Shown here piece by piece: positions 1-64,000 of a DNA stretch of 64,000 nucleotides (the first letter of the stretch is position 1; each line of letters opens with the position of its first letter). The translations under genes and the position numbers were made by a program. Location: contig JUEB01000014.1 of the NCBI GenBank assembly GCA_000802095.1, positions 1 through 64,000 on the forward strand, written 5' to 3'. The notes beneath the pieces are model-generated. The model was not told the origin of the DNA and did not search any database. It saw nothing but the letters and a program-made list of their open reading frames with translations. This stretch comes from Peptococcaceae bacterium BICA1-7 (lineage in GTDB: Bacteria; Bacillota; Desulfotomaculia; Desulfotomaculales; Desulfocucumaceae).

Positions 1-268
1 CCCCACCAACTAGCTAATGGGACGCGGATCCATCCATAAGCGGGTTTCCCCTTTCCTCTACAAGGCATGCACCCCATAGAGCTTATCCGGTATTAGCACC
101 AGTTTCCCGGCGTTATCCCAGTCTTGTGGGCAGGTTATCCACGCGTTACTCACCCGTCCGCCACTAAGTCTTAAATTCGCAAGCTTCCTCTAAGACTCCG
201 TTCGACTTGCATGTGTTAAGCACGCCGCCAGCGTTCGTCCTGAGCCAGGATCAAACTCTCCATAAAAT
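1..268 (-). rRNA. rrs: 16S ribosomal RNA, 5' part (runs off the window)
   Basis: The reverse complement begins with the conserved bacterial 16S start GAGAGTTTGATCCTGGCTCAG (about 241-263), followed by the usual GACGAACGCTGGCGGCGTGC and, further on, GTGGCGGACGGGTGAGTAAC. Only the first quarter of the gene is in the window; the rest of the rrn operon lies before position 1. The mature 5' end is placed near 268 by comparison with Bacillus 16S. The gene is transcribed away from gyrA, so the operon points away from oriC like the genes beside it. Certain as to identity; the exact 5' end may be off by a few bases. Confidence 0.97.
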
Positions 269-467
269 CTTTTATGAAAAAGCTTGTTAGCTCTCATTTC
301 TTTGACGTTTCCGTCTCCTCCCGGTCTCCCGGGTGAAGACTTCTCATCTGGCTTAATTGTTTTTCCCGGATTCGAATTTCGAACCTCGAGAATGTCCATC
401 ATTACTCTTCTGTTTAGTTTTCAAGGACCGTTTTTTCCGCCGGCGCTTATCGTACCGGCAAGAAGTT

Positions 468-496
468 ATTCTACTCTTTTTTCGCCTCCGGGTCAA
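468..496 (-). promoter_or_regulatory. rrn promoter P3 (nearest to 16S)
   Basis: On the minus strand TTGACC (496-491) is followed after exactly 17 bases by TAGAAT (473-468), a near-consensus housekeeping sigma-A promoter. It is the third of three tandem promoters before the 16S gene. The presumed start, near 461, leaves a leader of about 190 bases. Confidence 0.75.
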
Positions 497-562
497 CTGG
501 TACTTTCTGTCACCCGGTGGGCTTTCTTTTTCCGCCAGGGCTCACTGCCCCGGCAAGAAGTT

Positions 563-591
563 ATCTTACCACTTTGCCCCCTGCCGGTCAA
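563..591 (-). promoter_or_regulatory. rrn promoter P2
   Basis: On the minus strand TTGACC (591-586), 17-base spacer, TAAGAT (568-563). The bases after the -10 box (AACTTCTTGCCGG) are repeated after the -10 box of P3, so the two promoters look like products of a local duplication. Confidence 0.75.
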
Positions 592-628
592 CCTCCAATT
601 ACTGGTCGTTAGCGGCGGCGACTTATAT

Positions 629-657
629 ATATTAGCATTTTTACCTTTTGCGGTCAA
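629..657 (-). promoter_or_regulatory. rrn promoter P1 (farthest upstream)
   Basis: On the minus strand TTGACC (657-652), 17-base spacer, TAATAT (634-629). It lies only about 30 bases beyond the gyrA stop codon, so rrn transcription is supplied from inside the gyrA-16S gap of about 420 bases, which otherwise holds only the three promoters and the rrn leader. Confidence 0.75.
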
Positions 658-687
658 CCTGGATTCTTGTATTTATAAACCTTTTTA

Positions 688-3117
688 TTACTCCTCTTCC
701 TCCAGGTTTACCTTGGCCACCGCCACCAGTTTGTCTCCGGTGTCCAGGCGCATAAGGGTAACTCCCTGGGTGGCCCGTCCCATTATAGATACATCTCTGG
801 CCTTTATACGTATTATTATGCCCTCGCGGCTGATCATCATAACCTCTTCATCAGGCTTGACCACTTGCAGGGATACCACCTCTCCATTTCTCTTGGTGGT
901 TTTTATATTGATAATTCCTTTACCCCCCCTGGTCTGCTGCTTGTACTCATCCCCTCTGGTCCGCTTGCCGAACCCGTTGGCGGTAACCACCAGCACATCT
1001 GTTTCGGGACGCAGGGTATCCATGGACACAACCTCATCTTTTTCCCTCAGGCGTATTCCCCGCACACCCCTGGCAGTCCTGCTGTAGGGTGTGACATCTT
1101 CTTCAGAAAAATGTATGGCCAGTCCGTTTCTGGTCCCCAGTATAACGTCCTGGGAGCCGTCGGTGAGCATAACCTCCACCAGTTCGTCCCCCTTATCCAG
1201 GCTGATGCCTATAATTCCGTCCCGGCGGGAGGTGTTATACTGCACCAGGGGAGATTTCTTAACAATGCCCCTCCGGGTGGTCATAAACAGGTAAGAATCC
1301 GCAACAAACTCCTTAACAGGAATCACGGCATTAATCCTCTCATCCTGTTCAATCTGGATCAGGTTTACTATGGCCGTACCCTTGGCGGTTCTTCCCCCTT
1401 CCGGGATTTCATGAACTTTAAGCCTGTATACCTTACCCCTGTTGGTAAAGAAGAGGAAATAGTGATGTGTGCTGGTGATAAAAAGGTGTCGGACGAAGTC
1501 CTCTTCCTTGGTGCCCATACCGGCAATTCCCCGGCCACCCCTCTTCTGACTCTTGTAGGTATCCAGGGCTATTCTCTTTATGTAGCCCTGTCTGGTAATG
1601 GTGATGACCATTTCTTCTTCCTGGATTAAGTCCTCCAGGTCAATATTGAATTCATCGTCTGTTAACTCCGTTCTCCTGGGGTCGGCAAACCGTTTTTTTA
1701 TGTCAACGAGCTCATTTTTTATTATGTCATAAACCATCCACTCATTCTCCAGCACCGCGCGAAGATAGGCGATCCGGTCCATTAATTCTCCATGCTCCTT
1801 GTCCAGCTTTTCTCTTTCCAGGCCTGTCAGGCTGCGAAGCCTCATCTCCACAATGGCCTCGGCCTGCTTTTCCGAAAGGCTGAACTTTTCCATAAGGGAT
1901 TTTCTTGCTATATCAACGGTCCTGGAAGCTCTTATGGTGTTAATAACCTCATCTATGTGATCCAGGGCTTTCAAAAGCCCCTCCACTATGTGGGCCCTGT
2001 CCTCGGCCTTGGCCAGGTCAAATTTGGTTCTCCTGGTAATTACCTGTTTCTGGTGATCCAGGTAGTAGTACAGCATTTCCCTAAGGTTTAGAACCCTGGG
2101 CTCTCCATCCACCAGAGCCAGCATAATCACCCCGAAGGTCTCCTGCATCTGGGTATGCTTGTACAGTTGGTTAAGTATTATTTCAGGATTGACATCGCGG
2201 CGCAGCTCTATAACCACCCGCATGCCGTTGCGGTCAGACTCATCCCTCAAATCGGTGATGCCGTCTATTTTCTTTTCCTTCACCAGCTCGGCTATCTTTT
2301 CCACCAGCCGGGCCTTATTCACCATGTAAGGAAGCTCATTCACAATAATGGCGCTTTTTCCGCTGCCTATTTTTTCAATAAGTGTATTGGCCCTTACCTT
2401 TACTGAGCCTCTTCCGTTAATATAGGCATCCCTGATCCCGGACCGTCCCATTATTTTTCCAGAGGTAGGGAAATCAGGCCCCTTTATGAATCCCATCAGT
2501 TCTTCCGGCCCGGCCCCCGGGTTTTCGATGAGGTGAAGTATACCGTCGATCACCTCTCCCAGGTTATGGGGGGGGATGTTGGTGGCCATTCCCACAGCAA
2601 TTCCGGAAGAACCGTTAACCAGAAGGTTTGGTATCTTTGAAGGCAGTATGGTAGGCTCCTCATCACTGCCGTCATAGTTGGGTATGAAATCCACTGTGTT
2701 CTTTTCTATATCAGACAGCAGCTCCATGGTGATCTTGGCCATTCTTGCCTCGGTATACCTCATGGCCGCAGCCGAGTCACCGTCCACCGACCCGAAGTTT
2801 CCATGCCCGTCCACCAGGGGATAGCGGCATGAAAAATCCTGGGCCAGCCTCACCAGGGCGTCATAGATGGCCGAGTCCCCGTGGGGGTGAAACTTGGCCA
2901 TAACCTGGCCCACTATATGGGCGCTCTTACGATGGGGCTTGTCAGGATACATACCCAGCTGGTACATGGCGTAAAGTATGCGCCTGTGTACAGGCTTCAG
3001 TCCATCACGGACATCCGGCAAGGCCCTGCCTACAATAACGCTCATGGCATAGTCCAGGTATGACTCCTTCATTTCATCATTGATGTTAATTGGAACAACT
3101 TTTCCTAATGGAGTCAA
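688..3117 (-). CDS. gyrA: DNA gyrase subunit A
   Basis: Encodes the 809-residue breakage-reunion subunit of DNA gyrase, which with GyrB introduces negative supercoils using ATP. The N-terminal winged-helix/tower region contains the catalytic Tyr at about residue 121 ([11 protein letters not shown]). The quinolone-resistance region [14 protein letters not shown] keeps the wild-type Ser82 and Asp86. The C-terminal beta-pinwheel carries the GyrA box QKRGGRGI (about residue 530), which separates true GyrA from ParC. The start is TTG at 3117, preceded by GGAGGGAG at good spacing, and length is normal for the family. In the usual Firmicute order gyrA follows gyrB; here the two are separated by plus-strand ytrH-ytrI, so gyrA probably has its own promoter. 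Downstream lies the rrn operon. Confidence 0.98.
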
Positions 3118-3258
3118 AAGGCTCCCTCCAACCCATAAAAATTTTTATCTAAACATTTTCGACATTCCAAAGTATATTGGTTTCAAAATACTACAAAATT
3201 CACCTTTATTATTATATTTTCCTTATGCTTTCAACACAATACTAATTTTTCCAATACC

Positions 3259-3288
3259 AATATAACATTAAACCAATACACTGTCCAA
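3259..3288 (-). promoter_or_regulatory. candidate gyrA promoter
   Basis: In the AT-rich gap upstream of gyrA the minus strand shows TTGGAC (3288-3283), 18-base spacer, TATATT (3264-3259). The leader to the gyrA start would be about 140 bases. Other AT-rich matches exist nearby (a TTGAAA followed by TATAAT with poor spacing), so the choice is tentative. Confidence 0.4.
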
Positions 3289-3410
3289 AGCTGGCCGGTC
3301 CTTTTCCTCCTGGCGGGAAACCCTGAATACAGACTGAGGTTTCCCCGATGTTCTATTCCCCGTTTATGCAGCGGGGCTGAAGGCGGCCACACGTACTGCC
3401 GCCATGTTTT

Positions 3411-3575
3411 TTAGTAGCCTTTTTTAATTAGGCCGCGCCGGTATATCAGTCCCGGGCTTAAGGGGCCGACGAAAATACTCCCCGTGACCGGTTCTCTTTT
3501 CTCAACCCTTATTATCCCCGCCCTGTAAAATGCCGCCGCCAGCAATGCAAGGCAGATCAACTGCCACTCTTCCAC
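3411..3575 (-). CDS. small hypothetical protein, 54 residues
   Basis: A short gene in the gyrA-ytrH gap. The GTG start at 3575 is preceded by AAAGGAGGTGAG, an essentially perfect Shine-Dalgarno sequence about five bases upstream, which is the main reason to call it. The product starts VEEWQLICLALLAAAFYRAG and has a hydrophobic segment at about residues 6-22, followed by a basic, mixed tail ending RRGLIKKGY. This could be a single-pass membrane peptide with a cytoplasmic basic tail. I recognise no family. It is oriented like gyrA and lies between that gene and the sporulation pair ytrH-ytrI. The function is unknown; the reality of the gene rests on the ribosome binding site and an open frame, not on homology. 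Confidence 0.55.
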   Translation of the reverse strand: MEEWQLICLALLAAAFYRAGIIRVEKREPVTGSIFVGPLSPGLIYRRGLIKKGY

Positions 3576-3772
3576 CGCCCCTCACCTCCTTTGAACTTTG
3601 CTTACATGTTACCATGACGGCGCAAGCTCTATTTTTGTTTAAATATTTAAAATATATTTAAATTAAAGAGCCATACTAATTAATTCTCCGTATTGGTAAT
3701 AATTGTAATTATATTTATATTCCCATCATATTAATCTATAAAGGATTGCTAAAGCGTAGCGGGGTGCTGTTC

Positions 3773-4102
3773 ATGAACACTTTTGAAAATAAGCTGCTGC
3801 TTATTTTTTTTACCGCCTTTGGCATAATGATCGGGTCTGTTCTGGTAGGTGCCCTGGCCGCCGTTATAGTAAGGGAGCCCCCGGTGGCTGTCATGCTGAA
3901 ACTGTCCAGGGATATGAAAATATGGGCCATTGCGGCAGCCATAGGAGGTACTTTTTCCACTTTTGAAGTATTTGAAAGCGGCCTTTTTAATGGCGAGGTA
4001 AGGGCGGTGGTCAAGCAGATGCTTTATATAGCCAGCGCGCTGGCCGGGACCCAGGCAGGCTATTACCTGATCCTGGCCCTTTGCGAGGGAAGTTTTGAAT
4101 GA
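3773..4102 (+). CDS. ytrH: sporulation membrane protein YtrH
   Basis: Small integral membrane protein of the YtrH family, made under sigma-E in Bacillus and needed for normal spore formation. The sequence shows a first membrane segment (LLLIFFTAFGIMIGSVLVGA), then the family-typical stretch REPPVAVMLKL and KIWAIAAAIGGTFSTFEVFE, and a last membrane segment (LYIASALAGTQAGYYLILAL). ATG at 3773 (MNTFENK) gives 109 residues, about the family length. An in-frame TTG at 3746 would add nine residues but lacks a properly spaced ribosome binding site. The stop overlaps the start of ytrI by four bases, showing translational coupling. The pair sits on the plus strand between gyrB and gyrA, which both read the other way. 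Confidence 0.88.
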   Translation: MNTFENKLLLIFFTAFGIMIGSVLVGALAAVIVREPPVAVMLKLSRDMKIWAIAAAIGGTFSTFEVFESGLFNGEVRAVVKQMLYIASALAGTQAGYYLILALCEGSFE

Positions 4103-4587
4103 GGTCAAAAATATTTAAAACACTGTCTCTCTTAATACTGGGAATAATTTTTGGAGCAGCGTCCACCAATATTTATATGGGGATGCAGTTGGACTATCTT
4201 TCCCTGACTAACAAATCCCTGCAGGAAAGCCTGGCCGAGGCTGAGCGCCAGTTGCAAAGCCTGAAAGAGTCCACAGAAATTAAAAACAGATACTCCATCA
4301 CCAGCTTTGACATATTCCCTCTGCTGGACTCCCGGGAGGGACTGACCGACTATGACCAGCTTACACTGGAGTATGAAGTGGATAAAAAAGTAAAGGAGTG
4401 GCTCACTCCCCTGATAGGTAAAAATATTTCCGAGGTGGACGCCCTTCTGGTGCCCCGTATTGTGGACAGCCGTGATGTGGAGGCCAACGGAAACACCTAT
4501 CGGCTGAGAACTTACCTGGTAGTTATAAACAAGAAAACCAGCGTATATATAAAGGCCTCTCTTATAAAATCCTCAAAAAAAGAATAA
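4099..4587 (+). CDS. ytrI: sporulation protein YtrI-like
   Basis: Encodes 162 residues: one N-terminal membrane anchor (about residues 5-27), a short coiled-coil-like stretch rich in Leu/Glu/Gln (about 32-55), and a soluble alpha/beta tail. YtrI is the partner of YtrH in Bacillus and Clostridia, needed for sporulation under sigma-E control. Identification rests on size, anchor-plus-coil architecture and the four-base ATGA overlap with ytrH; the sequence itself is poorly conserved. The tail contains KEWLTPLIGKNISEVDALLVPRI. A strong terminator follows at 4614. Confidence 0.7.
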   Translation: MRSKIFKTLSLLILGIIFGAASTNIYMGMQLDYLSLTNKSLQESLAEAERQLQSLKESTEIKNRYSITSFDIFPLLDSREGLTDYDQLTLEYEVDKKVKEWLTPLIGKNISEVDALLVPRIVDSRDVEANGNTYRLRTYLVVINKKTSVYIKASLIKSSKKE

Positions 4588-4613
4588 TAACTAAAAAGAG
4601 GAGTTATCGCTTG

Positions 4614-4648
4614 AAAAAGCCAGCCTTTTTAAAGATGCTGGCTTTTTC
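4614..4648 (+). terminator. Rho-independent terminator after ytrI
   Basis: An 11-base stem (AAAAAGCCAGC / GCTGGCTTTTT) with loop ctttttaaagat ends in a T-run. The A-run on the other side makes it usable in both directions, so it may also stop minus-strand gyrB transcripts. Confidence 0.85.
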
Positions 4649-4730
4649 ATAATATACCGTCGGGGACATTCATCTCCGAATTTTTAGCCTTGTCCTAATA
4701 ATTATCCTCGTTGGAACCCTACCAGCCACC

Positions 4731-4788
4731 CCGATCGGGGACATTCCTGTCCCCAAAGTAATGCATCATCTTCAGCAGGTGTGTCCCC
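4731..4788 (-). repeat. dispersed palindromic repeat, copy A
   Basis: Reverse-orientation copy of an element found four times in the window (13557, 17754, 29610). Shared parts are GGGGACACACCTGCTGAAG, then TTTGGGGACAGGAATGTCCCCGATCGG. The element contains the perfect inverted repeat GGGGACA-GGAA-TGTCCCC and the palindrome CCGATCGG. This copy lies immediately after the gyrB stop codon. A degenerate partial unit (cggggacattcatctccg) lies at about 4660. Confidence 0.85.
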
Positions 4789-4794
4789 ATTCAT

Positions 4795-6717
<1,923 letters not shown>

Positions 6718-6743
6718 TCATAAAATAGTCTTTTTTATTTTTA

Positions 6744-6998
6744 TTATTCTATCGAAAAGCCTCCAACAGACCTCTTTTTAAGAGTGCTGCAGGAAATTGG
6801 GGAGATATATATTTTTTCGGAGGTTATAACAAATGATTTTTCCTTGCCCTCCTCCGATATTGTTTCAATAAAACCCTCATCTCTGGCAATTTCCATAAAA
6901 TCTTTATTAATGGCCGAAAAGCCTTTTTTATAATCCAATATGGCTATTATATCCTTTTTCAGCGCTACTTTATCTCCTCCAAGATGTAGGAACATCAC
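6744..6998 (-). CDS. remB: extracellular matrix regulator RemB (DUF370)
   Basis: Encodes 84 residues of the DUF370/RemA-RemB family (YaaB in Bacillus). Visible family features are the start MMFLHLGGDKVALKKDIIAILD and the later SFVITSEKIYISPISCSTLKKR. RemA, the better-studied relative, is a DNA-binding activator of biofilm matrix genes; the role of RemB is less clear. The start codon overlaps the recF stop by four bases and gyrB follows closely, matching the recF-yaaB-gyrB order of Bacillus. Family assignment is sure; the regulatory function in this organism is inferred. Confidence 0.9.
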   Translation of the reverse strand: MMFLHLGGDKVALKKDIIAILDYKKGFSAINKDFMEIARDEGFIETISEEGKEKSFVITSEKIYISPISCSTLKKRSVGGFSIE

Positions 6999-8101
6999 CT
7001 ATCACCCCCGTATAGTTTTCCCTCTTCTACCCTGTATGTCCTGGAATCCTCTGAAAAATACCCTTTAATTTCACTGTTGGAGGTTATGAATACCTGCCCC
7101 TCCCCTTCCAGGAGCCTGTCCAGCCCCCTCCTTCTGCTGCTGTCCAGCTCCAGAAAAACATCATCCAGCACCAGTACCGGGTATTCCTGGTATTCTTCCA
7201 AAAAAAATTTTATCAGTGAAAGTTTAAGAGCCAGCACCACCGATCTCTGCTGTCCTCTGGAACCAAACTTCCTGGCCTCGGTGCGGTTAATCATAAAAAT
7301 AAGATCATCCCGGTGAGGGCCAAAGAGTGTTTGCTGCCTGGCTATTTCCTCGGCAATACTTTTCCTTACTATTTCCCCATAAAGGTCCTCAATCTCCTTC
7401 TGCCCCATGCCTTTTTCCAGGGGAAGGCTGGAAAGATAGTTAAAAGATATATCTTCCTTACCCGAGGTAAGGTCTCCAAATACTTTTCTTAAATGGGGAA
7501 AAAGATTTTTTAGTAAATTAATCCTTGAATAAATAAGCCTGCTTCCGTAATGAACAACTTGCTCATTCCAGGGCTCTATTCCATCGGCCAGCTGACTGTT
7601 GTTTTTTTTAAGAAGATTATTTCTCTGGGCCAGCACCCTTTCAAATTTTTCCAGATTATAAATATAATCATAATCAAAGGGCCCCAGTTCCAGATCAAGC
7701 CACTTTCTTCTTTCCGACGGCGCTCCCCTTATTAAATCAAGATCTAAAGGAGTAAAGGACAGGGCCAGGCAGGGCCTGAAAATCTTTCCCCTGCTCTTCT
7801 TTAACCCGTTGACCGAAAAAACAGTCCTTTGGCTTTTAGAAAGAGATACTTCTATTTCCCTGCTGGACCTATTCATTTCTACAACAGCCCGGGCCTGGCA
7901 CTCCTCTTTATCCCAGTTGATAATTTCCCTGTCCCGGGCAGTTCTGAAGGATCTGCCCGCCGTACAAAAAAAGACCGCCTCTAAGAGGTTAGTTTTCCCC
8001 TGGGCGTTATCACCGGTGATGATATTAAAGCGGGAATGAGGACTCCAGTCAATTCCCCTGTAGTTTCTAAAATTCTCCAAAATTATTCTCTGGATCCTCA
8101 T
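6995..8101 (-). CDS. recF: DNA replication and repair protein RecF
   Basis: SMC/ABC-like ATPase of 368 residues that, with RecO and RecR, helps load RecA at single-strand gaps. Walker A is GDNAQGKTNLLEAV (about residues 30-43), the ABC signature region lies around FGSRGQQRSVVLALKLS (about 280-296), and Walker B is PVLVLDDVFLELD (about 312-324). The ATG start overlaps the yaaA stop and its own stop overlaps remB, so translation is coupled through yaaA-recF-remB. Confidence 0.97.
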   Translation of the reverse strand: MRIQRIILENFRNYRGIDWSPHSRFNIITGDNAQGKTNLLEAVFFCTAGRSFRTARDREIINWDKEECQARAVVEMNRSSREIEVSLSKSQRTVFSVNGLKKSRGKIFRPCLALSFTPLDLDLIRGAPSERRKWLDLELGPFDYDYIYNLEKFERVLAQRNNLLKKNNSQLADGIEPWNEQVVHYGSRLIYSRINLLKNLFPHLRKVFGDLTSGKEDISFNYLSSLPLEKGMGQKEIEDLYGEIVRKSIAEEIARQQTLFGPHRDDLIFMINRTEARKFGSRGQQRSVVLALKLSLIKFFLEEYQEYPVLVLDDVFLELDSSRRRGLDRLLEGEGQVFITSNSEIKGYFSEDSRTYRVEEGKLYGGDR

Positions 8102-8334
8102 TCTCTTTCCACCGTGCCGAATACCACCTGGAAAGATCCCATATCCCTAACTTCAACAATATCTCCATCGGAAAGCATTTTACCCCTGCTTTCCGACTTT
8201 TCACCATTTATACTAATCATCCCTGACTGAATGATATATTTGGCCTGTCCCCCTGTGCCGGACACACCTGCCCACTTTAAAAACTGGTCCAGTCTTATTG
8301 GTCCCTTCACAGCCACGCTGCGCAAATGCTTCAC
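8098..8334 (-). CDS. yaaA: S4-domain RNA-binding protein YaaA
   Basis: A 78-residue S4-domain protein of the YaaA (RlbA-like) family found between dnaN and recF in most Firmicutes. The S4 fold is visible in IRLDQFLKWAGVSGTGGQAKYIIQSGMISING followed by GDIVEVRD. Four-base ATGA overlaps join it to dnaN upstream and recF downstream. The Bacillus protein has been linked to ribosome assembly; no function can be read from the sequence beyond RNA binding. Confidence 0.92.
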   Translation of the reverse strand: MKHLRSVAVKGPIRLDQFLKWAGVSGTGGQAKYIIQSGMISINGEKSESRGKMLSDGDIVEVRDMGSFQVVFGTVERE

Positions 8335-9437
8335 TCCTTGGAAGTCCTGGCCGGAACTATTATAGACAGGTAATCATCATCCCCGGGTGAGGATAATAGG
8401 GCCGGGGTATAAGTTCCTGTCAGCTTCATGGTAATATCTTCACCGTCACAGGCCTTCAGCGCATCACATAAGTAGCGCACATTAAAGAGAATATCAAGAT
8501 TCTCTCCCTCTGTATTTGCCTGAATATCTTCTCTTATCCACCCGTTCTCGCTGCGCACACTTATAACCACACCTTCACTGCGGGCCTGGAACACTATAAG
8601 AGAACTTTTTTCTCCGGCCAGCAAAGAAGCCCTGTCGGCCGAGTCAAGCATCTCCCTTATAGAGGCGTTAATGGTACAGGTAAAGCTTTGCGGTATTACC
8701 TGCCGGTAAGAGGGAAATCTTCCGGATATAAGCCTTGAGGTAATAACAGTATCCTGTGTTTCAAACATAATATGATTTTTGGACAGGGTTACCTTTACCG
8801 TATCGGTGGACCCCATCACCCTGACTGTTTCATTTAAAGTTTTTCCAGGTACAATAACATTTATTATTTCTGGTGTGGAGGCCGGCACCTTAAATCTCTT
8901 CATGGCCAGCCTGAAGGTGTCGGTGGACACCATAGTTGCCTGATCACCGTCTATTTCCAGTAGAACACCTGTAAAAACGGGCCTTGCCTCATCGTTGGAA
9001 AGAGCGTAAATTACCTTTCTCACTGTGTTTTTAAACTCATCGGACTTAAGGGTAAAGGAAAACTCTCCCTCGGGCACCTGGAAAGCGGGAAAATCTCCGG
9101 CATTATATCCATTTATATTAAATTCAGATTGTCCGTAACGAATGGTGGCCAGGTTTCCTCCCCCTATTGTTTCAAACTCAATTGGCACATCGGGGAGCTT
9201 TTTGGAAAAATCTGCAATATACCTGGCCGGGATGACAAGGGCCCCCGGATCCACAACATCAGCCGGGACCGAACAGTTGATGGACATTTCCATGTCTGTG
9301 GCCGATAGATTTAAGCGGTCCCCGCTACAGCTAAAAAGTATCCCGGTCAGTATAGGCAGGGGGCTTCTGGTAGTTATAGCCCTTTGCACATTTTGAATGG
9401 CGTAAGATAATTTTTCTTTGTCGATAAAAAATTTCAT
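8331..9437 (-). CDS. dnaN: DNA polymerase III beta subunit (sliding clamp)
   Basis: The processivity clamp of the replicase; a dimer encircles DNA and tethers polymerase and other clamp-binding proteins. The 368-residue product (counted from 9437) shows the three-domain clamp, starting MKFFIDKEKLSYAIQNVQRAI with PILTGILFSCSGDRL, and ends in SIIVPARTSKE. The ATG at 9437 matches the conserved family start; a GTG two codons upstream (9443) is also open. Neither has a strong ribosome binding site. It is separated from dnaA by 211 AT-rich bases that look like part of the origin, and overlaps yaaA by four bases. Confidence 0.98.
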   Translation of the reverse strand: MKFFIDKEKLSYAIQNVQRAITTRSPLPILTGILFSCSGDRLNLSATDMEMSINCSVPADVVDPGALVIPARYIADFSKKLPDVPIEFETIGGGNLATIRYGQSEFNINGYNAGDFPAFQVPEGEFSFTLKSDEFKNTVRKVIYALSNDEARPVFTGVLLEIDGDQATMVSTDTFRLAMKRFKVPASTPEIINVIVPGKTLNETVRVMGSTDTVKVTLSKNHIMFETQDTVITSRLISGRFPSYRQVIPQSFTCTINASIREMLDSADRASLLAGEKSSLIVFQARSEGVVISVRSENGWIREDIQANTEGENLDILFNVRYLCDALKACDGEDITMKLTGTYTPALLSSPGDDDYLSIIVPARTSKE

Positions 9438-9648
9438 AATCACACACCGGTCTTAATATATTTATTATTTATAAATAATACACAGTAGTAGTAATAGTAC
9501 CTGTTGATTTGTGGATTAAAACAAATTACCACTGTTTTAAACATTGCCAAAGATAATAGCACTGTACACAAAAAAAAGCTTTTTTAAACCTTAATTTTTT
9601 TAAAAAATATTTTTAAAAATTAATCCTCAAAAGGAACAGTGTAGATGA
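9438..9648. other. dnaA-dnaN intergenic region, candidate part of oriC
   Basis: No gene fits here. The stretch holds DnaA-box-like 9-mers: TGTGGATTA at 9510-9518 (one mismatch to TGTGGATAA), TAATACACA at 9476-9484 (one mismatch to TTATACACA), and TGTACACAA near 9563. It also has a very AT-rich tract at about 9575-9625 made almost only of A and T, a plausible unwinding element. In Bacillus the unwinding site lies in the same dnaA-dnaN gap, which supports the reading. It may also hold the dnaN promoter. Confidence 0.6.
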
Positions 9649-10986
9649 TCACCCATTTTTAATTGTGTTGATAAGTTCTTTTATTGTGCTTTCCAGGGAA
9701 GGGTCCAGCTTAATGCCGGTTCCTATCCTTTCACAGGCGTGTATAACCGTTGTATGGTCTCTTCCCCCATACATCTCCCCTATTTTGGGAAGAGAGAGAT
9801 CGGTTAGCTCCCTGGTAAGGAACATGGATATCTGCCTGGGGAAAGAAACACTCCGGGTTCTTTTTTTTGCTTTTAGCTCCTCGGGCTTTAAGTTGTAATG
9901 GTTGGAGACCACCTGCTGGATAAGCTCCACAGTAATCTGACGGGGCTTTATTTCTGGTAGAATATCCTTTAGAACTGTCTCGGCCAGCTCTATATTTATC
10001 TCCATCTGGTTAAAGGAGGCAAAGGCTATTATTCTGATCAGAGCCCCCTCCAGCTCTCTTATATTGGAATGAATTTTATCGGCAATATAAGTGAGAATAT
10101 CATCGGGTACATCCAGATTTTCCAACTGGGCCTTTTTCCTTAAAATAGCAATTCTCGTTTCAAAGTCAGGGGTCTGTATATCCGTTATAAGCCCCCACTC
10201 AAATCGTGATCTGAGGCGGTCCTCCAGAGTGGGAATATCTTTGGGAGGGCGGTCGCTGGATATGATTATCTGCTTGTTGGCCTCATAAAGTGTGTTAAAG
10301 GTGTGGAAAAATTCCTCCTGTGTTCTTTCCTTACCGGCCAGAAACTGTATATCGTCTATCAGCAGTATATCAACGCTTCTGTATTTATTTCTAAACTCCA
10401 GTGTTTTGTCATCCCGAATGGAGTTGATCAGCTCATTGGTGAACTTTTCTGAAGATATATAAAGAACATTGTAAAGGTTGCCCTTGGAGAGTATATGGTT
10501 GCCTATGGCGTGCATCAGGTGAGTCTTTCCCAGACCTACCCCCCCGTATATAAAAAGAGGGTTGTAAGATCTGGAGGGTGAATCGGCCACCGCCAGGCAG
10601 GCAGCGTGGGCAAAACGGTTGCTGTTGCCCACTACAAAGGTGTCAAAGGTATATTTTGTATTAAGGTGGTAAAGAGGGTCATTGGTAACCTGAGAGGCTT
10701 TTTTACTTCTACTGTTTAGCCTGCCTGGAATGTCCTGGCTGAGATAAAATTCCACGTTCACTTCCTCTTCCAGTATGTCGTACAAAATGCTTTTAATAAC
10801 CGGCCCGTACCGGTCATCCAGCCAATCCCTGGAAAACTTATCGGGAACCTCTATTATTAGAGAGTCGTCCATAATGTTTATAGGGTTCATGGACTTAAGC
10901 CAGGTATCAACGGAGGGGTTGTTAAGTCTGGACTGGAGGGTCGTAATTACGCTGTTCCATATGTGAGTAAGGTTGTTTCTGTTCAA
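9649..10986 (-). CDS. dnaA: chromosomal replication initiator DnaA
   Basis: AAA+ initiator of 445 residues that binds DnaA boxes at oriC and melts the origin. Domain I is at about 1-80, a short linker follows, and the AAA+ domain includes Walker [18 protein letters not shown] and Walker [17 protein letters not shown]. Domain IV contains the DNA-binding signature [15 protein letters not shown] near the C-terminus. TTG at 10986 is preferred because GGAGGG lies seven bases upstream; an in-frame ATG at 11001 overlaps that ribosome binding site and would add five residues. It reads toward dnaN, with origin-like sequence on both sides. Confidence 0.97.
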
Positions 10987-11328
10987 GGCATAGCCCTCCA
11001 TTGATTTTTTACAGGCGAAAAAGGCAAAATGTTTTCCAAAAAAACCTCCATTTATTGAGTATATGGAGGCCTGTCCGGAGAAACATATTTTTTAACAGTC
11101 AATTATTAACTTGTTGAAAACTCTGTGGAATACCTATAAGGCATCAATGTCATAATAACAAATTTTCCATATGTTATCAACAGGTTGGTAAATATAAAAG
11201 AAATACTGGTGTCCCTTGACTCTCCTATCCTTTTTAATATATAATTTTGTGTGATGTGCCTGATATTAACACTGTTAATATAAAGAAATAGGCTCAATTG
11301 AACTGCAGGTCAAGGAGGTGGGGAAAAT
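10987..11328. other. dnaA-rpmH intergenic region, candidate part of oriC
   Basis: A divergent gap of about 340 bases between dnaA (minus) and rpmH (plus). It carries weak DnaA-box-like 9-mers: TGTTGAAAA at 11112-11120 (reverse of TTTTCAACA), TGTGGAATA at 11124-11132 (reverse of TATTCCACA) and TTATCAACA at 11174-11182. The divergent dnaA and rpmH promoters must also lie here. No gene is seen. The position matches the incC half of bipartite Firmicute origins. Confidence 0.6.
11216..11245 (+). promoter_or_regulatory. rpmH operon promoter
   Basis: TTGACT (11216-11221), 18-base spacer, TATAAT (11240-11245), a near-perfect sigma-A promoter about 75 bases before the rpmH ribosome binding site (AAGGAGGTGGGG). 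Confidence 0.75.
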
Positions 11329-11463
11329 ATGAAGCGCACTTACCAGCCCAAAAAAAGAAAGCATAAAAAAGTGCACGGCTTTCTAAAAAGAATGTCCACA
11401 ACGGCCGGACGTAATGTTATTAAAAGGAGAAGGCTCAAGGGAAGGAAGAAATTAAGTGCTTAA
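11329..11463 (+). CDS. rpmH: 50S ribosomal protein L34
   Basis: The 44-residue, very basic ribosomal protein L34, reading [20 protein letters not shown] and ending [12 protein letters not shown], a full-length match to the family. ATG at 11329 follows the strong ribosome binding site AAGGAGGTGGGG. It starts the classical rpmH-rnpA-yidD-yidC-jag operon. A weak hairpin (AAGGCC...GGCCTT, about 11462-11486) just after the stop may attenuate transcription into rnpA. Confidence 0.97.
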
Positions 11464-11553
11464 GGCCGCTGGAAAAGTGGCCTTTAATACTTACCCTGTT
11501 ATTTAACCAGACCTTACAGGTATCATGTTATTGTTTCCGGAAGGGTGTAAATA

Positions 11554-11883
11554 ATATATACCATAAAGAAAAACAACGACTTTAAGAAAATATACTCCAG
11601 GGGAAAATCAGTTGGCAGCAGGTATCTGGTATTGTACCGTCTGTCAGGTAATACCTCTATGACGAGGTTTGGTTTTTCCCTGAGTAAAAAAATAGGTAAG
11701 GCTGTGGTAAGGAACAGGGTAAAAAGAATGCTCAAAGAAATATGCAGGATTAATATGGACTGGTTTGAGGAAGGGTATGACTACATAATAATACCCAAAA
11801 AGGATTCCGGTAAGGAAAGTTTTCATACCTTTAAAGAAGAAATGTTCAAGCTCTCCAGGAAAATAAAAAAAATTAGGAAATAA
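11554..11883 (+). CDS. rnpA: ribonuclease P protein component (non-canonical start)
   Basis: Protein subunit of RNase P, which with its RNA matures tRNA 5' ends. The core FGFSLSKKIGKAVVRNRVKRM carries the RNR signature. A TTG at 11632 would give only 83 residues and cut off the conserved N-terminal strand. In the same frame, coding resemblance continues upstream through IKKNNDFKKIYSRGKSVGSR to an in-frame TAA at 11548. No ATG, GTG, TTG or CTG lies in that stretch; the only candidates near the ribosome binding site GGAAGGGTG (about 11539-11547) are the ATA codons at 11551 and 11554. I give 11554, for about 109 residues, the family length. Either initiation is at ATA or the start codon is altered. 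Identity is sure; the start is not. Confidence 0.85.
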   Translation: MYTIKKNNDFKKIYSRGKSVGSRYLVLYRLSGNTSMTRFGFSLSKKIGKAVVRNRVKRMLKEICRINMDWFEEGYDYIIIPKKDSGKESFHTFKEEMFKLSRKIKKIRK

Positions 11884-11940
11884 TAATTACCAGGGGTGAC
11901 TTTCCCGAAAGAGAAAGGGAAGGGCCAGAGGGCGGCAGTA

Positions 11941-12183
11941 ATGAATGAAAATAAAAAAAAGTTAAAAAGGATTCCGGTTACAACTGCTGTTGGCTTTATT
12001 AATATATACAGAAAATATATATCTCCTCTGAAAGCCCCCACCTGCAGATTCTACCCCACATGCTCACAATATGCCATAGAATCATTGGAAAAATATGGTA
12101 TAATAGTTGGGGCTTATAAAGCTTTTCTAAGAATACTAAAATGTCACCCATTTCACCCTGGAGGGTATGACCCTGTCAGGTAA
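11941..12183 (+). CDS. yidD: membrane protein insertion efficiency factor YidD
   Basis: An 80-residue YidD-family protein that assists YidC-dependent insertion at the inner face of the membrane. It shows the signature [24 protein letters not shown] and the ending [12 protein letters not shown], with the three conserved cysteines. ATG at 11941 is preceded by GAGGGCGG at suitable spacing; an in-frame GTG at 11896 would add 15 residues without family support. It sits in the standard rnpA-yidD-yidC order. Confidence 0.95.
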
Positions 12184-12204
12184 GGCTTCCTACGGAGGGG
12201 AAAA

Positions 12205-12897
12205 ATGAGTATACTAAATCCAATAGTAAACATTATAACATACATCATAAATTGGATGTACGGTCTTACTGTTAGCGCAAATATAGCCAGCTACGGCCTG
12301 GCCATAATATTTTTCACAATACTTCTCAAAGTGGTGCTGTACCCGCTTACCTTAAAGCAGATGAAATCTATGTACATGATGCAGAGGCTGGGCCCTAAAA
12401 TAAAGGAGATACAGGACAAGTACAAGGGCAAAGATCCCCAAAAGATGCAGCAGAAGATCATGGAGATTTACCGGGAACACAATGTAAATCCGCTGTCCGG
12501 GTGCCTTCCCCTTCTTATACAGATGCCCATACTGATAGCCCTTTTCCAGGCGCTGAGAACTTTTCATTACAAGGATCCCAGCCATGCCGGTTTTTTATGG
12601 ATACAAAACCTCAGTGAAATCAACAACGAGTTTTATGCGCTGGGAATTCTGTGTGCTGTCACCACATTCCTGCAGACACGGCTGACTACCAACATGTCTG
12701 ACCAGACACAAAAAATGATGCTGTACACCATGCCCATTATGATCGGCTATTTTGCCACCCAGGTGCCCGCAGGGCTGGCCCTGTACTGGGTAACCTTCAA
12801 TACTCTGGGCATATTACAGCAATATATAGTAAATAAGCAGACCAAGGATTTAAAGGAGGCGATACCAGAGGGTGCAGGTGGTAGAAAAGACAGGTAA
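12205..12897 (+). CDS. yidC: membrane protein insertase YidC
   Basis: Encodes a 230-residue YidC/Oxa1/Alb3 insertase (SpoIIIJ type) that inserts and folds membrane proteins with or without SecYEG. The first membrane segment is at about residues 31-50, followed by the charged cytoplasmic hairpin (about 55-90). The core stretch LSGCLPLLIQMPILIALFQALR follows, then two or three more membrane segments. It lacks the lipobox signal peptide seen in Bacillus SpoIIIJ, as is common in Clostridia. The 3' end overlaps the jag start by about 26 bases. Confidence 0.97.
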   Translation: MSILNPIVNIITYIINWMYGLTVSANIASYGLAIIFFTILLKVVLYPLTLKQMKSMYMMQRLGPKIKEIQDKYKGKDPQKMQQKIMEIYREHNVNPLSGCLPLLIQMPILIALFQALRTFHYKDPSHAGFLWIQNLSEINNEFYALGILCAVTTFLQTRLTTNMSDQTQKMMLYTMPIMIGYFATQVPAGLALYWVTFNTLGILQQYIVNKQTKDLKEAIPEGAGGRKDR

Positions 12898-13492
12898 GAC
12901 GGTAGAGGAAGCCGTCGAACAGGCCATCGCCGAATTGGGAATTCCCAGGGAAGAAACCGAAATTGAGATTATTGAGCATCCCTCTAAGGGATTTCTGGGC
13001 TTGTTGGGATCAAAGCCTGCCAGGGTTAAGGTATCGGTAAAGAACAGTCCCGTCAGAAGAGTAAAGGGTATAATGACTGAAATTCTGGACACCATGGACC
13101 TGCAGGCCAATCTCAGCATAGTGGAGAAGGACAACACTGTAACCATTAACCTTGAGGGAGAGAACCTGGGCATACTGATAGGCAGAAGAGGCGAAACACT
13201 GGATGCGCTGCAGTACCTTGTAAATCTTTCGATTAACAAAAACCAGGAAAACAGAAAGAAATTTATTCTGGACATAGAGGGCTACCGCAAGCGCAGGGAG
13301 GACACATTAAAAAAACTTGCCCAAAAGCTGGCCGACAAGGCTATGCAGAGGGGACGGAATGTAGTGCTGGAGCCGATGAATTCTCTGGAGAGAAGGATAA
13401 TACATACCGCGCTGCAGGGAAGAGACGATATTTCAACCTTCAGTGAGGGGGAGGAGCCTTACAGAAAGATAATTATTGCCCCCAAAAAATAG
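12872..13492 (+). CDS. jag: RNA-binding protein Jag/KhpB (SpoIIIJ-associated)
   Basis: A 206-residue protein with the Jag N-terminal domain (about 1-50, KTVEEAVEQAIAELGIPREE...SKGFLGLLGSKPARV), a KH domain with the GRRGETLDALQYLVNL loop (about 103-118) and a C-terminal R3H domain (RRIIHTALQGRDDISTFSEG). Jag/KhpB binds RNA and, in Firmicutes, influences cell elongation and division. GTG at 12872 lies inside yidC, with AAAGGAGGC about 12 bases upstream, so coupling with yidC is likely. A strong terminator closes the operon. Confidence 0.95.
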   Translation: MQVVEKTGKTVEEAVEQAIAELGIPREETEIEIIEHPSKGFLGLLGSKPARVKVSVKNSPVRRVKGIMTEILDTMDLQANLSIVEKDNTVTINLEGENLGILIGRRGETLDALQYLVNLSINKNQENRKKFILDIEGYRKRREDTLKKLAQKLADKAMQRGRNVVLEPMNSLERRIIHTALQGRDDISTFSEGEEPYRKIIIAPKK

Positions 13493-13501
13493 GTAAACTA
13501 T

Positions 13502-13532
13502 AACCCAGCAGGTAATTAACTGCTGGGTTTTT
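13502..13532 (+). terminator. terminator of the rpmH-jag operon
   Basis: A ten-base stem AACCCAGCAG / CTGCTGGGTT with loop gtaattaa, followed by TTTT, directly after the jag stop. Confidence 0.88.
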
Positions 13533-13556
13533 AATAAGGAATGGGACACACCGAAA

Positions 13557-13622
13557 GCGGAATGGGGACACACCTGCTGAAGTTAGAGTATTACTTTGGG
13601 GACAGGAATGTCCCCGATCGGT
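13557..13622 (+). repeat. dispersed palindromic repeat, copy B
   Basis: Forward copy of the element described at 4731: AGCGGAATGGGGACACACC...GGGGACAGGAATGTCCCCGATCGG. It is flanked by degenerate fragments: gaatgggacacaccgaaagcgg just before, and two further shortened units (atgtccccgat, tgtcctcggggaagggatgtcccc) up to about 13668, as if units had been added and decayed. It fills the jag-mnmE gap. Confidence 0.85.
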
Positions 13623-13707
13623 ATAATGTCCCCGATATATGAATGTCCTCGGGGAAGGGATGTCCCCGGTCTTGTGATAATAAATACTGGTCAGGAAGGG
13701 AATTCCG

Positions 13708-15081
13708 GTGTTAAACGATACCATAGCGGCCATATCCACACCTCCCGGCGAAGGGGGTGTGGGGATAATAAGAATAAGCGGGGAAAGGGCCTTGGATATT
13801 GCGGAAAAGGTTTTCCGGCCGGCCAGGAGCAAGGACTGGCGGAGGGAAGGCTTTAAGCTGCACTACGGTCATGCTGTTGATACGGTCACCGGTGAGGTGA
13901 TAGACGAGGTGCTGCTGGCTGTTATGAAGGCTCCGCACACATATACCCGGGAAGATGTGGTGGAAATTAACTGCCACGGAGGGGCCGTGCCCTTAAGGGC
14001 AGTACTTAAAACTGTTCTGACTGCGGGGGCCAGGCTGGCAGCCCCGGGGGAATTTACCAGGAGAGCCTTTTTAAGCGGAAGGATTGATCTTACCCAGGCC
14101 GAATCGGTAATAGATGTCATCCGTTCAAAGACAGAGGCCTCATTAAAGGTGGCCATGTCTCAGCTGGGGGGAGGGCTATCGGCGAAAATAAGGTCCCTTC
14201 AGGACAGGGTACTGGGCATGCTTGCACAGCTGGAGGCATCCATTGATTTTCCCGAGGATGATGTGGATGAAAAAAGCCGCCAGGAGTTAAGGGAGACTGC
14301 CGGTGAAATTATCGGGGGACTGGACCGGCTTTTAGAGGCGGCGGCAAGGGGCAGGATTTACCGGGAGGGAATCATGACGGTGATTGCCGGACGGCCCAAC
14401 GTGGGGAAGTCTTCCTTACTGAACGCCTTACTGGGACGGGAAAGGGCCATTGTCACCGATGTACCGGGAACCACCAGGGATGTTATAGAGGAGACCATCA
14501 ACATAAGGGGGATACCCCTTGTGCTGGCCGACACCGCGGGCCTGAGGGAAACAGGGGACCTTGTGGAAAAAATAGGGGTGGAAAAAACCCGCCAGACTAT
14601 AGAGGAGGCCGGACTTATACTCTTTGTGATAGATGCCGCCCAGGGGGTGACCGGTGAGGATTGTGAGATAATTAAGACGGTGGACCGGGAAAAAACTATT
14701 CTAATCATTAATAAAATAGATGTGGAGGAAAGCCCTGAGCTGCCCTTGGAAGAGGAATGGAGCATACCCCGGGTGGAAATATCCGCTCTTAAGGGGGAGG
14801 GCATAGAAATCCTGGAAGAAAAAATAGAGCATATGGTTACCGGCGGAAGGACAGGCTCTCCGGATTCCATTATTGTAAGCAATATAAGGCATGAGTCGGC
14901 GCTGGTAAAGGCCCGGGGAAGCATGGAGGAGTTTATGTCCCTGGCAGATGAGGGGGTCCCTCCGGATCTGCTCTCCATTGATGTAAGAGGCGCCTGGGAG
15001 ACTTTGGGGGAAATAACCGGGTCCACTGTTACTGAAGACCTGCTGGACCGTATATTCAATGATTTTTGTATTGGCAAGTGA
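13708..15081 (+). CDS. mnmE: tRNA uridine-5-carboxymethylaminomethyl GTPase MnmE
   Basis: A 457-residue GTPase that with MnmG builds the cmnm5U34 modification of wobble uridines. It has the N-terminal tetrahydrofolate-binding domain (about 1-118), a helical domain and an inserted G domain with G1 [20 protein letters not shown]3 DTAGLRET and G4 NKID. It ends with the family C-terminal motif FCIGK, which holds the catalytic cysteine. GTG at 13708 follows AGGAAGGG. MnmG begins 11 bases after the stop. Confidence 0.97.
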
Positions 15082-15092
15082 GGTGTTTCTAA

Positions 15093-16979
15093 ATGGAGTA
15101 CCCTGCCGGGAGTTATGATGTTATAGTGGTGGGGGCCGGGCACGCCGGCTGTGAGGCCGGGCTGGCGGCCGCCAGGCTGGGGTGCAGGACCCTGGTGCTG
15201 ACGGTGAACATGGATAATATAGCCCTTATGCCCTGCAACCCCTCGGTAGGGGGCCCGGCCAAGGGTCAGCTGGTCAGGGAGATAGACGCTCTGGGCGGGG
15301 AGCTAGGCATTAATATAGACCGGTCGGCCATACAGATGAGAATGCTCAACACTGCCAAGGGTCCGGCGGTGCACGCTTTGAGGGCACAGGCGGACAAGAG
15401 GCTGTACCAGGACAATATGAGGAGTGTGCTGGAGGGCCAGGAAAATCTGGATCTGAGACAGGTAATGGTGGACCGGGTGCTGGTCAGAAATGGGAAGACC
15501 GCAGGGGTGGTGGTAAGCACCGGGGCGGTCTTTGATGCCCCGGCGGTTATCCTGACCACCGGCACCTATTTAAAGGGCCGGGTTATTATAGGGGAACTGG
15601 CCTATTCGGGGGGTCCCAGCGGTAATTTCCCGTCGCTCAAGCTTTCCGACAGCCTTCAGGAGCTGGGAATAAAGCTGGTCAGGTTTAAAACAGGGACTCC
15701 GGCAAGGGTTGATAAAAGAAGTGTGGACTTTTCCAAAATGACCATCCAGCCGGGGGATGAAAAACTTTACAACTTTTCCTTTGTGTCTGGAATAAAGGAA
15801 AGGGAGCAGGTGCCCTGCTGGCTGACCTACACCAATGAGGAGACCCACCGGATTATAAGGGAAAACCTGGACAGATCCCCTTTATACAGCGGCTTTATTA
15901 AGGGAACCGGCCCCCGCTACTGTCCTTCCATTGAGGATAAGGTGGTGAGGTTTTCAGAGAGGCCGGGGCACCAGGTTTTTATAGAGCCCGAGGGAAGGCA
16001 TACCAACGAGATGTATGTCCAGGGACTTAGCACCAGCCTTCCGGAGGATGTTCAGATGGCCATGATCAAGACAGTTCCCGGTCTGGAGAATGTGAAAATA
16101 ATAAGGACAGGCTATGCTATAGAATATGACAGCATTGATCCCACCCAGCTCAAGCTTTCACTGGAAAATAAAGAAATTCCCGGGCTTTTCAGCGCCGGTC
16201 AGATTAACGGGACATCGGGATATGAGGAGGCTGCCGCCCAGGGGCTGATGGCGGGGATTAACGCGGTCATGTATTTAAGGGGCAGGGACCCGGTGGTGCT
16301 GTCCAGGTCCGAGGCCTACATAGGGGTTTTGATAGACGACCTGGTTACCAAGGGAACAAATGAGCCGTACCGTTTGCTCACCTCCAGAGCCGAATACCGG
16401 CTGCTGCTAAGGCAGGACAACGCCGATATGAGGCTTACTGAGACCGGGCACAGCATAGGGCTTATAGGTGACCAGAGGATTAGTTATTTTATGGAAAAAA
16501 AGAAAATGATCTATGATGAAATAGACAGACTCAATAGAACACATGTTCCAGCAACCTCTGAGATAAAGTCCCTGTTAAAGGAAAAGGGATCTGATTACCA
16601 GCAGGGGGTCAGTATGGCATTACTGCTCAGAAGGCCGGAGCTAAGCTACCAGGATCTTCTGGAACTGCCCCTGGAAAGCCCGGATCTTCCTCAGGAAGTA
16701 AGGGAAGAGGTGGAGATAGAGGTTAAGTACGAGGGGTATATAAAAAAGCAGCGGTCCCAGGTGGAAAGGTTTGAAAAGCTGGAAAACAGGAAAATACCCC
16801 CGGATGTAAATTTTGAGGATATGAAGGGGGTTTCCAATGAGGCCAGGCAGAAACTGGCCCGGGTCAGGCCTGAGTCGGTGGGACAGGCGGCCAGAATATC
16901 CGGGGTGAGCCCGGCGGACATTTCGGTACTGATGATATACCTGGAGCAGATGGCCAGGTCGAAGGGAGAGGGCAGCTGA
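15093..16979 (+). CDS. mnmG: tRNA uridine-5-carboxymethylaminomethyl modification enzyme MnmG (GidA)
   Basis: A 628-residue FAD-dependent partner of MnmE. The Rossmann motif [19 protein letters not shown] opens the protein; [22 protein letters not shown] and the GidA signature [11 protein letters not shown] follow, with [20 protein letters not shown] in the FAD domain and a helical C-terminal domain (about 550-628). Length is normal. The rsmG start follows its stop by one base, so mnmE-mnmG-rsmG form one operon. Confidence 0.98.
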
Positions 16980-16980
16980 A

Positions 16981-17703
16981 TTGGCAGCATTGCTGGAGGA
17001 AAGTCTGGCTGCCGGAGCTGGGTGGCTGGACATAAGCATACCGGATCAGCATATGGTTTTGTTCAGATCATACTACAGGCTGCTGGAGGAGGAGAATGCC
17101 AAGTACAACCTCACTTCCCTGGAAGGAGAAAGGGAGGTGGCTGTCAAGCACTTTATAGACAGCTTAAGCTGCGTCAAGGCATTGGACTTCAATAATAAAA
17201 GGGTTGTTGATATAGGAACCGGGGCGGGGTTTCCGGGTGTTCCCCTTAAAATTCTGTACCGGGACATGAGCCTTGTGCTGGTGGACTCAGTCAAAAAGAA
17301 AGTACACTTTCTGGATTTACTTGTGGAAAAGCTGGGGCTGGACGGGGTGGAAAGAAGGTGGGACCGTGCCGAAACAATGGGCAGGGCGGAGGAATTCAGG
17401 GAAAGCGCCGATATAGTGGTCAGCAGGGCGGTGGCCCCCTTAAACGTGCTGGCCGAGCTGTGCCTTCCCCTGGTTCGGGAGGGAGGATATTTTCTTTCCA
17501 TGAAGGGCCCGGGGGCGGAACAAGAGATTGATGAGGCCGGAAAGGCCATTGAGCTGCTGGGGGGATGGTTTGAAAAAAGGGAAAGCTTAAGGCTTCCCTT
17601 TTATAACGAGGAAAGAAATATAATTTTGATCAGAAAGGTGGCCCCTACCCCGGAAAAATACCCCCGCAGGGAAGGGATGCCGGCCAAAAGGCCCATAAGG
17701 TGA
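16981..17703 (+). CDS. rsmG: 16S rRNA (guanine-N7) methyltransferase RsmG (GidB)
   Basis: A 240-residue SAM-dependent methyltransferase that modifies G527 (E. coli numbering) of 16S rRNA; loss gives low-level streptomycin resistance in several bacteria. The SAM-binding motif is VVDIGTGAGFPGVPLKIL (about 77-94), followed by LVDSVKKKVHFLDLLVEKLGL and the motif DIVVSRAVAPLNVLAELC. The TTG start at 16981 is one base after the mnmG stop, with GAGAGGGC as ribosome binding site. Confidence 0.96.
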   Translation: MAALLEESLAAGAGWLDISIPDQHMVLFRSYYRLLEEENAKYNLTSLEGEREVAVKHFIDSLSCVKALDFNNKRVVDIGTGAGFPGVPLKILYRDMSLVLVDSVKKKVHFLDLLVEKLGLDGVERRWDRAETMGRAEEFRESADIVVSRAVAPLNVLAELCLPLVREGGYFLSMKGPGAEQEIDEAGKAIELLGGWFEKRESLRLPFYNEERNIILIRKVAPTPEKYPRREGMPAKRPIR

Positions 17704-18006
17704 CCTTATCGGTTTAAGGCGGTGGAGATTAAAATCCACTGTCTTTTTTATAAGCGGAAAGGGGACACACCTGCTGAAGTTGGGGTATTCCTTTGGGGAC
17801 AGGAATGTCCCCGATCGGTATGGCCTACTCCCAATTCCTAATTAGGGCGATAGCCCTCTTTTTTATTGCAGAAACTCTGTAAAAGGGGTTTTTTATGATA
17901 AAAGAAGGAACGGAGAGTATTTTCGTTGAATAGTTCCCAAGCAGTGATAATAATTGAAGTATTACCAAGAGGCTTATGATGACTGGATTAGCCGGGGGAG
18001 GTAAGC
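17704..18006. other. rsmG-parA intergenic region
   Basis: No gene is seen. Directly after rsmG there is a small hairpin (GTGGA-gattaaaa-TCCAC, about 17724-17741) followed by a T-rich stretch, a probable weak terminator. Copy C of the dispersed repeat follows at 17754. The last 130 bases should hold the parA promoter; TTGAAT at 17926 and a TAATAA about 16 bases later are possible but unconvincing boxes. Confidence 0.5.
17754..17820 (+). repeat. dispersed palindromic repeat, copy C
   Basis: Forward copy of the element at 4731, beginning AGCGGAAAGGGGACACACC and ending GGGGACAGGAATGTCCCCGATCGG. It is the cleanest single copy of the four and has no degenerate flanking units. Confidence 0.87.
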
Positions 18007-18768
18007 ATGGGAAAGACTATAGCCATTGCCAATCAAAAAGGCGGGGTGGCCAAAACTACTACAGCAGTTAACCTGTCGGCATGGCTGTCCCTTATGGGGA
18101 AAAGGATACTGCTTATTGATATTGATCCCCAGGGAAACGCCTCCAGCGGCCTTGGCCTCAATAAAGATGCAATGGAATACACCATTTATGACGTACTTAT
18201 AAATGGTATAGAAGTCAGCCGGGCTGTGACCGGCTGCCCGGTGGAAAACCTCCTGGTGCTGCCTTCCAGGATAGAGCTGGCCGGGGCTGAAATAGAAATG
18301 GTTTCCCTGGAGGGAAGGGAATATTTACTTAAAAAGGCCCTTGAGGGTTTAAGGGACAGCTATGACTTTATCATCATTGACTGCCCCCCCTCTCTGGGAC
18401 TGCTGACCATAAACGCCATGGCAGCGGCAGACTCGGTACTTATTCCAATACAGTGCGAGTACTATGCCCTGGAGGGAGTGGGGCAGCTTTTGAACACCAT
18501 CGGATTGGTGCAGAAGGGAATAAACAGGGATCTGGTCATAGAGGGTGTGCTGCTTACCATGTTTGACGGAAGGACCAACCTGAGCATCCAGGTGGTGGAC
18601 GAAATAAAGAGGCACTTCCGGGACAAGGTATACAGGAGCATAGTTCCCAGAAATGTTCGTCTCAGTGAGGCCCCCAGCCACGGGAAGCCGGTTATGGTTT
18701 ATGACAGGAGGTCCAGGGGGGCCGAGGTATATCACGATCTGGCGAAGGAAGTGTTGGGCATTGAATAA
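18007..18768 (+). CDS. parA: chromosome partitioning ATPase ParA (Soj)
   Basis: A 253-residue deviant Walker A ATPase that with ParB segregates the chromosome origin and, as Soj, controls DnaA in Bacillus. The N-terminal motif is KGGVAKTTTAVNLSAWL, Walker A' is LLIDIDPQGNASSGLG and Walker B is YDFIIIDCPPSLGLLTINAM. The fourth residue of the P-loop signature is Ala rather than the more usual Gly (KGGVAKTT), a common variant. ATG at 18007 follows GGGGGAGG. The parB start lies inside its last codons. Confidence 0.97.
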   Translation: MGKTIAIANQKGGVAKTTTAVNLSAWLSLMGKRILLIDIDPQGNASSGLGLNKDAMEYTIYDVLINGIEVSRAVTGCPVENLLVLPSRIELAGAEIEMVSLEGREYLLKKALEGLRDSYDFIIIDCPPSLGLLTINAMAAADSVLIPIQCEYYALEGVGQLLNTIGLVQKGINRDLVIEGVLLTMFDGRTNLSIQVVDEIKRHFRDKVYRSIVPRNVRLSEAPSHGKPVMVYDRRSRGAEVYHDLAKEVLGIE

Positions 18769-19630
18769 AAAAAGAGGGCTGGGAAGAGGTCTGGATGCCC
18801 TGCTGCCGGGTACCGCCGGAGACAGTGAGGGCAGCCTAAGGGAGATCAATATTGGAGATGTGCTGCCCAACCCCAGGCAGCCACGGCAGGTGGTTAATGA
18901 GGAAAAGCTGGCCGAGCTGGCTGAGTCCATTAAGGAGCACGGCATTGTTCAGCCCATTGTGGTAAGGCCTTTAGAAGACGGGAAATTCGAGCTGATTGCC
19001 GGGGAGAGAAGGTGGAAGGCCTGCCTCCTCCTTAATATGGAAATAATTCCTGCGGTAATAAGGAATTACGGAGACCTGGAAGCGGCAGCGGTGGCCCTTA
19101 TAGAGAATGTCCAGAGGGAAAACCTAAGCTCTCTGGAGGAGGCCCGGGCCTACAGAATTCTGATGGAAGATTTCGGGCTGACCCAGGAGGAAGTTTCCAG
19201 GAGAGTGGGAAAAAGCAGGCCCTTTGTGGGGAATATGGTGAGACTCCTGTCCCTTCCCGAGGGGATACAGAAAATGATGGTGTCAAACCAGCTTTCCACT
19301 GGTCATGCCAGAGCCTTGCTGGGGCTACAGGATGAAGGCCGGCAAATGAGTGCGGCCAAAAAAATAGTCAGAAACCAGCTGAATGTCAGGCAGGCTGAGA
19401 GCCTGGTAAAAACACTGAGCAGGATTAGATCCCGGGTCAGGAAGGCCGGAGGTAAGAATAGAGAATACCTGGTACTGGAAAGGGACCTAAGTTCATTTTT
19501 GCCCGCTGCCGTTAAAATGAGAGAAAAAAAGGATGGCGGGGGCAGGCTGATCATGGACTTTGAGAATTCAGACGAGATGCTTAGATTCGCCAATCTTCTG
19601 CGGCAGAGCAGGGAAAATTCTTCTTCCTAA
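18761..19630 (+). CDS. parB: chromosome partitioning protein ParB (Spo0J)
   Basis: A 289-residue CTP-dependent DNA clamp that loads at parS. The start MNKKRGLGRGLDALLPG is at TTG 18761, overlapping the parA stop by eight bases; a longer frame to 18653 reads back into parA and is not credible. The N-terminal CTPase/ParB-N domain carries ENVQRENLSSLEEARAY and GERRWKACLL. The helix-turn-helix is in LTQEEVSRRVGKSRPFVGNMVRLL and the dimerisation tail is at about 230-289. A perfect parS site lies eight bases after the stop. No separate noc gene is seen in the usual place next to rsmG. Confidence 0.97.
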   Translation: MNKKRGLGRGLDALLPGTAGDSEGSLREINIGDVLPNPRQPRQVVNEEKLAELAESIKEHGIVQPIVVRPLEDGKFELIAGERRWKACLLLNMEIIPAVIRNYGDLEAAAVALIENVQRENLSSLEEARAYRILMEDFGLTQEEVSRRVGKSRPFVGNMVRLLSLPEGIQKMMVSNQLSTGHARALLGLQDEGRQMSAAKKIVRNQLNVRQAESLVKTLSRIRSRVRKAGGKNREYLVLERDLSSFLPAAVKMREKKDGGGRLIMDFENSDEMLRFANLLRQSRENSSS

Positions 19631-19637
19631 ATGAAAA

Positions 19638-19653
19638 TGTTTCACGTGAAACA
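19638..19653 (+). promoter_or_regulatory. parS centromere site
   Basis: TGTTTCACGTGAAACA, a perfect 16-base palindrome identical to the consensus Firmicute parS bound by ParB/Spo0J. It lies eight bases after the parB stop, about 8.5 kb from dnaA. I found no second perfect copy in the window. Confidence 0.95.
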
Positions 19654-19704
19654 ACAGCCGTTTTTAATAACTGAAGAGTCTATGAGTATTATGACATTAA
19701 ATGT

Positions 19705-19728
19705 AACGCCCAAGGGCGGTTTTTTTTG
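19705..19728 (+). terminator. terminator of the parA-parB operon
   Basis: A short GC stem CGCCC-aa-GGGCG followed by a run of eight T. The stem is short but the T-run is strong. Confidence 0.7.
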
Positions 19729-19763
19729 GGTATTTCAGAGAGATGCGGGGGAGATGGGCAAAG

Positions 19764-20459
19764 GTGACAGGAACACTGGTTAATGTGGCTGCTATAGTGG
19801 GGGGAGGTCTTTTGGGGCTGGCGCTTAAGAAGGGCCTCTCAGAGCCGGTCAAACGTACAGTGATGCAGGGACTGGGGCTTTCCGTTATACTGATCGGAGC
19901 GCAGATGGCCTTGAAGACCCAGAACGTGCTGCTGGTTATTATAAGTCTGGTGCTTGGGGGGATAATAGGGCAGCTGGTTGATATAGAAAGAAAGCTGGCT
20001 CTGATAGGGAACAGTCTGGAGACTAGGCTTGGCGGGGGAGAAAGCAGGCTGTCCAGGGCTTTTGTCACCTCCAGCCTGATATACTGCGTAGGGGCCATGG
20101 CCATAATTGGGCCCATTGAGGACGGCCTTACAGGAAATCATACCACACTGTTCGCCAAGTCAATGCTGGACGGTATATCGGCGGTTATTTTCAGTTCCAC
20201 CATGGGGGTGGGGGTAATATTTTCAGCTATTCCGGTGTTTTTGTATCAAGGATCTATAACACTCCTGGCCGATACAATAAAAGTATTTTTCACCGAGGGG
20301 GTAATCAGGGAGCTAACCGCCACAGGTGGAGTCCTAATAGCAGGTATAGGCATCAATCTGCTGGAGATAAAGGAAATAAAGGTGGGCAATCTGCTGCCTT
20401 CCATTGTGGTGGTAGTGCTGCTGGTGCTGCTGGTAGAAAAATATGGGCTGCCTGTATAG
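19764..20459 (+). CDS. DUF554 family membrane protein
   Basis: A multi-pass membrane protein of about 231 residues in the DUF554 (YdfK/YqgA-like) family, of unknown function. The family-typical start VTGTLVNVAAIVGGGLLG makes GTG at 19764 the best start; ATG at 19743 would add seven residues. Six or seven hydrophobic segments are evident, with glycine-rich motifs such as SVILIGAQMAL, YCVGAMAIIGPIEDGL and GVLIAGIGINLLEI, all characteristic. It follows parB across a terminator and converges on larC. No role can be inferred from context. Confidence 0.88.
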   Translation: MTGTLVNVAAIVGGGLLGLALKKGLSEPVKRTVMQGLGLSVILIGAQMALKTQNVLLVIISLVLGGIIGQLVDIERKLALIGNSLETRLGGGESRLSRAFVTSSLIYCVGAMAIIGPIEDGLTGNHTTLFAKSMLDGISAVIFSSTMGVGVIFSAIPVFLYQGSITLLADTIKVFFTEGVIRELTATGGVLIAGIGINLLEIKEIKVGNLLPSIVVVVLLVLLVEKYGLPV

Positions 20460-20460
20460 A

Positions 20461-20490
20461 AGAGGGAGGCGTTAATCGCCTCCCTCTTTT
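20461..20490. terminator. bidirectional terminator between DUF554 and larC
   Basis: An 11-base stem AGAGGGAGGCG-ttaat-CGCCTCCCTCT followed by TTTT. It overlaps the last codons of larC (minus) and lies just after the DUF554 stop (plus), so it mainly serves the plus-strand gene. Confidence 0.8.
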
Positions 20491-21656
20491 GATTTCAGCA
20501 GTGCTGACTCATATATCTCCCTTACCGGAACCTCTCTTTCCCGGGCTATCCTTTTGCAGTCCTCGTATTCGGGGGCGCTCCTTATAACCCTGCCATCTAC
20601 GGAGATGGCGTATTTTACCCTTACCGGGCCGTAAGGGGTTTCCACCTCGGTTATCTTTCTGCCCAGCATGGACTTTTGCTCTTGCCGCCACCTTACTCCC
20701 AGGGTGCTGGTTTCCTCGAAAAGAACCCTGAGAATGTCATCTTTTAAGTTTGGGTGACAGAGAACTGTAAGCAGGTAGCCGGGCCTGTTCTTTTTCATGT
20801 AGGCCGGTGAAATAAAGACATCCAGTGCCCCGCTGGCAAAAAGCCGGTCCATCACATAGCCCATAAATTCAGGGTTCATGTCGTCTATATTTGTTTCCAT
20901 TACCAGTACAGCCTCGGTGTGGTAACTGTTAGCCCCAGCAGCCGACTCACCGATGAAAACCCTTAAAAAATTTGGTATGCCGAAATCCTTGCTGCCAAAT
21001 CCGTAGCCCAGTGACTCAACTTTCATTTCCGGCAGAGGGCCGAATTCCAGAGACATGGTGGCGGCTATGGCGGCCCCGGTGGGAGTGACCAGCTCTCCCT
21101 CCACATCCAGGCTGGACAGAGGTATTCCCTTTAATAGCTCGGCTGTGGCCGGTGCGGGCACCGGCAGCACACCGTGCCTGCAGTTTACAGTGCCTCTGCC
21201 CGGAGGCAACGGCGAGCAGACTACCCGGTCCACCTTTAGGTAATACAGCGCCAGTGAGGCGCCCACTATATCTATTATGGAGTCCACACCGCCCACCTCG
21301 TGAAAATGCACCCTATCGGCAGGGAGACCATGCACCTTTCCCTCGGCCTCGGCGAGCCGGGTGAATATTTTCAGGGCGCTGTCCAGGGCCGGGCTGGGAA
21401 GAGAGCAGTTACTCAACAGCACTTTAATATCGTTGAAGTCCCGGTGTGGCTGGAGGTCTTCCCTTACCGCTATATCCACCTTGGTGCCGCTTATGCCCCG
21501 GCTGTTTTTCTTTTCAATCCTCATGTCCCAGTCGTAAAGGGGAAGTTTCAAGAGATCCTCTCTGATCCTTTTTTCATCAGCCCCGGCGTCGATCAGGGCT
21601 CCCATACACATATCCCCGCTAATGCCGGAAAAACAGTCCAGATAAAGCAGCCTCAT
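20472..21656 (-). CDS. larC: nickel insertion protein LarC (NPN cofactor synthesis)
   Basis: A 394-residue LarC, the CTP-dependent nickel chelatase that completes the NPN pincer cofactor of lactate racemase and related enzymes. It begins MRLLYLDCFSGISGDMCMGAL, the family signature, at ATG 21656 with AAGGAC upstream; the frame extends further back only into a repeat element. A His-containing stretch FHEVGGVDSIIDIVG and a downstream MNPEFMGYVMDRLF region match full-length LarC. In some lactobacilli larC is read by a frameshift as LarC1/LarC2; here it is one uninterrupted frame. LarB lies upstream on the same strand, separated by a 184-base repeat element. LarA and LarE are not in the window. 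Confidence 0.93.
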   Translation of the reverse strand: MRLLYLDCFSGISGDMCMGALIDAGADEKRIREDLLKLPLYDWDMRIEKKNSRGISGTKVDIAVREDLQPHRDFNDIKVLLSNCSLPSPALDSALKIFTRLAEAEGKVHGLPADRVHFHEVGGVDSIIDIVGASLALYYLKVDRVVCSPLPPGRGTVNCRHGVLPVPAPATAELLKGIPLSSLDVEGELVTPTGAAIAATMSLEFGPLPEMKVESLGYGFGSKDFGIPNFLRVFIGESAAGANSYHTEAVLVMETNIDDMNPEFMGYVMDRLFASGALDVFISPAYMKKNRPGYLLTVLCHPNLKDDILRVLFEETSTLGVRWRQEQKSMLGRKITEVETPYGPVRVKYAISVDGRVIRSAPEYEDCKRIAREREVPVREIYESALLKSKEGGD

Positions 21657-21710
21657 AAAAGTCCTTCTTTCTGAATTATTAAAACCTGTGCACGCTTTGT
21701 GCAGGTCCTT

Positions 21711-21894
21711 TTTATAAACCACAGAGGGCACAGAGATCACAGAGAAAAACTAACAGGTGCTACTATAAGATCTGTAGCCCGGATTCTACGAGAAGCTAGG
21801 CCATTCGTTCTCCAGATTATTTAGTAAAAGTATATTAAACATTCAGGCATGGCCAAAACCTCTGTGTCCTCTGTGTGCTCTGTGGTTAAAAGGG
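21711..21894. repeat. CACAGAG inverted-repeat element E1
   Basis: An element of about 184 bases bounded by inverted arms: left AACCACAGAGGGCACAGAG plus one more CACAGAG unit, right TCCTCTGTGTGCTCTGTGGTT. The arms are built of CACAGAG units every nine bases. The inner sequence next to the right arm, read on the minus strand, is TTTTGGCCATGCCTGAATG, which recurs in element E2 at 28442 in the opposite orientation. It lies between larB and larC, two genes expected in one operon. No coding sequence is inside. Confidence 0.8.
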
Positions 21895-21907
21895 CCTCCC
21901 TTTAACC

Positions 21908-22690
21908 CTAGGAGCCTTTTTCTGCGCGGGCGGAGCTGCGCAGGCGGTTTATAGAGTTGGCCAGGGCGGCGGCGCCAAAGCCGTTGTCTATGTTGACCAC
22001 CCCCACTCCCGCGGAGCAGCTGTTCAGCATGGCCAGAAGCGCGGCCAGACCTCCAAAGCTGGCTCCGTAGCCTATACTGGTGGGTACTGCTATAAGAGGC
22101 TTGTCGGTAAGGCCGCCTACTACACTGGCCAGGGCGCCCTCCATGCCGGCCACCACAATTATTATATCAGCATTGTGTATTAGCCCCTGGTTGTCAAGGA
22201 GCCTGTGAATGCCTGCGACACCTACATCGTAAAGCCTCTCGGTCTTATTGCCCATGGACCGGCAGCATACCGCAGCCTCTTCGGCCACTGGCATATCGGC
22301 GGTGCCGGCGCTTATTACAAGGACAGTGCCGTCCCGGAGGGGCTCCGGTGGAATTCTATGGACGATGCACCGCGCCAGCTCAAAGTACTGGGCCTCCGGA
22401 ATAGTTTTAACCACCTCCCGGTACACCTCGGGAGCAGCCCTGGTGGCCAGCACCGGGGAGGAGTCCGAGGCTTGAGCCAGGTGTCCGAATATGCTGGCCA
22501 CCTGTTCTCTGGTTTTTCCCTGGCAGAAGATAACCTCGGGAAAACCTGATCTGATACAGCGGTGGTGGTCAATTTTGGCGAAGTGCAGGTCCCTGTACGG
22601 AAGGTGCTGAAGCCTGCCCATAGCCTCCTCCACACTTACCTCTCCCTGTGAAACCTTTTCCAGCACACCCTTTATAAATATTCTATCCAA
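21908..22690 (-). CDS. larB: nicotinate adenine dinucleotide carboxylase LarB
   Basis: A 260-residue LarB that carboxylates and hydrolyses nicotinic acid adenine dinucleotide in the first step of NPN cofactor synthesis. The C-terminal half is related to PurE-type AIR carboxylases: [28 protein letters not shown], and [31 protein letters not shown]. The N-terminus has the helical [15 protein letters not shown]. It starts with ATG at 22690. It lies upstream of larC in the expected order, but a repeat element separates them. Confidence 0.93.
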
Positions 22691-22716
22691 ATTTTAACCT
22701 CCAGGTTTTGCTTTTA

Positions 22717-22863
22717 AAGCTGTCAGCCATCAGTTTTCAGCTATCAGACGCCAGACGGCTTTGTGGTCACAGTGACCAGTGTAATTAAGCTGTAAGCGCA
22801 GAGTGGGTTAGCTTTTGCCATAGAAGGTTTTTGTTTTTGCTGACTGCTGATAGCTGAGAGCTT
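22717..22863. repeat. heptamer-armed inverted repeat F1 (TCAGNNN units)
   Basis: The left arm (22717-22757) is a run of seven-base units TCAGCCA, TCAGTTT, TCAGCTA, TCAGACG. The right arm (about 22834-22863) carries the inverse, TGCTGACTGCTGATAGCTGA. The two could fold into a long hairpin around a core of about 75 bases. One-arm relatives occur at 34540 and 60705. It fills most of the larB-phosphoribosyltransferase gap. Confidence 0.75.
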
Positions 22864-22958
22864 GTAATATGAAAAATTTTATATCACCGCTACTACACTG
22901 TCAAATTATGTGTATACTATCTTGTAAATATGACTTGGGGACAGGAGATAGGAGAATT

Positions 22959-23624
22959 ATGCTGTTCAGGAACAGGGATGACGCCGGGGACCGCCTGGCG
23001 CGGGAGATCGAAATTAAAAACCCCTCTTCTGCCGTGGTGCTGTGCATTCCCAGGGGGGGAGTGGTGGTGGGGGAAAGGGTGTCCAGGAGTTTGGGAGTTC
23101 CCCTTGATATTATTGTTCCCAGGAAAATAGGGTCACCGGTGAATCAGGAAGTGGCTTTGGGTGCTGTTGCCCAGGATGGATCCACTTATTTGAACGGGGA
23201 AATGATAGCCCTGCTGGGGATTGAGAATGATGATATTGAAGAAATAATTGACCGGGAAGTAAGGGAGATTGAAAGGAGGATGACCGGCTACCGGGGAAGC
23301 GCCCAATATCCGGACTTCTCTGCCAATACCCTTATCCTGGTGGATGACGGCGCCGCCACCGGGTACACCATGCTGGCGGCGGCCAGGTTCGTAAGGGGCT
23401 CACTGAATCCGGCAAGTCTGATGATAGCCCTGCCGGTGGCCCCTCCGGACACCCTGGATCTTTTTGCCAGAGAGTGTGACCAGGTGGTCTGCCTATACTA
23501 CCCTGAGGAATTCTATTCCGTAGGTCAGTTTTACGATGATTTTGACCAGACCTCAGATGAGGAGGTGCTAGCTATTCTAAAGGGACACAGAGCGGGGGAT
23601 GCAAAAAATCACCACATATTGTAA
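22959..23624 (+). CDS. phosphoribosyltransferase-like protein
   Basis: A 221-residue type I phosphoribosyltransferase-fold protein. The PRPP-binding loop is LILVDDGAATGYTMLAAARF (about 123-142), with an upstream strand-loop VVLCIPRGGVVVGERVSRSLG and the motif IVPRKIGSPVNQEVALGAVA, typical of the uncharacterised PRTase family near COG1926. ATG at 22959 has GGAGA seven bases upstream; an earlier in-frame ATG at 22869 is in the repeat region and is less likely. Substrate is unknown; such proteins are sometimes annotated as competence-like or purine PRTases without proof. Confidence 0.82.
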   Translation: MLFRNRDDAGDRLAREIEIKNPSSAVVLCIPRGGVVVGERVSRSLGVPLDIIVPRKIGSPVNQEVALGAVAQDGSTYLNGEMIALLGIENDDIEEIIDREVREIERRMTGYRGSAQYPDFSANTLILVDDGAATGYTMLAAARFVRGSLNPASLMIALPVAPPDTLDLFARECDQVVCLYYPEEFYSVGQFYDDFDQTSDEEVLAILKGHRAGDAKNHHIL

Positions 23625-23723
23625 GACTGAAGCTTAAGACAAAAAGTTCCAAAAGGCCTGCGCATATAATTAAGTGTGCCGCAAAAAATACTCTTTGAAC
23701 AGATCATTAACCGGAGGTGCTTT

Positions 23724-23966
23724 ATGAAAAGGGTAGCGGTGGATAAGGGGCTTCCCTCAGGGCTGACCGATATGCTAAAAAAAGAGGGATATCAGGTGAT
23801 TTCCCCGTACAGTGGGCAGGGCGACGTTGACGCGGTGATAGTATCGGGAATGAGCAATAATTTTATGAATATCCAGGACACCAGCCTGACTGCGCCGGTA
23901 ATAGACGCCAGTGGGAAGTCTCCCGAGGACATTATAAAAAGGCTTAAAGACCTGAGATACCACTAA
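23724..23966 (+). CDS. YkuS family protein (UPF0180)
   Basis: An 80-residue protein of the UPF0180/YkuS family, found in spore formers and of unknown function. ATG at 23724 follows GGAGGTGC. The product starts MKRVAVDKGLPSGLTDML, and the middle VDAVIVSGMSNNFMNIQDTS plus VIDASGKSPEDIIKRLKDL match the family pattern. It shares its 3' terminator with convergent yyaC. Confidence 0.85.
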   Translation: MKRVAVDKGLPSGLTDMLKKEGYQVISPYSGQGDVDAVIVSGMSNNFMNIQDTSLTAPVIDASGKSPEDIIKRLKDLRYH

Positions 23967-24009
23967 TGGAGGTTGGAGACCGGAAGTTGGAAGTTGGAGA
24001 TAAATATTT

Positions 24010-24042
24010 AAATGCCCCGGCGGTTGTTCTGCCGGGGCATTT
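24010..24042. terminator. bidirectional terminator between ykuS-like gene and yyaC
   Basis: A 12-base perfect stem AAATGCCCCGGC / GCCGGGGCATTT with a nine-base loop, between converging genes. Confidence 0.85.
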
Positions 24043-24053
24043 AGCTGTATAAG

Positions 24054-24650
24054 TTATTGGTGCGCGCCGGCATATGCTGTTTCGGTTATGGTTCTTGATA
24101 CTCCTTCAGCTATCAGGTCGGCCATCTTCATTACAATATTAAGCCGTGTGTTTTGCAGCACCAGGTATTCCATAAACCCACCCACATTCACTATGCCTGT
24201 AATATGTAAATCCCCTACCGGGGGTAGATCCTTGTTTACCCCGGCCCCCGGGTGCAGGGCTCCTTCGCCTATGCTGATGTGTCCTACGCTTTCAATGCTG
24301 CCCAGGCAGGCATCCACAGCGATTATGTAAGGTTCCTTAAAGCGGGAATATATCTGTTCCAGTTTTTCTTTCAGATTGCTGGCGTGCACAGGCTCGTCCA
24401 GAGTCCCGTACACATAAAGGTAGTCCTGAATATGAGACTGGATTTTTGATCCGATAAGAGGGCCCAGACTGTCTCCGGTTGAACGGTCAGTGCCGATACA
24501 GAGCAATACCTTGGCGCGGTCTCTTTTTACTCCGGCCTTACTGAGCCGGGCGGTCAAGTCCCAGCAGAATTTTGCCACCGCCAGAGGGTCTTCCCAGTGA
24601 ATCTTGGTTTTTGACGGGTATGATTCTTCCTCTCTTACTTTTACAGCCAT
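24054..24650 (-). CDS. yyaC: spore protease-like protein YyaC
   Basis: A 198-residue YyaC (DUF1256) protein, related in fold to the Gpr germination protease and found only in endospore formers. Family features are LLCIGTDRSTGDSLGPLIGSK, YGTLDEPVHASNL, IIAVDACLGSIESVGHISIG and HPGAGVNKDLPPVGDLHITG. YyaC commonly sits near parA/parB at the origin, as here. Its proteolytic activity is inferred from family membership; it supports the view that the organism sporulates. Confidence 0.93.
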   Translation of the reverse strand: MAVKVREEESYPSKTKIHWEDPLAVAKFCWDLTARLSKAGVKRDRAKVLLCIGTDRSTGDSLGPLIGSKIQSHIQDYLYVYGTLDEPVHASNLKEKLEQIYSRFKEPYIIAVDACLGSIESVGHISIGEGALHPGAGVNKDLPPVGDLHITGIVNVGGFMEYLVLQNTRLNIVMKMADLIAEGVSRTITETAYAGAHQ

Positions 24651-24768
24651 ATAATTCCTCCAAAAAAACAGTCCGATATAGTTATTCCCACTGAGGTTTA
24701 AGTTTAATCAAAATCCCCGGATATATTTTTTCCCGGGGGCATAGAGTGTAAAGGGGAGGTGGTAATTT

Positions 24769-25842
24769 TTGCATGGCACGGTCTGGACGGTTTATAATAT
24801 TGCTGTTTTATACATAGGCGCGGTGATTGGGGCAGGCTTTGCCTCCGGTCAGGAAATTCTTCAGTTTTTCATAGTGTTTGAAAAAAAGGGCCTATGGGGG
24901 ATAGTCCTGGCAGCTGCCCTCTTTTCCCTCCTGGGGGGGCTGGTGATGCTGCTGGCAGTGTCAGTAAGGTCAGCTAGCTATAACGATGTGTACCGGCTGG
25001 TGATGGGAAGAATCCCCGGCCGCATAATGGATGGCCTGAGCCTTGTTATGCTGCCCGGGGGGCTTGTGGTGATGCTGGCCGGCGGCAGTGCGGTTTTTTC
25101 AGAGCACCTGGGGCTTCCGGGCTGGCTGGGCACCATGCTCATAGCCGGGGTAACCATTGCTATACTGTCCAGGGGCCTAAAGGGGGTGGTCACGGCCAAT
25201 GCCGCCCTGGTCCCTTTGAAAGTGGCGGTTATTCTGCTTATATGCTTCTTGACACTGATATATTCCGGCGAGGGCGCCGGGGGTGAAATAAACCATGGAT
25301 CATCTGCAGGCAGCAGGGTCAACTGGCTGTGGTCGGCCATTCTTTATGTTTCATATAATATGGTGGTTCCGGTGGCTGTTCTTTCTTCCCTGGGAGGAAA
25401 GGTTACGGCCAGGGAGGGTGTGCTGGGGGGGGTGGCCGGTGGGATAGTCCTTGGACTGGTAACAGCCATGGTTTATTTGGCGGGCCGGATTTTTTACCCG
25501 CAAATAACCGGCTATGAGGTGCCACTGCTATATATAGCCGGGCAGATGGGTTCAGTGGTCAAAGTAGCCCTTGGGCCGCTTATTTGGCTGGCTATACTGA
25601 CCACCGCCATTGCTGATGCCCACGGCTTTGCCTCCAGGTTTGCAGACGCCCGAACCCGGCGCTATAAACTAATAGGAACGGCCCTGGTATTGATGGCGGT
25701 TCCCCTGTCAACCCTAAAATTTTCCTACCTTGTGGGAATGCTTTATCCTCTTTTCGGGTATGTGGGGCTTATACTTCTTATTGCTCTGCTGGCTGTGCTG
25801 CCGGTAAAAATATGGAGAAGGATATTTTATAAATCAGTATAA
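24769..25842 (+). CDS. YkvI-type membrane protein (APC-like transporter fold)
   Basis: A 357-residue integral membrane protein with about ten hydrophobic segments. The first segment, VLYIGAVIGAGFASGQEILQFF, is the hallmark of YkvI-family proteins and resembles the unwound TM1 of LeuT/APC-fold transporters. Later segments include MLPGGLVVMLAGGSAVFSEH and ILTTAIADAHGFASRFAD. TTG at 24769 is preceded by GGGGAGGTGG. Substrate unknown; the family is common in spore formers, and some members are annotated as branched-chain amino-acid or cytosine carriers without evidence. Confidence 0.82.
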   Translation: MHGTVWTVYNIAVLYIGAVIGAGFASGQEILQFFIVFEKKGLWGIVLAAALFSLLGGLVMLLAVSVRSASYNDVYRLVMGRIPGRIMDGLSLVMLPGGLVVMLAGGSAVFSEHLGLPGWLGTMLIAGVTIAILSRGLKGVVTANAALVPLKVAVILLICFLTLIYSGEGAGGEINHGSSAGSRVNWLWSAILYVSYNMVVPVAVLSSLGGKVTAREGVLGGVAGGIVLGLVTAMVYLAGRIFYPQITGYEVPLLYIAGQMGSVVKVALGPLIWLAILTTAIADAHGFASRFADARTRRYKLIGTALVLMAVPLSTLKFSYLVGMLYPLFGYVGLILLIALLAVLPVKIWRRIFYKSV

Positions 25843-25875
25843 TTAATTAGGGAATAAATAAGGAATATAAGGTTG

Positions 25876-25903
25876 TTGACAATGTTAGCAAGTAGCTGAT
25901 AAT
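25876..25903 (+). promoter_or_regulatory. candidate cvpA promoter
   Basis: TTGACA (25876-25881), 16-base spacer, GATAAT (25898-25903), about 60 bases before the CvpA-like gene. Confidence 0.55.
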
Positions 25904-25961
25904 TCCTTGCACCTTTCAAGCAGAATAATGGGTTTGTCAATAGTCTGGAATATTAGGATGT

Positions 25962-26654
25962 GTGGCAATGAACTGGCTGGATATACTTTTTGCGGTTATA
26001 ATCGGGTGGAATACCTGGAGCGGGCTGACCACCGGACTGCTGGCGGGGCTGTCCAGGCTCCTGGGGGTGTTGGTGGGACTGGCGGCTGCCTTGAATTTTT
26101 ACCGCCCCCTGGCCGACTCGGTAAACCTTAAATGGAATCTGGTTTCTAAAATAGGAGATTTTATGCCCTTCCTGGGGAAACCTGCAGGGGGCCAGGGGGC
26201 GGGGCCCGGAGGTGCGGTGGAGGTCTTTTCTCCTCTGGCCGGGGGACTGGCGGAAGCCCCCAGGACGCTATTTTTGGGGCTGCAAAGCCTCGGGGACTCG
26301 TTAGCCCGCTCCCTGGCCTCGGGTATACTGGATATTATTTGCTTTTTTTTAATTTTCCTGCTGGTTTCAAAACTTATCGCCCTGGGTGGTTCGGTGGCGG
26401 GGAAGCTTTCCAGGATGGTTCTTTTAGGACCCCTGGACAGGGCCGGGGGTCTGCTGCTGGGAGCCCTCAAGGGCTGTATCATTGCGGGGCTGCTGGTGGC
26501 GGTAATGGTTTCCCTGCAGCTTCCGGCGGTAATCATCTCGGGGGAACAAAAAACTTCCTTTTTCAGCCTGGCTCTTCAAAAGTCAGTGCTGGTGCCTCAT
26601 TTCATAAAGGCTTTGACTATATTCAATATCACCTTTCCTGGGTGGCCGGTATAG
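25962..26654 (+). CDS. CvpA family membrane protein
   Basis: A 230-residue protein with four main membrane segments and the CvpA-type start MNWLDILFAVIIGWNTWSGL, named after the E. coli colicin V production protein. Between the first two and last two membrane segments is a polar, glycine-rich loop (about 70-105). ATG at 25968 (six bases in) is equally possible as the start; AGGATG lies before both. It is followed by an aminopeptidase gene with no evident functional link. Confidence 0.8.
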   Translation: MAMNWLDILFAVIIGWNTWSGLTTGLLAGLSRLLGVLVGLAAALNFYRPLADSVNLKWNLVSKIGDFMPFLGKPAGGQGAGPGGAVEVFSPLAGGLAEAPRTLFLGLQSLGDSLARSLASGILDIICFFLIFLLVSKLIALGGSVAGKLSRMVLLGPLDRAGGLLLGALKGCIIAGLLVAVMVSLQLPAVIISGEQKTSFFSLALQKSVLVPHFIKALTIFNITFPGWPV

Positions 26655-26723
26655 GATGTCATTAGAGCTGCAGCCGAAGGGTATTACTATTATTGCAAAT
26701 AAAAAGTTAGCGGGGGTTTGATA

Positions 26724-28133
26724 ATGGCAGTATTGAAATATGATGCCCAGGATGAAAAGAGGGGGCTTACCGTCTGGGATAAACTGACCGGCCCGGAAAA
26801 GGAAGAGGTCTTTAGCTTTTGTGAAGGCTACCGGGAGTTCCTGGACAGGGGCAAGACTGAGCGGGAAGTGGTTGCCGAGGTTGTAAAAATGGCCCGGGAC
26901 AAAGGGTTTTGCGATCTGAGGGAAAAACAGGCGCTTAATCCAGGCGACCGGATTTTCTCAGTAAACAGGAACAGTGAAATAGTTCTGGCGGTAATGGGCA
27001 GACAGCCGCTGGAAAATGGACTGGGGCTGGTGGGCGCACACATAGATTCTCCCCGTATAGATATAAAGCCGGAGCCGCTGTACCAGGACGGGACTCTTGC
27101 ACTCTTTAAAACCCATTATTATGGGGGAATAAAAAAGTATCAGTGGGTGAGTATTCCCCTCTCACTGCACGGGGTGGTGGCCAGACAGGACGGATCCGTT
27201 GCGGAAATACGGCTGGGTGACCGGCCAGGGGACCCTGTATTTACTATTACCGACCTGCTGCCGCACCTGGCCAAGGACCAGATGGAAAAAAAGATGTCCG
27301 AGGGCATTGTGGGAGAGGCCCTCAACATACTGGTGGGGGGCATCCCGGTAGAGGGGGACGATATCAAGCAAAGGATCAAACAGGGGATATTAAACTATCT
27401 TAAAGATACATACGGTATTGTGGAGGAAGATTTCATCAGCGCCGAGCTGCAGGCTGTTCCCGCCTGGCCGTCCCGGGATGTTGGCTTTGACCGGAGCCTT
27501 TTAGGAGGCTACGGGCAGGATGACCGGGTGTGCGCCTACACGGCTATAAGGGCGCTTCTGGATATAGGTGACGACCAGGAAAGAGCAGCCGTGGTGCTGC
27601 TGTCCGACAAGGAAGAGGTCGGCAGCACCGGAAACACAGGTATGCAGTCCTCCTTTTTTGAGAATTTTGTGGCCGAAATGATTGCGGCCAGGAACAATAG
27701 CTACAGCGATTTGCTGCTCAGGAGGACCCTTTCCTCCTCATACGCCCTTTCAGCCGATGTCAACGCAGCTCTGGACCCCAATTACGAGGAGGTAATGGAT
27801 AAGCTGAACTCGGCCCGGGTTAACCGGGGAGTGGTGATTACAAAGTATACAGGCTCCAGGGGCAAGAGCGGGTCCAGTGAGGCCTCGGCGGAGTTTGTGG
27901 CCAGAGTCAGAGGCATATTTAACAGTTCGGGAGTATACTGGCAGACCGGAGAGCTGGGCAAGGTGGATCAGGGGGGCGGAGGGACCATTGCCCATCTGCT
28001 GGCTGCTTACAATATGGATGTGCTGGACTGCGGCACGGCCATACTGGGTATGCACTCTCCCTTCGAGGTGGCCGGAAAGGCAGATATATTCATGACCTAC
28101 AGGGCTTACAGTGCCTTTTTAAAGAGTATATAG
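26724..28133 (+). CDS. M18 family aminopeptidase
   Basis: A 469-residue zinc aminopeptidase of peptidase family M18 (aspartyl-aminopeptidase-like). The co-catalytic metal site is visible: GAHIDSPRIDIKPEP (His), YGQDDRVCAYTAIRAL (Asp), LSDKEEVGSTGNTGMQS (Glu), AALDPNYEE (Asp) and GMHSPFEVAGKADI (His). All ligands are kept, so it should be active. ATG at 26724 with GGGGG before it is preferred over TTG at 26718. The enzyme is cytoplasmic, with no signal peptide. Confidence 0.93.
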   Translation: MAVLKYDAQDEKRGLTVWDKLTGPEKEEVFSFCEGYREFLDRGKTEREVVAEVVKMARDKGFCDLREKQALNPGDRIFSVNRNSEIVLAVMGRQPLENGLGLVGAHIDSPRIDIKPEPLYQDGTLALFKTHYYGGIKKYQWVSIPLSLHGVVARQDGSVAEIRLGDRPGDPVFTITDLLPHLAKDQMEKKMSEGIVGEALNILVGGIPVEGDDIKQRIKQGILNYLKDTYGIVEEDFISAELQAVPAWPSRDVGFDRSLLGGYGQDDRVCAYTAIRALLDIGDDQERAAVVLLSDKEEVGSTGNTGMQSSFFENFVAEMIAARNNSYSDLLLRRTLSSSYALSADVNAALDPNYEEVMDKLNSARVNRGVVITKYTGSRGKSGSSEASAEFVARVRGIFNSSGVYWQTGELGKVDQGGGGTIAHLLAAYNMDVLDCGTAILGMHSPFEVAGKADIFMTYRAYSAFLKSI

Positions 28134-28216
28134 AAGGGTCCGGGAGAGGGATCCAGCTGCCGCTGCGGGACCGGAAATCCCGGCCCCGCGGCGGGGCATA
28201 GGGGGAGGGGCAGATT

Positions 28217-28432
28217 ATGCCGTTACCGGTTAAATATAATGTTGGGGATACAGTAAAAATGAAAAAAACTCATCCCTGCGGGGGGGATACCTGGGAGGTT
28301 ATGCGCACCGGGGTGGATTTCAGGATAAGGTGCAGCACCTGTGGAAGGGTGGTCATGGTTCCCCGGCCTAAATTTGAAAAGAGCGTCAAGTCCATTGTCA
28401 CAAGCGCCCCCCCGGAAAATTCGCTCAAGTAG
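28217..28432 (+). CDS. DUF951 (YyzM-like) protein
   Basis: A 71-residue protein of the DUF951 family. It shows the pattern YNVGDTVKMKKTHPCGGDTWEVMRTG then RCSTCGRVVMVPR: three cysteines and a histidine that could bind zinc. In Bacillus the homologue yyzM also lies just before rpsF, so the position fits. Function unknown. A GC-rich inverted stretch (about 28160-28195) lies between the aminopeptidase stop and its ribosome binding site GGGGGAGGGG. Confidence 0.9.
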   Translation: MPLPVKYNVGDTVKMKKTHPCGGDTWEVMRTGVDFRIRCSTCGRVVMVPRPKFEKSVKSIVTSAPPENSLK

Positions 28433-28441
28433 AATAGGAGC

Positions 28442-28626
28442 CCTTATAAACCACAGAGCACACAGAGGGCACAGAGTTTTTGGCCCTGCCTGAATGCTTT
28501 GAAAAGCTTCTATAATTAGTTTTAATAATGGCTGTAAAGCTTCTCATATTTGCTGCCTTGGTTTTAAACCCGGGAGTAATGCCTGAGAACAAATTCTCTG
28601 TGATCTCTGTGCCCTCTGTGGTTTTG
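28442..28626. repeat. CACAGAG inverted-repeat element E2
   Basis: A second element of about 184 bases with CACAGAG arms: left AAACCACAGAGCACACAGAG, right TCTCTGTGCCCTCTGTGGTT. Just inside the left arm is TTTTTGGCCCTGCCTGAATG, shared with E1 in the opposite orientation. The core differs otherwise and is AT-rich without an open frame. It separates the DUF951 gene from the rpsF promoter. Confidence 0.8.
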
Positions 28627-28699
28627 ATGTGACATGCAGGGAGGTCTTGCAATTTTCGTTTCTCATCTTTACGGCGTCACTCTTATGGGCAGTATTGTC

Positions 28700-28728
28700 T
28701 TGCCTTTAAACAGTTTCCGTGCTATAAT
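28700..28728 (+). promoter_or_regulatory. rpsF operon promoter
   Basis: TTGCCT (28700-28705), exactly 17 bases, TATAAT (28723-28728), a strong sigma-A promoter about 80 bases before rpsF. The leader (about 28755-28800) folds into a GC-rich hairpin with CCG and GG segments in the place where Firmicutes carry the S6:S18-binding autoregulatory motif; that assignment is a guess. Confidence 0.75.
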
Positions 28729-28809
28729 ACTTTAGCCAAAATGGCTTGAATATCCCCCTGCTCCGTCCGCGTGGCGGGGCCTTAGTCCGTGGGGAGGAGG
28801 TGAATAGGA

Positions 28810-29097
28810 TTGCGTAAGTACGAAACTGTCTTTATTATCCGTCCTGATATGGAGGAGGAAAAGACCAACGAGGCCGTCGAGAAGTTCAAAACACTGATTG
28901 AAAAAAACGGTGGAGAGATTGCCAGCATTGACAAATGGGGAAAAAGAAGGCTGGCCTATGAAATTGACGGCGCCAAGGAAGGGGTCTACGTGGTATCCAG
29001 GTTTAATGCTGAGTCCGCTGCGGCCAGCGAACTGGACCGGGTCTTCAAAATTTCAGATGAGATAATACGCCACCTTATTATCCGCGAGGATGAGTAG
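28810..29097 (+). CDS. rpsF: 30S ribosomal protein S6
   Basis: A 95-residue ribosomal protein S6 with the family start [20 protein letters not shown] and the segment [26 protein letters not shown] at 28810 follows GGGGAGGAGGTG. S6 binds S18 in the platform of the 30S subunit. It is the first gene of rpsF-ssb-rpsR. Confidence 0.97.
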
Positions 29098-29166
29098 CAG
29101 CCCGGCGCCCCGGTAACGGGGACAATCCCGGGGTTTTATAAAGAAAGTGCCAAGGCGGTGTGCTTA

Positions 29167-29610
29167 ATGTACAACAAGGTTATACTGATTGGCCGTTTGA
29201 CGGCGGACCCTGAACTAAGATTTACTCCCGGTGGAGTTCCAGTATCCAGGTTTACTCTGGCAGTAAACAGAAATTTTAGCAACAAGCAGGGAGATCGGGA
29301 CACTGACTTTATCGATGTGGTGGTGTGGAGGAATCTTGCCGAGACCTGCACCAACCACCTGAAAAAGGGGTATATGGCAGCAGTGGACGGACGGCTGCAG
29401 ATCCGGTCCTATGACGACAATCAGGGCATACGCCGCAAGGCTGCTGAAGTTATTGCAGAGAATGTCCGTTTTCTTGACCGTGGCAAGGAATCAAATTTTT
29501 CCCAGGGTCAGGGCGGGCAGTCTGCCGGAGGATACCGGCCCAAAAACAATAATAATGATGAAGACAATTTCAGCGAAGTCCCCTTTACAGAGGATGATAT
29601 ACCGTTTTAG
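29167..29610 (+). CDS. ssb: single-stranded DNA-binding protein
   Basis: A 147-residue SSB: N-terminal OB fold (MYNKVILIGRLTADPELRFT, FIDVVVWRNLAETC, about 1-106), a glycine/asparagine-rich linker and the acidic tip FTEDDIPF that recruits partner proteins. ATG at 29167 has AAGGCGGTG upstream; a GTG at 29158 would add three residues. The stop codon is fused to the first bases of a dispersed repeat. Confidence 0.97.
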   Translation: MYNKVILIGRLTADPELRFTPGGVPVSRFTLAVNRNFSNKQGDRDTDFIDVVVWRNLAETCTNHLKKGYMAAVDGRLQIRSYDDNQGIRRKAAEVIAENVRFLDRGKESNFSQGQGGQSAGGYRPKNNNNDEDNFSEVPFTEDDIPF

Positions 29611-29735
29611 CGGAAAGGGGACACACCTGCTGAAGTGAAGGTATTCCTTTGAGGACAGGAATGTCCCCGATCGGGGTGGACGCAACTGCTCATCAAAGGT
29701 GTTTCTCGTAGACAGGAATGTCCCCGATCGCGATG
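29610..29735 (+). repeat. dispersed palindromic repeat, copy D (with a partial second unit)
   Basis: Forward copy of the element at 4731: GCGGAAAGGGGACACACC...GAGGACAGGAATGTCCCCGATCGG (29610-29674), with one change in the first palindrome arm (GAGGACA). A partial second unit, GACAGGAATGTCCCCGATCG, follows at 29711-29730. The element begins at the ssb stop codon and interrupts the normally tight ssb-rpsR spacing. Confidence 0.83.
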
Positions 29736-29827
29736 GACATACGCTGAAAGATAGGGATTTCATTATTGACTGTAAGGTCCCCAACATTGAGTATAAGGTT
29801 TTGGGACTTAAAAGGAGGAATATATAG

Positions 29828-30058
29828 GTGAAACGTGAAAGGGGCCGCAGGGGTAAGAAAAGAGTCTGCGTCTTCTGCGTCGATAAACAGGAGGGCATAG
29901 ACTACAAGGATATCCCTCGCCTGAAAAAGTTCATAACGGAAAGAGGCAAAATATTGCCCCGCAGGATTTCAGGCAACTGCGCCAAGCACCAGCGGATGCT
30001 GACCATATCCATAAAAAGGGCCAGGAATATAGCCCTGCTGCCTTTTACATCCGAATAA
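29828..30058 (+). CDS. rpsR: 30S ribosomal protein S18 (zinc-binding form)
   Basis: A 76-residue ribosomal protein S18, including [21 protein letters not shown] and a normal C-terminus. The N-terminal half contains CVFC and later CAKH, the four ligands of the zinc-containing (C+) form of S18. GTG at 29828 follows AAAAGGAGG. It is the last gene of the operon, followed by a terminator. Confidence 0.96.
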
Positions 30059-30085
30059 AAGATGCTGCTGTCTGCAGTAGTTTGT

Positions 30086-30127
30086 CAAGCCTCTGGATTA
30101 TAACGGTCCAGGGGCTTGTTATTATTA
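30086..30127 (+). terminator. terminator of the rpsF-ssb-rpsR operon
   Basis: Stem CAAGCC(T)CTGGA / TCCAG(G)GGCTTG with loop ttataacgg, followed by TTATTATTAT. Confidence 0.75.
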
Positions 30128-30257
30128 TGAGCTTATTGCAAGTACAGTCCTTTTTTGCTTTGACAAAAAGAAAATAATAGGATAAACTACTTCACAAAAC
30201 TCCTTCCCCTATGATAAGGAACATAATGAGGACGCAAACAAAAGCTTATTGTACTGT

Positions 30258-30369
30258 CTGTCAGCCTGCATCCGGAAGGAAGCTTTTTTTATAACGCTTA
30301 GGAAATTACAGTTCTCCTGAAGTTTCCCACTTTCCGTTAAGAGCGTTTCAAAAAAGCTTCCTCTGACAG
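30258..30369. repeat. long imperfect inverted repeat in the rpsR-mazG gap
   Basis: The 470-base gap after rpsR holds no gene but a long imperfect hairpin. CTGTCAG (30258-30264) pairs with CTGACAG (30363-30369). AGGAAGCTTTTTTTATAACG (from 30277) and the GCTTAGGAAA that follows pair with TTTCCGTTAAGAGCGTTTCA and AAAAAGCTTCCTC (30331-30363). The loop is about 25 bases (ttacagttctcctgaagtttcccac). It could be a decayed mobile palindromic element, a structured leader of the next operon or a small RNA; a terminator-like hairpin follows at 30384. Confidence 0.6.
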
Positions 30370-30383
30370 CATTCAAGTAGGGC

Positions 30384-30406
30384 AAGCACTATTGGTGCTT
30401 TTTTAT
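30384..30406 (+). terminator. terminator-like hairpin before the MazG-like gene
   Basis: Stem AAGCAC-tattg-GTGCTT followed by TTTTATTTTA. No plus-strand gene ends here, so it would stop a leader or small RNA made from the region of the long inverted repeat. Confidence 0.6.
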
Positions 30407-30529
30407 TTTATAGACATCCTCTCCACAAAGGGCAATAAATAACAGCCTGACCTGAAGGCTTAAGGGGAGGAAAAAAAGGTCCGGCTGAAGAATAGTGATA
30501 AGTCTTTTCATGATCCGGAGGTATTTTTT

Positions 30530-30847
30530 ATGTTTCAGGGCAGCAGCGAGTCCGATGTGGCAAAAAACATCAAGGTGGTGGAGTGGCTTAAGGCCGACCT
30601 TATTTCCTCACTGTCCGCCCTGTACAAGGGTATGCTGCGGGCCAGCGAGGAAAGGCTTTTAGACGCCCTTTCAGGTATAATTGTCACCTGCTATGTGCTG
30701 GGAAGGCGGCTGGGCTATAATTTTTCCAAGGTGGATGTTGCCGTGGAGGCCAAGCTGCGGCAGGGAATAAAGGACTCTCACGAGGTTGAAAAGTGGTATG
30801 GAGACCTGTCTCTGCTTTTAGCCTACCTGGTTGACCGGAAGAGGTGA
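30530..30847 (+). CDS. MazG-like family protein
   Basis: A 105-residue, all-helical protein of the MazG-like family (all-alpha NTP pyrophosphatase fold). Clear stretches are NIKVVEWLKADLISSLSALYKGM and DALSGIIVTCYVLGRRLGYNFSKVDVAV. The classic MazG metal-binding E-x-x-E motif is not complete, so enzymatic activity is uncertain. ATG at 30530 follows CCGGAGG. It precedes yybS and rplI, an arrangement found in related Peptococcaceae. Confidence 0.75.
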   Translation: MFQGSSESDVAKNIKVVEWLKADLISSLSALYKGMLRASEERLLDALSGIIVTCYVLGRRLGYNFSKVDVAVEAKLRQGIKDSHEVEKWYGDLSLLLAYLVDRKR

Positions 30848-30854
30848 TTCCGTG

Positions 30855-31844
30855 ATGACAGCTTTTAATGGCAAGATACGCATCTTCTCAGTTTATACTG
30901 CCGTCCTTGTTATAATGGCCCTGGCGGCAGTATACATCCCACTGTTTTATATCGTGGCGGTTCTGTTAATGCCCCTGCCTCTGGCCCTGCTGATATGCAG
31001 GCTTGATCTCAGGTATAGCCTGGCAGCACTGCTGCTTACCGGCGCAGCGCTTTTTATGGTGACCGGACATTTACAGATTGTTTTGCTAATCACCCTCCAG
31101 ACCGGCCCCCTGGGCATACTGCTGGGCCTTCTCTTTAAAAACGGGGTCACGGCGGGCAGGTCACTGGTGGTGGCTATTGGCATGGCCGTGATGATCACAG
31201 GGGCAGCCTTTGGGCTGATGTATTTTTTGACCGGGGTCAGCCCCTTTGCCCCTGATCAGGTGGACCACAGCATGTTTGACCAAATGAGGAGGGAAATAGC
31301 AGATCTGTCCGCACAAGGAATGAACCCGGATAATATAAAGGAACTGGATTTGGTGGTGGACCGGGTAGAAGCAGTCTGGCCGGTGCTGGCCGTAGCTTCC
31401 ACCATCATCTGGATAATGGTATCGACTTTCTTTACCTATTCAGTGACCCGGCGCTCTTTGGCCCGTTTGGGATTTCAAGTCCCTCCAGCTGTTCCTTTTT
31501 CCCGGTGGAGGTTTCCCTGGTATATTATCTGGGGAGTGATTGCCGGACTTGCCCTTAGGCTGGCCGGGGACGAGTTCGGGTCAGCCGGAATGACCCAGGC
31601 GGGCAATATCATATTGTGGGTTGCCGGATTTATAATGGCGGTGCTGGGGGCAGCGGTTGCCGGCTTCTACCTGAAAAAGTGGCTGTCCTCCCGGGCAGCC
31701 AGGCTGATGGTGGTGGCAGGGCTGATTATTTTTGCGCATATAACTGTGGTTGTCCTGGTAACAATGGGGCTTACAGATACCATTTTAAATATTCGCCGGT
31801 TATCCCCGGATGGCCGAACACCGGAGGAGGAAGAAAAAAGATGA
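30855..31844 (+). CDS. yybS: DUF2232 (YybS) membrane protein
   Basis: A 329-residue membrane protein of the YybS/DUF2232 family with about eight hydrophobic segments (MALAAVYIPLFYIVAVLLMP, LVVAIGMAVMITGAAFGLMY and others) and a polar loop at about 140-180. It belongs to the conserved yybS-rplI pair. ATG at 30855 and GTG at 30852 both lie after AGAGGTGAT; the stop overlaps the rplI start as ATGA. Function unknown, though relatives resemble S-components of transporters. Confidence 0.88.
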   Translation: MTAFNGKIRIFSVYTAVLVIMALAAVYIPLFYIVAVLLMPLPLALLICRLDLRYSLAALLLTGAALFMVTGHLQIVLLITLQTGPLGILLGLLFKNGVTAGRSLVVAIGMAVMITGAAFGLMYFLTGVSPFAPDQVDHSMFDQMRREIADLSAQGMNPDNIKELDLVVDRVEAVWPVLAVASTIIWIMVSTFFTYSVTRRSLARLGFQVPPAVPFSRWRFPWYIIWGVIAGLALRLAGDEFGSAGMTQAGNIILWVAGFIMAVLGAAVAGFYLKKWLSSRAARLMVVAGLIIFAHITVVVLVTMGLTDTILNIRRLSPDGRTPEEEEKR

Positions 31845-32287
31845 AGGTGGTTTTACTTCAGGATGTTAAGGGACAGGGTAAAAAGGGTGATATAGTAACA
31901 GTGGCTGAAGGCTATGCCAGGAATTTTCTTATCCCCAGGAACCTGGCCGTGGTGGCTTCTGAAAGCAAGTTAAAAGAGCTTTCCGACCAAAAGGCCTCCC
32001 TGGCCAGGAAAAAGGAAAAGGCCGAGGATGAGGCCCGTCTTATGGCAGCACAGATGGAAGGGCTCAAGGTGATTGTCAAAACAAAGGCGGGGGAAGGCGG
32101 AAGGCTTTTCGGCGCGGTAAATAACAAGGACATTTCAGAGCGCCTGGCCGCCCAGCATGGTATTGATATTGATAAAAAGAAAATTATTCTTAAGGAGCCC
32201 ATCAAGACCCAGGGGGAATTTCCCGTCAACATAAGGCTTCATCCGTCCGTACAGGCCAGTATAAATGTAGTGGTGCAGGGAGAGTAA
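31841..32287 (+). CDS. rplI: 50S ribosomal protein L9
   Basis: A 148-residue ribosomal protein L9: N-terminal domain MKVVLLQDVKGQGKKGDIVT and GYARNFLIPRNLAV, a long charged connecting helix (about 42-75) and a C-terminal RNA-binding domain with GRLFGAVNNKDI and IKTQGEFPVNIRLHPSV. The start at 31841 overlaps the yybS stop; a much longer in-frame extension upstream lies inside yybS and is spurious. Confidence 0.97.
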   Translation: MKVVLLQDVKGQGKKGDIVTVAEGYARNFLIPRNLAVVASESKLKELSDQKASLARKKEKAEDEARLMAAQMEGLKVIVKTKAGEGGRLFGAVNNKDISERLAAQHGIDIDKKKIILKEPIKTQGEFPVNIRLHPSVQASINVVVQGE

Positions 32288-32314
32288 GCTCAAAAGAATG
32301 AACATTGGGTCAGT

Positions 32315-32506
<192 letters not shown>

Positions 32507-32549
32507 GACCGGGGGTATTACCCTCAAGCAAAAGATAGCGAAAGGGGTT

Positions 32550-34493
32550 ATGGCTTTGAAAGTGTTCCTGGAAAAGATAAAGGGCAGCATAAAAAACAAT
32601 CCTCCCGGGGGCAGTTTGCAGGGACAGGCCCAGATCGCCAAGCAGGTCAACGCACTGTATGGGCTGGTCTCAAACCTGTATGGGCCTGACCGGCTGGTTC
32701 TCCGGGCAGGTAAATTGAACGCCCTGCAGCTCATGAGGTCCGAAAGGATCGAGGAGAGGGTGCTGGCCTTGCAAAAACTGGTTTTTGAGGATCCTACCCT
32801 GGACAGCGTCCCCACCCCGGAGGAGGTTCCCGGGGTGCTTCAGAAGCTTGAGGATGAAATTGCCGATATAGTGGCCCGGCGCACCGTGGAAGACGAGATA
32901 GAAAGAAAAGTGAATGAAAAGCTCCAGGCCAAGCATGAGGACTATGTGCGGGAAATAAGGATGCAGGTGGTCAAGGAGAATGCCGGCATCGAAAATGCCC
33001 AAACTCTAAAAAAACTGGCCCTCCTGGAGAAGCTGGAACTGAGAAACCTTACCCGGTCGGCTATGGATATACTTCGCCCCTGCAGCTTCGATGAAATAGT
33101 GGGGCAGGAAAGGGCCATAAAGGCTCTTCTGGCCAAGCTGGCCACACCGTATCCCCAGCATATTCTTCTCTATGGACCTCCGGGGGTAGGTAAAACAACA
33201 GCAGCCAGGCTGGCCCTGGAAATGTCCAGGCAGCTGGAGGGGAACCCCTTTTCTGCAGACGCCCCCTTTGTGGAGGTGAACGGCACCACTCTGCGCTGGG
33301 ACCCCCGGGAGGTTACCAACCCCTTGCTGGGGTCTGTGCATGATCCCATATACCAGGGGGCCCGCAAGGACCTGGCCGAAGGGGGAGTACCGGAGCCCAA
33401 GCCGGGTCTGGTCACCGACGCCCAGGGGGGTGTGCTTTTTATTGACGAGATAGGGGAAATGGACCCCATACTTCAGAACAAGCTGCTAAAAGTGCTGGAG
33501 GACAAGAGGGTTTTCTTCAGCTCGGCCTACTATGACCCACATGACAACAATGTGCCCCAGTACGTGAAAAAGCTGTTTGAAGAGGGGGCCCCAGCTGATT
33601 TTATACTGATTGGGGCCACCACCAGGGACCCGGAAGAAATCAATCCGGCCATAAGGTCCCGCTGCGCCGAGGTGTTTTTTGAGCCGCTTACCCCGGTGGA
33701 CATAAAGTCCATAGTTGTTCAGGCGGCTGATAAGCTGAAGGTGGCCATGGATGATCATGTGGCCGAAATAATTGGCCAGTACACCATTGAGGGGCGCAAG
33801 GCGGTAAATATTCTTTCCGATGCCTACGGGCTATCCTGGCGGAACTGCAACGGCTCCGATAATGGCATAGTAATTACTCCTGAGGAAGTCTATGAGGTGA
33901 CCCAGTCAGGACGGCTCACCCCTTACGTTTTCAAGAAGGCCTCGGATAAGTCCGAGGTGGGCAAGATTTTCGGCCTTGGGGTGCACGGCTTTCTAGGATC
34001 GGTCATTGAAATAGAGGCGGTGGCCTTTCCCTCCCGGATCAGGGGCAAGGGGGGCATAAGGTTTAACGATACCGCCGGCAGCATGGCCAAGGACTCGGTT
34101 TTTAACGCTGCCTCGGTATTCAGGAAGATTACCGGGGAAGACCTCCACAATTATGATGTGCATATAAATATTGTGGGAGGGGGAAAGATAGACGGTCCCT
34201 CGGCAGGAACGGCCATTTTCCTGGCGCTGTACAGCGCTATTCAAAATAAGCCTATTCCCCAGGATATCGCCGTTACCGGAGAGCTCTCCATACAGGGCAG
34301 GATAAGGGCTGTAGGGGGAATTCCGGAAAAAATATACGGAGCCAGGCAGGCCGGGATAAAAAAGGTTCTGGTGCCTGCAGACAACAGCAAGGATGCTCCC
34401 ACGGATCTCAAGGGGATAGTGGTATCGCCGGTGCTGGCGGTGGAGGAAGTTTTGGAAGCAATTTTTACCGGTAAGCCCCGGCTGATTAACTAA
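32550..34493 (+). CDS. lonC: Lon family ATP-dependent protease LonC
   Basis: A 647-residue LonC-type protease. The N-terminal region (about 1-170) is helical and lacks the classical Lon substrate domain. The AAA+ module follows with Walker A LLYGPPGVGKTTAARLA, Walker B GGVLFIDEIGEMD and sensor region RDPEEINPAIRSRCAEVFFE. The C-terminal Lon protease domain has the catalytic Ser in KIDGPSAGTAIFLALYS and Lys in VGGIPEKIYGARQAGIKKV. Both catalytic residues are kept. The position between rplI and dnaB is typical of Clostridia. ATG at 32550 is used. Confidence 0.93.
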   Translation: MALKVFLEKIKGSIKNNPPGGSLQGQAQIAKQVNALYGLVSNLYGPDRLVLRAGKLNALQLMRSERIEERVLALQKLVFEDPTLDSVPTPEEVPGVLQKLEDEIADIVARRTVEDEIERKVNEKLQAKHEDYVREIRMQVVKENAGIENAQTLKKLALLEKLELRNLTRSAMDILRPCSFDEIVGQERAIKALLAKLATPYPQHILLYGPPGVGKTTAARLALEMSRQLEGNPFSADAPFVEVNGTTLRWDPREVTNPLLGSVHDPIYQGARKDLAEGGVPEPKPGLVTDAQGGVLFIDEIGEMDPILQNKLLKVLEDKRVFFSSAYYDPHDNNVPQYVKKLFEEGAPADFILIGATTRDPEEINPAIRSRCAEVFFEPLTPVDIKSIVVQAADKLKVAMDDHVAEIIGQYTIEGRKAVNILSDAYGLSWRNCNGSDNGIVITPEEVYEVTQSGRLTPYVFKKASDKSEVGKIFGLGVHGFLGSVIEIEAVAFPSRIRGKGGIRFNDTAGSMAKDSVFNAASVFRKITGEDLHNYDVHINIVGGGKIDGPSAGTAIFLALYSAIQNKPIPQDIAVTGELSIQGRIRAVGGIPEKIYGARQAGIKKVLVPADNSKDAPTDLKGIVVSPVLAVEEVLEAIFTGKPRLIN

Positions 34494-34506
34494 ATAAGCA
34501 ATGGTC

Positions 34507-34538
34507 AAAAAAAGCGCCTTAAAGGGGCGCTTTTTTTG
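34507..34538 (+). terminator. terminator after lonC
   Basis: Stem AAAAGCGCC-ttaaag-GGGCGCTTTT followed by TTTT; strong and nearly symmetrical. Confidence 0.87.
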
Positions 34539-34539
34539 A

Positions 34540-34571
34540 CAGCTGTCAGCTATCAGCCGTCAGCAATCAGT
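34540..34571 (+). repeat. heptamer repeat arm F2 (TCAGNNN units)
   Basis: A single arm, TCAGCTATCAGCCGTCAGCA and one more unit, with the same seven-base period as F1 at 22717. No opposite arm is seen before dnaB, so it is a solo or truncated copy. Confidence 0.6.
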
Positions 34572-34686
34572 AACCAAATTAATGGGGACATGTCGTAGTC
34601 CTCTGATGCCTGCCTCTTAAAAGGAGGATTTATGTCCGGGATTGTATAAATTATAGAGTTGTAATTTTAGGGATGTGATACTGTTG

Positions 34687-36012
34687 ATGGACAAGGTTGC
34701 CCCTCAGAATATAGATGCCGAACAGTCGGTGCTGGGCGCTCTTTTTGTGGAAAGGGATGCCCTGTACAGGGTGGCCAGGTTTTTAAAGGTTGAAGACTTT
34801 TACCTGGAAAGCCACAGGCTTATCTATAAGTCCTTTTTGGACCTTGACGAGTCCGGTGTGCCCCCGGACATGGTTACCATAACAGATATATTAAGGCAGC
34901 AGGGAAGCCTGGAAAAGGTTGGTGGGGCCACCTATGTGGCCTCCCTGGCGGCGCTGTCGCCAACGGCGGCAAATATTGAGCACTATGCCAGGATAATAGA
35001 GGAAAAGTCCCTGCTGCGCAGCCTTATTACCATGGCCAACCGTATTGCAGGGATGGGGTATGAGGGTGGGGAAGAGGCCGAAAAGCTAATTGACGAGGCC
35101 GAGAATATGCTTTTGGAGCTCAGCTCCAGAAGATCCACCGCAGGATTCAGCCCCATAGACAGGATACTGGTGGAAATATTCAGGGTTATTGAGGAAAGGT
35201 ACCGGAATAAGGGAAAAACCTCCGGGATACTGACCGGCTTTAAAGACCTGGATAGACTGCTGTGCGGCATGCAGCCCGGTGACCTGATCATTGTGGCCGG
35301 GAGGCCCGCCATGGGCAAAACCAGTTTCGGCATGACCATGGCCCACCAGGCCGCTGTACAGAACGGGGTGCCCACGGCGGTATTCAGCCTTGAAATGTCC
35401 AGGGCCCAGCTGGTTCAGAGGGTGCTTTGCGCCGAGGCCATGGTGGACATGCAGAGGGTGCGCAGCGGATATCTTTCAGACGTGGACTGGAACAAGCTGG
35501 CCGAATCGGCCGCCAAGCTTACCAGGACCCCCCTTTTTATAGATGACTCACCCGGCCTTTCGGTGCGGCAGGTGCGGGCAAAGGCCCGCCGGCTTAAGGC
35601 TGAAAAAGGCCTGGGACTGATCGTAATAGACTACCTGCAGCTGATGCAGGGCTCTTCGCGAACTGAAAACCGCCAGCAGGAGATAGCGGACATTTCCAGG
35701 TCCTTAAAGGCAATGGCCAAGGATCTTGAGGTGCCGGTGGTGGCTCTGGCCCAGCTCAGCCGGTCGGTGGAGCAGAGGGACAAGAAAAGGCCGATCATGT
35801 CAGACCTGAGGGAGAGCGGCAGCCTGGAGCAGGACGCCGATGTGGTTATGTTTATATATAGGGAGGAGTACTACAAGCCTGACACCGAAAAGAAAGCTAT
35901 AGCAGAAATAATAGTGGCCAAGCAGAGAAACGGCCCCACCGGATCGGTGGACCTGGCCTTCCTGAAAGAATACACCCGCTTTATGAACCTGGAGAGGTCA
36001 GAAGAGGGATAA
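34687..36012 (+). CDS. dnaB: replicative DNA helicase DnaB
   Basis: A 441-residue RecA-fold hexameric replicative helicase (DnaC in Bacillus naming). The N-terminal domain begins PQNIDAEQSVLGALFVERDA and a linker helix follows. Walker A is VAGRPAMGKTSFGMTMAHQA and Walker B is LGLIVIDYLQLMQG. The arginine-finger region KRPIMSDLRESGSLEQDADV is intact, with no intein. ATG at 34687 gives the usual start; GTG at 34675 lacks a well-spaced ribosome binding site. Confidence 0.97.
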   Translation: MDKVAPQNIDAEQSVLGALFVERDALYRVARFLKVEDFYLESHRLIYKSFLDLDESGVPPDMVTITDILRQQGSLEKVGGATYVASLAALSPTAANIEHYARIIEEKSLLRSLITMANRIAGMGYEGGEEAEKLIDEAENMLLELSSRRSTAGFSPIDRILVEIFRVIEERYRNKGKTSGILTGFKDLDRLLCGMQPGDLIIVAGRPAMGKTSFGMTMAHQAAVQNGVPTAVFSLEMSRAQLVQRVLCAEAMVDMQRVRSGYLSDVDWNKLAESAAKLTRTPLFIDDSPGLSVRQVRAKARRLKAEKGLGLIVIDYLQLMQGSSRTENRQQEIADISRSLKAMAKDLEVPVVALAQLSRSVEQRDKKRPIMSDLRESGSLEQDADVVMFIYREEYYKPDTEKKAIAEIIVAKQRNGPTGSVDLAFLKEYTRFMNLERSEEG

Positions 36013-36020
36013 CCAATATG

Positions 36021-36050
36021 TTGACACAATGGTGATTCTGGTGTTAAACT
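36021..36050 (+). promoter_or_regulatory. candidate promoter after dnaB
   Basis: TTGACA (36021-36026), 18-base spacer, TAAACT (36045-36050), about 160 bases before the FAD-dependent dehydrogenase gene. Confidence 0.5.
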
Positions 36051-36206
36051 TTATATGTTTGAAAAAGAACAGTTGGTTAATTTAAAAAGCCAAAATGTTT
36101 TAAACTCAAAGTTCCCGGCAGTGTCGGCGGATATTTGAGGTTTTTTTGTGTGCTCACCATTGCGTGCAGGGATACCTGTGGCTAAATAGGAGCGGGGGGA
36201 AAAACT

Positions 36207-37598
36207 TTGTCCGAAAAATTTGATGTAATTATAGTGGGAGCCGGGCCTGCAGGGATATTTACTGCCATCGAACTCATTAAAAAGAGAAAAAACACCAGAA
36301 TATTGATAGTGGAAAAAGGTAGGGACATTAATAAGAGGGTCTGTCCCTCCAAAGAAAAAAATGTCAGCTGCTTTAACTGCAGCCCCTGCTCAATTGTGTG
36401 TGGCTGGGGGGGCGCCGGTGCGTACAGTGACGGCAAGCTTACCCTTTCTACAGAAATAGGGGGCAGCCTGGAAATGTACCTTGGCGAGGCTGCCCTGTCG
36501 GGTCTTATTGATTATGTGGACGGAATCTATCTTGAATTCGGAGCTCCCGATGCTGTTTTTGGACTGGAGCACAAGGAAGAAATACAGGCTTTCAAGCGCA
36601 AGGCCACCCAGTCCGAGCTTAAGCTCATTCCGGTTCCTATAAGGCACCTGGGGACCGGCCGGTGTATGGAAATACTGAGCCAGATGAAAGACTATCTGGT
36701 GGCCAGTGGGGTGGAAGTGCGCACCGACTGCCGGGTGGAAAGCGTTTTCAGGGATGGAGAAGGAGCCGTGGGCGGTATTGTTGTAGCCGGCGGTGAAAAA
36801 ATATACGGCAGGAATGTTATACTTGCCCCAGGGAGAGAAGGGTCCCAGTGGCTTTCCGGACTGGCCAGGGACCTCGATATAAAGACCGAGGTCAACCCGG
36901 TGGATATAGGTGTGCGGGTGGAACTGCCTGCAGAAATAATGGAGCCCCTGACAAGAGTTTTTTATGAGGCTAAATTTATATATCATTCCAAAACCTTTGA
37001 TGACAAGGTGCGCACCTTTTGCATGAACCCTTATGGAGAGGTTGTTCTGGAGAACAATGACGGCCTGGTTACCGTAAACGGCCACTCTCACGCATATAAA
37101 AAGACAGGTAATACCAACTTTGCGGTGCTGGTGAGCAAAACCTTCACCGAGCCATTTAAAGAGCCCATCTCATACGGAAAATACGTGGCCAGCCTGGCCA
37201 ATCTGCTGGGTGGAGGAGTTATAGTACAGCGTCTGGGAGACCTGGTGGGCGGCCAGAGGACTACGGTCAGCAGGCTTAACAAATGCCTTACAGTGCCCAC
37301 TCTGACCGAGGCCACACCTGGAGACTTAAGCCTGGTCTTTCCCTACAGGCATCTGGTGGCCATTGTGGAAATGCTCAAGGCGCTTGATGCTATTGCTCCC
37401 GGGGTATACTCCAGATACACACTGCTTTACGGGGTGGAAGTGAAATTCTACTCCTCCAGGCTTACACTAAGCACCTGCCTGGAGACCCCTATAAGGAATC
37501 TTTTCGCCAGTGGTGACGGGGCAGGTGTTACCAGGGGGCTGGCCCAGGCCTCTGCGGCCGGGGTAGTGGTGGCCCGGGAGATAATTAAAAGACTGTAA
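36207..37598 (+). CDS. FAD-dependent dehydrogenase (COG2509-like)
   Basis: A 463-residue flavoprotein. The N-terminal Rossmann FAD motif is DVIIVGAGPAGIFTAIELI, with a Cys-rich patch CPSKEKNVSCFNC...CSIVCGWGGAGAYSDGKL at about 49-80. The C-terminal FAD motif is NLFASGDGAGVTRGLAQASAAG. This architecture is typical of COG2509 'uncharacterised FAD-dependent dehydrogenases' in Firmicutes. The four or more clustered cysteines could hold a metal or take part in thiol chemistry. TTG at 36207 follows AGGAGCGGGGGG. Substrate unknown. It stands alone between dnaB and purA. Confidence 0.87.
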   Translation: MSEKFDVIIVGAGPAGIFTAIELIKKRKNTRILIVEKGRDINKRVCPSKEKNVSCFNCSPCSIVCGWGGAGAYSDGKLTLSTEIGGSLEMYLGEAALSGLIDYVDGIYLEFGAPDAVFGLEHKEEIQAFKRKATQSELKLIPVPIRHLGTGRCMEILSQMKDYLVASGVEVRTDCRVESVFRDGEGAVGGIVVAGGEKIYGRNVILAPGREGSQWLSGLARDLDIKTEVNPVDIGVRVELPAEIMEPLTRVFYEAKFIYHSKTFDDKVRTFCMNPYGEVVLENNDGLVTVNGHSHAYKKTGNTNFAVLVSKTFTEPFKEPISYGKYVASLANLLGGGVIVQRLGDLVGGQRTTVSRLNKCLTVPTLTEATPGDLSLVFPYRHLVAIVEMLKALDAIAPGVYSRYTLLYGVEVKFYSSRLTLSTCLETPIRNLFASGDGAGVTRGLAQASAAGVVVAREIIKRL

Positions 37599-37620
37599 AT
37601 ATGCTTATTTGAAATTCTAT

Positions 37621-37797
37621 GCGGTCGGAATTCAGAAGTCAGAATACAGAAGTCAGAATTTTGAGCGTCTAAGCTTTTATGGCCGGTTTTAAGCGGTAAA
37701 AGTCAGTCATAATGGTGAATACCCCTTATTATTCAGGCTGTTAAGGAATGCTTTCTCATTTTTGGATTCTGACTTCTGAATTCTGGATTCCGACCGG
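37621..37797. repeat. heptamer-armed inverted repeat H (CAGAAGT/CAGAATN units)
   Basis: Ends are perfect inverted repeats GGTCGGAAT (37623) and ATTCCGACC (about 37787-37795). Inside, the left arm is TTCAGAAGTCAGAATACAGA and on to 37660, in seven-base steps, and the right arm is ATTCTGACTTCTGAATTCTG. The core of about 100 bases has no open frame and includes GAATACCCCTTA, the inverse of the GGGGTATTC motif in G1. It lies directly before purA. Confidence 0.8.
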
Positions 37798-37811
37798 AAA
37801 GAAATGCCTAG

Positions 37812-39107
<1,296 letters not shown>

Positions 39108-39118
39108 TATTACTAATG

Positions 39119-39280
39119 CGGTCGGATGCAGGAGACAGAAGACAGAAGACAGAATATCCGGGTATTCTTTATATGTTAACTAATACTGCGGGGTTTGGGT
39201 AGTATAATCCCAGATTAAAGCATGTAAAAGTTCTGTCTCCCGACCCGAAGTAATACCGTTTAGCAGTCTCCTGTCTCCTC
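39119..39280. repeat. heptamer-armed inverted repeat G2 (GACAGAA/GACAGGA units)
   Basis: Starts GCGGTCGGATGCAGGAGACA, sharing its first nine bases with element H. The left arm continues with GACAGAAGACAGAAGACAG. Inverse arms are TTCTGTCTCCCGACC (39230-39244) and GTCTCCTGTCTCCTC (39265-39279). The core AATATCCGGGTATTCTTTATA is close to that of G1. It fills the purA-tRNA gap. Confidence 0.75.
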
Positions 39281-39316
39281 GCCGCCTGCAGGGCGGATAT
39301 TTACAGATTTAGGTGG

Positions 39317-39346
39317 TTGACATCCTTATTGTAAATAGTGTATCAT
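39317..39346 (+). promoter_or_regulatory. promoter of the tRNA-Lys/tRNA-Glu unit
   Basis: TTGACA (39317-39322), 18-base spacer, TATCAT (39341-39346), about 45 bases before tRNA-Lys. Confidence 0.65.
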
Positions 39347-39389
39347 TACTATCGTTGACTCGTAAAAATGATATAAGGATTTGACGTAA

Positions 39390-39465
39390 GAGCCATTAGC
39401 TCAGTTGGTAGAGCACCTGACTTTTAATCAGGGTGTCCGGCGTTCGAGTCGCCGATGGCTCACCA
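39390..39465 (+). tRNA. tRNA-Lys (anticodon UUU)
   Basis: A complete cloverleaf: acceptor GAGCCAT/ATGGCTC, D arm TAGCTCAGTTGGTAGAGC, anticodon stem CTGAC-TTTTAAT-C(A)G with anticodon TTT, T arm CCGGCGTTCGAGTCGCCG, and CCA encoded in the DNA. Confidence 0.97.
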
Positions 39466-39541
39466 GGCCCCTTGGTCAAGCGGTCTAAGACACCGCCCTT
39501 TCACGGCGGTAACACGGGTTCGAATCCCGTAGGGGTCACCA
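39466..39541 (+). tRNA. tRNA-Glu (anticodon UUC)
   Basis: It begins directly after the CCA of tRNA-Lys. The acceptor is GGCCCCT/AGGGGTC (with one G-U pair). The anticodon stem CCGCC-CTTTCAC-GGCGG gives anticodon TTC. The T arm is ACGGGTTCGAATCCCGT, with encoded CCA. Confidence 0.96.
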
Positions 39542-39543
39542 GC

Positions 39544-39578
39544 AAGCCCTGTGATGCAAAATCACAGGGCTTTTTTAA
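39544..39578 (+). terminator. terminator of the tRNA unit
   Basis: Stem AAGCCCTGTGAT-gcaaa-ATCACAGGGCTT followed by TTTTAA, directly after tRNA-Glu. Confidence 0.88.
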
Positions 39579-39632
39579 TTGCCATTTATGGTATGGACCA
39601 TAAGAAACAGGGGTTTTCTCACGACAGCCTGC

Positions 39633-40718
39633 TTAAGACTCTGTCCTAGATGGGGCCTCCACAGGTCGTGAAGCTCGAACTAAGTTTCCCCAGGGCTCAC
39701 TTATATTCAGTGACAGCTTTTCCGCTGAGCAGACTTTCATATACATGGGATCGGGATTCTCTTTCAGGAGCTTTTCCCATGCCTTTTGCGCCTTTTTCTT
39801 TTTGCCGGCGCGGTGGTATGCCACTCCCAGGTCATACAGCATCTGGTGGTAGCAGCTCTCCGAAAAAATGCTGCTGTCTCTATTGTATACAGTGATTAAA
39901 TATTGGAAATCCTTTATGCCCTTATGGGTCAGGTGGGATAGATGCTCCGGCAGGGAGAAAAGTATATATGCACGCAGTAGGCGTATTTTGTGGTTTTCCG
40001 GATCCCGGCTTACAGCGCGGTTTAACAGACTAAGTCCCATTATGGTATTTTCAAAAATAACTTTGGAGTCTGTGGAATCCCTGCCTGTCAGGGCAAGACA
40101 GCTTGCGTAATAGGCCTGGGCGATATTATTCGAGGGATGGTCTTCGACGGCTTTTTGCCAGAATGCTAAAGCATTTTCAGCGATGCTTTCCGCCAGAGCC
40201 AGGCCTTGCAGTCCGGATTCCTTACTGCTGCTTATTTGCTCTGCTGTGCCATTTAATGAAGTGCTGTTTTCAGACGGGTCAGGTGCGGGGAAGTCTTCCT
40301 GTTCCAGGTTGTTATGAGGCTCTGCTTCTGTTATTTCACCCTGCAGCCTTTGGGTCTCCACTACAGCCTCTTTGTCCCCGTCAGCGTCCTGCCTGTTCTG
40401 CAGGGTGTCCTTTTCCGGAAGGTCTTTCCACGGACTGCCGCTGCCATTACTTTCGCCGGTGTTCTTTATATCGCTGGCGGGTACTTCAGACAGAGCCTTT
40501 ACCCTAACCGGGGGCTCCACCTGTTGAGGAGTAATACTATCTACGGGCACCAATATAGGAAACATATTTACCAGTGAACTGTAGCTAGTCTTTATCGGAA
40601 GGCAATCTTCCATTGAACCACAGCTATTTTCCAATTTTTTTAAAGGACGGCTGCTTTCGAAGCTCTTGACAGCCTCAATGATAGGGGGCTTAATTATCTT
40701 CATCGGGAGTTCAGACAT
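39633..40718 (-). CDS. TPR-like repeat protein, unknown function
   Basis: A 361-residue protein without a signal peptide or membrane segment. The N-terminal third (MSELPMKIIKPPIIEAVKSF..., about 1-85) has no recognised domain; about 85-180 is a polar, low-complexity linker rich in Glu, Asn and Ser. The C-terminal half (about 185-340) contains helical TPR-like units such as AEDH/ENPD-spaced repeats, clearest in MLYDLGVAYHRAGKKKKAQKAWEKLLKENP. ATG at 40718 has AAAGGAGG upstream; an in-frame start at 40766 is less likely. It follows the Cys-rich gene on the same strand across a terminator. I infer a scaffold or assembly role, perhaps with its neighbour, but there is no direct evidence. Confidence 0.7.
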   Translation of the reverse strand: MSELPMKIIKPPIIEAVKSFESSRPLKKLENSCGSMEDCLPIKTSYSSLVNMFPILVPVDSITPQQVEPPVRVKALSEVPASDIKNTGESNGSGSPWKDLPEKDTLQNRQDADGDKEAVVETQRLQGEITEAEPHNNLEQEDFPAPDPSENSTSLNGTAEQISSSKESGLQGLALAESIAENALAFWQKAVEDHPSNNIAQAYYASCLALTGRDSTDSKVIFENTIMGLSLLNRAVSRDPENHKIRLLRAYILFSLPEHLSHLTHKGIKDFQYLITVYNRDSSIFSESCYHQMLYDLGVAYHRAGKKKKAQKAWEKLLKENPDPMYMKVCSAEKLSLNISEPWGNLVRASRPVEAPSRTES

Positions 40719-40864
40719 TAAAAAACCTCCTTTGCGGTGGTAAAAAAAGTTTTTGTGGGCCTTCACCGCTGTTGTACATTCTATGGGAAATATTTTCCCC
40801 TGGTGATTGTCTCCTGGCAGCAGTGGAAAAGTATATATGAAAGTCCCCGCAAAAGACGAAAAAG

Positions 40865-40896
40865 ACAGGCAGCCCTATTAGTAGATGGCTGCCTGT
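40865..40896 (-). terminator. terminator after the Cys-rich protein gene (minus strand)
   Basis: Stem ACAGGCAGCC / GGCTGCCTGT; in the minus direction it is followed by GTCTTTTTCGTCTTTT. It separates the Cys-rich gene from the TPR gene. Confidence 0.75.
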
Positions 40897-40928
40897 GCGA
40901 TTTAAATAATTTGCCGTGTTTTTTTCTT

Positions 40929-41642
40929 TTAGATGACCGGATCTGTGATAACCTGGGGAGGAGGGCACTGGTCGCAGTTATACGGGCTGGTCAGCTCGTC
41001 GTCCACGCAGAACTCGAAGCACACCGTGGGCGTGGTAAAGGTGGGGCAGCCCGGTGAGGTGGGCGGAGTGGGCATGGGCGGTGTGCAGGAAGGCTCGTCG
41101 GGAGCGCACTCCAGTTGGCACACTATGGCGTTGCGGCTCTCGAAGCAGCCGAACTGCTTTTCAACCCTAAAGACTGCTGTAAGCACTCCGTTGACGGTAG
41201 TGATGGTGGCGCTGTACACCCTGGGGAATTCCACTACAAAGGCCTCATTGTTGATTATCGGCCCAAAGCACATAACATTGGGCACATCAAATATGGGAAT
41301 CTGCAGGGGCAGACTTGTTACCACCTTGGTGATGACCCCGATGGGCAGACCGTTGATATCAACCAGTATGGCCACTATGGTGTAGCTTACCAGCACCCGG
41401 CAGCAGCCGTTTGTAGTACCATCAAGAACTATGGAAAAATTTGTTATTGTCGGTAGCCCCTGCAGGCAGGCCCCGGGAGGAATGGCCGTGGGTGTTGTCG
41501 ACCCAAAGGGAATGAAAGTTGTTGAGTAGTGAATGTCATGGTAGCACTTTGCACCCCAGCGGCATACCACTTCTTTTACGGAAGGGACGCAGACTGTGCC
41601 GGGAAGGGGCTGCCTGTTTTGAATCAGTACACTGTTCTCCAT
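40929..41642 (-). CDS. cysteine-rich protein, unknown function (possible spore or surface protein)
   Basis: A 237-residue protein with about 16 cysteines, no signal peptide and no membrane segment. The N-terminal motif is VCVPSVKEVVCRWGAKCYHD. A beta-rich middle (about 60-165: NFSIVLDGTTNGCCRVLVSY, AILVDINGLPIGVITKVV) follows. The tail is rich in Pro, Thr and Cys and ends PPPQVITDPVI. ATG at 41642 has GAGAGG seven bases upstream; a longer frame to 41738 is open but lacks good spacing. Lack of an export signal with many cysteines is typical of spore coat or exosporium proteins assembled in the mother cell. The upstream region has CATAATATG, loosely like a sporulation -10 box. This is inference; I do not recognise the family. 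Confidence 0.65.
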   Translation of the reverse strand: MENSVLIQNRQPLPGTVCVPSVKEVVCRWGAKCYHDIHYSTTFIPFGSTTPTAIPPGACLQGLPTITNFSIVLDGTTNGCCRVLVSYTIVAILVDINGLPIGVITKVVTSLPLQIPIFDVPNVMCFGPIINNEAFVVEFPRVYSATITTVNGVLTAVFRVEKQFGCFESRNAIVCQLECAPDEPSCTPPMPTPPTSPGCPTFTTPTVCFEFCVDDELTSPYNCDQCPPPQVITDPVI

Positions 41643-41824
41643 TTTTATACCTCTCTTCGATATTTTTGGGTAAAACTTTGTAAACATCCCTCCTTTAACC
41701 ATTAGTAATATTTGAGGATTATTTTTTCCTGGTTTCATATTATGGGAGGGTGTGGTGTTTTGCTACTGTCTTTACCAATAGAGGTATATTTTTAAAACAA
41801 AAGTAATTGTAGGCAAAAAGAAAA

Positions 41825-41857
41825 TGGCACCATTGATGACTTAACATCAAGGTGCCT
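41825..41857 (-). terminator. terminator after the CAP-domain gene (minus strand)
   Basis: Stem GGCACC(A)TTGATG-acttaa-CATCAA(G)GTGCC; in the minus direction it is followed by ATTTTCTTTTTG. Confidence 0.82.
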
Positions 41858-41887
41858 TAAAATTTTTCCAGCTGACTGATTATATGG

Positions 41888-43057
41888 TTATTTGCCCGCG
41901 AAGTGCTCCACTATAACCCTGCCCCAGGAGCTGCCGTTTACCACACCCACGCCTACATGGGTATAGGTAGGATACAGTATATTACGGCGGTGGCCGTCAC
42001 TGTTCATAAAGTTTTTGTGGGCTTCCGGAACCGAACTTGCAAAGGCGATGTTCTCAGCCCCTAAAATGGTGTAACCCTTAATCCCTGCCCTGACCATCTG
42101 CTCGTAGGGTGTGCCAAGGGTGGGCGAGGTATGAGAAAAGTAGTTGTTTACAGCCATGTCCGTGGCCTTGGCCCGGGCAGTTCCCACCAGTTGCATGTCC
42201 ACCTGTAGCGGCTGAAGCCCGCGGCTGGTCCGCTCCTGGTTGATAAGGTTCACAAGCTGTTGCTCCTCGGCTGTCAGGCCAGAAGGAGTCGGGGTCGGAG
42301 TCGGGGTCGGAGTCGGAGCCGGAGTCGGGGTCGGAGTCGGAGTCGGGGTCGGAGTCGGAGTCGGAGTCGGAGCCGGAGTCGGAGCCGGGGTCGACCCACG
42401 ATTGGCGTAAGCCATAACAAGTGCGGCATAGGTGTTGTTGTCTACTTTACCGGTCACCGGCAAATTGTGGTCCCGTTGAAAGGCGCTTACCGCATTGGCG
42501 GTGTTCTGGTCATAGGTGTTATCAACTTTGCCTACGTTATAGCCAAGGGCTGTTAGTTCTTTTTCAATATTATTTACTGTAGTGGACACCATTCCTACCT
42601 GTCCATAAATGGTGACTTTTGAGGGAGCCGGTGCCGGAGTCGGAGTCGGGGTCGGAGTCGGAGCCGGTGCCGGAGTCGGAGCCGGTGCCGGAGTCGGAGT
42701 CGGGGTCGGAGCCGGAGTCGGAGCCGGGGTCGGAGCCGGAGAACTTCCGCGGTTGGCGTAGGCTAATACGATAGCCCGGTAAGTTGTGTCATTCACAACT
42801 CCGGTTACAGGAAGGTTTTGCTTTTGCTGAAATGTTTTAACCGCCGCCTCAGTGTATCCGTCGTATTTATAGTCCACTGTGCCCACGCTATAGCCCAGCG
42901 CGGTCAGCATCTTTTCAATATTGCTCACTGTATAGGTAACGGTACCCACTTTTCCATATATGGTTTCGGCAAAGGCCTCAGAGAGGGGAAATGCCATCAG
43001 TACCAGAAATGCGGCCAGGGTGGCCACAGCAGTCTTAAGCTTATGAATCCGCATCAT
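41888..43057 (-). CDS. secreted peptidoglycan-binding CAP-domain protein
   Basis: A 389-residue exported protein. The signal peptide is residues 1-30 (cleavage after AFA). Two nearly identical peptidoglycan-binding modules (about 32-102 and 148-218) share YGxVGxV, IEKxLTALGY and NLPVTG. A C-terminal CAP/SCP-like domain (about 262-389, [49 protein letters not shown]) is of the YkwD type. Pro-Thr/Ala-Pro linkers of about 40 residues each separate the three domains. Such proteins bind the cell wall or spore cortex; CAP function in bacteria is not settled. The start has AAAAGGAGG upstream. Confidence 0.9.
42284..42392 (-). repeat. hexanucleotide-based low-complexity tract, second linker of the CAP protein
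   Basis: Imperfect six-base units (GTCGGA/GTCGGG/GCCGGA on the plus strand) encode an alternating Thr-Pro/Ala-Pro linker. A similar tract encodes the first linker. The codon-level repeat is prone to slippage, so linker length is probably variable between strains. Confidence 0.85.
42629..42740 (-). repeat. hexanucleotide-based low-complexity tract, first linker of the CAP protein
   Basis: As for the tract at 42284: imperfect GTCGGA/GCCGGA/GCCGGT units encoding the Ala-Pro/Thr-Pro linker between the two peptidoglycan-binding modules. Confidence 0.85.
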
Positions 43058-43344
43058 TCGTTATTTCCTCCTTTTAATGCTTGTCCACTTACGGATCCTG
43101 TTAGTTCACATCACCTGCCCTTCTAATTAATATAAAAAAGCTCCTTTCGGTGCATCAAAATGCAGGAAAAAGAAGCTTTTCCTTAGTCCTTTTCAGGCAA
43201 CTCTTCCCCGAAGGGAAAGATGTTATTATCTTAGCAGATAATAAGACACAATTCTACTGCCAAAATTATACTGTAGCCTTCAAAACGAAATGGGTAACTC
43301 TAAAAACCCAAATACGCTTTAGTGATTACGCCGCTTAAAAAGGC
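43058..43344 (-). other. upstream region of the CAP gene with several hairpins
   Basis: About 290 bases between the selenoprotein-like gene and the CAP gene, with no open frame of note. Read on the minus strand it contains TTATTATCT-gct-AGATAATAA (about 43220-43243), a GGGAA/TTCCC hairpin (about 43200-43217), and a terminator-like hairpin AAAAGCTTC...GGAGCTTTTTT (about 43135-43185) with an inner TGCAT/ATGCA stem. The order of hairpins followed by a T-run would fit a regulated leader, but I match it to no known riboswitch. Confidence 0.35.
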
Positions 43345-43367
43345 AATGCCGCCAAACAGGCGGCTTT
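43345..43367 (-). terminator. terminator after the selenoprotein-like gene (minus strand)
   Basis: Stem GCCGCC-tgttt-GGCGGC. In the minus direction it starts within two bases of the TAA stop and is followed by ATTGCCTTTTT. Confidence 0.75.
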
Positions 43368-43651
43368 TATCTTCTCCTTTGGGCTAAAAGCCGGGGAGGA
43401 GCGGACTTACTGGTTTTGAGGTGCAGTACCAGGTTGGGCGGGTCCTTAGGAAAGCTTTTGACTACATATATTACTATATCTTCCCTGGTGTGAATATCAT
43501 ATTTTTCCTTATCAACAGGCTCACCCACGCTCACGGCGGGGGAAATTCTAATACGTCCTCCTCAGCCACGGCAATGATCCTGGTCAATGGTTATGCACCG
43601 GGCATGGGCTTTGGCAAAAACCCAGGCATCCTCATTGAAAATTATAGTCAA
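43367..43651 (-). CDS. probable selenoprotein, HesB-like 'CC/Se motif' family, with in-frame UGA
   Basis: A 94-codon gene seen only if one TGA is read through. TTG at 43651 has AAAGGAG about eight bases upstream. Codons 1-29 read MTIIFNEDAWVFAKAHARCI then TIDQDHCRG. Codon 30 is TGA (43564-43562). The same frame then stays open for 64 codons, GGRIRISPAVSVGEPVDKEK then YDIHTREDIVIYVVKSF and on, to TAA at 43367, followed at once by a terminator. The layout (short strand-helix start, C-x-x-U-G-G, then P-x-V-x-x-G-x-P-x-D-x-x-x-Y and a D-x-I-x-V-Y-V strand) matches my memory of the HesB-like CC/Se motif (seleno)proteins, where U alternates with Cys. A hairpin able to serve as SECIS could form just after the UGA (GGAGGA/TCCCCC, or CCCGC/GTGGG further on). 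Alternatives are a nonsense-mutated pseudogene or sequencing error. Function unknown, presumably thiol/selenol redox or metal-related. Sel genes are not in the window. Confidence 0.72.
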
Positions 43652-43794
43652 TAGAAGCACTCCTTTCTGTCAGCCGTTTTTTGCCAATATATGTTTTAAT
43701 AACCATATTTGTTACCCGGGTGCGTTGTAGCATCAGGACGGCGCTGCTCATATAATGAATTACATTTTATGAAAATTATGTTAGGAATGATTTG

Positions 43795-44511
43795 ATGCCT
43801 TTGGTCAGTGTGGTTATCCCTACCTTTAACCGGGCCGGAATGCTGGAGAAGGCGGTTCAGAGCGTTCTGACCCAGACATTTAAAGACATTGAGCTCATTG
43901 TGGTGGATGACGGGTCTGGCGACAGGACTTACGAGATAATGGAAAAGTACCGGGGGCAGTTAAAATATTTTTTCAAGAAAAACGGGGGAGTGGCCAGTGC
44001 CAGGAATTATGGTTTGGAAATGGCCTCCGGAGAGCTGATCGCCTGGCTGGATGACGATGATTTTTTTTTCCCGGGGAAGATTGGAAAGCAGGTGGAATGT
44101 TTTATAAGAAACCCGTGGGCGGGCCTGGTTTATACCGGTCATATGACGGTTGACAGCACCTCCTTCAGGGAAAGGAAGTCCTATTATGTACCCCCTTATT
44201 ACAGGGACTGCCGTTCAAACAGGGATGCCCTTATGGGCCGTTGCTTTTTTGCCAATAGCACTGTGATGATGAAGAGAGTGTGCTTTGATCTTGCCGGAAG
44301 GTTTGATGAGGGGCTCAGCCACACTGTTGACTATGACATGTGGCTTAAGGTGGCAGCCTTCTATCGTTTCGCCTGCGTGCCGGAAGTGCTGGCGGGCTAT
44401 CGCTGGCACGGCCGGCAGATATCGATGCACAGGGATGGTAATATACTGCCGGAACTAATAAAAAAGGCCCGGGAGCTTTACCGGCTACACCCCTGCGGGG
44501 AGGTGGGATAA
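43795..44511 (+). CDS. glycosyltransferase family 2
   Basis: A 238-residue GT-A fold transferase using a nucleotide sugar. Motifs: VSVVIPTFNRAGMLEKAVQS, IELIVVDDGSGDRTYEI, the metal-binding DDDD in ELIAWLDDDDFFFPGK (about 82-97), and the acceptor-side region with FDEGLSHTVDYDMWLKVA. ATG at 43795 follows AGGA; a TTG one codon earlier is also open. It begins a run of plus-strand sugar genes with tight spacing (stop and next ATG are adjacent). Confidence 0.92.
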   Translation: MPLVSVVIPTFNRAGMLEKAVQSVLTQTFKDIELIVVDDGSGDRTYEIMEKYRGQLKYFFKKNGGVASARNYGLEMASGELIAWLDDDDFFFPGKIGKQVECFIRNPWAGLVYTGHMTVDSTSFRERKSYYVPPYYRDCRSNRDALMGRCFFANSTVMMKRVCFDLAGRFDEGLSHTVDYDMWLKVAAFYRFACVPEVLAGYRWHGRQISMHRDGNILPELIKKARELYRLHPCGEVG

Positions 44512-45390
44512 ATGTCCGGCCTGCTGGCATCAGTAATAATACCTGCCAAGAATGAAGGGGCCAATGTTTTAAATACTTTAAACTCCATGCTGGGAGTCAA
44601 AAACCAGACCCCTTACGAGATTATTGTTATAGACGACGGATCGGAAGATGGTTGCTGCCGTTTCCTGGGGGAAACGTACGGGGATCAGGAAGTAAAGCTT
44701 ATCACCACACCGGGACTGGGATCGGCCAAGGCCAGAAACCTTGGGGCCTCAAAGGCCCTGGGCAGTGTCTACATATTCTGTGACGCACATATTTTTGTGG
44801 AGGACCACTGGATAGACAGAGTTTTGCAGCCTATTCTGGAGGAAAGGGTAGAGGCAGCCTGTCCCGGTATAGCCCCCCATGACAGGCCCCATGATGTGGC
44901 CGGGGGATTTACCTGGAACGAGGAGTTAAGGTTTACCTGGCTCCCAAGGCCGCCCAGGCTTTCGCCCTCTCCACTTCTGCCCGGTGGCTGCCTGGCTGTA
45001 AGGGCGGAAGTATTCTGGAAGGTGGGGGGCTTCGACAGGGGCTTTATAATCTGGGGCCGGGAGGATGAGGAAATATCCCTCAAGATGTGGCTTTTTGGCT
45101 ACCGTCTGGGGGTCTGCCCGGATGCCAGGATACTGCATATATTCCGGGAGAGACATCCGTACACGGTGACCTGGGAGCATGTTGACTACAACCTGCTTCG
45201 CATGGCCTACAGCCACTTTAAAAATGAAAGGATAGCCAGGGTTTTGGAGCTTATAAAGAACCATCCCGGCAGTAACAGGGTGGAGAGGATGATCATGGAG
45301 AGTGACACCTTTGTACAGAGGCAGGAGTATTTGAAAAAGAGAAAAAGGGACGATGACTGGTTTTTTAAAAGATTCAGGATACCTTTCTAA
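44512..45390 (+). CDS. glycosyltransferase family 2 (GalNAc-transferase-like C-terminus)
   Basis: A 292-residue GT-A transferase. N-terminal motifs ASVIIPAKNEGANVLNTL and YEIIVIDDGSEDG are followed by the metal site FCDAHIFVEDHW (a D-x-H rather than D-x-D, as in eukaryotic polypeptide GalNAc-transferases). The later GGFDRGFIIWGREDEEISLKMWLFG (about 168-192) is the Gal/GalNAc-transferase motif. Start ATG directly follows the previous stop. The acceptor could be protein or glycan; the sequence does not tell. Confidence 0.9.
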   Translation: MSGLLASVIIPAKNEGANVLNTLNSMLGVKNQTPYEIIVIDDGSEDGCCRFLGETYGDQEVKLITTPGLGSAKARNLGASKALGSVYIFCDAHIFVEDHWIDRVLQPILEERVEAACPGIAPHDRPHDVAGGFTWNEELRFTWLPRPPRLSPSPLLPGGCLAVRAEVFWKVGGFDRGFIIWGREDEEISLKMWLFGYRLGVCPDARILHIFRERHPYTVTWEHVDYNLLRMAYSHFKNERIARVLELIKNHPGSNRVERMIMESDTFVQRQEYLKKRKRDDDWFFKRFRIPF

Positions 45391-45413
45391 AAGTATGACA
45401 AGGCGGTGCCTAT

Positions 45414-46796
45414 ATGACTGACCAAAATAAAAAAAAGGTGGCTGTGATAGGGCTGGGCTACGTCGGGCTAAGTCTGGCCGCAGCCATGTCCCGCAGGGGG
45501 GCCCGGGTTTATGGGATAGACCGGAGTGAAGATGTTGTAAGAAGTGTCAGAGCAGGGCTATGCCCCATCAGGGAGCCCGGCATGGATGATCTGATCCGGG
45601 AGGAAACAACCTCAGGAAGGCTTAGCGCCCACAGGGAGGCAGCCCTGGCAGGGGAGGCCGATGTGATTATAATGGCGGTGGGGACTCCCCTTGACGGCGG
45701 TTACCGGCCGGATATGCGGCAGCTGGAGGAAGCTGCCGGGGATATTTGCCCCTTTTTAAGGAAAGGGCAGACATTGATACTGAAAAGCACCGTTCCTCCC
45801 GGCACCACCAGGGAGGTTGCCAGGCTGCTGGCCGAAGGCACCGGCCTGGTGCCCGGGAAGGATATTTATATGGCCTGCTGCCCGGAGAGGCTGGCCGAGG
45901 GGAGAATTATAAAGGACCTGGAAACCATCCCTGTGGTGGTGGGGGGACTGACCCCCAAAGACACCGAAGAGGCGGCCTCTTTCTGGTCCGGACTGGGCTG
46001 GGAGGTTATTAAGGTGTCCGGCCCGGAGGAGGCTGAAATGACCAAGCTGGCCGACAACCTCTGGATCGATTTGAACATAGCCCTGGCCAACGAGCTGTGC
46101 ATGCTTTGCCACTCCATGGGGGTGGATGTTCTGGAGGTTATTAACGGGGCCAATACCCTGCCCAAGGGAATGGGAAAGGTGAATATACTTTTTCCCGGCC
46201 CCGGGGTGGGGGGCAGCTGCCTGGTAAAGGACCCCTGGTTTACGCATAACATGGGTGTCAGACATGGTTTATCCCTGCGGCTTCCCTCGTCGGGGAGGCT
46301 CATCAACGAAGGGATGCCCGGCTTTATAGTCAGGGTAACTGAAGAAAAGCTGGGAGCCCGGGGTATAGGGCTCAAGGGTAGCCCTGTATGTGTTATGGGC
46401 CTTTCCTTCAAGCAGAATACTGGAGACACCCGTTTTTCACCATCGCTGCCCCTGATCAGAATGCTTTCATCCCGGGGAGCCCAGGTGCGGGTTTTTGACC
46501 CCTGGGTGCCGGCCCATTTGGCCGGTGAGCTGGTGGAAGGGAGGGCGCGGGTGGAAACTGATCTCCGGCAGGCAGTCACGGGCTGCCGGGCTGTGATTTT
46601 TATGGTTGGCCACGAGGACTTTCCAAGGGCTCCGGGGTTTTGGAAAAAACTGCTGGAGGAGGACTGCCTGCTGGTGGACGGCAGGTATATTTTTAAGGGG
46701 GCCGAAATGATGGGGGCCGGACTGAACTACCTGGCGCCGGGCAGGAAAATTCTGCGGGTGTCCTGCGAGGAGAATAGTTTATGCAGAGAGTTTTAG
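45414..46796 (+). CDS. nucleotide-sugar dehydrogenase (UDP-ManNAcA/UDP-glucose dehydrogenase family)
   Basis: A 460-residue NAD-dependent four-electron dehydrogenase making a uronic-acid nucleotide sugar. The Rossmann start is VAVIGLGYVGLSLAAAM. KSTVPPGTTREVARLL and the segment CCPERLAEGRI are characteristic of WecC-like enzymes. The catalytic Cys is in GPGVGGSCLVKDPWFTHN (about 263-280). The C-terminal sugar-binding domain includes MGLSFKQNTGDTRFSPSL. ATG at 45414 follows AAGGCGGTG. It would supply the GT cluster with acidic sugar. The 3' end overlaps the next gene by 16 bases. Confidence 0.92.
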   Translation: MTDQNKKKVAVIGLGYVGLSLAAAMSRRGARVYGIDRSEDVVRSVRAGLCPIREPGMDDLIREETTSGRLSAHREAALAGEADVIIMAVGTPLDGGYRPDMRQLEEAAGDICPFLRKGQTLILKSTVPPGTTREVARLLAEGTGLVPGKDIYMACCPERLAEGRIIKDLETIPVVVGGLTPKDTEEAASFWSGLGWEVIKVSGPEEAEMTKLADNLWIDLNIALANELCMLCHSMGVDVLEVINGANTLPKGMGKVNILFPGPGVGGSCLVKDPWFTHNMGVRHGLSLRLPSSGRLINEGMPGFIVRVTEEKLGARGIGLKGSPVCVMGLSFKQNTGDTRFSPSLPLIRMLSSRGAQVRVFDPWVPAHLAGELVEGRARVETDLRQAVTGCRAVIFMVGHEDFPRAPGFWKKLLEEDCLLVDGRYIFKGAEMMGAGLNYLAPGRKILRVSCEENSLCREF

Positions 46797-47773
46797 TAAC
46801 CGGCTGCAACGGCTTTGTGGGCAGCCATATGTGTGAGCGGCTGATCAGGGAGGGCTATGCGGTCACCGGCCTTGATATAGCCCCCTACGGGTGGGAGGAC
46901 GGGTTCGTTAAAACAGTGGGCGGGGGTAATTTTGAATACCTGGAGGGGGATATCACCGGAGAAAGATTTGCCGCTGAGGCCGTGGAAAGGGCCATGCCGC
47001 ATATAATCATTCACCTGGCCTCGGTGGTGGGTGTAAATCTGTATATCAAAGACCCTCTGAAGGTTATAGATGTGAACATACTGGGGCTGAGAAACCTTGT
47101 TCGCGCCCTTAAGGGCAGCGGGGCCAGGATAATTTTTTCCAGCACCAGCGAAATATACGGTAAAAACCCTACCCTTCCCTGGAAGGAGGATGCCGACCGG
47201 GTCCTGGGACACACCCCGGTTCACCGCTGGGCTTACAGCACCAGTAAGGCCGCTGCCGAGCACATGCTGTGGGCCAGCGCCGCCGCCTACGGCCTGGAGG
47301 CCGTGGTGCTCAGGTATTTTAACCTATACGGGCCAAGACAGCTGCCCCACCTTCTGGTTCCGGCCCAAATAAAGAGGGCGCTGCAGGGAGAAGAACTGCT
47401 GGTATATGACGGGGGCCGCCAGACAAGGTGCTTTACTTATATAGAGGACGCTGTGTCCGGCACCCTGGCCGCCGCCATAAGCCCCCTGGCCCCCGGGGAG
47501 GCCTTTAATATAGGGTCCACAGTGGAGACTGGGGTGGAGGAGATGACCCTCCTTATCGGATCACTGGCCGGGCTTTCGTTCAACATACGGAAGGTTTCCA
47601 CCGCCGAGATTTACGGAAATGTTTACGAAGACATCCCCAGAAGAGTGCCCGACGCGGGGAAAGCTGCCGGGATTCTGGGCTGGAGGGCAGGGACACCTCT
47701 AAGGGAAGGGCTTTTAAAAACAATAGAGTGGTGGAAAGGACAGGTAGGGGGAAAAGAACTGAAGCCGGATTAA
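46781..47773 (+). CDS. NAD-dependent epimerase/dehydratase (extended SDR)
   Basis: A 330-residue extended short-chain dehydrogenase acting on a nucleotide sugar. NAD-binding motif VLVTGCNGFVGSHMCERLI, then HLASVVGV, the catalytic triad Ser in FSSTSEIYG and Y-x-x-x-K in WAYSTSKAAAEHM, and RYFNLYGPRQ. The substrate is not certain; relatives include UDP-glucose 4-epimerase, UDP-xylose synthase and UDP-GlcA decarboxylase. Following a uronic-acid-forming dehydrogenase, a UDP-uronate decarboxylase or epimerase would make sense, but this is inference. Confidence 0.9.
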   Translation: MQRVLVTGCNGFVGSHMCERLIREGYAVTGLDIAPYGWEDGFVKTVGGGNFEYLEGDITGERFAAEAVERAMPHIIIHLASVVGVNLYIKDPLKVIDVNILGLRNLVRALKGSGARIIFSSTSEIYGKNPTLPWKEDADRVLGHTPVHRWAYSTSKAAAEHMLWASAAAYGLEAVVLRYFNLYGPRQLPHLLVPAQIKRALQGEELLVYDGGRQTRCFTYIEDAVSGTLAAAISPLAPGEAFNIGSTVETGVEEMTLLIGSLAGLSFNIRKVSTAEIYGNVYEDIPRRVPDAGKAAGILGWRAGTPLREGLLKTIEWWKGQVGGKELKPD

Positions 47774-47795
47774 AATTGCAACAGTAAATAGAATA

Positions 47796-47831
47796 GCCGG
47801 CCAGGGCAATAGCATACGCTCGCCTGGCCGG
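47796..47831 (+). other. leader hairpin before the methyltransferase gene
   Basis: Stem GCCGGCCAGG (47796-47805) and CCTGGCCGG (47823-47831) around 17 loop bases, followed by GCGGAGGAAGC and ATG AAT ATC at 47847. The same hairpin, ribosome binding site and ATGAATAT start recur at 52698. It has no T-run, so it is not a terminator. Confidence 0.65.
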
Positions 47832-47846
47832 AGCGGAGGAAGCTTT

Positions 47847-48656
47847 ATGAATATCAGCCTGGATTATCCTGTTAATCCAGTCCCCAGGTACGGCTACGGA
47901 CGACCGCCGCACCCCCGGCTTTATAGAATACTGAATAGCGGCAGGCAGACTTTCCGGTGGCGCCTGGAGGACTTTTTGCAGTACAGGGACCTCCTTTCAC
48001 AGATTGGGCTGAGCCGGGACCCCGGGCAGCCCGCCTCACCCTATTGGAACAACCCATGGTTTTCCGGGCTGGATGCTGTCTCGCTTTACTCTTTTCTCTG
48101 CTTAAAGAATCCTTCCCGGTATTATGAAATAGGGTCTGGAATATCCACCGGCTTTGCCCGGAAGGCCATAGGGGACTGTAGTTTAAAAACAAAAATAACC
48201 TCCTTTGACCCCAGTCCCCGCCTGGGAATAGACAGCATGTGCGATAGTATTGTCCGCCTTCCGGTTGAGGAGCTGGAATTGTCAGCTTTCAGGGACCTCC
48301 GGGAGGGAGATATTTTATTTGTGGACAATTCCCACCGTGTTTTTATGAACTCCGATGTAACGGTGGTTTTCCTGGATATACTGCCCTATCTCTCCAAAGG
48401 GGTGCTGGTGCACCTGCACGACATCTTTCTGCCCTATGACTACCCTCCCGGCTGGGGAGCCAGGTATTACTCCGAGCAGTACCTGCTGGCAGTGGCCCTG
48501 CTGTCTGAAACAAAAAAATTTGATGTTTTACTGGCCAATGCTTTCATAAGCCATGACACCGAACTCTCGGCGGCTGCACGACCTATGTGGGAGGGTCCTG
48601 TGCTGGGGGATGTGGATATGACCGGAGGGGCATCTTTCTGGCTGGTTACAAACTAA
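47847..48656 (+). CDS. class I SAM-dependent methyltransferase-like protein
   Basis: A 269-residue protein. The SAM-binding core begins at about 85 with RYYEIGSGISTGFARKAIGD, followed by ITSFDPSPRLGID (acidic loop), EGDILFVDNSHRVF and GVLVHLHDIFLPYDYP, the pattern of Methyltransf_24-type enzymes in glycan clusters. The first 80 residues form an N-terminal extension. The probable acceptor is a sugar or glycan end. It closes the plus-strand run and is followed by a strong terminator. Confidence 0.82.
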   Translation: MNISLDYPVNPVPRYGYGRPPHPRLYRILNSGRQTFRWRLEDFLQYRDLLSQIGLSRDPGQPASPYWNNPWFSGLDAVSLYSFLCLKNPSRYYEIGSGISTGFARKAIGDCSLKTKITSFDPSPRLGIDSMCDSIVRLPVEELELSAFRDLREGDILFVDNSHRVFMNSDVTVVFLDILPYLSKGVLVHLHDIFLPYDYPPGWGARYYSEQYLLAVALLSETKKFDVLLANAFISHDTELSAAARPMWEGPVLGDVDMTGGASFWLVTN

Positions 48657-48659
48657 TAA

Positions 48660-48699
48660 AAAATAAAGTGGCTGCTCACCACAGCCACTTTATTTTTTT
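48660..48699. terminator. bidirectional terminator after the methyltransferase gene
   Basis: A 13-base stem AATAAAGTGGCTG-ctcacca-CAGCCACTTTATT followed by TTTTT. It serves the plus-strand methyltransferase and probably the converging minus-strand glycosyltransferase. Confidence 0.87.
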
Positions 48700-48725
48700 A
48701 AGTCAAAAGCAATTGTCCGGTGCTC

Positions 48726-51131
48726 CTAAATTGGACAGCGGTGGACTTTATAATCAAAGGGCCGGCTGATCACAGAGGTCATATCATAGCCGTCAAGATA
48801 AGGGCAGTTATCCGGAAGGCCCCATTTTTTTCTGAACACTTCCCAGTTTGACTCCATCAGCCTGGAATGGCCCAGCCGGGCCCCGTTAAAGGTGATGCTG
48901 CCATAGTGGTGCACAAAGACATCATCACAGACCCACAGCTTGAAGCCGGCTATGCGGGCCCTCAGGCACAGGTCATCATCCTCAAAATTACCCAGGCCAA
49001 AGCAGGGGTCAAACCCTCCTATGCGATCCAGCACTTCTTTTTTTACCAGCATGCAAAAGCCTATCAGCCGGTTGGTGGTAAAGCCCCGGGCCGCGTTAAG
49101 CACAGCTCTTTCGCGGGCAAACCGGCGCATTCCGTCCAGATCTCTGTATGGTACAGAGGGTATCCTCTGTGCCCCGCTGACTGAATTGGACCTGGGGCCC
49201 ACAATGCCGACTCCCTCTATACAGTCGCCGGCCGCCAGCATTCTGGCCAGCCATCCCTCTGTAACCACCGTGTCATTGTTAAGCAGTAAAACATAACGGC
49301 CGCCAGCCGACTTCATTCCCTGGTTGCAGGCCGCCCCGTAGCCGAGGTTTTTGGGGTTGGATATAATACTTATATTTTTATGTTTTCCGGCCAGTTTCTG
49401 AAGGTATTGGCCGGTGCCATCCTTTGAGCCGTTGTTTATAAAAATCAGTTCGAAGGGTTCCGGGGTGTTTTCAAAAATACTTTCCACACACTGCCGGGTA
49501 TATTCCACCTGGTCAAGGCAGGGTATGACCATGCTGGTCAGGCCCCCTGAAGGCTTAAACCAGCTTATTCCCCAGATTTCTTCAGGGGTGGGGGGCCGGT
49601 CCGGAGGATGACCCTTTTTCAGCCTGCCGCTTATCAGGTTGATGCTGCGCTGGGTCTGATAGCTGCTGGACCCGGCCTCCTGCTCGCAAAACACCAGGGA
49701 GTCTCGGGCTATTAAAAGCTTATAGCCTTTTTGGGAGAGCCTGTAAGCCCAGTACAGCTCATACTTTTCCAGTAGATCCCCTGTCTCAAACAGGTCCAGC
49801 TCATTTATAACTTTTTTGGGCATAAGGGAGCATAAGCCGTCCAGCAGCTTTGTTTCCGCCGCCTTTCCCCAATTTTTCTCCCTGAGCAGGCGTTCCAGTT
49901 GCTCCACGGTAATCTCCCCGGGGCAGTCAGAGGTGTCCAGCTGGTATGGAAACCACTGCTTTTCCGCCTTTTTGTTGGTTACCGGCCCTACGGCCCCTAT
50001 GTCATCCGCCTTAAAATGCTTTAGTGCCGCAAGCCAGTTTTTACCCACCACTGCCTCGGGCTTTAAAATGCCCACATATTCTTTTGTGCAGTGGGCCAGT
50101 CCCATTTTATAAGCCCAGGGAAGCCCGCGGCTTTCCTGGTTCAGTATTATTTTTACAGAGGGAGTTCTTATTTTAAGCCCCGCTAAATATTCCCTGGTGC
50201 CATCCTTTGAGCAGCTGTCTATGATTATTATTTCATCTTCCGGAGTGGTGGAGGCCAGGAGCGCCCTGACACAATTCCTCAGTGTGCCCATTGAGTTTTG
50301 GGTCGCCAGAAGGACAGATACAGGTTTACGGCATTCCAAAAGCCTCCCGGCATTATAGTGATATTCTGGTTGTATACGGCCCAGCCAGTGTTTATGAAGG
50401 AGGGCTGAGTTATGCCGGATGTGACTGTGCCTGCCCTCACTGACCGACTCGTAGTGGTACAGCACGCTGGTGGGGCAGTATACCACCCTGCGGCCGGTTT
50501 GTCTTACCTTCAGGCACAAATCCACGTCTTCATAGCCGTTTATGTATTCCTCGCCAAACCCCCCCACTTCAAAAAATATTTCTCTTTTAACAAGCATACA
50601 GGCTCCGGTAACCGCCTGGTAATCCCGGGGAACATTGGCCTCCGGCAGGTCTCCGGGCATTTTATAAAAGGCATGCAGCGCTATGAGGGGATCCTGCCGG
50701 GACTGGGCCATTATTATACCGGCATGCTGGAGGGTTCCGTTGGGATACAAAAGGCGGCTGCCTACCACAGCTATGCTGTGGTCCTTCTCTGCAGTGATCA
50801 CCATTTCCTCCAGCCAGTTCGGAAGCGCAAGGGTGTCATTATTCAGGAACACCAGGTACCGGCTCTGAGCTAACCTGGCGCCCTGGTTGCAGGCCCGGGC
50901 AAACCCGGTGTTTACCCGGTTGGTGATAACCCTGAAGCCAGGGGGAAGGGTGCTTAAATATGGACCTGTTTCATCGGTGGAGCCGTTGTCCACAATGATC
51001 ACCTCGGTGCCGTCCGGCAGGGTATTCTGCAGGGAGGCTATGCAGTTCCTGGTATACTCAGCCCTGTTGAACACCGGAATTACAATTGACGCAGTATATT
51101 TAATGTTTTTTGACTGTTTTTTGCCGTTCAT
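48726..51131 (-). CDS. large glycosyltransferase with three GT-A domains
   Basis: An 801-residue protein with three family 2-like modules. Module 1 (about 14-270): ASIVIPVFNRAEYTRNCIAS, NGSTDETG, VFLNNDTLALPNWLEE, GGFGEEYINGYEDVDLCLKV. Module 2 (about 272-400): VSVLLATQNSMGTLRNCVRA and IIIDSCSKDGTREYL, but where the D-x-D should be it reads GILKPEAVVGKNWL, so it is likely inactive. Module 3 (about 525-795): TSMVIPCLDQVEYTRQCVES, LLLNNDTVVTEGWLARM, GGFDPCFGLGNFEDDDLCLR. A polymerising or two-step transferase is possible. It stands alone on the minus strand. Confidence 0.9.
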   Translation of the reverse strand: MNGKKQSKNIKYTASIVIPVFNRAEYTRNCIASLQNTLPDGTEVIIVDNGSTDETGPYLSTLPPGFRVITNRVNTGFARACNQGARLAQSRYLVFLNNDTLALPNWLEEMVITAEKDHSIAVVGSRLLYPNGTLQHAGIIMAQSRQDPLIALHAFYKMPGDLPEANVPRDYQAVTGACMLVKREIFFEVGGFGEEYINGYEDVDLCLKVRQTGRRVVYCPTSVLYHYESVSEGRHSHIRHNSALLHKHWLGRIQPEYHYNAGRLLECRKPVSVLLATQNSMGTLRNCVRALLASTTPEDEIIIIDSCSKDGTREYLAGLKIRTPSVKIILNQESRGLPWAYKMGLAHCTKEYVGILKPEAVVGKNWLAALKHFKADDIGAVGPVTNKKAEKQWFPYQLDTSDCPGEITVEQLERLLREKNWGKAAETKLLDGLCSLMPKKVINELDLFETGDLLEKYELYWAYRLSQKGYKLLIARDSLVFCEQEAGSSSYQTQRSINLISGRLKKGHPPDRPPTPEEIWGISWFKPSGGLTSMVIPCLDQVEYTRQCVESIFENTPEPFELIFINNGSKDGTGQYLQKLAGKHKNISIISNPKNLGYGAACNQGMKSAGGRYVLLLNNDTVVTEGWLARMLAAGDCIEGVGIVGPRSNSVSGAQRIPSVPYRDLDGMRRFARERAVLNAARGFTTNRLIGFCMLVKKEVLDRIGGFDPCFGLGNFEDDDLCLRARIAGFKLWVCDDVFVHHYGSITFNGARLGHSRLMESNWEVFRKKWGLPDNCPYLDGYDMTSVISRPFDYKVHRCPI

Positions 51132-51306
51132 GCATTCACGCCTTTCACTGTATGTTTAATATGCTGTAAATATAGCTCTCTAAACAGTATATGTATATTG
51201 CTGGAAACAGTTATTCTTTTGTCAGGGACCACCAGTAACCTTTGCCGGATTTGGCACATAGGTTACAAATTATGAAATATTCGGGTCAGGAGGCCGGAGA
51301 AGATAA

Positions 51307-52647
51307 ATGTCCGATAGGTTTAATAAGAATAATATCAATCGATACCGTCAGCCTGATGTTTTTAGATTTGCAGAATATCTGAAAACATACTGCCAGTGCC
51401 AAAATGTGCTGGAATTAAAAAAACTGTTCCCCTATGAGGCCGCGCTGGGGCTCTGCAGCCAGGAAGGAGAGGCCCTGAGAAAAAAAATAAATAAAACTGT
51501 AATAGTTGGCGTCAATTTAATTGAGTATTCAAATAGCATCGGAAAGATCCTTGCTATTGTAAAAAAAGTGGCCCAGAACGCGCCGGCCTGTATATTAAGC
51601 ACCCCGGCAAGAGACCTGCTGGAGGCTGATAACCATTCCGGTCAGGGGGCTATCCAGGCTCCTGACGCAAATTGGAATCTGGAGGAGTTTGAGCGGCTGC
51701 TGGTTGATTCCGGACTCCACGTCGACCACATTGGGCTGACTGTTTCCTGCAGTACCTGCCGCCATAAAGACTGTATAGTGGCTGTTGTTTCGGACAGCAG
51801 TCCGGTAATTGGCCCTGATTATAATAATTTCAGGGTTGTTGCCCTGCTGGCGGCATATAATGAGGAAGACGTTATATATCACTCTGTTAAAAAACTGATT
51901 GACGGGGGGATATATGTCTATGTTATAGACAACTGGTCCACAGACAAAACTCCTGAAATACTGAGGCGGTTTAAGGGCAGCCCTTTCTTTTTGGGTGTGG
52001 AGAGGTTTCCGCCGGAGGGGCCGGAAGAATATTTCAATCTGCGCAGGCTCCTCCGGAGAAAGGAGGAACTGACCGGTAAAATTGAGGCGCACTGGTTTAT
52101 CAACGGTGATGTGGATGAAGTAAGGGATTCCCCCTGGCCGGGTGTTAGTCTGAAACAGGGAATCTACATTGTAGACCGCCAGGGCTATAATGCGATAAAT
52201 CATACAGAGCTGACTTTCTGGCCGGTGGATGATTTATTCACTACCGGCATGGATTTTCTCTCATACTTTAACCGCTGCAGTTTTGTATACCCGCATGTGA
52301 CAGAAAATTTTCACGTCAAAGCCTGGAAAAATACCGGACGCCCGGTTTCTTTCGCGGATACCGCCGGGCATGAGGCTGCCTTTGAGGGAAGAAGGACTTA
52401 TCCTTATAAGTTCCTGCTGCGTCACTACCCCATAAGAAATCAGAAGCAGGGAGAAAAGAAGGTGTTTCACGACCGGAAGCCAAGATATAGCCCGGAAGAA
52501 AAAAATATAGGCTGGCATGTGCACTATAACGGCTATACCCCAGGGTGTTCCTTTATCCGTAAGCCTGGGGAGCTCATACTTTTTGACGAAAGCTTTTATA
52601 GACAGTACCTGCTGGAGCGCCTGACGGGTGAAATAATGAGGCTATAG
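51307..52647 (+). CDS. glycosyltransferase with an N-terminal methyltransferase-like region
   Basis: A 446-residue protein. The C-terminal half (about 175-446) is a GT2-like transferase: VVALLAAYNEEDVIYHSVKKL, YVIDNWSTDKTPEIL, and the metal site HWFINGDVDEVRDSPWPG. The N-terminal part (about 15-165) has the order of a worn class I methyltransferase: VLELKKLFPYEAALGLCS, ACILSTPARDLL, WNLEEFERLLVDSGLHVDHIGLT, then a C-x-x-C-x-x-x-x-C cluster (CSTCRHKDC) near 150. The glycine-rich SAM loop is lost, so methylation is doubtful. ATG at 51307 follows GGAGGCCGG. Confidence 0.8.
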   Translation: MSDRFNKNNINRYRQPDVFRFAEYLKTYCQCQNVLELKKLFPYEAALGLCSQEGEALRKKINKTVIVGVNLIEYSNSIGKILAIVKKVAQNAPACILSTPARDLLEADNHSGQGAIQAPDANWNLEEFERLLVDSGLHVDHIGLTVSCSTCRHKDCIVAVVSDSSPVIGPDYNNFRVVALLAAYNEEDVIYHSVKKLIDGGIYVYVIDNWSTDKTPEILRRFKGSPFFLGVERFPPEGPEEYFNLRRLLRRKEELTGKIEAHWFINGDVDEVRDSPWPGVSLKQGIYIVDRQGYNAINHTELTFWPVDDLFTTGMDFLSYFNRCSFVYPHVTENFHVKAWKNTGRPVSFADTAGHEAAFEGRRTYPYKFLLRHYPIRNQKQGEKKVFHDRKPRYSPEEKNIGWHVHYNGYTPGCSFIRKPGELILFDESFYRQYLLERLTGEIMRL

Positions 52648-52697
52648 CCAGGGATCGCGGGTGATTGGCCCGGGGCCTTGCGAAGTATAGGGGGCTT

Positions 52698-52770
52698 GCC
52701 GGCCAGGCTGTTTGAATATGGCTGCGCCTGGCCGGTGAGAGGAGGGTGTTTTATGAATATAAACCTCTAG
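52698..52770 (+). other. duplicated leader hairpin with a six-codon stub
   Basis: Second copy of the hairpin at 47796: GCCGGCCAGG (52698-52707), CCTGGCCGG (52727-52735), then AGAGGAGGGTG and ATG AAT ATA AAC CTC TAG at 52753-52770. The start resembles that of the methyltransferase gene at 47847 (ATG AAT ATC AGC CTG), but the frame stops after five residues. It looks like a copied 5' region whose gene has been lost. Confidence 0.55.
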
Positions 52771-54326
52771 ACTTTGAACCGGCTTACCATTTCATCCATT
52801 TTCCCGGTAATATTTTTCAGCTCTGCTGACGAGGCCGAAACTTCCTCCATGGCGGCGGTTTGCTCCTCGGTGGTGGCGGCCAGATTTTGAATGGATCCAC
52901 CAACCTGACTGGATGCCTCTGTAATATCTCTTGACCTTTGGTTTAAGCCTTCTACCAGTCCTGCTATGGCTGTAAAAGACGCGGCCAGCCCCTGCAGCAT
53001 ATGATTTCCCCGGGAGACTGTTTCCCGGCTGCCTTCCATATCCTTTACCGAAACGGCCGACTGATGAAGAACCTCATTGATCACCTGGCTTATTTCCCTG
53101 GCTGACTGGGCTGAGCTCTCTGCCAGTTGGCGAACTTCCTCGGCTACAACCGCGAATCCCTTGCCGGCCTCCCCGGCCCGGGCGGACTCTATGGCCGCAT
53201 TAAGGGCCAGTAAATTAATCTGATCGGACAGGCTGTTTATTGTAGCAACGAAATGGCTAATCCTGTTTATGGCCTGGTCCAGTGAATTAAGCGATCCGGA
53301 CACCATTGTTATCGAATTATCCATGTCCTGCATAGTTTCAAAAAAAACTTTTATTTTTTCTTGTCCGTCAGAGGTCTGCCCGCTGGCTTCCTGGGCCTGA
53401 GCGGACACCTCTTTAATACTGATTGCCATAGCATCCACTGCCATAGAGATTTTATTGGCGGTATTGGCGTTCTCATTGGCTGCCCCGGTAGTTTGATCCG
53501 CCTGGGAGGAAAGAGCCTTTACCGTTTCCGAGATGAGTGAGCTGGCCTGACTTATTTGGCCGTTCAGGTCTTTCAGACTTCTGGCCATGGAATTAAAGGA
53601 TTGGGCCAGTTTGCCCAGCTCATCCCTGGACTGGTAGGTAATCTCCTGGGTAAGATCTCCTCTGGAAACCGCTTCTGAAAAATTTAAAAAACTGGACAAT
53701 GGTTTTGCAATAATATGGTGGAGTATGATATTGCAGATAATAATGCTTATCAATAGCCCCAGTATTCCCGCCAGTATTATCCGGACGGCAAACTTGTTTA
53801 CCGTTTCGTCATACAGGCTGTTGGGGACGCCGGTATAGAGCATCCCTATTATAGTGCCACTCTGATCACGTATAGGCTCATATGCGGTCTGATTCCATGT
53901 TCCTACCACCTGGGCCTTGCCAAGATATGGCTTCCCTTCTTTTAACACCGCCTGGGCCACCTCAGCTGAAGATTTGGTTCCGATGGCCCTTTTGCCGTCG
54001 GCAGTCTTAACATTGGTGGTTACTCTGACGTCACCCATGAATAAGGTCACTGTGTTGCCCGTCTGCTCACCTAATAAATCCACCAGCTGGTAGTTTTCAT
54101 TAATCAGGGTGTCCCCTTTATACAACTTGTCATCACTGATATTCCATTGCCCGGGATACATGCTGTTGATAAGGCTTTGTGACAAGGCCAGGTCTGATTT
54201 GAGCTTTATCTGGGCTGAATCAATGAGCCGGTCATGCATTGCCATCACAGAGTATGCGCCTATCAGCGAAAGGAGTAAAAAAAGAACCAGTGATATTGAT
54301 AAGGATAGTTTAACACGTATAGACAT
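52767..54326 (-). CDS. methyl-accepting chemotaxis protein
   Basis: A 519-residue transmembrane chemoreceptor. TM1 is at about 8-30; an extracellular single-Cache-type sensor (about 31-180) contains QTGNTVTLFMGDVRVTTNV and MLYTGVPNSLYDETV; TM2 is at about 183-206, followed by HAMP (about 207-260). The signalling domain has the highly conserved hairpin tip DQINLLALNAAIESARAGEA then GKGFAVVAEEVRQLAE. It ends DEMVSRFKV. Ligand unknown. It indicates that the organism is motile or uses a Che-type signalling system. The stop overlaps the six-codon stub on the other strand. Confidence 0.95.
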   Translation of the reverse strand: MSIRVKLSLSISLVLFLLLSLIGAYSVMAMHDRLIDSAQIKLKSDLALSQSLINSMYPGQWNISDDKLYKGDTLINENYQLVDLLGEQTGNTVTLFMGDVRVTTNVKTADGKRAIGTKSSAEVAQAVLKEGKPYLGKAQVVGTWNQTAYEPIRDQSGTIIGMLYTGVPNSLYDETVNKFAVRIILAGILGLLISIIICNIILHHIIAKPLSSFLNFSEAVSRGDLTQEITYQSRDELGKLAQSFNSMARSLKDLNGQISQASSLISETVKALSSQADQTTGAANENANTANKISMAVDAMAISIKEVSAQAQEASGQTSDGQEKIKVFFETMQDMDNSITMVSGSLNSLDQAINRISHFVATINSLSDQINLLALNAAIESARAGEAGKGFAVVAEEVRQLAESSAQSAREISQVINEVLHQSAVSVKDMEGSRETVSRGNHMLQGLAASFTAIAGLVEGLNQRSRDITEASSQVGGSIQNLAATTEEQTAAMEEVSASSAELKNITGKMDEMVSRFKV

Positions 54327-54499
54327 AATTTTATTTTCACCTCCATTGTGCTAAAGTACGACATTATGGGCCATATACCTGCAAATATTTTCATTTAATA
54401 TAAGTTTAACATTTAAAGCAATTCAACCCTGTTGTCCTCCTGTTACCAGGGTGAGTGTACTCCGGCAGTCGCTTTGTAATATAAGGGACCGGCCCCTGC

Positions 54500-56107
54500 T
54501 TACCTGGGGTTGACCCTAAAGTGGCGCGTAAAATAATCTATCACCTCCCGGTCGCTGGAGCCGGGTATGTTAAGTTTTTCAAACAGCCAGGGGTCGTAAA
54601 TGATCAGCCCGTGCCTTCTATAAAAAACTGACAGTGTTGTTTTAAGCTGCTCCCAGTCATAGCGCCGCCGTAGGTATTCCCGGTCCTGCAGGTCCTTTGG
54701 CTCATGGTGGGTGTGGTGGTGCACCACGGTGGAAAGGGGGGAGTTGACCATTTTGAGTCCGGCCCTCATCATTTGCAGGGAAAGGTCGTTATCCTCCATG
54801 CCCCCGCGCAGCTCCTCGCAAAAATCCACGTGGTCGAATACGGATCGGCGGTAAATGGTGGCCCCTCCGGGCAGCCACCGGCACTCTCTGAAAATTAAGG
54901 AGCCCAGGCTGTCATGCTTCATGGAGTGGTCGATGAAAGAAAAGGTGATGAAGGGCTCCCTGACAACATAGTGCCCGCCGTTGTATTGAATTTTCCCGTT
55001 GGGCAGCAGCACCCTGCAGCAGGCTGCGTCAGCCTGTGCCTCCTTTAGCCGGACCAGGAGGTTTTCCAGCCACCGGGGGCCCACCTCTATATCGTTGTCC
55101 AGGGTTACTATAAAATCCCCTCCGGCAGCCTTAAGGGCTTTCTTACGCCCCCCGGCCGGGCCCAGGTTCTCTTTTTCCAGGATCAGACTGACATTGCTTC
55201 TTTGCCCGGCAAACCATTTAAGCATCGGCACGGTTTCATCCGAGGAGTTGTTATCCAATAGAATTATTTCATGGGGCAGAGGAGTGTGTTTGACCAGCAG
55301 GTCCAGTGAGGACTTTGTTCTCTTCCAGCGGTTTAAGGTAAGTATAACTATGCTAATTTTATTTTTGCCTATATTGCCCCTGTACAGCTCCCTTCTAACC
55401 ATCTCCACCTCCCTGGCGCGCAGTGAGAGGAGGGCCTGGTCACTCTTTTTCAGGCTGGAGATCTGCCGGGGGTGGATGCGGTACTGGTAGAGGTATTCGG
55501 GGATATGGCAGAAGGCGAAGCGGTTGGACATGCGCAGGGCCATTTCGTAGTCCTGGCACGAGTCGAATTCTTTTTTAAAAAGCCCTACCCTTTGCAGCGC
55601 TTCCTTTTTAATTATTTTCAGGTGGCTGGCAAACATGAAGGTCAATATCTGTTCTCCGGGGTGTTTGGAGGTGTATTGGGAAAAGTCCAGGCGGTTTATT
55701 ATTTTGCCATCCTGATCAATATTTTCCCGGTTGGAATAAAAATAATGGACATAGGGGTGTTCATTTATGTACCTGGCGGCTGTTTCAAGGGCATGGGGGT
55801 GCAAAATGTCGTCACAGTCCATTAATGCCACGTATTCTCCCGATGACTGTAATATGGCCAGGTTGGTGGCCATGGAAATGCCCAGGTTGGTTTTTCCGAA
55901 GAAAATTTTTAGGCCGGGATGGTCTTTAAACTGAAGCAGCGTGCCTCTGACCCCGGGATCGGTGGAGCAGTCATCGTACACGATTACTTCCACATTCGGG
56001 TAAGTCTGTTCCAGAGCACTGTCAAGTGCTTTTTTCAGGTATTGGGAGCAGTTAAAAACCGGTATTATTATACTGAGTTTTACTGCGGTGGGGCGTAAGG
56101 AGTCCAT
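54500..56107 (-). CDS. glycosyltransferase with two GT2 domains
   Basis: A 535-residue protein. Module 1 (about 10-235): LSIIIPVFNCSQYLKKALDS, VIVYDDCSTDPG, metal site YVALMDCDDILHPHAL, YEMALRMSNRF. Module 2 (about 243-500): ISIVILTLNRWKRTKSSLDL, LLDNNSSDETVPML, FIVTLDNDIEVGPRWLENL, and ELRGGMEDNDLSLQMM. Both D-x-D-type sites are present, so both modules may be active. ATG at 56107 with GGAGG in the leader. Confidence 0.92.
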   Translation of the reverse strand: MDSLRPTAVKLSIIIPVFNCSQYLKKALDSALEQTYPNVEVIVYDDCSTDPGVRGTLLQFKDHPGLKIFFGKTNLGISMATNLAILQSSGEYVALMDCDDILHPHALETAARYINEHPYVHYFYSNRENIDQDGKIINRLDFSQYTSKHPGEQILTFMFASHLKIIKKEALQRVGLFKKEFDSCQDYEMALRMSNRFAFCHIPEYLYQYRIHPRQISSLKKSDQALLSLRAREVEMVRRELYRGNIGKNKISIVILTLNRWKRTKSSLDLLVKHTPLPHEIILLDNNSSDETVPMLKWFAGQRSNVSLILEKENLGPAGGRKKALKAAGGDFIVTLDNDIEVGPRWLENLLVRLKEAQADAACCRVLLPNGKIQYNGGHYVVREPFITFSFIDHSMKHDSLGSLIFRECRWLPGGATIYRRSVFDHVDFCEELRGGMEDNDLSLQMMRAGLKMVNSPLSTVVHHHTHHEPKDLQDREYLRRRYDWEQLKTTLSVFYRRHGLIIYDPWLFEKLNIPGSSDREVIDYFTRHFRVNPR

Positions 56108-56311
56108 TTAAGCTAACCTCCTGTATTTTAGATGGTGTTAATGTATGAGAGCAGCTATAGATAAAGTATGAAGCGGGGTGTGCAAGAGGGCCGCAGTGGC
56201 CATGTAAATATGTGGAGTATATGCCAGTATGTGTCGCTGGAGGGATCGTAACACAAAATAGGAGAAACTAATATTATGGATATGTACGAAGTATCTTAAG
56301 GAGGAAAATGC

Positions 56312-56641
56312 ATGGCAGGTTTTACCGGGGAATCTGAGGTAATAGCCGACAGGGAGGAGATATGGGGAAAATACTCAATTGAGGGTGGCTACAGGCAGGA
56401 TATTGTTTTAGACGACAGGGATGACCAGATGGTAATTTTCGGAAGGGTGGTTAACAGAACATGGGAAGGGGTTCCCGGCGCCGTTCTTGGGCTCTGCGCG
56501 TATATGGGCAAGGGGGAGGAAATACCTGTCGCCTTTACTTACAGTGATCGTGATGGCAATTACATGTTCTCCTTTAAAAAGCCAGCAGCCCCTGTTGAAA
56601 AATATATAGTGAGAGTCGGGAGCGCAACGGGAAGATATTAA
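56312..56641 (+). CDS. small carboxypeptidase-regulatory-like beta-sandwich protein 1
   Basis: A 109-residue protein with one predicted seven-stranded domain: MVIFGRVVNRTWEGVPGAVLGLC, then FTYSDRDGNYMFSFKKP and KYIVRVGSA. The pattern G-x-V-x-(D/N)-x-x-x-x-x-x-x-G-A and D-x-x-G-x-Y-x-F is that of carboxypeptidase regulatory-like (transthyretin-fold) domains. No signal peptide. It is the first of three tandem relatives. ATG at 56312 follows GGAGG. Function unknown; the lack of an export signal would fit spore-surface proteins. Confidence 0.75.
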   Translation: MAGFTGESEVIADREEIWGKYSIEGGYRQDIVLDDRDDQMVIFGRVVNRTWEGVPGAVLGLCAYMGKGEEIPVAFTYSDRDGNYMFSFKKPAAPVEKYIVRVGSATGRY

Positions 56642-56686
56642 AAAATACCGGGATAGCTGATCATTATATTTGGAGGAGGCAATTCA

Positions 56687-57106
56687 ATGGCTTGGATTAT
56701 GGATAGTTGTGATATAGAAATTAACAGGAATGGTGAAGAGGAACAGTCCGGGCAGAGTATTTACCAGGTGAGGGACCTCTGTGTGAAGGAAGTAAATGAT
56801 GTGGTCTTTTACGGGAGGATTAAGGACAGCAATGACAAGGGCCTGGAGGGGGCACTGCTTAAAATATTTGCCCTGAAGGGAGATGGCGGTGAAGTTCCCC
56901 TCAATCATTTTTACAGTGGCAAAGACGGCTATTATCTTGTGAATATTCCCCGGCCTGATTTTACAGTTACCAAATATATTATAAGGACAAGTAAAAGCAG
57001 CATGCCCCCCCAGGGGAATCAAGCGCACAGCCGATTTCAGAAACTGTCTGCTAAGCTGCCACTTCCCCTGGAAGTTGATAATGCAATTGAAATGAGCGGT
57101 GAATAA
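56687..57106 (+). CDS. small carboxypeptidase-regulatory-like beta-sandwich protein 2
   Basis: A 139-residue relative of the preceding protein: VVFYGRIKDSNDKGLEGALLKIF, then FYSGKDGYYLVNIPRP and KYIIRTSKS. It has an acidic, polar N-terminal stretch (about 1-38) and a loose C-terminal tail. No signal peptide. ATG at 56687 has GGAGGAGGC upstream. The tandem arrangement and shared domain point to gene duplication. Confidence 0.75.
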   Translation: MAWIMDSCDIEINRNGEEEQSGQSIYQVRDLCVKEVNDVVFYGRIKDSNDKGLEGALLKIFALKGDGGEVPLNHFYSGKDGYYLVNIPRPDFTVTKYIIRTSKSSMPPQGNQAHSRFQKLSAKLPLPLEVDNAIEMSGE

Positions 57107-57127
57107 AAGCCTTGAGGATGGTTTTGT

Positions 57128-57775
57128 ATGAAAGGCACTAATAGTACAGGGGAGGGTCCGGCAAAAAATTTTTTGAACATCTGGGGCAGGGTAAAAGACT
57201 CCAGGGGAAATCATCTAGCTGGAGCTCTGGTCATGTTAATATCCCTTTCTTCCACGGGGGAGGAAAAGTGCCTGGGACACACCTACAGCAACAGACAGGG
57301 CCTGTACATGATTGGGCTTTCCCCTGAGGAGCAGAAAAATATGGACGGTAATTTACGTATAGTGGCATCATTCGGGCATGCCCCCATTGAGGAGGAGAGG
57401 GTCGTCCGGCAGCACCGTTTTTTTACCAGACAGGGGTCCCCTGGGCTGGAGTGCCAGGTTATAAACTACCAGCGCTTAAAGCTGGTGGTTTGCCGGCACG
57501 GGCATCAGCTGACCGTGGAGACGTTGCCGGAAACAGTCAGGGTATCATTTTTAGGTGATAGATTCACTGGGGGAAGGGTTTTTGGATTAAGGGGCCGGGG
57601 ATATATTTCCTGCGGGGATGACTACGGGGAAGGGCTGTTCAGCCTGGCGGTCTGCGTACTGGGTGAAGGGCTGCAGGAGCAGGAAATAATAAGGATCAAA
57701 ACGGTGCCTGAAGACAGCAGCCAAAAGAGTCTTTTTTTTGATTCGGGATCCACCCTGACGGATATGTTTAATTAA
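57128..57775 (+). CDS. carboxypeptidase-regulatory-like protein 3 with a C-terminal extension
   Basis: A 215-residue third member. The domain at about 15-85 is LNIWGRVKDSRGNHLAGALV then HTYSNRQGLYMIGL. A further beta-rich domain (about 105-200) contains RLKLVVCRHGHQLTVETLPE and GGRVFGLRGRGYISCGDDYG. No signal peptide. It ends the operon, followed by a GC-rich hairpin at 57777. A role in surface assembly alongside the glycosyltransferases is a guess. Confidence 0.72.
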   Translation: MKGTNSTGEGPAKNFLNIWGRVKDSRGNHLAGALVMLISLSSTGEEKCLGHTYSNRQGLYMIGLSPEEQKNMDGNLRIVASFGHAPIEEERVVRQHRFFTRQGSPGLECQVINYQRLKLVVCRHGHQLTVETLPETVRVSFLGDRFTGGRVFGLRGRGYISCGDDYGEGLFSLAVCVLGEGLQEQEIIRIKTVPEDSSQKSLFFDSGSTLTDMFN

Positions 57776-57776
57776 G

Positions 57777-57798
57777 GAGCCACCCGGGGGTGGCTCTT
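57777..57798 (+). terminator. hairpin after the beta-sandwich gene cluster
   Basis: Stem GAGCCACCC-gg-GGGTGGCTC directly after the stop codon. The T-run is short (TTCC), so termination may be inefficient. Confidence 0.6.
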
Positions 57799-57872
57799 CC
57801 TAATTACCGTCTTTACCGGTTCAGTGGCCTTAAGGGGTCATAGCGGCCTTTTAGCCGGCTATTCCACGGTAT

Positions 57873-58952
57873 TCAATCTATCCGGTCTTTTGCCACAAAT
57901 ATGGATGTTTTGTCACCGCTTAAGCCGGAGCAGGCCAGAAACACTTTTTCCAGTGAGGAGCAGGCTGAAAAAGAGGTTACCTTTTCTTTTACTATTTTTT
58001 CAGTGGGGCAGCTTATTCCAAAAAGGGAGCGGCTGATTCCGCCGCCATAGGACCAGTACAGTGCCGTACCGGAAGGGGTTTTCACGGGCTCTGCAGGAAA
58101 ATCCCCTTTAAGATTCACAGCTATGGTTTTTTCAGATCCCCATTTGCCCTCAGGGCTCCTGGAAAGACCGATAAGGGTATGCCCGCCTTCTTTTTCCCGC
58201 TGCAGGAAGGCGTGAATTTCCCCGTTTACCTGCCCGGCCAGCAGTCGTGGATGGGTGCTGTGAAAGGGTGCTGCCGTCAGTGGTGAGAATGCTCCCCACT
58301 GGCCGCTGGCGCCGCGGCAGAAAGAGTGATAAATTTGGTAGTGGCTTCCGGAAAAAACACTGCAGGCAAGGTGCAGGCTGCTTTCCGAGTCCAGGGCAAT
58401 GTCTCCTGCCCAGTAAAGGGACTCTCTAAGAAATTCCAGCCTGGGGGGCCACTCAGGCTGCGGGGCGGAGATAAGCGGGACAGGCCTATCGAATATTTCA
58501 CCCTTGCCAGTTTCCAGCAGGGAGTGCTTAACTGCCCATTCCCCTGAGGAATAGCCCCGGGCGGCATATACTACATGAACCTCCTGGCCGGAGCCCCCGG
58601 CAACCAGCGGTGAGGCTGTAATAACCTGCTTTCCTGGTGATGGAAGGACCCCCTCGGACCACTGGCTTCCGTTCCACACCAGAAGATAAATATCCGGATG
58701 ATTGGTTTTCCGCGCCACCACGAAAACCATGCCACCGGCCCCGGCGGCAGCGGAAAAAGGCCCTGAAATATCGGGCAGAAGCTCCTGGGGAGAGGTCCAG
58801 GTTTGCCCCCCGTCTTCGGAAAATCCAAAGGCCAGGGAGCGGTAGTGGCTCTGGAAAAAAATCCACAGCCTTTTTTCAGTGTCAGTTATTATACGGTGGG
58901 TCATAAGGCATTCAGGCTTTTCCGGGACCCGGTAGCCAGTGTTTGTCAGCAT
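57873..58952 (-). CDS. beta-propeller protein with Asp-box (sialidase-like) repeat
   Basis: A 359-residue protein built of repeating beta-strand units typical of a six-bladed propeller. One clear Asp-box, FGFSEDGGQTWTSPQELLPD, lies near residue 45; further weaker units include VFVVARKTNHPDIYLLVWNG and LHLACSVFSGSHYQIYHSFC. The catalytic Arg triad and Tyr/Glu of true sialidases are not evident, so a carbohydrate-binding or structural role is more likely than hydrolysis. No signal peptide. ATG at 58952 has AAAGGTGG upstream; a GTG at 58973 would start upstream of that ribosome binding site. Confidence 0.72.
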   Translation of the reverse strand: MLTNTGYRVPEKPECLMTHRIITDTEKRLWIFFQSHYRSLAFGFSEDGGQTWTSPQELLPDISGPFSAAAGAGGMVFVVARKTNHPDIYLLVWNGSQWSEGVLPSPGKQVITASPLVAGGSGQEVHVVYAARGYSSGEWAVKHSLLETGKGEIFDRPVPLISAPQPEWPPRLEFLRESLYWAGDIALDSESSLHLACSVFSGSHYQIYHSFCRGASGQWGAFSPLTAAPFHSTHPRLLAGQVNGEIHAFLQREKEGGHTLIGLSRSPEGKWGSEKTIAVNLKGDFPAEPVKTPSGTALYWSYGGGISRSLFGISCPTEKIVKEKVTSFSACSSLEKVFLACSGLSGDKTSIFVAKDRID

Positions 58953-59078
58953 CGGGAGACCACCTTTATTCACAAAAATAATAAATACTCTAGCTGAGCA
59001 GGCAGTTTATTTGTTATAAATATTCATATTTTTGTGCTCTTGGAAAAATAACTTTGCAAAAAAAGTTTTTGCTAATAG

Positions 59079-59918
59079 TTATTCCGTGAAATAATCAACG
59101 TACTCTGAAATGTATTCTTCAAAGGTTACCAGGCGCTGGTCGGCACAATAATGAAATGAATATCTGTGATCCCTGTTAATAAATGAAAGCTGGAGATGTT
59201 TTATAACGCTTGGGTAAATGGGCACATGCAGATGCAGCTCAAAAAAATTAACAGCAGTGGCGGATATTTCATACAGGAAACAATAACTTTTTTAATATAG
59301 CCCTGGATACATATCTGCTCACATAATCACCGGGATGGTTTACGGTATAAAACAAATATTTATCCCGGTAGTTGTTCCGAATAAAGTCAGCGACCTTAAC
59401 ATGCAAATATTCTTCTCTCGCCGCCAATTCATTCAATGAATCCTCAAGGTTCTTTTTTAAAAAGGCATAAGAATAAAAATTTTCATCCGCTAACGCCTTA
59501 ATAATTTCCTTTTTACCTCTACCCATGTTCAAAAATCTAATAACGTTTTTGTCACCATAGGGGAATTTGCCCCCTGGGTGGCTGCCATACCTTGGATTGG
59601 GCTTAGATACCGGATTATTTATAAATTCGGGATGATAGCCTTTAAAAAAAGTATTGGGAATGCTTATTTTTTCACAGGAATCTTTAAGCCCGCTTAAAAT
59701 ATAATCGGTTGATAAATATTTGCCATAGCCTTCACCTACTTTTTAATAAATGAACAGGTCGCAACCCCTGGCAGCCTCTTTACTGAGGCCGTCCCTGTGA
59801 CACATATGCACTGCAGGCATATTGATGATCTCATAAACTGCTTTAAAGGCTTTGATTTCATCAGGTAGCGGATGATAGCATTTCTCTGACAATTTCCAAA
59901 AACTATGCATTGCTTCAT
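59079..59918 (-). pseudogene. decayed WcbI-type polysaccharide biosynthesis gene
   Basis: A disabled gene. ATG at 59918 has GGGGGAGG upstream and reads MKQCIVFGNCQ, the WcbI family start. Frame then shifts near 59885; the new frame reads DEIKAFKAVYEIINMPAVHM then CHRDGLSKEAARGCDLFIY. A TAA (about 59744-59746) stands where WcbI relatives usually have Gln. The frame continues KVGEGYGKYLSTDYILSGLK through NPRYGSHPGGKFPYGDKNVI to AILKKLLFP near 59272. A second shift then leads to YEISATAVNFFELHLHVPIY and the true end VDYFTE at 59079. At least three lesions (two shifts, one stop) show a pseudogene. WcbI proteins are putative acetyltransferases of capsule clusters, so the organism has probably lost one glycan decoration. 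Confidence 0.8.
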
Positions 59919-59942
59919 ATAAACCTCCCCCGGAGGCATTGT

Positions 59943-60689
59943 CTATTTAACCTTCCTTCTCTGATCAAAGAGGCTCAAGCCATATTGGTATAGTTCCATG
60001 TCAAGGCTGCACAATTCAGTAAGCTTAGCTGTAATTGACGCATCCAGCTGAGGCAGCTGGGGACGGATCAGGGTGGTGTTTATGTTTGGTATTTCTTTAA
60101 CAGGGGGCCAGTGGAAGTGATCGCAAAGAAAGTCTAGGGATTCACTTAAGGATTCGTAAATGCCTACAAAGTCCACCTCCGCCAGCCTTTCCCGGGCCAG
60201 TTTAACAAGCTCGGATCTTGGCAGGGTGATTTCATGAAACCCCATGTGCAGCGTTTGCAGGTTCCAAATACTCATTTTGTTTTGGTTTTGGTATAGCTTT
60301 ATATATTTTTCCAAATCCATGGACTGAGCAGCTTTCACAAAGGGGAGGGAAGTATCTTGCATATTATATTTGGCGAAAAAAAAGTGTGAGATAAAACGGT
60401 CCACAGGATTTCTTAAAAACAGCAGGCAGCGCCGGTCAGGAAAATGCTTCTTATATTCCTCCAGGGTGAGGTGTCCCGCCAGCAGGGTGTATTTGTTCAG
60501 TTCGTGGGGCTGCTGCCGGGCGGCCTTACCTTTGGGATTATTTATATGAAATACATTTTGGTAGCCTAAAATATTTTCAAAAATTTTAAAGAGGGATAGG
60601 CCTGCTGTTTTAGGGATGTGCAAAAATAAAAATTTATTCAATTTAAACCGCTCCTTGGATTCTTCTGAAATGGAATCCGCTTTGGGCAA
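59943..60689 (-). CDS. sulfotransferase family protein
   Basis: A 248-residue protein of the carbohydrate (type 2-like) sulfotransferase family that moves sulfate from PAPS to a sugar hydroxyl. The 5'-phosphosulfate loop is FLFLHIPKTAGLSLFKIFEN (about 19-38). The 3'-phosphate site is LLFLRNPVDRFISHFFFAKYN (about 88-108). Downstream are helical acceptor-binding parts. TTG at 60689 is the only start giving the full fold, but its ribosome binding site is poor. An APS kinase at 63182 could provide PAPS. The substrate is probably the glycan made by this cluster. Confidence 0.85.
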   Translation of the reverse strand: MPKADSISEESKERFKLNKFLFLHIPKTAGLSLFKIFENILGYQNVFHINNPKGKAARQQPHELNKYTLLAGHLTLEEYKKHFPDRRCLLFLRNPVDRFISHFFFAKYNMQDTSLPFVKAAQSMDLEKYIKLYQNQNKMSIWNLQTLHMGFHEITLPRSELVKLARERLAEVDFVGIYESLSESLDFLCDHFHWPPVKEIPNINTTLIRPQLPQLDASITAKLTELCSLDMELYQYGLSLFDQRRKVK

Positions 60690-60704
60690 ACAGGAGTCTT
60701 TTTA

Positions 60705-60745
60705 CGGACTGCTGTTTGCTGACAGCTGACTGCTGATAGCTAAAA
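60705..60745 (-). repeat. heptamer repeat arm F3 (TCAG/CTGA units)
   Basis: TGCTGTTTGCTGACAGCTGA and the following CTGCTGATAGC, in the inverse orientation of F2 and with the same seven-base period. One arm only, between the sulfotransferase and a glycosyltransferase gene. Confidence 0.6.
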
Positions 60746-60765
60746 TTGGTGTGAGGGAGAGTTTA

Positions 60766-61800
60766 TTATTCTGTGAGAGCGCAAAGCACCTTATTCCAGG
60801 TAATATCCATGGAGATAATCTTTTCCAGTGCGGCGCTCCCCATTTTTTTTGCCACGCCTCTGTCCATGTAAAGCCAATCCATCGCCTGGGCCAACTCTAA
60901 GGGATCAGGCCGGGCAATTATACCGTTCACACCATTTTCAACAAATTCAAGGGGTCCGCCTGAATCGGCGCAGGTAATGACCGGCTTTCCCCGGTGAAAG
61001 GCTTCCACTGTGACATAGCCGTAGTCTTCATCATAGGGAATGAACAGCACCCCCAGACAGTTTTCATAAAGGTAGTTCTTCTTTCGCTCGGAAACATAGC
61101 CCAGGAAACTGACCTGTCCCTTCATTCCGTGGTCTTCAATGTACCGCTCAAAGAATGCCCTGGAGGTGGCATCTTCCCAGGCCCCGGCCAGCAGCAACTT
61201 CACCCGGGTATTGGCTTTTAGGGCTGCCTGAAGGGCCAAAAACTGCCTTTTGGTGGGGTTAATTCTGCTGGGATAGAATATATAGTCGCCGTATTCCCCG
61301 GAAATACTGCCTGTTGAATTGGGCGGCGGATAAAGGTGTGGAGCAAAAACTCCATTATTCCTTTGCAGCCGTTTGCTTACATTTTTGGAGATGGTATAAA
61401 TCCGTTGAGCTTCCCTAAAGGCCTGGTTATCCGACTCAAAAATGAATCTTTTGGTGTCGGCGCCCTCCGGGTGGCCCTTCAGGCTGGAAAACCTGGTGTT
61501 CCATAGATCGTAGGCCTGCCGGTGCTGGTGAAGTATCCACAGTCTTTTTACCGGGTGGTTTATGCAGTAGGCGGGGAATTTAGTGCTGATAACCACATCC
61601 ACCATGTTTTTATCGATGCTCAGCAGCTGGCAGGCCCGGATCATATCGGTAAGACTTTGGGGTGGGTGTGCGGCAAAGGGGATTGATATATCCTCAACTT
61701 TGTGCCCGGCCTGCAGCAGGTGGTATTTTAAGTTTTCCACCAGTATTTCAGCGCCGCCCCGTATAAAGGGAGACTTGACAGTGGCGATACATATCTTCAC
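60766..61800 (-). CDS. glycosyltransferase family 4
   Basis: A 344-residue GT-B fold retaining transferase. The N-terminal domain starts MKICIATVKSPFIRGGAEIL with the glycine loop. The C-terminal domain has DYIFYPSRINPTKRQFLALQ, KLLLAGAW, GQVSFLGYVSERKKNYLYEN and the donor-binding E-x(7)-E in DYGYVTVEAFHRGKPVITCADSGG (about 263-286). ATG at 61800. It diverges from another GT4 gene at 61990, with a palindrome TTTTGTACAAAA (61909-61920) in the gap. Confidence 0.92.
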   Translation of the reverse strand: MKICIATVKSPFIRGGAEILVENLKYHLLQAGHKVEDISIPFAAHPPQSLTDMIRACQLLSIDKNMVDVVISTKFPAYCINHPVKRLWILHQHRQAYDLWNTRFSSLKGHPEGADTKRFIFESDNQAFREAQRIYTISKNVSKRLQRNNGVFAPHLYPPPNSTGSISGEYGDYIFYPSRINPTKRQFLALQAALKANTRVKLLLAGAWEDATSRAFFERYIEDHGMKGQVSFLGYVSERKKNYLYENCLGVLFIPYDEDYGYVTVEAFHRGKPVITCADSGGPLEFVENGVNGIIARPDPLELAQAMDWLYMDRGVAKKMGSAALEKIISMDITWNKVLCALTE

Positions 61801-61989
61801 AAAAAGTTCACCCTACTTTTATTGAAAGTGTTCCTGCCGGCAGAAAAATACATAGCCGTATTTTATGGCTGGCTAAACATTTGGCTAAAGGGGAAGTTGG
61901 CCGGCCATTTTTGTACAAAAGTCCTCCTGCCGCATAAATTGTTATGTGGTATTTCATGACGGCCAGCATGATAAAGGAGTTGATTGCAA

Positions 61990-63189
61990 ATGAGAATTGC
62001 CTGGTTCAGCCCCCTTCCTCCGCTCAAATCCGGTATCAGCGAGTATAGCGAAGTGATACTGTACCATTTAAAAAACAGGGCGGAGGTTCACCTCTGGGTG
62101 GATGGGTTTACTCCAGACCCGGTGTTTTATAAGGATTTTACTGTTATTGATTACTGTTCCACAGAGGAAGTGCTGCCTTTATTAAAAAAATATGATGCTA
62201 TTGTTTATAACATGGGCAATAACGTGGGATTTCACAGAGGTATGTATGAAATTTTCCTGGAGTATCCCGGAATTGTTATATTACATGACTATGTGCTGCA
62301 TCACTTTATAGTAGGCTACTGGATTAACAAAAAAGCCGGGCTGGAAGGCTATTTTTCCGAATTAAGAAATCAGTACGGGCCGGACCTGGAAGAGTCAGCC
62401 CGTAAAGCCTTAAGGAGGAAAACACCACTGTGGGAAACCGATGAGGTAATAAAATATCCCCTGAATAAAAATTTACTGAAGAGGGCCACAGGCGTGATAG
62501 TTCACTCTGAATATGTAAAAATGCTGGTTAAGGATAATGTGCATGACAGGGTTGTTAAAATAAACTCGCCTGTATACCCAGTTCCCTGCGCCAGCCTGAA
62601 CAAGAAAGGCGATGATCTCGGACTGCCGGAAGATAAGGTGATCCTGGCACATATGGGCTTTTTGAACCCCGCCAAAAGAATGGATACAGTAATGGCGGTT
62701 ATTGCCGGGGAGGAGTCATTAAAAAAGAATATATTCTTATTAATTATTGGAGGAAGTTCAAATATAAATTACCGGCTTGAGGAATATGCCAAAAGTCTTG
62801 GTATTTCTGAAAATGTAAGCTTTTTAGGATATTTGCCGCTGGAAGAAGCCTATGCCTACTTAAATTGCTCCCATATTTGCCTGAGTTTGAGATATCCCAC
62901 CATGGGGGAAACAAGCAGCAGCCTGATCAGAATAATGTCTATCGGAAAGCCTGCTGTTGTTACCAAAGCCGGATGGTACGATGAATTGCCGGATAATTGT
63001 GTGATTAAGATAAGCCCTGATAATGAGGCAGGTGACTTAAAGTATTTGCTTACCTGTTTGCTCAGTGAAAAAGATGCTTATAAGGAAATAGGGCTGTCTG
63101 CCCAAAAATACATTTACAGCAATTTTTCAACTGAAGAATTTGTTGACGGCCTGTTAAAATTTGTTAGCGCCTGCAGGCAATTCATTTAA
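61990..63189 (+). CDS. glycosyltransferase family 4
   Basis: A 399-residue GT-B transferase: start MRIAWFSPLPPLKSGISEYS, then VILHDYVLHHFIVGYW and GVIVHSEYVKMLV at the domain junction; the C-terminal domain has ILAHMGFLNPAKRMDTVMAV, ENVSFLGYLPLEEAYAYLNC and TMGETSSSLIRIMSIGKPAV, the retaining GT4 E-x(7)-E region. ATG at 61990 is preceded at ten bases by AAAGGAG; a TTG two codons earlier is closer to it and equally possible. Its 3' end overlaps the converging cysC gene by eight bases. Confidence 0.91.
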   Translation: MRIAWFSPLPPLKSGISEYSEVILYHLKNRAEVHLWVDGFTPDPVFYKDFTVIDYCSTEEVLPLLKKYDAIVYNMGNNVGFHRGMYEIFLEYPGIVILHDYVLHHFIVGYWINKKAGLEGYFSELRNQYGPDLEESARKALRRKTPLWETDEVIKYPLNKNLLKRATGVIVHSEYVKMLVKDNVHDRVVKINSPVYPVPCASLNKKGDDLGLPEDKVILAHMGFLNPAKRMDTVMAVIAGEESLKKNIFLLIIGGSSNINYRLEEYAKSLGISENVSFLGYLPLEEAYAYLNCSHICLSLRYPTMGETSSSLIRIMSIGKPAVVTKAGWYDELPDNCVIKISPDNEAGDLKYLLTCLLSEKDAYKEIGLSAQKYIYSNFSTEEFVDGLLKFVSACRQFI

Positions 63190-63715
63190 TGTAGCCCCTT
63201 GTTGTCAGCAGCTCCAGTATCCTTTCCGCGCAGCGGTCAGCTGCTTCCTTATGGGTTCTGACAATCAGGTCCGGCCTGTCAGGCTCTTCATAGGGGTCGC
63301 TTACCCAGGTGAAATTGTCTATCCGGCCTGCCCTGGCCTTCCTGTACAGGCCCTTGACATCTCTTTTTTCACATATTTCCGGCGGGCATTCAACGAATAT
63401 CTCCAGCATTTCTCTGGTTACAGCCCTGGCAGAGGCGCGGCCGGACCTGTAGGGGGATATTGCCGATACTATGGCTGGTATTCCATTATCGTTTATAAGC
63501 CTGGCCATATGGGCAATTCTCTTTACATTAAGCTCCCTGTCCTTTTTGGTGAAGCCCAATTCGGGGAACAGTTTTTTTCTTACTATGTCCCCGTCCAATA
63601 CTGCTGCCCGGATGCCCTCCTGGCCAAGCAGCTGCTGAACACCTGCAGCCAGAGTGGTTTTCCCCGCCCCGGACAGGCCGGTCAGCCATACTGTGAAAGG
63701 TTTTTTTAAAATCAC
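63182..63715 (-). CDS. cysC: adenylylsulfate (APS) kinase
   Basis: A 177-residue APS kinase that phosphorylates APS to PAPS, the donor for sulfotransferases. The P-loop is FTVWLTGLSGAGKTTLAAGV, followed by AVLDGDIVRKKLFPELGFTK, IAHMARLINDNGIPAIVSAI and the lid region CEKRDVKGLYRKARAGRIDNFTW. GTG at 63715 is chosen because GGAGG lies about five bases upstream; an ATG four codons earlier overlaps that ribosome binding site. No ATP sulfurylase or reductase gene accompanies it, but a sulfotransferase gene lies 2.5 kb away, so a role in glycan sulfation is more likely than sulfate assimilation. Confidence 0.93.
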   Translation of the reverse strand: MILKKPFTVWLTGLSGAGKTTLAAGVQQLLGQEGIRAAVLDGDIVRKKLFPELGFTKKDRELNVKRIAHMARLINDNGIPAIVSAISPYRSGRASARAVTREMLEIFVECPPEICEKRDVKGLYRKARAGRIDNFTWVSDPYEEPDRPDLIVRTHKEAADRCAERILELLTTRGYIK

Positions 63716-63873
63716 GGTTACCTCCATAATACAGCTGTAATTCATGGATATGCTGTATTTTATGGAGCGGCAGGGCAATTGGTTACCGTATACTTTTTTA
63801 GCATTATTGTACAAAAAGATGGTCTGCGCATAGACTATAGTGTAAATTTGATGGCGGCGGGGGTTGGATTGTT

Positions 63874-64000
63874 TTGCAGTTGGTATGGAAGGCCAGATTT
63901 TTTGATATAACCGGCTACAGTAATGCGGCCAGGGGATACGTTACAGCGCTTGACGGCATGGGGGCAAATATAAAGTTGATCCCGGTGGGTAAGGGCACAC
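63874..64000 (+). CDS. glycosyltransferase, N-terminal fragment (runs off the window)
   Basis: An open frame starting with TTG at 63874 after GGGGG. It reads MQLVWKARFFDITGYSNAAR then GYVTALDGMGANIKLIPVG and stays open to the end of the window. The (F-x-D-x-x-G-Y-x-x-x-A-R) start and L-x-x-x-G-x-x-x-x-x-x-P pattern are typical of GT4-type transferases of the GT-B fold. It diverges from cysC, with a second TTGTACAAAA motif (about 63806) in the gap. Confidence 0.65.
   Translation, partial: MQLVWKARFFDITGYSNAARGYVTALDGMGANIKLIPVGKGT

Follow-up and report, generated by a model that had tools for sequence, protein, structure and literature searches.

A probable, strongly diverged selenoprotein gene of the CC/Se motif family with an in-frame UGA in Peptococcaceae bacterium BICA1-7

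Within the 64,000 nucleotides of contig JUEB01000014.1 analysed here (the window), a short minus-strand frame runs into a TGA codon and continues in the same frame up to a TAA. This raises the question of whether the TGA ends a small ORF or is read as selenocysteine (Sec). Very probably, the frame is a real gene in which the UGA of codon 30 encodes Sec, and its product a 94-residue selenoprotein that belongs to the CC/Se motif family (NF041239). The gene occupies positions 43367..43651 of the minus strand and consists of 94 codons and a stop, with one TGA read through. Sequence, translation and scan confirm the architecture described in an earlier, sequence-only reading: the frame begins with TTG (43651-43649), eight bases behind the ribosome binding site AAAGGAG (43660..43666), comprises 29 codons up to the TGA (43562..43564), which aligns with TGA or Cys codons of relatives, and extends for 64 more codons to the TAA (43369-43367). 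A terminator-like (intrinsic) stem-loop is located 3' of the TAA (43348..43364); the consensus scan that detected it finds 4 sites in 1 kb, where 1.1 are expected. A weak sigma-70-like promoter match (9/12) upstream of the gene (43686..43715) comes from the consensus scan only. The upstream neighbour is a plus-strand glycosyltransferase gene (43792-44511), and the downstream neighbour on the minus strand (43057-41888), which encodes a protein with CAP and peptidoglycan-binding domains, begins about 310 bases beyond; based on this orientation and the signals, the selenoprotein gene probably stands alone and is transcribed alone. The product of 41888-43057 is of the surface type and combines a CAP domain with Pro/Thr-rich repeats and two peptidoglycan-binding domains; seven of the eight genomes searched encode CAP proteins with 40-58% identity to it over the C-terminal part only.

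The case for a gene is based on homology rather than on composition. It had been argued that coding-like composition continues unchanged past the TGA, which turned out to be weak evidence: the GC content by codon position is 0.52/0.41/0.52 before and 0.56/0.42/0.45 after the TGA, and GC3 of the candidate gene (0.52 before and 0.45 after the TGA) is below that of the five neighbouring genes measured (0.58-0.67). The bare pattern, i.e., an SD-like motif, a start codon, a TGA after 15-59 codons and then at least 60 codons before a TAA or TAG, is not rare either and was found for two of 32 SD-preceded starts that meet a TGA within 60 codons in the 64-kb window. The motifs attributed to the protein are correct, since the translation reads C27-R-G-U30-G-G, followed by P38-A-V40-S-V-G43-E-P45-V-D...Y51.

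With the TGA translated as Cys, the 94-residue product reaches 45.6 bits against NF041239 (cut-off 40), or 46.6 bits with an M start, so that the family had been named correctly; with the TGA left as an unknown residue, the score of 38.6 is just below the cut-off. The match spans residues 1-68 of the window protein and positions 1-68 of the 91 profile positions, and the last 26 residues are unmatched; this C-terminal quarter is aligned only by MAFFT and is covered by the predicted fold. The window protein thus resembles members of NF041239 (Moor_selen_rel) in size, in the position of Sec or Cys, in the CxxU motif, in the PxVxxGxP segment and, with the TGA as Cys, in its score above the cut-off, whereas it differs from them in the unmatched C-terminal quarter and in having the longest end branch (1.96) of the 73-row tree. 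All 32 rows of a 32-row alignment, the window included, match NF041239 at E <= 1, and the residues that are at least 90% conserved in this alignment (A9, U/C30, P38, V40, G43 and P45) are all kept in the window protein. The label 'HesB-like' is justified as a statement on distant homology and fold; as a classification it does not hold, because NCBI separates the CC/Se family (NF041239) from the HesB-like selenoproteins (TIGR01911). Of the 32 alignment rows, 12 match PF01521 at E <= 1 (best 5e-4); searches with the window protein gave no Pfam match up to E 10, PF01521 included, and no TIGR01911 match in NCBIfam up to E 1. A 2026 review (PMC13188914), in its passages on the CC/Se family, lists a CxxU motif and one Sec, predicted in Moorella thermoacetica, and assigns the family no function there. 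The words Moorella and thermoacetica are absent from the main text of PMC2398784 and PMC5029168, the two papers that the review cites for the family.

Homologues align through the TGA with Sec or Cys in the respective column, as the relatives' alignments revealed. Among 75 aligned rows, the window included, this column contains TGA in 48, TGC or TGT in 22, TAT in two, ACC in two and TGG in one, and in two of the 22 Cys-codon rows, a TGA follows at a distance of one or three codons; the count includes the decayed copies G019:C13:31701 (TAA) and 28056 (TAG) and omits members known from search loci only (L025, L027-L031, L033-L035 and L037 without stops, L042-L046 with TGA), G097:C170 (a run of N), the weak partial matches G108 and G024:C3:222287, and the members seen only in the 398-genome profile search. 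The two decayed copies are also part of the hairpin alignment of Cys and other forms and are absent from the tree. NF041239 detects members in 45 of 113 genomes of the class and in 90 of 398 genomes of a phylum sample, the own genome being counted in each. Using the window protein as query, 12 other genomes among the 398 match, 11 of them with one TGA; the locus of the twelfth contains two TAA codons and was taken as a chance match. A pattern scan of an 84,980-species collection yielded a single locus, L127 of Mycolicibacterium, which was rejected because of stops near its frame and because the likeness is confined to the patterned stretch. As a side observation, the member with Trp (TGG) in the Sec column (L097, G097:C28:5059-5334) has kept a SECIS-like hairpin, and Tyr or Thr is found in this column in L093 (G096:C2:729986), L095 (G097:C155:1877), L105 (G102:C51) and L106 (G104:C33); the two Tyr copies are convergent to a Sec copy.

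The genome encodes another, typical CC/Se member on contig C33 (89.6 bits, one in-frame TGA). Relative to this paralogue, the window gene represents a strongly diverged second copy, and its spacing from U to P is longer by one codon. No orthologue of the window gene was found in the seven other genomes of its taxonomic family, of which three contain typical CC/Se members, three weak matches only and one nothing. The tree (73 rows, 96 columns, long branches) gave no settled place for the window copy.

Reading of the UGA as Sec would depend on SelA, SelB, SelC and SelD, helped by a hairpin just downstream of codon 30. All four genes, selA, selB, selC and selD, are present in the genome, an assembly of 33 contigs and 4.75 Mb with a stated completeness of 100%: a tRNA-Sec was found, selA is located beside selB on contig C9, and selD is encoded on C11. 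The frame of selD (L022, G000:C11:143082-144005) itself contains one in-frame TGA, and its product is therefore likely to be a selenoprotein as well.

For the hairpin, the evidence is clear at the level of the family and weak for this copy. In 38 Sec forms, the window included, a six-pair stem GCCTG[C/T]-CGTGNNN-[G/A]CAGGC can be formed, which in most rows begins 17 bases behind the UGA; 96.5% of its 228 cells are paired and 14 are changed on both sides, compared to 21-40% pairing in slid-arm controls. These rows represent 38 of the 48 Sec forms, and the omission of L115 and nine others, eight of which are spaced differently or divergent (listed are L058, L059, L070, L072-L074, L076, L077 and L081), favours a clean-looking hairpin. 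The 23 Cys and other forms, taken from 27 non-TGA rows after removal of L071 and L118 (U nearby) and of the near-copies L080 and L106, are paired to 71.7% in the same columns versus 29-41% in slid controls, and their covariation score of 0.316 is slightly above that of the Sec forms (0.269). Since the Cys forms also pair above the controls and covary more strongly, part of the pairing may derive from coding constraint, from shared descent or from relics of Sec forms. Codon resampling separated the two groups, with a mean z of -0.92 for 46 Sec forms and -0.05 for 20 Cys forms (p 0.0002; L118 and G037 dropped from the Cys set because of a U nearby); the window alone has a z of -0.72. In bacteria, a SECIS element typically carries a G at position one or two of its loop, and the best loop shows such a G in 39 of 46 Sec forms and in 11 of 20 Cys forms.

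The candidate SECIS hairpin of the window gene, CCCGC-CGTGAGC-GTGGG (43524..43540, minus strand), starts 21 bases after the UGA, has a G at the second loop position and forms five of the six family pairs, one of them by a double change. An RNA model that was trained without the window, on 33 of the 37 non-window rows of the Sec hairpin alignment, ranks this site best within the gene (11.3 bits, E 0.0011) and third across the 64 kb (E 0.24). The same five-pair stem is retained in 43% of synonymous recodings of the window sequence. Because of this third rank and the frequent retention of the stem, the hairpin is counted as consistent with a SECIS element, not as proof of one. Single-sequence folding after the UGA was no better than shuffles for both the window gene and its paralogue (z -0.05 to 0.73), and an Rfam search of 43300-43800 at E 1 gave no match.

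The simplest alternative would be an ordinary 29-codon ORF, or no gene at all, followed by a frame that is open by chance, the real gene, if there is any, being the plus-strand ORF at 43421-43654. An open plus-strand frame is present, and two starts in the window show the bare pattern; however, the NF041239 match and the alignment through the TGA speak against a chance frame, and a Pfam search with the plus-strand ORF gave nothing at E 0.001. We therefore rejected both chance read-through and the plus-strand ORF, and consider this explanation extremely improbable. The main rival is a decaying extra copy, which would be homologous to CC/Se selenoproteins and no longer made or useful. Its very long branch, the unmatched C-terminal quarter, the lack of an orthologue in related genomes and a hairpin for which the evidence is weaker than in typical members would all fit this idea. 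On the other hand, a run of 93 random codons is free of stops with a chance of about 0.012 (frameshifts not counted), so that an unconstrained frame of this divergence would be expected to be broken, and the gene has retained its ribosome binding site and start, a terminator-like stem and the near-invariant residues. In addition, the mean pLDDT of the predicted structure is at least 79 for every ten residues. Decay is thus regarded as improbable. The proposal that normal ORF calling misses a selenoprotein here is supported by the NF041239 match, the alignment across the TGA and the presence of selA-D; the last two are the opposite of outcomes that the earlier reading had named as refuting it. 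Family membership, the Sec/Cys column and the full Sec machinery are results of computation, as is the A-type-carrier fold described below; from these, we infer that the window gene is translated and that Sec is inserted at codon 30.

A separate branch of the family carries two adjacent UGA codons. An in-frame TGATGA that covers the Sec column and the following one is present in eleven loci of ten genomes from five families, all outside the own genome (L189-L199, in genomes G156, G378, G190, which has two, G258, G332, G355, G225, G442, G462 and G480). A seven-pair hairpin is possible behind the TGATGA in all 11 loci, with 100% of 77 cells paired and 8 changed on both sides, and L199 adopts a different fold at minimum energy. 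All nine Sec-Sec proteins searched match NF041239, five of them above the cut-off, and each of the ten genomes encodes another CC/Se member with a single TGA. Neither a literature search nor a word search of PMC13188914 brought up a report of neighbouring Sec residues for bacterial proteins of the CC/Se family; the literature coverage is incomplete, and this is not proof of novelty.

The window protein is predicted to have the fold of the A-type carriers IscA, SufA and HesB. An AlphaFold2 model based on the 32-row alignment has a pLDDT of 91.5 and a pTM of 0.80, and a structure comparison of this model ranked IscA (Z 9.0), SufA (8.7) and DsrR (8.0) highest. DsrR of Allochromatium vinosum is not known to contain Sec. 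Ten chains reach a Z of at least 5.5, namely three IscA chains, SufA, DsrR, two named Fe-S biosynthesis proteins and AQ_1857, hi1723 and a YneR model, the last three of which we take to be kin of the IscA-type chains; the next chains, of ribosomes, only have Z values of 2.1 and 2.0. Foldseek gave no match at E <= 0.001 (best 1.4e-3), and a family-profile search of solved structures gave no credible match, its one match to ribosomal L19 (E 0.47) being taken as chance. In hhalign comparisons with six HesB-like selenoproteins of the class, the probability was 93% (E 3e-7), with Sec aligned on Sec, and with eight it was 94%.

The likeness to each of these groups has its limits. The modelled overall fold agrees with IscA and SufA over 87 and 84 residues, respectively (rmsd 2.8 for IscA); however, the identities are as low as 6% and 2%, and the window protein lacks a C-terminal CxC. 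DsrR (2k4z) likewise shares the IscA-type fold over 87 residues and has 13% identity to the window protein. HesB-like selenoproteins (TIGR01911; PF01521) share the fold and the Sec at the aligned site, whereas the window protein matches neither profile and reads U-G-G-R in place of the UxGP motif that PMC13188914 gives in its table. C19, C27 and U30 are the only Cys and Sec residues of the window protein. A CxC motif within the last 25 residues was found in one of 48 Sec forms. A Cys three residues before U is present in 14 of the 48, and ten have no Cys within five residues of it, which shows that a pair of the C27-U30 type is not general in the family.

What the protein does can be answered tentatively. 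It may be a small redox protein with a C27-U30 selenenylsulfide, or a soft-metal(loid)-binding protein, rather than an Fe-S carrier, a reading that we put forward with reserve. With U30 at the Sec site of HesB-like proteins and C27 three residues earlier, a selenol/thiol pair would be available, and as the CxC tail is absent, the protein would act in selenol/thiol redox reactions or in the binding of soft metal(loid)s. IscA-type carriers bind Fe-S via three Cys ligands, including the C-terminal CxC tail. IscA-style Fe-S carriage is unlikely for the window protein, as it has C19, C27 and U30 only and lacks the CxC motif, which is absent from 47 of the 48 Sec forms. A function as A-type Fe-S carrier in place of carriers missing from the genome would be compatible with the identity of the gene and with its IscA/SufA-like fold. 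The own genome has no PF01521 match, and PF01521 occurs in 8 of 113 class genomes and in none of the 45 with CC/Se proteins (chance of no overlap 0.014, relatedness ignored). However, 60 of the 113 class genomes match neither PF01521 nor CC/Se, and together with the missing ligands, this makes such a replacement unlikely. All eight PF01521 (HesB/IscA) matches of the class (L181-L188) contain an in-frame TGA, one of them two, and seven are over the cut-off.

Equally compatible with the identity of the gene is a role as metal(loid) chaperone or in detoxification, in which a soft ion such as As(III) or Hg(II) would be bound by the selenol. Resistance genes adjoin 22 of 91 family loci and 2 of 40 control loci of the same genomes (Fisher p 0.007), as judged by probes for ArsR, ArsP, a methyltransferase (ArsM-like by resemblance), SBF/ACR3-like and P-type ATPase genes; this contrast is inflated, since the probes were picked from the family loci themselves, the loci are partly neighbours or duplicates in one genome, and their lengths differ. 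In the passages concerned, PMC13188914 connects resistance to Hg and As with several other selenoproteins. However, the window gene and its paralogue are both outside the 22 loci, and a metal(loid) function is a possibility that we hold somewhat more doubtful than the broader redox or soft-metal reading. CC/Se copies near an ArsP permease were observed at L061 (G019:C13) and L066 (G024:C3); at L061, where CC/Se copies are broken by TAA or TAG, ArsR and SBF/ACR3-like genes are also nearby.

Speculatively, the CC/Se family might descend from the A-type-carrier fold as a selenium-based offshoot in which Fe-S binding was lost and whose members serve soft metal(loid)s as selenol chaperones or reductants. 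In this picture, the window gene would be a specialised second copy that evolves fast in a single lineage, and another branch would use UGAUGA to insert two adjacent Sec residues via one SECIS hairpin. With the window gene, a divergent new member is added to an already known family, whose Sec forms are cut short by ordinary stop-codon reading, and this family is tied to HesB/IscA by fold and Sec position. The arsenic and metal genes that neighbour part of the family, together with the Sec-Sec branch, lead to direct tests of CC/Se function.
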